This document shows, one piece after another, positions 1 to 23,569 of a stretch of 23,569 bases of DNA. Location of the stretch: positions 1-23,569 of IMG/VR virus record IMGVR_UViG_3300031975_000142. One strand, written 5' to 3'. The notes below the pieces were generated by a model. It was given only the letters and a program-made list of their open reading frames with translations. It searched no databases and was not told where the DNA came from. Origin of the DNA: a virus. Made by a program: the position numbers and the translations under genes. Positions within the stretch are counted from its first letter, which is position 1. The number at the start of each line of letters is the position of its first letter.

Positions 1-1122
1 ATCACCATTAGCATTAGTTCTATTACTATTAAATGTGATCTTAAATCCTGTTGAATTAATATCAAACTGATTTTGAATTGTGCCTTCAGCAGCAGCAGAG
101 TTTGGATACAAATGAACAGGATATTGACCTACCGACATACCTCGCATATTATCAAATATTTGCCAATTTTCAGCACCGTCTGCATCTTTAATCATTAACC
201 ATTGAGGCTCAAACCCAAGGTTAATAGTAGGTCCATCATTACTACCATTACCAGTATAACTCCCACACTTGATAATATCCTGATCTCCAGGTTCACCAAA
301 ACCACCGTCATCATTGTTGTGTGCAAATAGGTATGCTACATAACCACCTCCATCTTCACCAGAAACTTGGTTATTACCACCAACAAAAAACTGTGTTGAA
401 GTAGGCGTTAAGTAATTGCTCCCATTACCAAAAACACCTGCGCTGTCCGTTTTAGCTGCTGAAGTGTTTAGCTTAATATAGTCGGTACTACCTGTAAACT
501 CTCTGTGCCAAACAGCCCAGTCATATGCTGCGCTTGTAGATTTAACTATTATCATGCCTGGAACTGACCCAAGGTTATGGTCTATCGTCATTGCTGAACC
601 TGTCCCAGTATACGTCACAATATCAAAAAATTTAGGCTGCGATCTAAATGTAAAACCAACATTTTTAACAGTATTATTATTGAAAGTAGTCCCAACTCCT
701 ACCCGAAACCCATCAGAGTTAAAAGAGTCCATTAAATCATCTACACTGCCTGATTCAGTAGTTCTATCGGTTCTTAGCCTAACATTAGCACCTCTAATAG
801 TGTCAAAGATGTGAGGTGCAGTAGCACTATCTCTATTGTAAAGCCACAACATGCCTTCCTTATTAGCTAAATCTATACCTGTTGTAATATCTTGAGCACC
901 TGTATTACCATCTGCTGTACCAGTCCACAAAGTAGTCTGAAACAAACCATCAACAAAAGCAGCAGGGTTAAAGTTAGCTACGTTAGGCCAGTTACCACCT
1001 TTGATAAGATCTAGTGCTTCATTAATATCCCATATACCTGACGCTTTGCTATCTTTAAAGTTACCATCAGGTACTACTTTAGTAGCAGATATAACGTTAG
1101 CTGTGAAGTCTTTAGTTGACAT
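1..1122 (-). CDS. Tail fibre protein with C-terminal jelly-roll-like domain (partial, 3' end outside window)
   Basis: The frame is open from an ATG at 1122 to the window edge, 374 codons without a stop. The start overlaps the upstream stop as TAATG, and a GGAGG lies 9 nt before it. The N-terminus begins MSTKDFTANVISATKVVP. From about residue 170 onward there are blocks such as VTYTGTGSAMTIDHNLGSVP, WAVWHREFTGSTDYIKLNT, YVAYLFAHNN, IIKCGSYTGNGS and LGFEPQWLMIKDA. These resemble a domain recurrent in marine phage tail fibres (DUF7483-like, by memory). The likely role is receptor contact or a distal tail structure, and its place at the end of a fibre gene cluster agrees. The N-terminal part (residues 1-165) probably joins it to the rest of the tail. 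The true C-terminus is not visible. The family call is fairly sure; the receptor is unknown. Confidence 0.8.
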   Translation of the reverse strand, partial: MSTKDFTANVISATKVVPDGNFKDSKASGIWDINEALDLIKGGNWPNVANFNPAAFVDGLFQTTLWTGTADGNTGAQDITTGIDLANKEGMLWLYNRDSATAPHIFDTIRGANVRLRTDRTTESGSVDDLMDSFNSDGFRVGVGTTFNNNTVKNVGFTFRSQPKFFDIVTYTGTGSAMTIDHNLGSVPGMIIVKSTSAAYDWAVWHREFTGSTDYIKLNTSAAKTDSAGVFGNGSNYLTPTSTQFFVGGNNQVSGEDGGGYVAYLFAHNNDDGGFGEPGDQDIIKCGSYTGNGSNDGPTINLGFEPQWLMIKDADGAENWQIFDNMRGMSVGQYPVHLYPNSAAAEGTIQNQFDINSTGFKITFNSNRTNANGD

Positions 1123-2093
1123 TAACCTATGCCTCCATGAGTAGAAGTTACACCTGCGTAATGTACATGCGGAGAAAAGTCTGAGTCTCCTAAATTTGAA
1201 AAAGCAGTTACTGCATTTCCTGTAGAAGCAATTGTTATTCTATTTTGTGTTTGAGGAGAGCCACACATAAAAAAACCAATTGTATCGCTACTGAAAGATG
1301 AATCGGCAAAAACACGAGCTGCTGCTGTTAAATCTCCAAAGTCTGTAACATTACCTGTGCTTGCTATAGTAACATATTCCATTACATTTGTACTTGATCC
1401 ATCGTTGCCTCCACCAAAAACACCTCTAGTGCTACTAGAAAGACCATCAAGGAAAACTTTTGATGCACTTAAATTACCAAAGTCTGAGGAGTTTCCTGTA
1501 GATGATATGGTCACATAATCAATAGTGTTATCTGATGTTCCTCCCTCACGCCCTCCCCCATGAACATATCTTGTAGTTGAACTAAATGAAGCACCAGCTT
1601 CTCTCTGACTTGTCATGTCTCCAAAATCTTGAGCATTTCCAGTTGATGCTATGGTAATATAATCCATTGTGTTAACATCAGCACCAGCTGATCCGTTTTG
1701 ACCGCCACCAAAAATCCCTCTAGTCGTATTACTAGCACCTGATAAAGCAGATCTACCTTCACTCAAATCGCCAAAGTCTGATCCACTCCCACTAGAACCA
1801 AGAGTTATATACTGTATTACATTTATACCATCGCCACCACTTTCAGAGCTACCCCCTGCCATAATACCTCTTGTTGTACTAGAGCAACCTGCAGGTCTTT
1901 TTTGTCCTGCAGCCATGTCACCAAAGTCTGAGTTAGATCCTTCTGAAGTTAGAGTTATTAACTGTACTGAGTTTGAAAAAGTGGTGCTAGATGTTCTTCC
2001 ACCCATCAACCAAGCAAGATTTGGTGCGGTAGGCCAGTCTGAGGAATACTGTGCTTGTGTTGTGAGTGACCACACGCCATTAAAGTTAGGCAT
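1122..2093 (-). CDS. Tail-associated repeat protein, probable six-unit beta-propeller (Kelch/RCC1-like)
   Basis: A 323-residue protein starting MPNFNGVWSLTTQAQYSSDW, a typical N-terminus for phage tail proteins of this type. It then has six units of about 48 residues, each with a core like YITIASTGNATDFGDL, a variable stretch, then STTRGIFGGG. The GGG and aromatic YITI pattern resembles propeller blades (galactose-oxidase/Kelch style), so a surface-exposed binding propeller on the tail is inferred. The last unit is degenerate (QNRITIASTGNAVTAFSN). The C-terminus is THGGIG, matching the HGGL end of the neighbouring paralogue. The start ATG at 2093 follows GGAGG by 9 nt and lies 2 nt after the upstream stop. 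The stop overlaps the next ATG by one base, so coupled translation is likely. The ligand is unknown. Confidence 0.8.
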   Translation of the reverse strand: MPNFNGVWSLTTQAQYSSDWPTAPNLAWLMGGRTSSTTFSNSVQLITLTSEGSNSDFGDMAAGQKRPAGCSSTTRGIMAGGSSESGGDGINVIQYITLGSSGSGSDFGDLSEGRSALSGASNTTRGIFGGGQNGSAGADVNTMDYITIASTGNAQDFGDMTSQREAGASFSSTTRYVHGGGREGGTSDNTIDYVTISSTGNSSDFGNLSASKVFLDGLSSSTRGVFGGGNDGSSTNVMEYVTIASTGNVTDFGDLTAAARVFADSSFSSDTIGFFMCGSPQTQNRITIASTGNAVTAFSNLGDSDFSPHVHYAGVTSTHGGIG

Positions 2094-2095
2094 GG

Positions 2096-2788
2096 TTAGA
2101 GTCCTCCATGATTATTAGAAAGACCTGAACCAAAACGAACTGAAGCATCTAAATCTCCCCAATCAGAAGCATTACCAGTGCTAGATATAGTAACATAATC
2201 CATTACATTAGATGGACCAGACCCACCCATCCAAACAGCATAAGTGTCTTTACTAGAAGTTGCAGTTATTCTTCCTCTACCTACACTCAAATCACCAAAG
2301 TCTTGAGCATCTCCTGTTGAGGCTATTGTTACATAATCAATTACATTAATATTTGAACCACCACCACCTTTTAAAGCTCTTGTATTAGAAGTAGCCATAC
2401 CAGGGTATTCTCCTAGCCCACCCGAAATACAATCTCCAAAGTCAGTAGCATTACCAGTAGAAGCTATTGTTATATAATTAATTACATTACTAGAACCTGT
2501 ACCTGGCAGATTACCACCTGCAAAAAGACCTCTTGTTGTAGAACCACCAGAACAATGACTTGTTTTATTTTCAGTTAAATCACCAAAGTCTGTTGAGTTG
2601 CCTGTAGAAGCTATGGTTATATATTGTATTCTATTTGTCCCAGATCCCTCTTCTCCCCCTCCTGTAACATTTCTAGTAGAGTTAGACAAAGATGAGGTAT
2701 CTTGATTATTTGCAGCTAAATTACCAAAGTCTGTTGCGTTGCCTGTAGAAGCAATAGTAATGTATTCTATTATATTAACAGCAGCCAT
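2096..2788 (-). CDS. Propeller-repeat tail protein, C-terminal part of a gene apparently split from 2803..3309
   Basis: A 230-residue protein beginning MAAVNIIEYITIASTGNATD, that is, directly at the conserved core of a repeat with no leader domain. It holds five repeat units and ends SNNHGGL. The ATG at 2788 has no clear ribosome binding site. The preceding gene ends one frame away, only 14 nt upstream, in the middle of a repeat (GIFSGGKND then stop). The one unit there plus five here make six, the number in the intact paralogue at 1122..2093. The simplest reading is one FN3-plus-propeller gene broken by a one-base frame change; reinitiation at 2788 is the alternative. The CATGGAGGA that encodes the C-terminal HGG also supplies the ribosome binding site for the gene at 2093. 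Confidence 0.7.
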   Translation of the reverse strand: MAAVNIIEYITIASTGNATDFGNLAANNQDTSSLSNSTRNVTGGGEEGSGTNRIQYITIASTGNSTDFGDLTENKTSHCSGGSTTRGLFAGGNLPGTGSSNVINYITIASTGNATDFGDCISGGLGEYPGMATSNTRALKGGGGSNINVIDYVTIASTGDAQDFGDLSVGRGRITATSSKDTYAVWMGGSGPSNVMDYVTISSTGNASDWGDLDASVRFGSGLSNNHGGL

Positions 2789-2802
2789 TTTTACACCATT
2801 GT

Positions 2803-3309
2803 TTAATCATTCTTGCCCCCAGAAAATATCCCCCTAGTTGAAGAAGCACCGCTATTTCCAAACCTTTGCCTAACTGCACTTAAATTACCAAAGTCTGTAG
2901 TATTACCTGTAGAAGCTAAAGTAAAATACCGTATATCATCTCTCATACTACCTGTATCACCACCTGCAAATATTCCTCTTGCAGCAGCAGGAGTAAAACT
3001 AGCACTAGCAACACTAGGAGCAGATGTGCCGTAAGCATTAATAGCCCACACTTTAGCTGTAGATGCAGCGGAACTAAGATCACTTACAACAATAGGAGAG
3101 GATGTACCTGTGTTAGAACCTGTACTGTAATCAGTGCCGTCTGTACTAACTTGTGCAACAAACCCTGTAATAGCAGATGTACCTGCATCAGTAGGTGCAG
3201 TAAATGCTATACTAACAGTACCAACACCTACAGTAGGTGTGATAGCTGTAGGTGGATCAGGTGCATCTAATCCATCAGTACCAATAAAGCCACCGTTTTT
3301 ATTAGCCAT
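2803..3309 (-). CDS. Fibronectin type III domain plus one propeller repeat; N-terminal part of split tail gene
   Basis: A 168-residue protein. Residues about 15-108 form a fibronectin type III domain (DAPDPPTAITPTVGVGTVSI..., then SSPIVVSDL and VWAINAYGTSAPS, the usual FN3 G-strand region). Residues about 110-168 are one Kelch-like repeat (RGIFAGGDTG..., IRYFTLASTGNTTDFGNL, SSTRGIFSGG). It stops at KND, where the family normally runs straight into the next YITI unit. That unit appears in the -1 frame and is picked up by the ORF at 2788. FN3 domains are common linkers in phage tail proteins. The start ATG at 3309 lies 2 nt after the previous stop. I infer a tail surface protein. Whether the frame break is real or an error cannot be told from one sequence. 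Confidence 0.7.
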   Translation of the reverse strand: MANKNGGFIGTDGLDAPDPPTAITPTVGVGTVSIAFTAPTDAGTSAITGFVAQVSTDGTDYSTGSNTGTSSPIVVSDLSSAASTAKVWAINAYGTSAPSVASASFTPAAARGIFAGGDTGSMRDDIRYFTLASTGNTTDFGNLSAVRQRFGNSGASSTRGIFSGGKND

Positions 3310-3311
3310 TG

Positions 3312-3677
3312 TTATGCATCATCCATTAATTCAAAGCTACACAAGTATGTTAAGTCACTAGCTGCAGAAGCTGTAACTGCAAGTATGTCTGTTTCATCCA
3401 AGTAGAATCCATTGTCTTTACCTACAACAACTAACGTAGCATCAGCAGGTACAGATACAGTCTTAGCAATGGCAACATAGTTTGATCCATTGTCTACACT
3501 TACCTCTACTGTAATATCAGCAGCGTTAGTACCATCAATGTTTGATATCATAAGTGTGTTTACTTTAGCAACTTTGTCTGCAGCTACATCAATAATAGAT
3601 GCCCTACTTGTTGTTACTGCACCTGCTACTGTCGTAGGTGTAATACTTGATACATTAATTAAATTTATTACGGCCAT
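3312..3677 (-). CDS. Small beta-rich virion protein of unknown function
   Basis: A 121-residue protein, MAVINLINVSSITPTTVAGA..., with alternating hydrophobic and polar residues and phrases such as VNTLMISNIDGTNAADITVEV and NGSNYVAIAKTVSVPADATLV. These are typical of small beta-sandwich phage structural proteins. No catalytic motif, signal peptide or membrane segment is visible. The AAAGGAAAAGGTAA just before the ATG is a good ribosome binding region. It sits between the long fibre gene and the FN3/propeller gene, so a role in the tail tip, as a fibre adaptor or chaperone-like partner, is possible. I recognise the type as recurrent in marine phage contigs but cannot name a function. Confidence 0.75.
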   Translation of the reverse strand: MAVINLINVSSITPTTVAGAVTTSRASIIDVAADKVAKVNTLMISNIDGTNAADITVEVSVDNGSNYVAIAKTVSVPADATLVVVGKDNGFYLDETDILAVTASAASDLTYLCSFELMDDA

Positions 3678-3692
3678 TTACCTTTTCCTTTA

Positions 3693-6197
3693 TTATCCAA
3701 ATACAATTGCCATAGCGATAGCAAATCCTTTAGTAGCTGAACTACCACTAGCATAAGTTTTTAAATCTGATGCAGGAATAGTTTTCATTGTTCCACCATC
3801 ATTAACTACAAAACCATCTGCATCTGCCACTGTTATTGAACTACCAACAGAAGTATCTCCATCTAATAAGTTTAACTCTGCTGCTGTAGATGTTACTGCA
3901 ACTCCACCTATTTGTAAAGCAGTTGACGCATTTATAGTAGGTGCAGTTACTGTTCCAGTGAATGTTGGATCTGCTACAAAAGCTACTGTACCTGATGCAT
4001 CAGGGAATGTAATAGTTCTATCTGCAGTAGGGTTAGCAACAGTTAAAACAGTTTCGTGATCGTTTGCACTAGACCCTTCTATAGTAATACCTGAGTCACT
4101 TAAATATAGGCCACTTACTGTAGGGCTTGTAATTGTTTTGTTTGTTAGTGTTTTTGTTGTTTGTGCATAGTATGTATCAAGTAAGTCTACATCAAAATAC
4201 TTTAATCCAGTAGCTGAATTATCATACATAAGTATTGCATCATTGTTTGCTACTGCTGTAGAAGTGTCAGGACTAATTGCTGATACATCTGCTACAGTAT
4301 TAATCTCTGCACCTGTAGCATTAAGACCTGTTACATTATTAGCTGTTGCATTTACAGCTTGTATACGAGCTTCAACTGATTGCTGTGTAGGAACTAATGT
4401 TGCGCTGTTGGAAGACATATCATCTTCATCAACAAAGCCTGTAATAGTTATAGTCCCATCTGATAAACTACCATAAGTTACAGTACCTGTTGTAGTAATT
4501 GCAGATGAGCCATTATTTATAGCACCAAACCCACTTGAGATACTACCACTGTTTAGAGCACCTACTGTAGTTACATTACTTAGAGTATCTAAAGATGTCT
4601 CCATATATGTTTCAAAGTCAGTAAGAGCTACCTGCTTCATAGTACCTGCATCATTAACTACAACTCTATCTGCATCTGCAAGTGTAGTAGATGTAGCAGA
4701 CGTGTCACCATCCATGATGTTTAACTCTTCAGGTGTAGCACTAATTTGAGTAGTACTTACTGCAGCTAGTACAGGAATAGTACCACTTTGGTTAGGGAGG
4801 TTAATTGTACGGTCTGCTGTAGGATCTACAATAGTAAGTGTAGTTTCGTGATCATCAGCAGTAGCACCCTCAAACACAACAGCATTCTGTGCGTTCATAG
4901 TAACAGTATCTACTACTGTGGTAGTTCCTCCTACAGTCAAATTACCTGTAATGGTAAAGTTACGAATACCTGTGTAGTCTTTATTTGAGTCTAACACTAC
5001 AGCTTTAGAAGCTATGGCTGTACCAATTGCAGTACTTCCCAAGTCTAGTGCGTTAAGTTCACCTACAACTGCTGTGATGCCATCTAGTGTATTAAGTTCT
5101 GCAGCAGTAGAAGTAACTCCATCTAGTATATTCAACTCTGCTGCTGTAGATGTAACACCATCAAGAATGTTTAGCTCTGCAGTAGTAGAAGTAACACCAT
5201 CCATAATATTGAGTTCAGCAGTAGTTGCAGTCACACCGTCCAGAATGTTTAGCTCTGCTGCTGTAGATGTTACTACCGTACCGCCAAGAGCAAGTCCATT
5301 TGTTCCATCGTGAGAGGCTATATTAAAATCATAAGAACCATCAGCAAATGTAGTGTTACCAGTAATAGTAATTGTACTACCATCTGCAGTAATGCTATCT
5401 AGTGCAATGTTTCCTACGTTAGTAATGTTTGCATCACCAAAAGATGTAGCAGCTAATGTTGTAGCTCCTGCTACAGCAAGTGTACCTGCAATGGCAGTGT
5501 TACCGCTTGTGTCTGCAACAGTAAACTTGTTACTGTCCATAGTCAGACCACCATTAAGTGCTGTAGCTCCTGTAACTGTAAGTGTACCTGCTACTGTACC
5601 ATTTGCGTCTACAGCAAGAGTATCTATGTTAGCAGTACCATCAATGTACAAGTTACGCCACTCAGAGCCAGAAGCACCTAAGTCATGCGTATCATCTGCA
5701 GAAGGTATAAGGGGAGAAGCAACATCAGCAGTTACTGTAACTGTATCTGAAGCTGCATTACCAAGTGTAGTGTTTCCATTTACAGAAAGGTTACCTGTTA
5801 CTGTAGCATTCTCATCTACTTGAAGTGTGTCTACTGTAGCTGTGCCATCTAAGTATAAGTCTTTAAACTCTACAGAGCTTGAACCTAAATCTATATCGTT
5901 ATCTGTTACAGGTACAACAACACCATCTTGAAACCTTATTTGCTCTACTGCTGATGAAGAAACCTCAACAAACACACCATGTCTGTTGTTACTGGTATCT
6001 ACTACAACTTTATTTAAAGCATCAGTGTCAGCTATAAGAGGTACATACGCTCCCTCAGTAGAACTGCCATCATGTTTATGCCCACCCGATAAAGCAAACG
6101 CATCTCGTATAGCGTTATACTCTGCGTTTACTGGTGCAGCTTTAATAACCTCGTTAGGTTGTATTGTTGATGCTGACTGTCTTGCATAACCTGCCAT
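3693..6197 (-). CDS. Long tail fibre protein with ELNILDGVT tandem repeats
   Basis: An 834-residue protein. The N-terminus (MAGYARQSASTIQPNEVIKA, then AFALSGGHKHDGSSTEG) is typical of phage fibre attachment regions. Residues about 95-290 hold several beta units of the form DLGSSSVEFKDLYLDGTATVDTL and NGTVAGTLTVTGATAL. Residues about 308-387 hold six tandem 13-residue units based on TAAELNILDGVTS. Two further ELN(I/L)(M/L)DGDTS units each precede a segment like ADRVVVNDAGTMKQ. Such repeats build long trimeric beta-helical shafts. The C-terminus ends in a short hydrophobic KGFAIAMAIVFG. The start is 1 nt after the stop of the upstream gene. It is probably the main fibre shaft; receptor specificity may lie in neighbouring genes. 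Confidence 0.85.
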   Translation of the reverse strand: MAGYARQSASTIQPNEVIKAAPVNAEYNAIRDAFALSGGHKHDGSSTEGAYVPLIADTDALNKVVVDTSNNRHGVFVEVSSSAVEQIRFQDGVVVPVTDNDIDLGSSSVEFKDLYLDGTATVDTLQVDENATVTGNLSVNGNTTLGNAASDTVTVTADVASPLIPSADDTHDLGASGSEWRNLYIDGTANIDTLAVDANGTVAGTLTVTGATALNGGLTMDSNKFTVADTSGNTAIAGTLAVAGATTLAATSFGDANITNVGNIALDSITADGSTITITGNTTFADGSYDFNIASHDGTNGLALGGTVVTSTAAELNILDGVTATTAELNIMDGVTSTTAELNILDGVTSTAAELNILDGVTSTAAELNTLDGITAVVGELNALDLGSTAIGTAIASKAVVLDSNKDYTGIRNFTITGNLTVGGTTTVVDTVTMNAQNAVVFEGATADDHETTLTIVDPTADRTINLPNQSGTIPVLAAVSTTQISATPEELNIMDGDTSATSTTLADADRVVVNDAGTMKQVALTDFETYMETSLDTLSNVTTVGALNSGSISSGFGAINNGSSAITTTGTVTYGSLSDGTITITGFVDEDDMSSNSATLVPTQQSVEARIQAVNATANNVTGLNATGAEINTVADVSAISPDTSTAVANNDAILMYDNSATGLKYFDVDLLDTYYAQTTKTLTNKTITSPTVSGLYLSDSGITIEGSSANDHETVLTVANPTADRTITFPDASGTVAFVADPTFTGTVTAPTINASTALQIGGVAVTSTAAELNLLDGDTSVGSSITVADADGFVVNDGGTMKTIPASDLKTYASGSSATKGFAIAMAIVFG
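5040..5273 (-). repeat. Six tandem 39-bp units inside the fibre gene
   Basis: The codons for ELN recur at exact 39-nt spacing (on the plus strand near 5052, 5091, 5130, 5169, 5208 and 5247). They encode the 13-residue unit TAAELNILDGVTS with small changes. Copies differ mostly at third codon positions, so the protein pattern is under selection while the DNA drifts. Gain or loss of units would stay in frame and change shaft length. Confidence 0.9.
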
Positions 6198-6198
6198 G

Positions 6199-8106
6199 TT
6201 ATAACCTGTCTCCTACCCCAAATGTAATTACTAAACCTTGTATACTGTGTGATGCTTTACTGTCATTTGTGACGTAACGTAACGAAATTGCTTTGCCTGA
6301 TCCTGATATGTTTGTTCTTCTTATTGGTGAAGGACTACCATCATATATAGCACCGCTTGTGGCATCATCAGCAGCATACGCAGCTTCGTTATAATAGGCA
6401 GCAGCACCTGTATTACTTAATGTAAAGTCATTGGGGTTCAAAACATCTACATCTTCGTAATCATAAACTGCTGACATTAGTATTTCATTATCGCCTTCAG
6501 AACGTAAGTAAGTAGCTATAGTGTAAAATATCTTACGTTGTTCAGGGTCTTGCATATGTAAATAAGGGGTTTGAAAGACACTGAAAATATCAGTTCCTGC
6601 AAAAGAGTTGCCTCTTTCTTGTCTGTGTACTTTCCCTGTACTGTCTCCATGTATTACATATTCATTCTGTCCTATATACCCACTATCTGCACAAGTAGCA
6701 GTGATACCTAATAGCTGTCCATACTCAAACTGTAATCCATTAGGTGTTTGTCTAAAACCTCCTATAACACCTTGAGTATCTGCAGCAGCGAAGAAATATC
6801 TGAACTGCGTCTTTGATCTAACAACAACTGCATTCAAACCATCTAAGTCTATATCAAAAACAACATCTGTAAATACTGATTGAATGTCTTTTGATACAGT
6901 CTCTAAGTTTACATCACCTATTTTATCTGTACCAGAAACAGGACGTAGACCATCTTGTGAAAGAAATAGTAAGTCACCACCTATTTCTATAACACTATCT
7001 GTAGCTAGACAACCAAGATTATCTGTAACAGATTCCAATACAAAGTTGGCTATATTGTTACCTACAAGCTTACGAATGTTGTTACTGCCAAAAACATACA
7101 AAGCATCACGAAATGTTTTTATGGCTACTATAGGAAAACCTACATTTATTACACCTGATCCATTAGCTGCTGTATAGTTTAGTTCATCGTAAGGTGCACT
7201 GAAAAATAAGTTTGTTTCTTGGGCAGGGTCACCTGCTAAGAACATGTGGTTTTGAAATACAGCAGAAAATTTGGGGTCTGTAGGAGCGTTACTATCAGTA
7301 ACTTGTTTATATGTAGTACCATCATATGTTGATGCAGGGTTAATTCCATCTGTCAATATTATTTTTGGACTACCAAAATTATACTTTGTAAACCTTACCT
7401 TGCTAACATCTGTCATCGTAGGGTTACTTGTTCTAAATAAACCTGTACCCGATCCTACCTCAATAGCTGCTGCTGTCCCTGCACTTACAGCTATCTGCGT
7501 AATTGTGTTAAAGTATTTTGTACTACTTACTGTGGAATTGTTTGGCCCATTCACTACTTCAGTTTGTGCTGTGCCTAAATAGTCTGTACCTGTAATAGTA
7601 AAGGTTTTACCTGATTCATTACCTGTTCCGAAAAAAGTAACTAGTCTAGGTTGTTCTGATGCAGCCGTTGTAAAATTTACAGAACCGCCAGAAGCCAATG
7701 CACCATTGATTGTTAAGTTACCTGATCCTCCTGGTGTCTGTGAAGCACATACTCCATCCCTATCATTTGCAATAACATCACAGGTTATTTCCCCCCATGA
7801 AGTAGAACTGTTGATATATCTATGTAAGTAATTACTACCACTAGAAGGTTTTCTACAAGCTAAGATACCATCGTTGATACCATTAGCTACACATACACCT
7901 AGTGTACCTGTATTGTCTTGACCTGTAACTGTGCCATAATCATTGCTGTAACCATTTATCTTACGATACCCACCTGTAACAGCAGGTTCATAATTAGTTA
8001 GCTTTATAGCAGATCCAGGTTGTGTCTCACCTTGAGATAACACATCCCTACTGGTGTTTAGCCCACCCTGAGAAAAAACTTTAAAGGAAGCTAAATTTTC
8101 AGCCAT
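6199..8106 (-). CDS. Large tail nozzle/stopper-like structural protein
   Basis: A 635-residue protein, MAENLASFKVFSQGGLNTSR..., followed by LTNYEPAVTGGYRKINGYS, a pattern I associate with a large family of podovirus tail proteins. The middle (FRDALYVFGSNNIRKLVGN, then GGDLLFLSQDGLRPVSGTDK) has repeated beta hairpins and looks like a propeller-type tail hub. By position, right after the adaptor gene, it would correspond to the nozzle or stopper that closes the head-tail channel (T7 gp12 or P22 gp10 role). That equivalence is inference from order and general look, not from a motif. The start overlaps the previous stop as TAATG. No signal peptide or membrane segment is visible. Confidence 0.7.
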   Translation of the reverse strand: MAENLASFKVFSQGGLNTSRDVLSQGETQPGSAIKLTNYEPAVTGGYRKINGYSNDYGTVTGQDNTGTLGVCVANGINDGILACRKPSSGSNYLHRYINSSTSWGEITCDVIANDRDGVCASQTPGGSGNLTINGALASGGSVNFTTAASEQPRLVTFFGTGNESGKTFTITGTDYLGTAQTEVVNGPNNSTVSSTKYFNTITQIAVSAGTAAAIEVGSGTGLFRTSNPTMTDVSKVRFTKYNFGSPKIILTDGINPASTYDGTTYKQVTDSNAPTDPKFSAVFQNHMFLAGDPAQETNLFFSAPYDELNYTAANGSGVINVGFPIVAIKTFRDALYVFGSNNIRKLVGNNIANFVLESVTDNLGCLATDSVIEIGGDLLFLSQDGLRPVSGTDKIGDVNLETVSKDIQSVFTDVVFDIDLDGLNAVVVRSKTQFRYFFAAADTQGVIGGFRQTPNGLQFEYGQLLGITATCADSGYIGQNEYVIHGDSTGKVHRQERGNSFAGTDIFSVFQTPYLHMQDPEQRKIFYTIATYLRSEGDNEILMSAVYDYEDVDVLNPNDFTLSNTGAAAYYNEAAYAADDATSGAIYDGSPSPIRRTNISGSGKAISLRYVTNDSKASHSIQGLVITFGVGDRL

Positions 8107-8831
8107 TACATATTACCACTAAATGCACTTGTCCCTGATCGTTCTATTACTGTGGAGCGAACTACTAATATATCATCTACTAAAACTCTACGCATTGCTT
8201 TTATGCCATCTTCAAAATTGTTTTGATGCATTGCAGCACTTTGTTCATTGCTACGGAATCTCATCATAAACATCATAGCACCGTCTATAACTACATGTTT
8301 AAAACGGTCAGGTATAATTACTGTATCATTATAATTTGTTAATTCTGTGGGAAAACTCCAGTAGACGTACTCTATCTGGTAGGCTGCATCTGGCACAGGT
8401 GTAACACCAAACTTCTCTTCTAGTGTTTGATATACGTAAATGGGTGCGCCATCTCCATTAGTTAAATCACCTGTATCGTCTATGCTACGATGGTTTTGTA
8501 TATAGTCATCATAAGAAATAGGTCTAAGCCTCATGGGAGTGTTACCTTTTGAGGTAAGCTTTTTAAGGTAAAAAGTATCCCAGTCTGTGCTAGAGTAATC
8601 ATTAGGAAAACTATACTGTCTAGTACCTGCAGTAAGATCTTGTGTTTGAGTTGTTTTTAAAAAAGGCCACTCCTGACCATCTTGTACAATAAGACGTATA
8701 CTGTTATTGATAGCATCTTTAGCTAAAGCTTGAACATTACGTACTGAGTCAAAGCCTTCACCATTAGCATCTAAGGTAACTTCATTTAACCTGCGTAATA
8801 ATTCATTAACTAATGTAACATATGTAGCCAT
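8106..8831 (-). CDS. Head-to-tail adaptor (tail tubular protein A / gp11-like)
   Basis: A 241-residue protein, MATYVTLVNELLRRLNEVTL. It has a helical N-terminus with NAINNSIRLIVQDGQEWPFL-like content (residues about 38-58), then DLTAGTRQYSFPNDYSSTDW, then VYWSFPTELTNYNDTVIIPDR. The C-terminus is a helical segment (HVVIDGAMMFMMRFRSNEQS). Helix pair, beta insert, then helix is the pattern of podovirus adaptor proteins that ring the portal (T7 gp11 / P22 gp4 role). It lies between the capsid genes and the nozzle-like protein, as expected. Its stop overlaps the next start by one base (TAATG). It is preceded by a GC-rich hairpin at 8855-8880 that may partly separate it from capsid transcripts. I am fairly sure of the class, less of the exact family. 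Confidence 0.7.
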   Translation of the reverse strand: MATYVTLVNELLRRLNEVTLDANGEGFDSVRNVQALAKDAINNSIRLIVQDGQEWPFLKTTQTQDLTAGTRQYSFPNDYSSTDWDTFYLKKLTSKGNTPMRLRPISYDDYIQNHRSIDDTGDLTNGDGAPIYVYQTLEEKFGVTPVPDAAYQIEYVYWSFPTELTNYNDTVIIPDRFKHVVIDGAMMFMMRFRSNEQSAAMHQNNFEDGIKAMRRVLVDDILVVRSTVIERSGTSAFSGNM

Positions 8832-8854
8832 TTTAGTATCCCTTAGATGTACTT

Positions 8855-8880
8855 AAAGGGGCAAGTTTCCCTGCCCCCCT
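8855..8880 (-). terminator. GC-rich hairpin after the capsid genes (possible partial terminator)
   Basis: Read on the minus strand, AGGGGGGCA and TGCCCCTTT form a stem of six Watson-Crick pairs extended by two G-U pairs and one A-U pair, around loop GGGAAACT. Only three T residues follow (TTTAAG), so full termination is doubtful. It lies in the 59-nt gap between the small capsid-associated gene and the adaptor gene. That position would let it lower expression of tail genes relative to capsid. Confidence 0.5.
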
Positions 8881-8890
8881 AGTTTTGTGC

Positions 8891-9370
8891 TTATGCAAGC
8901 AAGTCACGATCTACTTCGTCAGGAGCAGCATCGCCTTGATCACTAACATCCATCATCATAGCGTAAACACGTAGTTTACCTGCTGAGAATGTTGCACCAT
9001 CACCTGCAAAAGTCAGGTCTAGTGTGTCTGCTGAAGCAAGCGTAACGTCTGCAGCAGGTGTAGCTGAAGGAGCATATGCCCCGTCTGCTGCGCCATCAAT
9101 ATCAAACGCTGCAACAAATTCGTCAGCATCTGCTGCACCCAATGTTACTGTTGCGTTTGTACCAGTGTTCATAGTTGCAGATTCTACAACACAAACACCT
9201 GCATGAAGTACCCTTGTATTAGCAGGTATTGTGAGACATTGAACTACGTCACCCGATGAACAGTCAATAGCCTGTGCAGTAAGATCAATAGTTTTCTGTA
9301 CCATGTAAGGCGAACGCCCTCTTTGGGAATTACCGTGTGCAGGTAAAAGCAAAGATGATATAGTAGCCAT
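8891..9370 (-). CDS. Small capsid-associated (decoration-like) protein
   Basis: A 159-residue protein directly downstream of the major capsid gene, with a strong ribosome binding site (GGGAGG) 8-10 nt before the ATG. It contains beta-rich segments (CLTIPANTRVLHAGVCVVES, then GTNATVTLGAADADEFVAAF) and an acidic end (DQGDAAPDEVDRDLLA). It shares the capsid promoter and precedes a hairpin, so it is likely made in quantity, which fits a head decoration or fibre protein. No enzyme motif is visible. I recognise it as a recurrent partner of the capsid gene in marine phages, but its role is inferred. Confidence 0.65.
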   Translation of the reverse strand: MATISSLLLPAHGNSQRGRSPYMVQKTIDLTAQAIDCSSGDVVQCLTIPANTRVLHAGVCVVESATMNTGTNATVTLGAADADEFVAAFDIDGAADGAYAPSATPAADVTLASADTLDLTFAGDGATFSAGKLRVYAMMMDVSDQGDAAPDEVDRDLLA

Positions 9371-9384
9371 AAGTTTATCCTCCC

Positions 9385-10455
9385 TTACGCTGCGTTATAT
9401 TTAGCAGTTACGATAGCTTCTGGACGAAGTATCTTCCTGCCGTATAGATGCATACCGCGAACGATGTCACTAAATGAGTCTGGATCACGATAAGTCTCAA
9501 CTTTGTTGATTTGCTCTGCAGTTGCTACTGCTGAGTCGTGACCTGCCACGATAACACCGAAGTTAGTATTTTGGTTTGCTGTCCCAGTTGTACCTGCACC
9601 TGTTCCTACCGCAGGTAGGTTTGATGATGTGTACATACGGAAGCCATGGATGTTATTCAAGACTAAACCGTTTTGCAGCCCTGCTCCACCGAAGTCAGCA
9701 TTCATCATGCGTGAGTCTTCGTCTTTGAGTAGTTCTACAAACACAGGGTCAACAACGAGCCATCTGCCTCTTGTATCAACTTGCTGTTGATCTAAAAGAC
9801 GCCCCATACGAGCAATAACTTGTAAGGGAGTTGCTGTTGCAGTATCAGCAGCAGTTGCACCGCCTAAACGTGGCTTCAATGGAATTGAGTGATCACCTGC
9901 AGATGATGTCGTAATGTTTCCAAAGTCACCCTTCTTAAGCTTCATAGAAGAAAGAAGTTCGTCTGTACCTGCAGTTGAAACAGCTACTGAACCATTTACT
10001 TGGTCATTAACTGTTCCTGCATTTGCGTGTAGCGCAGACTGTTTGTAACCTGCCAAATAGCCAAGGCATTCTTGGTCCATTTGATCAGCTAGTCTGTATG
10101 CTGCACGATCAGTTGCAAGTTGCATAAAATCTACGTGACTATGGGCTTCCTCAATATCGTCCATCTTAAAAGCAAAATAATTGGCTTTATCAACAGTCAA
10201 CTGAAATTCTTCATCGTCAAGATCTTGTGCTTGGATTTGGGTTCCACGAGCATATGCGGATACAGAAATTTCTGGCTCCTTTATAATTTTGACCGTGTCA
10301 CCTTGGTTAGCAATCTCACCAAAATAATCGTTATTGGTAATTGCGTTAGCTACGGCACTCTTGCGAAATGCAAGTTGTACCTGCTTGGAATAAATGATTG
10401 GTGAAAAGTTACCGTTTGGTAAATTCCCATAACCACTCGCTGTAGTAAAAGCCAT
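9385..10455 (-). CDS. Major capsid protein
   Basis: A 356-residue protein, MAFTTASGYGNLPNGNFSPI, then YSKQVQLAFRKSAVANAITN, GDTVKIIKEPEISVSAYARG and FKMDDIEEAHSHVDFMQLAT. This is the usual layout of a HK97-fold coat protein: an N-arm, an E-loop-like beta region, then a long helix. Near the C-terminus, VVDPVFVELLKDEDSRMMNA and GFRMYTSSNLPAVG match the P-domain strand pattern of marine podovirus coats. It follows the scaffold gene and has its own promoter, a roughly 200-nt leader and an AAGGAG seven nt before the ATG. All of this fits a protein made in hundreds of copies per particle. Confidence 0.9.
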   Translation of the reverse strand: MAFTTASGYGNLPNGNFSPIIYSKQVQLAFRKSAVANAITNNDYFGEIANQGDTVKIIKEPEISVSAYARGTQIQAQDLDDEEFQLTVDKANYFAFKMDDIEEAHSHVDFMQLATDRAAYRLADQMDQECLGYLAGYKQSALHANAGTVNDQVNGSVAVSTAGTDELLSSMKLKKGDFGNITTSSAGDHSIPLKPRLGGATAADTATATPLQVIARMGRLLDQQQVDTRGRWLVVDPVFVELLKDEDSRMMNADFGGAGLQNGLVLNNIHGFRMYTSSNLPAVGTGAGTTGTANQNTNFGVIVAGHDSAVATAEQINKVETYRDPDSFSDIVRGMHLYGRKILRPEAIVTAKYNAA

Positions 10456-10624
10456 TGTAATTCTCCTTATATAGATATGGCTATGTTAAGTTTTACACAT
10501 CATATCCACGAAAGAGGCCGTTCATTTTAGGGTAGTCAGTGTTGCTAATCAGTTGGCCTACTTCATAGCTACTGGGCCTATATGTCTGGGTAGTTCTTAT
10601 TGTGGCTTAGTGTTAGTCACACGA

Positions 10625-10648
10625 TAGAGTGGTATTTAAGTCACTCTA
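10625..10648 (-). other. Stem-loop near the 5' end of the capsid mRNA
   Basis: On the minus strand, TAGAGTG and CACTCTA form a perfect seven-pair stem with a 10-nt loop. It would sit about 6 nt after the expected transcript start. Stem-loops at this position are known to protect phage and bacterial mRNAs from RNase E. No T-run follows, so it is not a terminator. Confidence 0.45.
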
Positions 10649-10660
10649 ATCATGTTAGTA

Positions 10661-10688
10661 GTTATACTTACGAATTTGTTATTGTCAA
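10661..10688 (-). promoter_or_regulatory. Sigma-70-type promoter for the major capsid gene
   Basis: On the minus strand the -35 TTGACA (6/6) lies at 10688-10683. A 16-nt spacer follows, then the -10 TATAAC (5/6) at 10666-10661. It begins a few bases after the scaffold stop codon. The pattern TTGACA-N16-TATAACTA is repeated at 22890-22917, supporting a shared promoter class read by host RNA polymerase. Confidence 0.75.
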
Positions 10689-10692
10689 GTAA

Positions 10693-11640
10693 TTATTTAG
10701 ACATATCGTAAATAAACTTTCCACTACGAATAGCTTCCATGATCTCATCAGATCGTTTCTCATATTCTCTAGTGGACATCTTGTTAATCTGAGACTCACG
10801 AAGGTATGTATTACTTTCTTCAGTTTCAGGTGTATTACGTACACGAGCCTTAACAGCCTTAGCTGCATCCTTATCGCTTGTGCTACGTTTGTTTGTAGTG
10901 ATACCATTGTCTGCTTTGTACAAGTCTATTACTCTTGCTACAGACTTAGCATCATCAACATTCTCATATAGTGCGTCTTGTACCCACTTAGGCTGTTCTT
11001 TAGCCCATCCATGAAACTCATCGTTAGAACGTATTTCTTGGAAGTCAGGGTGCATACTCAGTAATTCAGCTTCAGCTTTCTCACGTTTAGCATTAATACG
11101 TAACTCTTCTACTTCTTTTAAACGCTTATCAATATCTAGTGAACGCTCTTGGGCTTTCTTATCCGCTATAGCTTCTACTATTCCTGCTACATCAGGATAC
11201 TTCTTAGCCCAAGTTTCTATCTCTTTGTCTGACTTAGGTAGTACAAGTTCATTCTTAGCTGCTGAGTCTAGCTGTCCTTTTAGCTTTTCTATTTCTGTCT
11301 TATGCTCTTCAGCTTTGTCTTGCATGAAACGTTGAATGTCAGCATAGCGTTGCTTAAATGTTTTCTCTTCTGCGCTTAAGTCATCGTCTGAGGTTTCTTC
11401 TTGTGCTTCAGCTTTAGGTTCTTCTTCTTGTTTGGAATCACCTTTTGCTTGAACTGGGGAGTCCTTAATAGCTTTGCTACTGGGTTCTTCTTCCTGTCCT
11501 GAGCCACCTGTGTGTTCCTCTAAGAGTTGTTTTAGCTCTTCTTCGTCACGTTTAGCACGAGCCGCATTTCTACGATGCGCTGCAGAGTCTACCATTATAG
11601 GCTTTGCTTCTTCCGTTGTTGCTGCTGTTTGTTCTACCAT
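10693..11640 (-). CDS. Capsid scaffolding protein
   Basis: A 315-residue, highly charged protein directly before the capsid gene. Residues about 20-105 are acidic and low complexity (EEELKQLLEEHTGG, QEEEPKAEAQEETSDDDLSA). Residues about 105-205 are long charged helices likely to form coiled coils (KFTEIEKLK-like heptads, KEVEELRINAKREKAEAELL). A short basic stretch follows, and the end GKFIYDMSK matches what I recall for marine phage scaffolds. Scaffold proteins shape the procapsid and then leave or are cut away. There is no cysteine-rich or protease motif, and no separate protease gene is seen. Its ribosome binding site is AAGGAG before the ATG. Confidence 0.8.
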   Translation of the reverse strand: MVEQTAATTEEAKPIMVDSAAHRRNAARAKRDEEELKQLLEEHTGGSGQEEEPSSKAIKDSPVQAKGDSKQEEEPKAEAQEETSDDDLSAEEKTFKQRYADIQRFMQDKAEEHKTEIEKLKGQLDSAAKNELVLPKSDKEIETWAKKYPDVAGIVEAIADKKAQERSLDIDKRLKEVEELRINAKREKAEAELLSMHPDFQEIRSNDEFHGWAKEQPKWVQDALYENVDDAKSVARVIDLYKADNGITTNKRSTSDKDAAKAVKARVRNTPETEESNTYLRESQINKMSTREYEKRSDEIMEAIRSGKFIYDMSK

Positions 11641-11699
11641 TTTGTTTTCTCCTTATGTTGGGGCCAGCCGAAGCCAGGTATCCTTATAGTTATATGGAA

Positions 11700-13448
11700 T
11701 TACTTTTTGTTTTTCTTCTTCTTAGGTTTACTTGCTAGTCCACCATCCTTCAAGCTTATTTGACCAGAAGGGTTTTGGCTTGATGCTGAAAGTGCAGTTT
11801 CTAAATCTTTTATGTTTTGTTGCGTTGCCGCTACGTTTTCTTCTCCTCCTGCCGCTGCTGATTCTAAATAAGAAGCTGTATTATCTTGTAAATTTTGTAA
11901 TGCTGTTGATGCCGCTGCTTGATTATCTTGAGCTTGTTGGCTACCACTTGGCGGCTCTTCATCTGGTAAAACGTTGGCTGGTGTTGTAGTTGTTACAGGC
12001 TTATTAAGACCTAGCTTTTCTATTTCACCCTCCTTTAAACCTTCTATACCCTTGTCTAATAAACGTCTTACTCTAGAAGCATTTATTATAGCGTAGTGCC
12101 TAGCAGCTACACCATTACCCATTTTTACCGCCCTGTCGTATGCTGATTGTTCTTGTTGTGATAATAAGGTTACGTAGCCACCACCTTCTGTGCTTACAAT
12201 ACCACTTAGGTTAGCATCATCACCAAGTGCAGTAGTTAGTTGTTCCACTGTTGGCATTTCACCGCCCATAGAAAGTCCGTACACACTATACTCAGGTTTA
12301 AATTTCTCTTCTTCTTTGTCTTTAAAAATAGAACTCATATCTTCTTTAAACTGACCATACCCTGCTTTAAGCCTATCTGCCATAGTCATGTCATCAATTT
12401 CTTTAAATTTTGCTGCTAAGTCTGGATTTGTTGTTTTCCAATCAGCGCCAAACTTTTTTTCTAATGCAGCATTTAATTTTTTTCTATCTGCTATTGTTTT
12501 AAGTATTACTGGAGCAGCTAAAGGATTTATTGCAGCCATGCCAGTAAGGGTTGCTTGCTGAGAAGCTAAGTTACCATATATATTTATATAGTCTTGCTCA
12601 CTAGCTGTACCTGCTAATGCACTTTCAAAGGTTTCCGCGTAAGCATCTCTTTCAGCTTGTTGTGCAATAGTTGTTAAACTTTCTACTTCTTGATTAATAT
12701 CATCGTTGTCTGATCCAGTTACAGTGGGTGTATCTTCTGTAACAGTCTGTGTCGTTTTATAATCTTTACTTATATAATCATCATACTCTGCTTGAGTATT
12801 AGCTGTAACTATTTCACCGTTAGGGCCATACAAAGTTACAGGAGTAAACGGAGGCTGAAGACTAGGTGCAGGACCAAACAAGCTAGACCCTACATAAAAA
12901 TCACTAGGTGGCATGTATGTCATACCATCTTTTATTATAGGCTTTGGCACACCTGTATTAGTATTAGACGCAGTGTTAGCAATTTGGTTATTAGCTGTAA
13001 AAGGGTTATTAATTGGATTACCATAAGGGTTAAGAGATACAGTACCACCTGGAGCATAACCTGCATTGCCCATAGCAACAGGTGCACCTTGTCTGTACAT
13101 CATCTGTTGTTGCTTATAAGGGTCAGACATTGTGGCTTGTGTAGGTTGTCCTGTAATGTAGCCACCTACTGCTGCATCTACAGGTTGTCCACCTATTCGT
13201 CCATTAGCTTCCATCTGAGCTAACTCTATCTTAGCATTCTTTCGTAAATCTTCAAAGAACTTCATGCCATAAAAACGAAGAACATCAGCAGGTACTACAT
13301 ACTCACCTTCACTTAGTTGTGCAGGAATGTCATCTCGTACTTCTTCAGGTAGTGAGCCTGGGGGTACTTCATTGCCTGATACTGGGTCTACGTCCTTGTC
13401 TTCTGCCATAAACACCATAGTCATTTGTTCATCGTCATTTAGTGCCAT
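11700..13448 (-). CDS. Conserved structural protein of unknown function (portal-scaffold interval)
   Basis: A 582-residue protein. Residues about 25-75 carry the strongly conserved block GSLPEEVRDDIPAQLSEGEY, then VVPADVLRFYGMKFFEDLR, which I know as recurrent in marine podoviruses but without an assigned role. The rest is rich in Gly, Pro, Asn, Gln and Thr (residues about 90-250), followed by Ala-rich helical stretches, and ends in a lysine tail (KPKKKKNKK). No catalytic motif, signal peptide or membrane segment is clear. It lies between portal and scaffold genes and overlaps the small upstream gene by 14 nt. An internal virion or portal-associated protein is a guess. The poly-lysine end could touch DNA. 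Confidence 0.6.
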   Translation of the reverse strand: MALNDDEQMTMVFMAEDKDVDPVSGNEVPPGSLPEEVRDDIPAQLSEGEYVVPADVLRFYGMKFFEDLRKNAKIELAQMEANGRIGGQPVDAAVGGYITGQPTQATMSDPYKQQQMMYRQGAPVAMGNAGYAPGGTVSLNPYGNPINNPFTANNQIANTASNTNTGVPKPIIKDGMTYMPPSDFYVGSSLFGPAPSLQPPFTPVTLYGPNGEIVTANTQAEYDDYISKDYKTTQTVTEDTPTVTGSDNDDINQEVESLTTIAQQAERDAYAETFESALAGTASEQDYINIYGNLASQQATLTGMAAINPLAAPVILKTIADRKKLNAALEKKFGADWKTTNPDLAAKFKEIDDMTMADRLKAGYGQFKEDMSSIFKDKEEEKFKPEYSVYGLSMGGEMPTVEQLTTALGDDANLSGIVSTEGGGYVTLLSQQEQSAYDRAVKMGNGVAARHYAIINASRVRRLLDKGIEGLKEGEIEKLGLNKPVTTTTPANVLPDEEPPSGSQQAQDNQAAASTALQNLQDNTASYLESAAAGGEENVAATQQNIKDLETALSASSQNPSGQISLKDGGLASKPKKKKNKK

Positions 13449-13629
13449 TAACTTTATCCCTCAAATATTTTAGCCTTCGTAATGTAGCTATTGAACCTTG
13501 GCAACGATGCAAGTCTATTGCCACCTCTGACTGTTCTAGTCTTCTTTGCTGCTCAAGAATTAAAATGTCTAGTTCTTCACAGAACGCATCCCACTGTGCT
13601 TTATTGTTTACAAAAGCCTTAAGCGACAT
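13435..13629 (-). CDS. Small conserved phage protein after the portal
   Basis: A 64-residue helical protein, MSLKAFVNNKAQWDAFCEEL..., ending LRRLKYLRDKVNGTK. The ATG at 13629 lies inside the last codons of the portal gene (11-nt overlap), and the stop overlaps the next gene by 14 nt. An upstream in-frame ATG at 13650 would add seven residues (MNKGLVV); I prefer the later one because the conserved part begins there. The WDAF...EQQRRLEQSE...GSIATLRRL pattern recurs after portal genes in marine podoviruses. It is probably alpha-helical with a coiled coil. The function is unknown. Confidence 0.65.
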   Translation of the reverse strand: MSLKAFVNNKAQWDAFCEELDILILEQQRRLEQSEVAIDLHRCQGSIATLRRLKYLRDKVNGTK

Positions 13630-15724
13630 TACCACTAAACCCTTGTTCATTTGGTACTGGTGCTATGCCTGTTCCAATATTACCGCCACCTGCACCAGTT
13701 GGATCTTGAACGTCTGCACCTGCTGGAGCACCTTCAGGTGGCATTGGTGGTGGTGTCATAGGTTGTTGAAAGCCTTTCATTATCTCAGCTTGTATTGCTG
13801 CGTCTTGCATAGAGTTAGTAATTTTATCAGGGTCTAGATCCATGCTCTTAGCAATCTCTCTAATAATGTAATCCATTTTTGCGAACGGAGCTAGTACTGG
13901 ATTCTGCGCTACCTGTAAGAACTGCATTAAGCGTTGGCTACGTACTTCATTAGCCATCAGGCTTTCAGTACCGTTAGCTTTTATTTCTAGGTCACCTCTT
14001 ATGCTTTCATCAAAATCAAACTGCATGTTGAATGCAAAGAAAGATTTACCCATTGGGGCAATAAGATAATCATCTACATTCTTTACAACAGTCCTGATAC
14101 TACCGTTGGCAGCAGACATAAGCATACTAATACCAGAAGCAGTACGGCCCACACCCGACACGCCTGTTTGACCATGTGCGAAAGATGGAAAGCCAGTTGA
14201 TTCATCTGCTAGTACCCTTGCCTTATCAAATAGCTGCATGTTTTCACCTGCAACGTTTGGAAACTTAGTGCCAAAGATAGCTTGTCCAGGTGCACCGCCT
14301 TGTCTGCGAAAGACCTTACCTGGATGTACGGATAGGTCTTGACCTGGGACTAAGTTAGTTTCGTCTATCTCAATAAGAAGATTACCAGATAATACAGCAT
14401 TGTCAACAGCCATTCTCATAAAGCCGTTCATTAGGGTCTGTGTGTCATCCATGTTCTCAGCAATGCCTACACCAAAGAAGGAGTAAGGGTTATGCTCAAA
14501 GGGTACTGCGTAGTAAGGTATACGTGCAGGTTTGAAGGGGTTAAGCACACAACGAATTACTTTACCGTTGACTGTCCATATATTAGCATTGACTTCAAAC
14601 AAGTCATTATATTCTTTAGGTATCTTAATACCATTCTCTTCAAGTATATCTTTATCAACAAAGCCCCAGAACTCTAGTACCTCCCAACGCTCACTATCTG
14701 TAGATATACTATCATCGTCCTCCATCTTCATTTCCCAATGCTTACGCACATAGTCTGAGCCTGAAGCTACAGCGTCTTCAATAGCATCTTCCATAAAGTA
14801 TGGTCTATCTTTTAGTGCACGTATTTGATTACGTGACATCTTGTGTCTCTGAACAACGTACTCTGCATCGTCCATAGATGTAGCTTCAGGGTCAGGGTAG
14901 AAGTCCCATACAGATACATGGTTAGTTGATGGTACAGTTTTAATTAGTGGATCATACTCACCTTCATCATCCCAGTTAGGATACTCTTTATCTATAGCGA
15001 ATGGGCCTTTCATTACACCTGTGCCTAGCAATGCCATCTCAAATGCCATACTACGTAGATGCTTAGATGCCCCACTTTCTTGTAGTTGATCGTGTATCTT
15101 CTTTTCCATCTTCTTAGCTGCTACCATAGCAGGATGGAATGTCACACTCGTAGGAGTTGTACCGTCACCTTCTATTACTTTTTCAGATACTGATGAAAGC
15201 TTATCACTTACACTACCCATCTTTTTTTCTAGGTCATATAATGTTTCACCTGGCTTTAGTTTAGTTTCAGGTGTAATTAGATAAGGTTTATTTGTTTCAG
15301 TAGTAAAGGTAGTTTTTAATTCTTCTGAAGCTTTATCTGCGTTGGGGTCTAAGTTAATGTGTACTGCCTCTGCCACACCATCAGGTAATACAGAAGGATT
15401 TACAGAAAGAGGAAACTTATTGTTTCCAAATAGTACGTCTACTATCTGTCCGTATGCAGCTAGTGTTTTGGTCTTAGTAACCTTAACAAATACTCTAGAC
15501 TTTTCTGAAGAAGTAAACTGTACATCAGGACCATATATACCTCTGTAGTTTCGGTATGCCCTCATCCAACGCTCTTCATCACCTAAACGAGCATCTTCAG
15601 CACGTTTGTAGCGATCACCTACAAAGGATACTATACTGCTTACACTTTCAAAGAGTTTGTCCTCTTCACTCTCTGCAGCTATTACATCATCTGTCTCAAA
15701 AGATAAGTCTTCTATTTCTGCCAT
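13619..15724 (-). CDS. Portal protein
   Basis: A 701-residue protein following the large terminase by 2 nt. An acidic N-terminus is followed by DEERWMRAYRNYRGIYGPDV and KTKTLAAYGQIVDVLFGNNK. The central part has a long helix-rich clip/stem region (WDFYPDPEATSMDDAEYVVQ, RHKMSRNQIRALKDRPYFME). The crown-side segment includes VPFEHNPYSFFGVGIAENMD, DTQTLMNGFMRMAVDNAVLS and GVGRTASGISMLMSAANGSI, all typical of podovirus portals. The C-terminus is Pro/Gly-rich. The portal is the dodecameric ring through which DNA enters and leaves. The length and gene order (terminase, portal, scaffold, capsid) fit well. Confidence 0.9.
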   Translation of the reverse strand: MAEIEDLSFETDDVIAAESEEDKLFESVSSIVSFVGDRYKRAEDARLGDEERWMRAYRNYRGIYGPDVQFTSSEKSRVFVKVTKTKTLAAYGQIVDVLFGNNKFPLSVNPSVLPDGVAEAVHINLDPNADKASEELKTTFTTETNKPYLITPETKLKPGETLYDLEKKMGSVSDKLSSVSEKVIEGDGTTPTSVTFHPAMVAAKKMEKKIHDQLQESGASKHLRSMAFEMALLGTGVMKGPFAIDKEYPNWDDEGEYDPLIKTVPSTNHVSVWDFYPDPEATSMDDAEYVVQRHKMSRNQIRALKDRPYFMEDAIEDAVASGSDYVRKHWEMKMEDDDSISTDSERWEVLEFWGFVDKDILEENGIKIPKEYNDLFEVNANIWTVNGKVIRCVLNPFKPARIPYYAVPFEHNPYSFFGVGIAENMDDTQTLMNGFMRMAVDNAVLSGNLLIEIDETNLVPGQDLSVHPGKVFRRQGGAPGQAIFGTKFPNVAGENMQLFDKARVLADESTGFPSFAHGQTGVSGVGRTASGISMLMSAANGSIRTVVKNVDDYLIAPMGKSFFAFNMQFDFDESIRGDLEIKANGTESLMANEVRSQRLMQFLQVAQNPVLAPFAKMDYIIREIAKSMDLDPDKITNSMQDAAIQAEIMKGFQQPMTPPPMPPEGAPAGADVQDPTGAGGGNIGTGIAPVPNEQGFSGNVA

Positions 15725-15726
15725 AT

Positions 15727-17316
15727 TTAATATCCAAATGTTGGGTCTGACATTTGAAAGCCAGAACGTTGTTTTGAAGGATCATAATCCCATATAGAAC
15801 TTCTTGGTCTAGTCATTATACCGTAGCGTAAAGCGTCATACAAGTGATCTTCTGCGTGAGTATCTACATCTTCAGGGTTCTTTTTATCTAGCGGTATCGT
15901 AGGTATCTGTGCTATAGTGTTGGTGCAGGTGGAGAAGAACACGAGTCTAGGCTCTTCAGTGAACTCATCCACCTGCAACCTACGGTGTATCTCATTCTTA
16001 CCAGACACTCTAGATCCACGAGAGCGATCAGAAGGACGCCAACGGCAACCCTTCATGTTCATTTGCTCTGCTAGTGATGGTCCAGTATCGCCTCTGTTGT
16101 GCCAAAGTGATGAGTCCAAAACACCGTACCTCATTGTACCATCTTCTGCTTCTGCTTCTAATATCATGTCAGCTAAATCTGTAGCTGTAACCTTAGAACA
16201 GTATAACTCTCTGTAAACCACTAGTTGTTCATCTGGTGAAACAGCAAACCAAAGTACTCCTGTGTAAGAACCGTAGCCGTAGTCGCAAGCCCTGAACCTA
16301 GCCCATGATCTAGGAATGTCGTATGGGTCAACTACGTGTATGGCTCTGTTAAACTCAGGGAATGCTGCTCCTTCATTAGTATCCCAGTTACCTTCTAGTA
16401 ACTGCTTTCTCTGGTGCTCTGGCAATGATAGTAGCATTGCTTCGTAGTCACCGCTGTCTGCTAGGTATGGGTTATCAAACAAACTAGCAGGTATAAATCT
16501 ACGCTTAAACAAGGGCTGTCCTTCACGACTATGCCCTCTAGGAAATCTTATAGTCTCACCCGACTCAATGTTAGTAGCCCAGAATGGCTCATTTGCAGGT
16601 GAAGGGTCTATAAACATTTTCTTTACCCAACTATGTCCATTGCCTCCTGGGTTAGTAGTACCTCTCATGTACAAACCTAGCTGAGAGCTAAATGCTGAAC
16701 GAAGTCGTGACCTCATATAATCCCAAGCATAAGGAGTAGGCCACTGTGTAAGTTCATCAAAGCCAATCCAGTTAAACGCTTGTCCTTGATAGCGTGTCAC
16801 GTCCATGTCTTTATCTAAGTAAGACATCCACAGTCTACCACCTCTAGGTGCAATCCACTGTGATTTACGTTCACTCCACTTGATACCAGGTATTGCTTTA
16901 GGATAAAGCTCTTGACTCTTCTGTATAAGCTCTCTAAGTTCTTCAGTAGTATGGCGAACAAGTAGACCACTAAAGTTTGGATCGTTTAGACCATGAAGGG
17001 GGTCAGCAAGCATTGCAAAGCTCTTACCACCACCTGCTGCCCCTCCATACAAGACTTCTCTTTCAGATGCGGATAAGAAGCTTGTTTGTGGTCCTGGGTT
17101 TGGTTTAAACACTACTTCTTGAGCAATGTCAACATCAAACTCAGGCGCTTTTACTTCGGCTGCTACAACTTGTACTTCAGGCTCTGGCTTCGCTTGACTT
17201 GTTTGTGTAGGCTCCGATTCTTTCTTCTTCAAGGTTCTTGATTTCTTGTAACGTTTCTTGGAGCCGCTTGGCAAGCTTCCGCTTAATTGTAGCTGCTTTC
17301 TTACGTTTTCGCTCAA
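15727..17316 (-). CDS. terL: Large terminase, ATPase and nuclease part
   Basis: 529 residues from a TTG at 17316. Motifs in order: Walker A GGAAGGGKS at about 91-99; Walker B FNWIGFDE at 181-188; coupling motif GTTNPGG near 219-225; RNase H-like nuclease with Asp in CDYGYG near 345, VLDSSLWH near 400 and the final HAEDHLYDALRY. The conserved family region begins near residue 65 (EVVFKPNPGPQT). The first 60 residues in this frame are low complexity (KKESEPTQTSQAKPEPE). There is no ATG upstream of the ATPase core in this frame. A weak AAGGG precedes the TTG. The conserved N-terminal module lies in another frame at 17177..17602, so the protein may be made by frameshifting, as two chains, or the sequence may carry an indel. 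Confidence 0.9.
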   Translation of the reverse strand: MSENVRKQLQLSGSLPSGSKKRYKKSRTLKKKESEPTQTSQAKPEPEVQVVAAEVKAPEFDVDIAQEVVFKPNPGPQTSFLSASEREVLYGGAAGGGKSFAMLADPLHGLNDPNFSGLLVRHTTEELRELIQKSQELYPKAIPGIKWSERKSQWIAPRGGRLWMSYLDKDMDVTRYQGQAFNWIGFDELTQWPTPYAWDYMRSRLRSAFSSQLGLYMRGTTNPGGNGHSWVKKMFIDPSPANEPFWATNIESGETIRFPRGHSREGQPLFKRRFIPASLFDNPYLADSGDYEAMLLSLPEHQRKQLLEGNWDTNEGAAFPEFNRAIHVVDPYDIPRSWARFRACDYGYGSYTGVLWFAVSPDEQLVVYRELYCSKVTATDLADMILEAEAEDGTMRYGVLDSSLWHNRGDTGPSLAEQMNMKGCRWRPSDRSRGSRVSGKNEIHRRLQVDEFTEEPRLVFFSTCTNTIAQIPTIPLDKKNPEDVDTHAEDHLYDALRYGIMTRPRSSIWDYDPSKQRSGFQMSDPTFGY

Positions 17317-17602
17317 TGTCTACCCTTTTCTTAAGTCCTTCACCAGATATGTACCTACCCGTTTGCTTTGTTAGCCACAGTGCTACTTCTTTATAAGTGT
17401 ATTGCAAGATATGATTCTTTGCAAGTTCTAATGCTTCTAGCTCAGGGATGATAGGCTGAAGTAGCTTATCATTGTCAGGGTCAACTTCATAACCAAACGG
17501 TATTGTTCTAGTTACTCTAGCTATTACGTGCCACTGTTTTTCTGCACCCTTGTGTGGTCTAGGTAGCTCCCAGTAGCCAAGAGATTCACGGTTTACACTT
17601 AT
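17177..17602 (-). CDS. Large terminase N-terminal module with helix-turn-helix, no standard start codon
   Basis: An open frame of 141 codons read from an ATA at 17602: (M)SVNRESLGYWELPRPHKG, then QWHVIARVTRTIPFGYEVD, then YKEVALWLTKQTGRYISGEG and LKKRVDIERKRKK. I recall this exact arrangement as the N-terminus of large terminases in marine phages. The middle looks like a DNA-binding helix-turn-helix. Between its upstream stop and residue 66 there is no ATG, GTG or TTG; the first is TTG at 17407, deep inside the conserved region. The ATA overlaps the small terminase stop as ATAA, where ATGA would be the normal coupled start. AAGGA lies 8 nt before it. The frame ends at 17177 while the ATPase continues in the +1 frame. 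It is broken at one or both ends, or decoded unusually. Confidence 0.7.
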   Translation of the reverse strand: MSVNRESLGYWELPRPHKGAEKQWHVIARVTRTIPFGYEVDPDNDKLLQPIIPELEALELAKNHILQYTYKEVALWLTKQTGRYISGEGLKKRVDIERKRKKAATIKRKLAKRLQETLQEIKNLEEERIGAYTNKSSEARA

Positions 17603-17970
17603 TCGTTTGTTCCTTCTTTAGATGGTAATATAAATACGCCACCGCTAGATGACGATACGTCTACTCTTTCTACCTTACCAAGTCCTGCTCTGTCAAGCAA
17701 GTCTTTAGCTGCTGACATCTTATCTCGTATGCCTAGCTCTGTTGGGTCACTCAATGCACCCACCATAGCCATAGCAGCTTTAGGTGCAGTACGTGCAAAG
17801 TAACTACGTGTACGATCACCTATCTCGTCTTTAAGAGATTCTACAATAGCTGTAGTACTAGAAGACTCACCATACCCTGATAGTTTCTTAGCTTGTACAA
17901 CATCCCCTCCTGCCTCTTCAAACAAGACTTCAAGGAACTTCTGTTGTTTTTCTGTTAGGTTTCTAGCCAT
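17599..17970 (-). CDS. terS: Small terminase subunit
   Basis: A 123-residue protein. Residues 5-40 form a helix-turn-helix-like DNA recognition region (LTEKQQKFLEVLFEEAGGDV, then KKLSGYGES). Then comes a helical oligomerisation part (KDEIGDRTRSYFARTAPKAA, MAMVGALSDPTELGIRDKMS, AAKDLLDRAGL) and a short C-terminus, GGVFILPSKEGTNE, that may contact the large subunit. Small terminases form rings that recognise viral DNA and feed it to the motor. It abuts the upstream stop (TAA then ATG) and sits directly before the large terminase. Its end supplies the AAGGA that would serve the next gene. Confidence 0.8.
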   Translation of the reverse strand: MARNLTEKQQKFLEVLFEEAGGDVVQAKKLSGYGESSSTTAIVESLKDEIGDRTRSYFARTAPKAAMAMVGALSDPTELGIRDKMSAAKDLLDRAGLGKVERVDVSSSSGGVFILPSKEGTNE

Positions 17971-18429
17971 TTATGTCACCATGTAAATTACAAATCCGAA
18001 TATACCAAGACCTACAGTTAAAAGCAAACCTGTTACGCCCCAAGTTACAATAGCTTCTTGCATTTCAGCTTTACGGTATTCTTGTTCTTTCTTTTGTTTG
18101 CGTATCCTACCTTCAGTAGCTACAAGCTCATCCCAAGCGGATGGCCCCATACTGAAACTAATCCAGTCTTTTAGCTCTTTTCTCATTTCTTCAGCTTTTC
18201 TTTTAGCTGTAAATATTTCTAGAGCTTCTGCTTCTACAGACCCACCATTGAGTGCTTTCCACCAAGGAGGGTTCTTGTTTTTTTGTTCAGCATAGGCTAG
18301 ATCACTCATGCAACCTGCCCATTGGGTCAACTGTCCTGACATAGCTTGTAGGTCTTTACCTACCTGAAAGCCTTTCTTCAACGCATTGAAAGCTACGGTT
18401 GCACCACCGATGATTGTTACTGGGTCCAC
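17971..18429 (-). CDS. Conserved protein with C-terminal membrane segment, unknown role
   Basis: 152 residues from a GTG preceded by GGAGGAGG. The N-terminus, MDPVTIIGGATVAFNALKKG, is followed by amphipathic helices, a conserved NPPWWKALNGG (residues about 53-63), a long charged helix (FTAKRKAEEMRKELKDWISF; ATEGRIRKQKKEQEYRKAE) and one membrane helix near the end (VTWGVTGLLLTVGLGIFGFV). No signal peptide. I know this family from marine phage contigs beside the terminase, without a proven function. A single C-terminal membrane anchor with a charged cytoplasmic helix could suit lysis control or a virion role; both are guesses. Confidence 0.65.
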   Translation of the reverse strand: MDPVTIIGGATVAFNALKKGFQVGKDLQAMSGQLTQWAGCMSDLAYAEQKNKNPPWWKALNGGSVEAEALEIFTAKRKAEEMRKELKDWISFSMGPSAWDELVATEGRIRKQKKEQEYRKAEMQEAIVTWGVTGLLLTVGLGIFGFVIYMVT

Positions 18430-18480
18430 GAGCCTCCTCCAAAAGTACTCCTAGTATCATTAAAGAACTGATTGTGTTTT

Positions 18481-18645
18481 TCAAAGAGCCTTACCTGATA
18501 GTATAGCCCTTTCTATATCACATCTACCAATGCCTAAGTCTCGTAGCTCTCTGTCAGTCATTTGGTAAAGTTGCAAACGTGCAATCTTACGTCTAGCTGA
18601 CTCTGTTCTTGCTTCTATTAATCTGTTAAATAATCGTCTTATCAT
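18481..18645 (-). CDS. DUF1127 (YjiS-like) small protein
   Basis: 54 residues from the ATG at 18645, with AAGGA 11 nt upstream. An in-frame ATG at 18699 would add 18 residues with no homology and has no ribosome binding site, so I prefer the shorter form. The motif LYQMTDRELRDLGIGRCDIE is the DUF1127 signature, preceded by a basic helix (RTESARRKIARLQ). Host DUF1127 proteins of Alphaproteobacteria are small, basic and linked to RNA binding and stress (for example CcaF1 in Rhodobacter). A phage copy may act on host or phage RNAs; this is inference. An imperfect palindrome at 18720-18746 lies between this gene and the upstream one. Confidence 0.85.
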   Translation of the reverse strand: MIRRLFNRLIEARTESARRKIARLQLYQMTDRELRDLGIGRCDIERAILSGKAL

Positions 18646-18719
18646 TTTATGTATTATCCTTATGTTACTGCCTTTATTGGCTGTTACATAGTTATACATA
18701 AATAACGTTAGGTTAGTAG

Positions 18720-18746
18720 CGACAATACGGAATATCCGTTATGTCG
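18720..18746. other. Two-tier imperfect palindrome before the DUF1127 gene
   Basis: On the plus strand, outer arms CGACA and TGTCG and inner arms ACGGA and TCCGT enclose loop ATA, with a 2x2 mismatch between the tiers. It overlaps the stop codon of the upstream gene at 18739. No T-run follows on the minus strand, so an operator or RNA processing hairpin is more likely than a terminator. Confidence 0.45.
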
Positions 18747-19104
18747 GTTGGTAATGTTCCTCCCCAGAAAGTATTACATGAAAGTCTGAGCTAGACTCTT
18801 CAAAACCTACAATCTTATCTCCTGCAGATAGGGCAAGATAAGCCCCACCTTCTATTACTTCTTCTAAACCATTACCTGCAATACTGTGATCATCTATAAT
18901 AAAATGATAAGTTGTTGTTGCAGCTTCGTACCATTGAAGACTATACTTCTTAGTTGCAGAAGAACCGTTTGATACATGTAAAAATCTAATCAGACTAACA
19001 AAATTATTGGGGCAAGTGTATATAACATCACCATCATCCCCTCCCGAAGTTGCACTAAAATCCTTAGCTGCTGAGAAAAATTTAGCGTCTGCTAATATAG
19101 TCAC
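18739..19104 (-). CDS. Small beta-rich hypothetical protein
   Basis: 121 residues from a GTG whose first bases overlap the upstream stop (GTGA). It contains DGDVIYTCPNNFVSLIRFLH, KYSLQWYEAATTTYHFIIDD and AYLALSAGDKIVGFEESSSD, alternating patterns of a beta-sandwich. This resembles small structural proteins of marine phages that coat or cap virion parts. No catalytic residues, signal peptide or membrane segment. Coupled translation with the gene at 19391 is likely. The function is unknown. Confidence 0.65.
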   Translation of the reverse strand: MTILADAKFFSAAKDFSATSGGDDGDVIYTCPNNFVSLIRFLHVSNGSSATKKYSLQWYEAATTTYHFIIDDHSIAGNGLEEVIEGGAYLALSAGDKIVGFEESSSDFHVILSGEEHYQPT

Positions 19105-19391
19105 TTTTTACCTTTTACTTTCTTAACTACTTTAGTAGTCCATGCTTCATTCTCTGGTGTATCAGGATCATCAGCAATGTAGTGTCCCTTTTCATCTCTA
19201 GCTCTAACAGTTTCTACTTCAGCAGTTCCTGACATCAAAGCTTCTAGTTCTGGTACTTCAGTTATAAACCCACCGTCACGATCTGGCTTATCCATTACTA
19301 CTGCTTTGTTGCTATCTATAACTGTGTTACCCATTACAATGTAACCTAGAGATTCTATAGCTTCTTCTTGTTCTTTAGTTAAATCAGTCAT
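19101..19391 (-). CDS. Hypothetical acidic protein with basic tail
   Basis: 96 residues, MTDLTKEQEEAIESLGYIVM..., then mixed acidic sequence (EVPELEALMSGTAEVETVRA) and a lysine end (KVVKKVKGKK). The start overlaps the previous stop as TAATG and the end overlaps the next GTG by four bases. It is not recognised. The arrangement inside a coupled set of four genes (20379 to 18739) suggests co-expression with a presumed structural or accessory group. Confidence 0.6.
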   Translation of the reverse strand: MTDLTKEQEEAIESLGYIVMGNTVIDSNKAVVMDKPDRDGGFITEVPELEALMSGTAEVETVRARDEKGHYIADDPDTPENEAWTTKVVKKVKGKK

Positions 19392-19699
19392 TACTTACGA
19401 GCCTTTCTATTTGGTGGTACGGATGCACCTGCTCTAGCTGCGCCACCTTTAGAGTAACCTTTTTTCTTTTTGGTCATGCCACCTTTATTCATTTTACCTT
19501 TACCGTCTGCAGCATAAAAGGGAACCATCTTTCCACCCTTACCTTTGACCATCTTCAAGCCACCTGCTGCGTAGCCCTTCTTTTTCATACCGCCCTTGGC
19601 ATAACCTTTTTTCTTCATGCCGCCCTTAGCGTAGCCTTTTTTCTTCATGCCACCTTTAGCCATACCTTTTTTCTTCATTTTCATTCCATGCATTGCCAT
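19391..19699 (-). CDS. Lys/Gly/Met decapeptide-repeat basic protein
   Basis: 102 residues. Residues about 5-50 are four copies of a 10-residue unit based on MKKKGYAKGG. The rest stays basic (GKGKMNKGGMTKKKKGYSKG) and ends RAGASVPPNRKARK. It has almost no acidic residues, so the charge is extreme, as in protamine-like or nucleic-acid-coating proteins. Such small repeat proteins occur in marine phages, but I know of no proven function. DNA condensation, RNA binding or membrane contact are possible. The ribosome binding site GAGGA precedes the ATG. Other very basic small genes lie close by (20379..20705, 21072..21239). Confidence 0.75.
   Translation of the reverse strand: MAMHGMKMKKKGMAKGGMKKKGYAKGGMKKKGYAKGGMKKKGYAAGGLKMVKGKGGKMVPFYAADGKGKMNKGGMTKKKKGYSKGGAARAGASVPPNRKARK
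19571..19678 (-). repeat. 30-bp tandem repeats in the basic repeat gene
   Basis: The unit encoding MKKKGYAKGG recurs at 30-nt spacing three to four times with few changes, including long A-runs on the coding strand. In-frame gain or loss of units by slippage is possible. Confidence 0.85.
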
Positions 19700-19701
19700 G
19701 A

Positions 19702-20379
19702 TTAATTTTCCTCACTGTATAAGTTGTTAAACACTCGTTGCGTATCCCATACATAGTCTACGTCTTCTTTTGAGTTATATATGTGTTGGTTTGGTTTAAA
19801 GTCTGGTGCGCCTTCTCCTGTTTCAAACCAAGCAGGGTGAGTTACTCTCACTCTATTATTGGGCAACGCAACTATGTTACCTGTGTATTCTCCTGCATCT
19901 AACAACTCTAATACGTGAGATTGTTTATGTTGTGCAGGATCGTCTGCTACTTCATTGTCTGTATAATCTACAGTGAAGTAATACTTTGCAGGGTAGAACT
20001 CACCGTCTACCTTAGCTATCCAAGGAGCAGGACTTGCTCTCTCTAACTTATATACAGAATGTGTATGAGACATACAATCCCAAGGCTGTGCCATATATGG
20101 TGGTAACTCTGTAGGCCAATCATCTAGTGGTGTATCAGCTACAAGTGCAGTCAAGGGCATCCTAGCCCACATCGCACCACCGTGTATATTCTCTGAGTCA
20201 TCAAAGTCTGACTCACATCCAGTAAATATAACTTGAAAGCTTAACGTTCTGTTTGGCATGGTGGTTACACCTATGACCATACAATGTAAAAACTCTCCAT
20301 GATATTCTTCTAAGTTCTTCGTGTATTCTCTACGTACCCACGCTTTGAAGTACGGTATGCTGCTAGTAAGAAACGACAT
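19702..20379 (-). CDS. Conserved hypothetical marine phage protein
   Basis: 225 residues, MSFLTSSIPYFKAWVRREYT, with conserved-looking blocks GGAMWARMPLTALVADTPLD, YMAQPWDCMSHTHSVYKLER, then FTVDYTDNEVADDPAQHKQS and NIVALPNNRVRVTHPAWFE. I recall this family from many marine phage contigs near the structural genes, but no function has stuck to it. The single-domain look, with His/Trp/Asp-rich conserved motifs, could suit a binding or enzymatic role, yet no known active site is visible. Start ATG with AAAGGAAAG before it; it overlaps the upstream stop as TAATG. Confidence 0.7.
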   Translation of the reverse strand: MSFLTSSIPYFKAWVRREYTKNLEEYHGEFLHCMVIGVTTMPNRTLSFQVIFTGCESDFDDSENIHGGAMWARMPLTALVADTPLDDWPTELPPYMAQPWDCMSHTHSVYKLERASPAPWIAKVDGEFYPAKYYFTVDYTDNEVADDPAQHKQSHVLELLDAGEYTGNIVALPNNRVRVTHPAWFETGEGAPDFKPNQHIYNSKEDVDYVWDTQRVFNNLYSEEN

Positions 20380-20705
20380 TACTTTCCTTTCGGTTTAACA
20401 CCTCGCTTCTTCATACTAACAGCTATTGCAGCTTGTTGTCTAGGACTTTTAACAGCAGCACCCCCTTTATTGGCTCTAAATCGTCTAGTCTTCTCTGCGA
20501 TTTTCTTAGGTTGAGGTACATGCTGCTTACCTGCCGCCTTGCCTTTTCGTTTAGCTCTGGTTGTAGCGGCATACTCACTGCTGCTAAGAGACTTAATAGC
20601 CTTATCAGGGAGATAACGCTCCCCAGTTTTAGCACTAGGCTTACCACTCTTGGTACGCCATTTCTGGTCACCCCACTTCTTTAATGACTTCTGTGGTGCT
20701 TTCAT
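20379..20705 (-). CDS. Small very basic conserved protein (possibly DUF5872)
   Basis: 108 residues, MKAPQKSLKKWGDQKWRTKS, then GKPSAKTGERYLPDKAIKSL, EYAATTRAKRKGKAAGKQ and PKKIAEKTRRFRANKGG. The KSLKKW...KWRTKSGKPS...GERYLP pattern resembles a family seen in phages and large DNA viruses (I believe DUF5872; not certain). The strong positive charge suggests DNA or RNA contact, perhaps a virion-packed protein. The start overlaps the upstream stop as ATGA. The role is unknown. Confidence 0.65.
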   Translation of the reverse strand: MKAPQKSLKKWGDQKWRTKSGKPSAKTGERYLPDKAIKSLSSSEYAATTRAKRKGKAAGKQHVPQPKKIAEKTRRFRANKGGAAVKSPRQQAAIAVSMKKRGVKPKGK

Positions 20706-20968
20706 TTTGAAAGGACAACTCTTTTACTAGGTATCAAATGTGGTGTTTTACGTTTTGTTAAACCACCTTCTGAGTATCCCATAAAGTTACCTATAGTACC
20801 TGCTTTGGGACTTTTGCTAAAAAAGCGTGATTTTCCTCCATCGTCTATAAGTCTTATACCTTTATCTGTAACACTATACTCATAACCATTTTCTATGGCT
20901 AACAACTCTACTTGTCTGATACTTAACCTATCTGACTTCTCTAAGTCTTCATACCCCATATATGCCAT
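20702..20968 (-). CDS. Hypothetical small protein
   Basis: 88 residues, MAYMGYEDLEKSDRLSIRQV, then ELLAIENGYEYSVTDKGIRL, and a basic end (SEGGLTKRKTPHLIPSKRVV). The ribosome binding site AAGGA lies 8 nt before the ATG. It may be a small mixed alpha/beta domain. It is not recognised. It sits in the cluster of basic small genes, with a four-base overlap to the next. Confidence 0.6.
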   Translation of the reverse strand: MAYMGYEDLEKSDRLSIRQVELLAIENGYEYSVTDKGIRLIDDGGKSRFFSKSPKAGTIGNFMGYSEGGLTKRKTPHLIPSKRVVLSK

Positions 20969-20982
20969 ATATTAATTCCTTT

Positions 20983-21075
20983 CTAGCAGCAGTCACATTC
21001 TGGGTGACACTTACGATTCATAATCGCACACCACAATCTTTTTATGTATCTTATCATGTTGTTTGCTTTGCTCAC
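20983..21075 (-). CDS. Cys-rich 30-residue micro-protein
   Basis: A GTG at 21075 overlaps the previous stop as GTGA and has GGAGG 9 nt upstream, an ideal ribosome binding site. The product is 30 residues: an amphipathic basic helix (NNMIRYIKRLWCAIMNRK), then the tail CHPECDCC. The Cys pattern C-x3-C-x-C-C with a His could bind a metal, or attach to a membrane or to partners. It is too short for ordinary gene finding. Placement, start signal and tight packing on both sides support it. The function is unknown. Confidence 0.55.
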   Translation of the reverse strand: MSKANNMIRYIKRLWCAIMNRKCHPECDCC

Positions 21076-21239
21076 GTCTTGTATCCTCCACCTTTTGCTT
21101 TATATTGCTTGGCAACCATCTGCGCTTTACGTGCTGACCATTGTCCAGGCTTTCCACCTTTACCACCTGCTTTGACTTTTGATACGAGCTTCTTACGCAT
21201 AGTCGGTTTGGTGTAATTATTAGATGCATTTACTACCAT
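21072..21239 (-). CDS. Small basic conserved protein (GQWSARKAQ family)
   Basis: 55 residues from ATG at 21239: MVVNASNNYTKPTMRKKLVS, KVKAGGKGGKPGQWSARKAQ, then MVAKQYKAKGGGYKT. The GGKPGQWSARKAQ...AKQYKAKGGGYK core is one I recall from many marine phages near the same genes. It overlaps the upstream gene by 7 nt. A different-frame 72-codon ORF over the same DNA lacks any such pattern and is rejected. It is very basic and probably contacts nucleic acid. The function is not established. Confidence 0.7.
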   Translation of the reverse strand: MVVNASNNYTKPTMRKKLVSKVKAGGKGGKPGQWSARKAQMVAKQYKAKGGGYKT

Positions 21240-21517
21240 GCCTTACAACTCCAATATCTTGCAGTGAACTTATCTGTAGCTGTATCACAATTGTGTCTAG
21301 CCCTGAAGCTCTTACGTCTTCCAGGTTGATCTTTCTTGATACTCATATTAGGATCACCGAAACGAACTACCTTTACTTGGTCATCCTTCTTAGCTAACAC
21401 AGCACTCTTCTTAGAAGCGCCTGGTGTCTTCTTAGGTTTGTTGTACCCAGGGTAAGTCTCACCACGATACTTTAACTTACCACTGGGTAGTCGCTCTACA
21501 TCCTTAGTTGTTGCCAT
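21233..21517 (-). CDS. Conserved phage protein with FRARH and WSC motifs
   Basis: 94 residues. Near the N-terminus KYRGETYPGYNKPKKTPG; then VKVVRFGDPNMSIKKDQPG and RRKSFRARHNCDTATDKFTA, ending RYWSCKAW. The RFGDPNM...RRKSFRARHNCD...YWSC arrangement is strongly conserved in marine phages and cyanophages as I remember. With His/Cys residues it could bind zinc. No function is known to me. Start ATG with AGGT upstream. Confidence 0.7.
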   Translation of the reverse strand: MATTKDVERLPSGKLKYRGETYPGYNKPKKTPGASKKSAVLAKKDDQVKVVRFGDPNMSIKKDQPGRRKSFRARHNCDTATDKFTARYWSCKAW

Positions 21518-21529
21518 TAGTGTTACCTA

Positions 21530-21901
21530 TTAAAATGTTATACGTGCACCCATAGTGATGTCACTAAACTCAAAGTCTGGATCTGATGATAACTCAGAGT
21601 ACAACTTTACGTTTGTGGCAGGTAGGGTGTAGTCTACTACGTAATCCAAACCTGTGAATACTTCGTCAGCGTTTAGATCAAACATATCTATCGTTGTTTC
21701 TACAGAAAAGTTAATGCCACTGTACTCTACACCTGCGCTAGGTGTTAACTCCCAGTTCCACTCTTCAATGCCAGTAGTGTAGTTAATATCGTTTTCTGCA
21801 CCAAGCGACAGAGTTTGTCCTGCTACTGGGATGTCCATTGCTATTGCTGGTGCAGCAACCATGCTTCCAGATAGTCCTAATACTATTGCTAATTTCTTCA
21901 T
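21530..21901 (-). CDS. Secreted small outer-membrane-like beta protein
   Basis: 123 residues. A clear signal peptide, MKKLAIVLGLSGSMVAAPAI then A, with a likely signal peptidase I cut after residue 21 (AIA). The mature part of about 100 residues has alternating strands (LSLGAENDINYTTG, WNWELTPSAGVEYSG, INFSVETTIDMF, LYSELSS) and ends in DITMGARITF. A terminal Phe is the usual signal for outer-membrane barrel assembly. It would have four to six strands, small for a porin. It may alter the host surface during infection (for instance to block other phages) or act in lysis; this is inference. Neighbours are an inner-membrane coiled-coil gene and a small gene. Confidence 0.75.
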   Translation of the reverse strand: MKKLAIVLGLSGSMVAAPAIAMDIPVAGQTLSLGAENDINYTTGIEEWNWELTPSAGVEYSGINFSVETTIDMFDLNADEVFTGLDYVVDYTLPATNVKLYSELSSDPDFEFSDITMGARITF

Positions 21902-21923
21902 GCTGTTGTATCTCTTCCTTATG

Positions 21924-22277
21924 TTACTTAGGGTTTATTAAACCCATGTGATCTCTATTCATAAACTTAATAGTGTTCTCTAACAAGGCTAACCTTTGCT
22001 GTAGGGCAGTAATCTTGCCTATCGTATTAGTTAAGCTTTCTTGTTCTTCCCAAAGCTCATCTATTTCAGCAAACGCACCATCTATGTAGTCCATGTTCTC
22101 TTGCACGTCACGCTTTAAGTTGACGTTATCTTCTACAGCCATCTTACTAGCAAACTGCTGTACAGACTCTTCTAGGCTTTCTATAGTAGCAGCTTGCTGT
22201 GATACCCACCACACACCACCTGCTAGTTGCATACCCATTGCAGCTACAAGTGCTATAGGTAGTTTTAAATTATCCAT
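21924..22277 (-). CDS. Membrane-anchored coiled-coil protein
   Basis: 117 residues from the ATG at 22277; a GTG at 22283 would add two residues. One membrane helix (KLPIALVAAMGMQLAGGVWW) lies at the N-terminus, followed by a long coiled coil (QAATIESLEESVQQFASKMA; IDELWEEQESLTNTIGKITA; LQQRLALLENTIKFM). This topology, with the bulk on one side of the inner membrane, resembles an inner-membrane spanin or a tail/lysis accessory, but the Rz family motif is not seen. With the neighbouring signal-peptide barrel gene it could span the envelope. It overlaps the upstream gene by 8 nt. Confidence 0.65.
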   Translation of the reverse strand: MDNLKLPIALVAAMGMQLAGGVWWVSQQAATIESLEESVQQFASKMAVEDNVNLKRDVQENMDYIDGAFAEIDELWEEQESLTNTIGKITALQQRLALLENTIKFMNRDHMGLINPK

Positions 22278-22527
22278 ACTCACGTTCCCTGTCTGGATCT
22301 AGTACTTCGTACCTGGTTAACATACCTTCAAGATACATAGCACGTTCAACGTGGTCTAAGGTGTACCACTCACCAGTACGAGTATGTATTGCTTCCCTAA
22401 CGTAAAACACATCCGACTTAGGAATGTGTACCTTCCGTATAGCACGAGCATCATTGTTAGCTAGCGCATTGTAGAAATCAGTTAACACATCTTCGGATGC
22501 ATATAGTTGTACGCCTTTGTTACGCAT
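22270..22527 (-). CDS. Small conserved hypothetical, first gene of the leftward block
   Basis: 85 residues from the ATG at 22527; a TTG two codons upstream is less likely. MRNKGVQLYASEDVLTDFYN, then DARAIRKVHIPKSDVFYVRE, HTRTGEWYTLDHVERAMYLE, ending DPDREREYG. I recall this family from marine phages, with no known role. There is no clear ribosome binding site. A TATAAT at 22548-22553 on the minus strand would place the transcript start about 14 nt before the ATG, so the mRNA may be nearly leaderless. The candidate promoter at 22506-22533 overlaps its first codons. Confidence 0.65.
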   Translation of the reverse strand: MRNKGVQLYASEDVLTDFYNALANNDARAIRKVHIPKSDVFYVREAIHTRTGEWYTLDHVERAMYLEGMLTRYEVLDPDREREYG

Positions 22528-22533
22528 TGTCAA
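22506..22533 (-). promoter_or_regulatory. Candidate promoter overlapping the first gene start
   Basis: On the minus strand TTGACA at 22533-22528, 16-nt spacer, TACAAC at 22511-22506, followed by TA. It matches the pattern TTGACA-N16-TAYAACTA of the capsid promoter with one change. It would drive the genes from 22277 leftward. Part of the match is coding sequence, so confidence is lower. Confidence 0.4.
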
Positions 22534-22560
22534 GTAAAACTTTTATTATTATACAACAAA

Positions 22561-22661
22561 TACGTGTGTAGACTACCAAGTCTAAGTACAAACTACATAG
22601 AGAGAGGGAGGAGGAGACACACTGTCGTTTAACTTAAACACACAGGTAACCTACACACGTA
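22561..22661. repeat. 11-bp inverted repeat with divergent GTTGTATA elements
   Basis: TACGTGTGTAG at 22561-22571 and its exact complement CTACACACGTA at 22651-22661. Outward of each copy lies GTTGTATAAT (minus strand) or GTTGTATAGT (plus strand). The two arms are thus related promoter-like elements pointing away from each other. Confidence 0.6.
22571..22586. other. Small perfect hairpin
   Basis: On the minus strand TAGACT and AGTCTA form a six-pair stem around TGGT, adjacent to and one base overlapping the 11-bp inverted repeat arm. It could be an operator half or an RNA hairpin. Confidence 0.35.
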
Positions 22662-22700
22662 GTTACAAAAGTTGTATAGTTATTATATTATTTGTAACTA
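22660..22700. repeat. 10-bp inverted repeat flanking an AT-rich core
   Basis: TAGTTACAAA at 22660-22669 and TTTGTAACTA at 22691-22700 are exact complements around 21 nt of AT-rich DNA that contains TATAGT. It looks like a dimer binding site around a -10 element or an unwinding region. Confidence 0.45.
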
Positions 22701-22710
22701 ATGTAAGTGT

Positions 22711-22869
22711 AACATTAATGTTTGAAGAGTGTCAAGTAGCTAATACAGATATTAATTATTATTATTCCTATGTTATACATTAGTGTTTAATGACTTATGT
22801 TCAATAACTCTTAGTATGTTTAACTATTTTTGTTTTATTACTTTATTTAAGTTTAACATTAATGTTTAA
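22711..22869. repeat. AACATTAATGTT palindromes, two exact and one degenerate
   Basis: The 12-bp palindrome AACATTAATGTT occurs at 22711-22722 and 22855-22866, and the related ACATTAGTGTTTAA at 22777-22790. The right copy lies 17-28 nt downstream of the expected start of the 22890-22917 promoter. The left copy lies just after another TTGACA (minus strand, 22735-22730). Placement suits repressor operators. Confidence 0.55.
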
Positions 22870-22889
22870 CATACCCCCTTACCCCCATA

Positions 22890-22917
22890 GTTATAGTCAT
22901 AGTCAAGTGTTTGTCAA
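22890..22917 (-). promoter_or_regulatory. Leftward sigma-70-type promoter
   Basis: Minus strand TTGACA (6/6) at 22917-22912, 16-nt spacer, TATAAC (5/6) at 22895-22890, then TATG. Same architecture as the capsid promoter. It would give a leader of about 355 nt to the first leftward gene. Confidence 0.65.
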
Positions 22918-22960
22918 TAAGTTACGTTACGTCACCTTTAAAAAACCTCGTGTGTGTATT

Positions 22961-22983
22961 TGTACATATACGTATAACGTACA
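22961..22983. repeat. Imperfect 23-bp palindrome
   Basis: TGTAC and GTACA arms at the ends enclose a perfect inner TATACGTATA palindrome, with one unequal base between the tiers. It lies directly beside the C-rich tract. Confidence 0.4.
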
Positions 22984-23011
22984 CCCCCACCCTGGCCCAT
23001 GCCCGTACCCC
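22984..23011 (-). other. G-quadruplex motif (five G-runs, minus strand)
   Basis: On the plus strand, C-runs of 5, 3, 3, 3 and 4 bases at 22984, 22990, 22996, 23002 and 23008, with connecting loops of 1, 3, 3 and 3 nt. The minus strand therefore satisfies the strict G3+N1-7 rule with one spare run. It is striking in an AT-rich intergenic region. Confidence 0.7.
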
Positions 23012-23160
23012 TTATTGCTTTGCTATATCCCTTATTTATATGACTTTTTGTGTTTGGTTTTTCAGTTTGGAATATTTTATTTGTAATTATTGTAATGATT
23101 TACTTCTTAAATGTCTGTTATTGTTAGGTTTTGCTACTGATATAGCTTCACTGGTAGTAG

Positions 23161-23247
23161 TGTGATCACAAAATAGCATACCCCTCTGGATGTGATCACA
23201 AAATACACCCCTAGACGTGCATGTACACACATCACAATGTGATCACA
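23161..23247. repeat. Three-copy operator-like array TGTGATCACA
   Basis: The perfect 10-bp palindrome TGTGATCACA lies at 23161-23170, 23191-23200 and 23238-23247. The first two copies continue identically (AAAATA) and are exactly 30 bp apart, about three helical turns. A further half-element ATCACA at 23231 makes a second palindrome with the third copy. The half-site TGTGA is that of CRP-type regulators, but their usual 6-bp gap is missing. Confidence 0.65.
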
Positions 23248-23262
23248 AATATAGACAAGCAT

Positions 23263-23278
23263 TGTTTCACGTGAAACA
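23263..23278. other. parS: parS centromere site (exact consensus)
   Basis: TGTTTCACGTGAAACA is a perfect 16-bp palindrome identical to the consensus parS site bound by chromosomal ParB (Spo0J) in many bacteria. Chance of an exact 16-bp match in a window this long is of order 5 in a million with equal base use. It lies 16 bp after the TGTGATCACA array and 161 bp before the rightward gene. No ParA or ParB gene is visible in the window. Confidence 0.9.
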
Positions 23279-23349
23279 TTATGTGCATAGCTAGGTGTTG
23301 CAATTATGTCACCCACACAATAGCCCTTATTTATATAGCAAATATCAAA

Positions 23350-23364
23350 GTGACGCCACGTCAC
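23350..23364. repeat. GTGACG/CGTCAC inverted repeat
   Basis: GTGACG, loop CCA, CGTCAC; six perfect pairs, 75 bp upstream of the rightward start codon. Possible operator or leader hairpin for the rightward gene; no T-run follows. Confidence 0.4.
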
Positions 23365-23376
23365 GAAATAACCAGG

Positions 23377-23406
23377 TTGTGTTTAAAGATGTTCTGGTTG
23401 TAAGAT
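23377..23406 (+). promoter_or_regulatory. Weak candidate promoter of the rightward gene
   Basis: TTGTGT at 23377, 18-nt spacer, TAAGAT at 23401 (each 4/6). It is the nearest sigma-70-like pair upstream of the start at 23439. An activator bound at the upstream repeats would help so weak a promoter. Confidence 0.25.
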
Positions 23407-23412
23407 GATTGC

Positions 23413-23428
23413 ATCAACTCAATAGGAG
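23413..23428 (+). repeat. 16-bp direct repeat containing the ribosome binding site (copy 1)
   Basis: ATCAACTCAATAGGAG here is repeated exactly at 23554-23569, the last bases of the window. Here it carries the AGGAGG that lies 9 nt before the start codon at 23439. The second copy falls inside the coding frame and probably serves the next gene. Confidence 0.7.
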
Positions 23429-23438
23429 GATTTACCAA

Positions 23439-23569
23439 ATGACTAGCGCAATATCATATATAGATGATTTAGATACATTAAATAAAATACTTGAGATATG
23501 CTCAAAACTTGGTGGTATGGAAAACATAAGAAAAGAAGCAACTAATAGAATTAATCAACTCAATAGGAG
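23439..23569 (+). CDS. Rightward gene, partial (early gene of unknown function)
   Basis: ATG at 23439 with an AGGAGG ribosome binding site 9 nt upstream. 43 full codons are visible: MTSAISYIDDLDTLNKILEI, then CSKLGGMENIRKEATNRINQ, LNR. It looks alpha-helical and charged, without a recognisable family. It is the only plus-strand gene seen and is divergent from the virion block, so it likely opens the early or replication region. The window ends before its stop. The parS and TGTGATCACA sites lie in its upstream region. Confidence 0.65.
   Translation, partial: MTSAISYIDDLDTLNKILEICSKLGGMENIRKEATNRINQLNR

Follow-up and report, generated by a model that had tools for sequence, protein, structure and literature searches.

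A conserved AUA between the DNA-packaging genes of a large marine phage group: probably a genuine but weak start codon, not a sequencing error

Packaging genes of the window and the sampling of relatives

The stretch of DNA analyzed here (the window) comprises 23,569 bases of virus record IMGVR_UViG_3300031975_000142, a virus of the HMO-2011-type roseophage kind. Both its gene order, in which an open reading frame (ORF) lies between the genes for the small (TerS) and large (TerL) terminase subunits, and its similarity to isolates place it among the HMO-2011-type phages. Used as a 2274-nt query, the TerS-TerL stretch is 79.7% identical to CRP-603, 78.7% to CRP-2 and 72.8% to CRP-207, with 99-100% of the query covered in CRP-603 and CRP-207. 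TerS, the ORF and TerL follow one another on the minus strand (Table 1) and are succeeded by a portal gene, which was recognized by comparison with annotated relatives.

Table 1. Coordinates of the packaging genes and putative initiation signals in the window
Feature	Positions	Strand	Remarks
Small terminase subunit (TerS), ATG start, TAA stop	17599..17970	-	phrog_2538 terminase small subunit, E 7.8e-05; weak Pfam Terminase_2 match below cut-off
Shine-Dalgarno site AAAGAAGGA within the end of TerS	17611..17619	-	7 nt (duplex end) from ATA
Putative start codon ATA	17600..17602	-	Overlaps TerS stop as ATAA; kept in 124/124 distinct sequences of three clades
ORF, 141 codons plus stop, predicted helix-turn-helix protein	17177..17602	-	Homologous to N-terminal domain of the fused CRP-212 TerL
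TerL Shine-Dalgarno site AAGAAAAGGG	17323..17332	-	Read in front of the TTG start
Large terminase subunit (TerL), own TTG start at 17316-17314	15727..17316	-	Pfam Terminase_6N, E 5.5e-09; phrog_979, E 8.7e-56

On the minus strand, TerS ends with AAA GAA GGA ACA AAC GAA TAA, its stop occupying positions 17601-17599. Read in the frame of the ORF, the region is TAA AGA AGG AAC AAA CGA ATA AGT GTA AAC CGT GAA TCT CTT GGC TAC TGG. The ORF frame opens past the in-frame TAA located 18 nt upstream of the ATA and runs for 141 codons to a stop at 17179-17177. A first-pass annotation had described the head of this frame as lacking ATG, GTG and TTG, and our minus-strand reading confirmed this, the first such codon being a TTG at 17407, far within the conserved part. 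It had also placed an ATA, overlapping the TerS stop as ATAA, behind an AAGGA, and the distances it gave between AAGGA (17615-17611) and ATA (17602-17600) are correct.

Relatives were collected from five IMG/VR scans, in which 80 loci were taken from each of 131, 422, 341, at least 598 and 184 confirmed relatives, and 12 annotated phages were added to the IMG/VR loci. An ORF match was present in 413 sequences, 404 of which contained enough of TerS. Those left out were three loci without a TerS match and six with less than 300 nt before the TerS stop; three of these six belong to near groups, and all three have the ATA. Duplicates were then removed, as were all but 10 (kept as outgroups) of the far HMO-/CRP-9-type relatives, yielding 192 rows, with the window merged with an identical row (L014) in row counts. 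ATA without a canonical start occurs in 124 of these distinct rows and a canonical start in the remaining 68. With duplicates included, ATA without a canonical start was found in 171/171 fetched loci of the window, CRP-207 and L072 groups, and a canonical start in 73/73 fetched loci of the CRP-603 group.

ATA is one base away from ATG, and a base error in the assembly at position 17600 had been raised as an explanation. This is effectively excluded, since the same base was recovered in all 171 of these loci, which span three clades and many metagenomes (45 different metagenome numbers by hand count among the 52 loci L014-L065), and since the isolate CRP-207 has the same ATA and no canonical start.

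Coding evidence and identity of the ORF

Each of the 124 distinct ATA rows lacks a canonical in-frame start at the N-terminus of what is a protein-coding ORF. The 90 codons past the ATA contain 0 stops in the ORF frame, compared with means of 9.4 and 9.5 in the other two frames. An LGYW motif begins 5-11 codons past the ATA. Over the 18 codons from this motif, median dN/median dS was 0.12, 0.08 and 0.19 in the window-, CRP-207- and L072-type clades, respectively, and over 60 codons further in it was 0.14, 0.09 and 0.10. The ORF is under purifying selection, with a dN/dS of about 0.1, and this value together with the disparity in stops between frames indicates that the open frame is not a product of chance. 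A further proposal was that the start had been lost and the ORF was no longer translated. A canonical start is indeed absent, and the deposited CRP-207 annotation keeps only a truncated piece of the ORF (gp62, 159 nt). However, a dead gene is contradicted by purifying selection within the very clades that lack an ATG, as well as by the 124/124 frames that are open, and we regard a lost gene as very unlikely.

A profile comparison (hhalign probability 97.6, E 3.8e-12, 29% identity over 62 columns) identified the N-terminal domain of the fused CRP-212 TerL as a homologue of the ORF. In CRP-212, the N-terminal domain and TerL are fused in one frame (L011, positions 1527-3392). CRP-212 represents a gene fusion or split within the HMO-2011-type phages.

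The window's TerL occupies the +1 frame relative to the ORF and begins at a TTG within the ORF, with a Shine-Dalgarno (SD) site in front, so that the two genes overlap by 140 nt (17177-17316) in different frames. The TerL start codon is TTG throughout the window-, CRP-603-, CRP-207- and L072-type groups (157/157 distinct ORF sequences) and, at the same place, ATG in 69/70 sequences of the HMO-2011 and CRP-1 groups. In the CRP-9 group, 61 of 63 sequences lack a start codon at precisely this position; two of the 413 sequences were not placeable in this count. In several groups, the choice of TTG or ATG as TerL start goes together with an Ile or Asn codon in the ORF. Because TerL lies in the +1 frame with its own conserved start, the ORF is best read as encoding a separate protein and not the beginning of this phage's TerL. 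The earlier designation of the ORF as the large terminase N-terminal frame therefore holds through homology to the CRP-212 domain only; in the window the ORF stands apart, and TerL has its own TTG at 17316. A programmed +1 frameshift could in principle join the ORF and TerL into a single two-domain TerL like the fused CRP-212 gene. Two observations fit such a frameshift: the split relatives that were compared all carry TerL in the +1 frame, and CRP-212 has both parts in one frame. Nonetheless, it is quite unlikely: the separate frame and the conserved, SD-preceded TerL start speak against one polypeptide with the TerL ATPase of the CRP-212 type, and a +1 fusion would supply no start for the ORF. 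A minor fusion product is conceivable.

Searches of the ORF family against Pfam, PDB sequences and PHROGs returned nothing convincing. The best stray matches came from 1 of 19 members to a PHROGs integrase family (E 0.00036) and from 2 of 19 to Pfam PID_2 (E 0.0023). A structural model predicted from 27 sequences consists of three helices with a long final one (mean pLDDT 76.6), and its nearest PDB folds are weak matches to a serine integrase (E 0.2) and the G20c small terminase (E 2.0). Comparison with viral models gave five mostly unnamed proteins (E up to 3.8e-04), followed by resolvases at E 0.025 and worse. Since the nearest folds are weak, a helix-turn-helix, DNA-binding product is a lead and not a result.

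Special use of AUA throughout the phage was also considered and is disfavored, given that the ORF is the only clear sense-strand gene of CRP-207 with a start-less head. By eye against the annotation, and with short frames inside or between genes set aside, no other clear sense-strand CRP-207 gene of at least 70 codons has such a head. When five genomes and the window were scanned for conserved heads without a start, many matches were returned, those in the five genomes being taken regardless of strand; in the window, all matches except the ORF are antisense to genes.

Conservation and history of the ATA

In the 124 ATA rows, TerS terminates with TAA (110 rows) or TAG (14 rows), and its final codon is GAA in 120 and CAA in four, the CAA rows still retaining the A of the ATA. 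The second and third bases of the ATA double as the beginning of the TerS stop, which leaves the first A and the lack of TGA as the only informative features. This first A is the synonymous third base of the last TerS codon and shows 0 changes on the tree; other Glu codons in the same TerS genes are GAA in 431 cases and GAG in 309. The two-fold sites of the SD-forming K and E codons and of the intervening N codon likewise stayed unchanged on the tree, compared with 3-17 changes each (mean 9.3) at 16/16 other two-fold TerS sites. SD and ATA are separated by 7-8 nt in 124/124 distinct rows, an arrangement also present in the isolate CRP-207; a near-cognate codon is thus kept at a fixed place with an SD at working distance. 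TGA, which would give ATG at this position, ends 28 of the 76 annotated CRP-207 genes and is used in none of the ATA rows. It is likewise absent from 56 CRP-603-group rows, which means that its avoidance is not specific to the ATA clades and is suggestive only as a sign of selection. An RNA structure at the start found no support, as 187 of 200 shuffled versions of the 63-nt region folded as well as the native sequence or better.

From three codons upstream to the LG[YFW]W motif, ATA is the sole codon one base from AUG in 61/61 window- and L072-type rows. Another near-cognate codon is present in 62 of the 63 CRP-207-type rows, usually an ATA or ATT located one or two codons further along. Translation might accordingly begin at a different non-canonical codon nearby, such as GTA two codons on in the window or ATT or ATA in the CRP-207 types, and CRP-603 types do have an ATG two codons past the ATA position, where the window has GTA and CRP-207 has ATT. 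However, the position two codons on is not conserved (AAA, GTA, ATT, CAT, CCA and others), whereas the ATA column is the only one near the start that is near-cognate in all rows, with the SD 7-8 nt away in every case, and initiation at another codon is improbable. A TTG occurs 18-21 nt past the ATA in a few ATA rows (L026-L029, L167, L169, L172 and L173); since this codon encodes the Leu of the conserved LG motif, it is probably not a start.

A -1 ribosome slip at the end of TerS that produces a TerS-ORF fusion would be in keeping with two features: the ORF lies in the -1 frame relative to TerS, and the TerS end is rich in A and conserved to an unusual degree. Against this, in-frame stops are located two codons before the ATA in 7/20 L072-type and 11/63 CRP-207-type rows and five codons before it in 20/41 window-type rows. 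With stops as near as two codons before the ATA, no common slip stretch is open upstream, and a -1 slip is unlikely. By eye, no codon pair at the TerS end re-pairs in the -1 frame, no slippery site with an open target frame was found, and sister phages supply an ATG instead.

In CRP-603-type phages this ATG is 6 nt (two codons) downstream of the ATA position, and in HMO-2011 and CRP-9 types an ATG located 5 nt before the TerS stop overlaps it in a different register. Across the relatives compared, the ATA is common to three clades, and ATG codons are placed elsewhere. The idea that a single G-to-A change had converted ATGA to ATAA is left unsupported, as none of the relatives examined has an ATG at the ATA position. 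In the CRP-603 group, 49/56 rows have GAG as final TerS codon, so that the ATA is mostly gone there, and the same SD stands 14 nt from the ATG in 47/55.

Each of the three ATA clades was supported at 100/100 in a 64-row tree, and a grouping of all ATA rows as one clade was rejected (AU p 0.0046). Rows of the CRP-603 group with ATG are split between two positions in the tree, and at one of these they are sister to the window clade (100/99). Bootstrap support for the two deep forks involved is 62 and 66%, and the number of start changes on this tree is 2 or 3. These placements suggest that the start changed few times; ATA may have arisen twice, or it may have arisen once with ATG returning. The association of ATA with a missing ATG thus reflects about two changes on the tree, which are few events despite the many sequences.

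Proposed initiation at AUA and comparison with known systems

With a lost start and a base error ruled against, initiation at AUA is the reading left of the three options in the first-pass annotation. We propose, with a probability of roughly 0.8, that this ORF, situated between TerS and TerL, is a genuine gene started at a near-cognate AUA that is placed by an SD, probably coupled to TerS and low in yield. Codon and SD conservation, coding selection on the ORF and the independence of the TerL start were computed directly. From the sequences we infer the remaining steps, namely that a ribosome starts at the AUA, its coupling to TerS, the low yield and the purpose of that yield. The 30S subunit would be placed by the Shine-Dalgarno AAAGAAGG(A), 7-8 nt upstream of the AUA. 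Initiation would probably be coupled to TerS termination, because the AUA overlaps the TerS stop (AUAA or AUAG). With AUA, fMet-tRNA would pair with the first two bases and leave the third mismatched, and a low yield would be expected since IF3 normally disfavors such a mismatch; in a reconstituted system, IF3 is reported to exclude weak third-base start-codon pairings (PMC10158994). Most likely, the AUA would set a low dose of a small, probably DNA-binding packaging protein relative to TerS.

It is tentatively hypothesized, as a rather doubtful extension, that selection maintains the AUA start as a dose limiter and that this start also acts as a sensor, tying the amount of the packaging protein to the host translation state and to TerS synthesis. 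A sensor role would follow from the dependence of AUA initiation on IF3 and host growth state, as reported for S. aureus ccpN. If this is true, the sister phages with ATG would reach the same low dose via a good start codon with an SD 14 nt away.

Near-cognate starts are already known. In E. coli, infC and pcnB start at AUU. The phage ORF resembles these genes in having a near-cognate third-base mismatch and a weak start kept by selection, and differs in that theirs is AUU and the genes are cellular; no overlap with an upstream stop is known in either. ATGA overlaps in phage operons offer another parallel, as the start overlaps the upstream stop and translational coupling is expected, and CRP-207 has 11 annotated neighbors with 4-nt overlaps. 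Here, however, an AUA start overlaps a UAA or UAG stop in place of UGA. The fused CRP-212 TerL, which shares the homologous N-terminal domain, is a single frame with an ordinary ATG, in contrast to the two overlapping genes described here. In S. aureus, infC, ccpN and citZ are reported to start at AUA, with about 10% of AUG expression at tested sites and, for ccpN in rich medium, up to 30%; the ccpN AUA start is conserved across species (PMC13009471). As described in that source, the S. aureus genes share with the phage ORF an AUA start with an SD, but they are chromosomal with an extended SD, whereas the ORF is a packaging gene with a moderate SD. Unlike those genes, the phage AUA overlaps the stop of the preceding gene and has counterparts in sister phages with an ATG 6 nt on.

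A literature search by title and abstract, with most subscription journals outside its reach, found no AUA-started phage gene, and two papers on HMO-2011-type phages contain no mention of 'start codon'. What appears to be new is a conserved AUA that overlaps an upstream stop in a phage packaging operon. The evidence comes from evolution, in the form of many sequences, a frozen initiation region and sister phages with an ATG 6 nt on. The locus would serve as a natural system for asking under what conditions selection favors a weak start and by what means a phage adjusts the proportions of its packaging proteins.

AUA starts are rarely recognized. Gene callers limited to ATG, GTG and TTG shorten the ORF even in the isolate CRP-207 and would miss metagenome copies. 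The deposited TerL genes of CRP-603 and CRP-207 are annotated from codons later than the conserved TTG, and they look too short at the N-terminus.

Follow-up and report, generated by a model that had tools for sequence, protein, structure and literature searches.

The locus described here raises the question of why a bacteriophage carries, in its divergent control region, an exact copy of the palindrome that serves as chromosomal parS in Alphaproteobacteria, and what use such a site might have on a genome in which no parB gene is visible. The DNA analyzed (hereinafter the window), a fragment of 23,569 bases from an IMG/VR virus record, comes from a marine virus infecting bacteria. The terminase, the portal, the homology of the structural module and the gene order identify it as an HMO-2011-type podophage, with the nearest isolates, CRP-603 and CRP-2, infecting Roseobacter. 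The terminase of the window is 89-92% identical to those of CRP-2 and CRP-603 and 73% identical to that of HMO-2011, and the portal and capsid proteins are consistent with a tailed phage of the HMO-2011 kind. The 54 kb record of CRP-2 starts with early genes at the left end, continues with leftward structural genes and closes with a non-coding right end; compared with this layout, the window covers the half with the structural genes plus the divergent control region but lacks the early/replication half, and represents less than half of a genome of about 54 kb. An integrase is reportedly encoded by all HMO-2011-type isolates (PMC8528129), which makes a non-lytic phase plausible; the integrase was confirmed in CRP-2 and in a relative that carries parS (G033), and the corresponding locus falls outside the window.

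The control region spans about 0.9 kb of non-coding sequence between a leftward gene and the first rightward early ORF. In the rightward direction, three copies of the palindrome TGTGATCACA are followed by parS, by the promoter-like block GTTGCAATTATGTCAC and by the early ORF. The features relevant for the discussion below are:

15727-17316, minus strand: terminase large subunit (terL), the basis for the HMO-2011-type placement
22270-22533, minus strand: leftward border gene, 87 aa, homologue of CRP-2 gp73, the marker gene for locating the region in relatives
23161-23170, no strand: TGTGATCACA palindrome, copy 1, putative operator of a phage regulator
23191-23200, no strand: TGTGATCACA palindrome, copy 2, 30 bp from copy 1
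23238-23247, no strand: TGTGATCACA palindrome, copy 3, 15 bp upstream of parS
23263-23278, no strand: parS, exact consensus palindrome TGTTTCACGTGAAACA, 16 of 16 bases matching
23297-23312, plus strand: promoter-like block GTTGCAATTATGTCAC, starting 18 bp past parS
23439-23569, plus strand: first rightward (early) ORF, running off the contig end, with AGGAGG at 23424-23429

The leftward border gene has no Pfam or PHROG match. The TGTGATCACA palindrome is present in the control regions of 29 of 81 relatives (about 0.12 copies expected), often in arrays with a spacing of about 30-32 or 75 bp, and such an array probably is the operator of some phage regulator. The GTTGCAATTATGTCAC block is common to close relatives with and without parS and might be a promoter; a sigma-70 scan of the control region yielded no strong match, and promoter-like sites were no more numerous than in shuffled sequence. 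The contig ends (23554-23569) with an exact 16-bp repeat, ATCAACTCAATAGGAG, of the early-ORF leader (23413-23428), which may mean that the next gene has the same leader or that the contig broke at this point.

The palindrome at 23263-23278 corresponds to the parS consensus base for base, as originally annotated. Under Markov models of order 1-2, 6-9e-6 exact copies of the 16-mer are expected in the window, and 6e-7 in the control region alone under the order-1 model. Allowing up to three mismatches, no second parS-like site was detected in the window, and the site accordingly is a lone one as had been claimed; this does not hold for the clade, given that G033 has three such sites. The best reading of the sequence is that these 16 bp are a genuine parS, to which ParB would be predicted to bind.

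Recurrence of the site was assessed by gathering the regions upstream of the marker gene from about 110 loci, 81 of them distinct; many of these regions are short, so that absence is firm only in the longer ones, and the 54 loci included in a terL tree each cover at least 750 nt. Exact parS copies occupy this control region in the window and in L133, which belong to one control-region lineage, as well as in L136 (G008) and the G033 group (L004, L324, L325), compared with 3-6e-5 copies expected over the 81 control regions. In the terL tree, the parS-bearing rows require three separate changes that are forced by well-supported branches, and the row nearest to the window, L231, lacks parS; L133, in which terL is cut, was left out of this tree. 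Across the control region, identity between the window and L133 is 69%, but one stretch of about 50 nt, reaching from the last TGTGATCACA through parS, is exactly the same in both and could have been moved by recombination. In L136 and G033, the sequences flanking parS are unrelated, and the L136 site is not followed by the same downstream block. Of the three G033 sites, two are exact and the third has one mismatch. They are located upstream of an early gene, in the control region and inside terL, at distances of 1.3 kb and 6 kb, and all three are retained in the diverged sibling L324, in which the neighboring protein is 93% identical. The one-mismatch G033 site inside terL (L227, 7389-7404) encodes VSRET in a variable N-terminal linker.

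No parS was found in the control region of the examined isolates and sister contigs even with three mismatches allowed, the exception being a weak three-mismatch palindrome in CRP-9. The sister contig L234 has a TGCA-rich, parS-free interval of 88 nt from its last palindrome to the GTTGCAATTATGTCAC block, which indicates that in the lineage of the window parS fills a slot occupied by other sequence elsewhere. The expectation that related phages have the site at the same place thus stands for three terL-tree lineages, with different flanks, and fails for most relatives and for every isolate examined. Conservation of parS throughout the clade is accordingly rejected, and the site is dispensable. 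Because three lineages that are separate in the terL tree have the site in this control region, but with different flanks, the comparison points to an optional but repeatedly selected element rather than an accident.

The claim that no ParB gene is visible was borne out by profile searches in which the control genomes were positive as expected. The ParB_N domain (PF02195) is found neither in the window nor in the parS-bearing relatives G007, G008 and G033, and is not detected above the cut-off in 30 other relatives, 13 of them complete phage records; CRP-9 gave one sub-threshold match (14.9 bits against a cut-off of 26.3). No parA is named in the isolate annotations consulted, the source used for this gene. 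As the window represents less than half of the genome, the absence of parB from this phage is judged from its relatives. A phage-encoded ParB, sought with both PF02195 and TIGR00180, is rejected in the absence of matches above the cut-off, and we would not class this phage among ParABS phages. The best candidate binder then is the host ParB. Of 76 alphaproteobacterial genomes, which stand for the likely host group, 53 contain the exact 16-mer and none the reversed control. The same sequence, TGTTTCACGTGAAACA, is the listed parS of Hyphomonas neptunium (PMC7022226), and in Rhodobacter sphaeroides ParB1 is bound at the origin of chromosome 1 (PMC6315104). Recruitment of the host ParB, as proposed in the first-pass annotation, remains the best reading of an exact and recurrent site that matches alphaproteobacterial chromosomal sequence in phages in which parB was not found, with the binding itself being a prediction.

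The exact parS is not limited to this clade. At least 120 stretches in viral contigs contain it, whereas two shuffled palindromes with identical composition gave 5 and 0; the parS stretches were taken in scan order and are not a random sample, and some may be misassigned or prophage sequence. PHROG matches, one protein per parS contig, include terminases, major head proteins and replication proteins, indicating that many of the contigs are viral and diverse. Chromosomal-type ParB (TIGR00180) was not detected above the cut-off in 95 parS contigs (46, including the relatives G007 and G008, plus 49), which gave five weak matches. The sites are often clustered, with 3-5 exact copies in some contigs, and many of those inside ORFs encode VSRET or FHVKH. 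As a raw count, an integrase is encoded in only 3 of 29 long parS contigs; it is therefore rejected as a general mark of such contigs, and parS is not simply a trait of temperate phages. A second group of phages, in which terL starts with M[TA]TLxLDGxQIDIE, has 3-5 exact parS sites near the terminase gene in unrelated flanks, in the following clusters:

L017, 2657-3444: parS cluster of the second group
L044, 10535-11462: parS cluster of the second group
L053, 240-961: parS cluster of the second group

Complete relatives of this second clade (the distantly related isolates CRP-901 and CRP-902, and others) lack parS. A broader proposal, which we advance tentatively, is that many unrelated phages without a partition gene have a host-type parS in cis only, as a single site or as a cluster, and exploit host ParB and ParA, or SMC loading, for placing, sharing out or timing their genomes, a strategy that would be widespread and may be denoted 'centromere mimicry'.

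For the window, we favor, at about even chances, the interpretation of parS as a cis-only loading site for the host chromosomal ParB, the likeliest use of which would be partition or positioning of unintegrated genomes. Loading of host ParB at the phage site, the first step in this scheme, seems quite probable. In the infected alphaproteobacterium, ParB-CTP would clamp at parS and slide into the flanking control region, a partition complex would be built on the phage genome, and host ParA and ParB would position and share out unintegrated phage genomes while the phage is in a slow, carrier or pre-integration state. Second in likelihood, and compatible with partition, would be that this ParB complex controls the neighboring early promoter. 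Partition or positioning is considered somewhat likelier of the two because the spaced sites of G033, one of them in a coding region, resemble a centromere cluster more than an operator, whereas the promoter-like block that adjoins parS in the window keeps regulation open. Partition is opposed by the consideration that an integrating phage needs no partition site, and the location of parS near the promoter-like block would suit regulation equally. The binding and spreading of ParB, as well as the benefit to the phage, are extrapolated here from sequence comparison. Phage lambda carrying the P1 parS replicates and lyses cells that make CFP-ParB (PMC13190303), so that ParB on phage DNA need not have a strong effect or harm the phage.

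Among the alternatives, the strongest, although on balance unlikely, is that parS is a host-responsive operator: ParB, loaded 18 bp ahead of the early promoter-like block, would repress the divergent promoters or set their timing, in place of another regulatory element that sister phages have at this position. In both the window and L133, parS sits precisely in the interval that separates the last TGTGATCACA from the conserved GTTGCAATTATGTCAC block and that in L234 is TGCA-rich instead; this position fits the role, and ParB of Pseudomonas aeruginosa represses genes beside an inserted parS (PMC7022226). In Bacillus subtilis lacking Spo0J, however, expression of the genes adjacent to parS is unchanged (PMC7022226), and the wide spacing of the G033 sites, including the one inside terL, together with the missing downstream block in L136, indicates that promoter proximity is not general. 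It is less probable still that the replicated parS copies titrate ParB or load SMC on phage DNA and thereby disturb host origin segregation and the cell cycle: replicating phage DNA would present many sites and some viral contigs contain several exact copies each, but titration would favor arrays and the window has a single site. Recognition of the palindrome by some phage-encoded DNA-binding protein rather than by host ParB appears very doubtful. The genome is only partly sequenced, most of the early genes have no assigned function, and, judging from the TGTGATCACA arrays, the phage seems to employ its own palindromic operators; nevertheless, the match to the chromosomal ParB site is complete over 16 bases and recurs, also in unrelated viral contigs, and no ParB_N domain scores above the cut-off. 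Chance or an assembly artefact, compatible with the small number of relatives that have the site, is highly improbable given the expected count of about 1e-5, the recurrence in three lineages and the independent contig L133, in which the same site and flanks lie within an otherwise diverged region, and chance is rejected on the expected counts and the recurrence.

Several known systems resemble the favored arrangement, that is, a phage parS loaded by host ParB. The parS of chromosomal ParABS systems in Alphaproteobacteria, such as Hyphomonas neptunium and Caulobacter, is the same 16-bp palindrome (PMC7022226) and is clustered, with several sites in a few kb, like those of G033; here, in contrast, the site resides on a phage genome with no parB detected, in a minority of the relatives only. 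The parABS systems of P1 and mycobacteriophage RedRock likewise place a centromere-like site on a phage genome, with the upkeep of non-integrated genomes as a plausible function, but these phages bring both proteins, ParA and ParB, together with sites of their own, which in RedRock are arrays of 8-bp repeats (PMC7157519), whereas here a host-type site alone is present in a clade that has an integrase. The Staphylococcus epidermidis phage Lacachita also has an incomplete partition system, proposed to function in extrachromosomal maintenance, and is the converse case, with a parB-like gene but no ParA (PMC10286716), as opposed to a site without parB. In the lambda-parS labeling construct, parS on phage DNA is similarly bound by ParB supplied by the cell, giving visible foci (PMC13190303); that construct was engineered with a purpose-made ParB fusion, whereas the site described here is natural and matches the host's own ParB. 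CRP-2, CRP-603 and HMO-2011 share with the window the terminase, the portal, the gene order, the control region and the flanking gene, but none of the HMO-2011-type isolates examined has parS.

To our knowledge, the partition-bearing phages known so far bring both their own ParB and their own site. In the literature searched, mostly outside subscription journals, we found no report of a host-type parS in phages lacking ParB, nor of a phage clade that has repeatedly gained a host-type site without parB. For a phage with only the site of the host, 16 bp would suffice to couple its DNA to chromosome segregation in the host, and the excess of parS in viral contigs over the shuffled palindromes suggests that such borrowing may be common. 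If so, it would provide phages with a route to sense or use the host cell cycle, and the interplay between phage and ParB would be invisible to gene-based annotation.

A link of these phages to hosts or prophages was not supported by the one scan of genome contigs, which yielded for the most part phage contigs assigned to bins of marine MAGs, along with a distant match in Mesorhizobium, and no roseobacter prophage. HMO-2011-like contigs with the same names and lengths (L308-L311) are found in two marine MAGs, Flavobacteriales TMED123 and Neomarinimicrobiota MED589, and host claims based on such bins are therefore unsafe. Two additional genes are present in the window. The small protein encoded at 18481-18699 matches in position the DUF1127 gene of CRP-603, DUF1127 being otherwise a host-type family. 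The 225 aa protein encoded at 19702-20379 matches PHROG 3704 (ferredoxin, host takeover class) and is present in only some of the close relatives.
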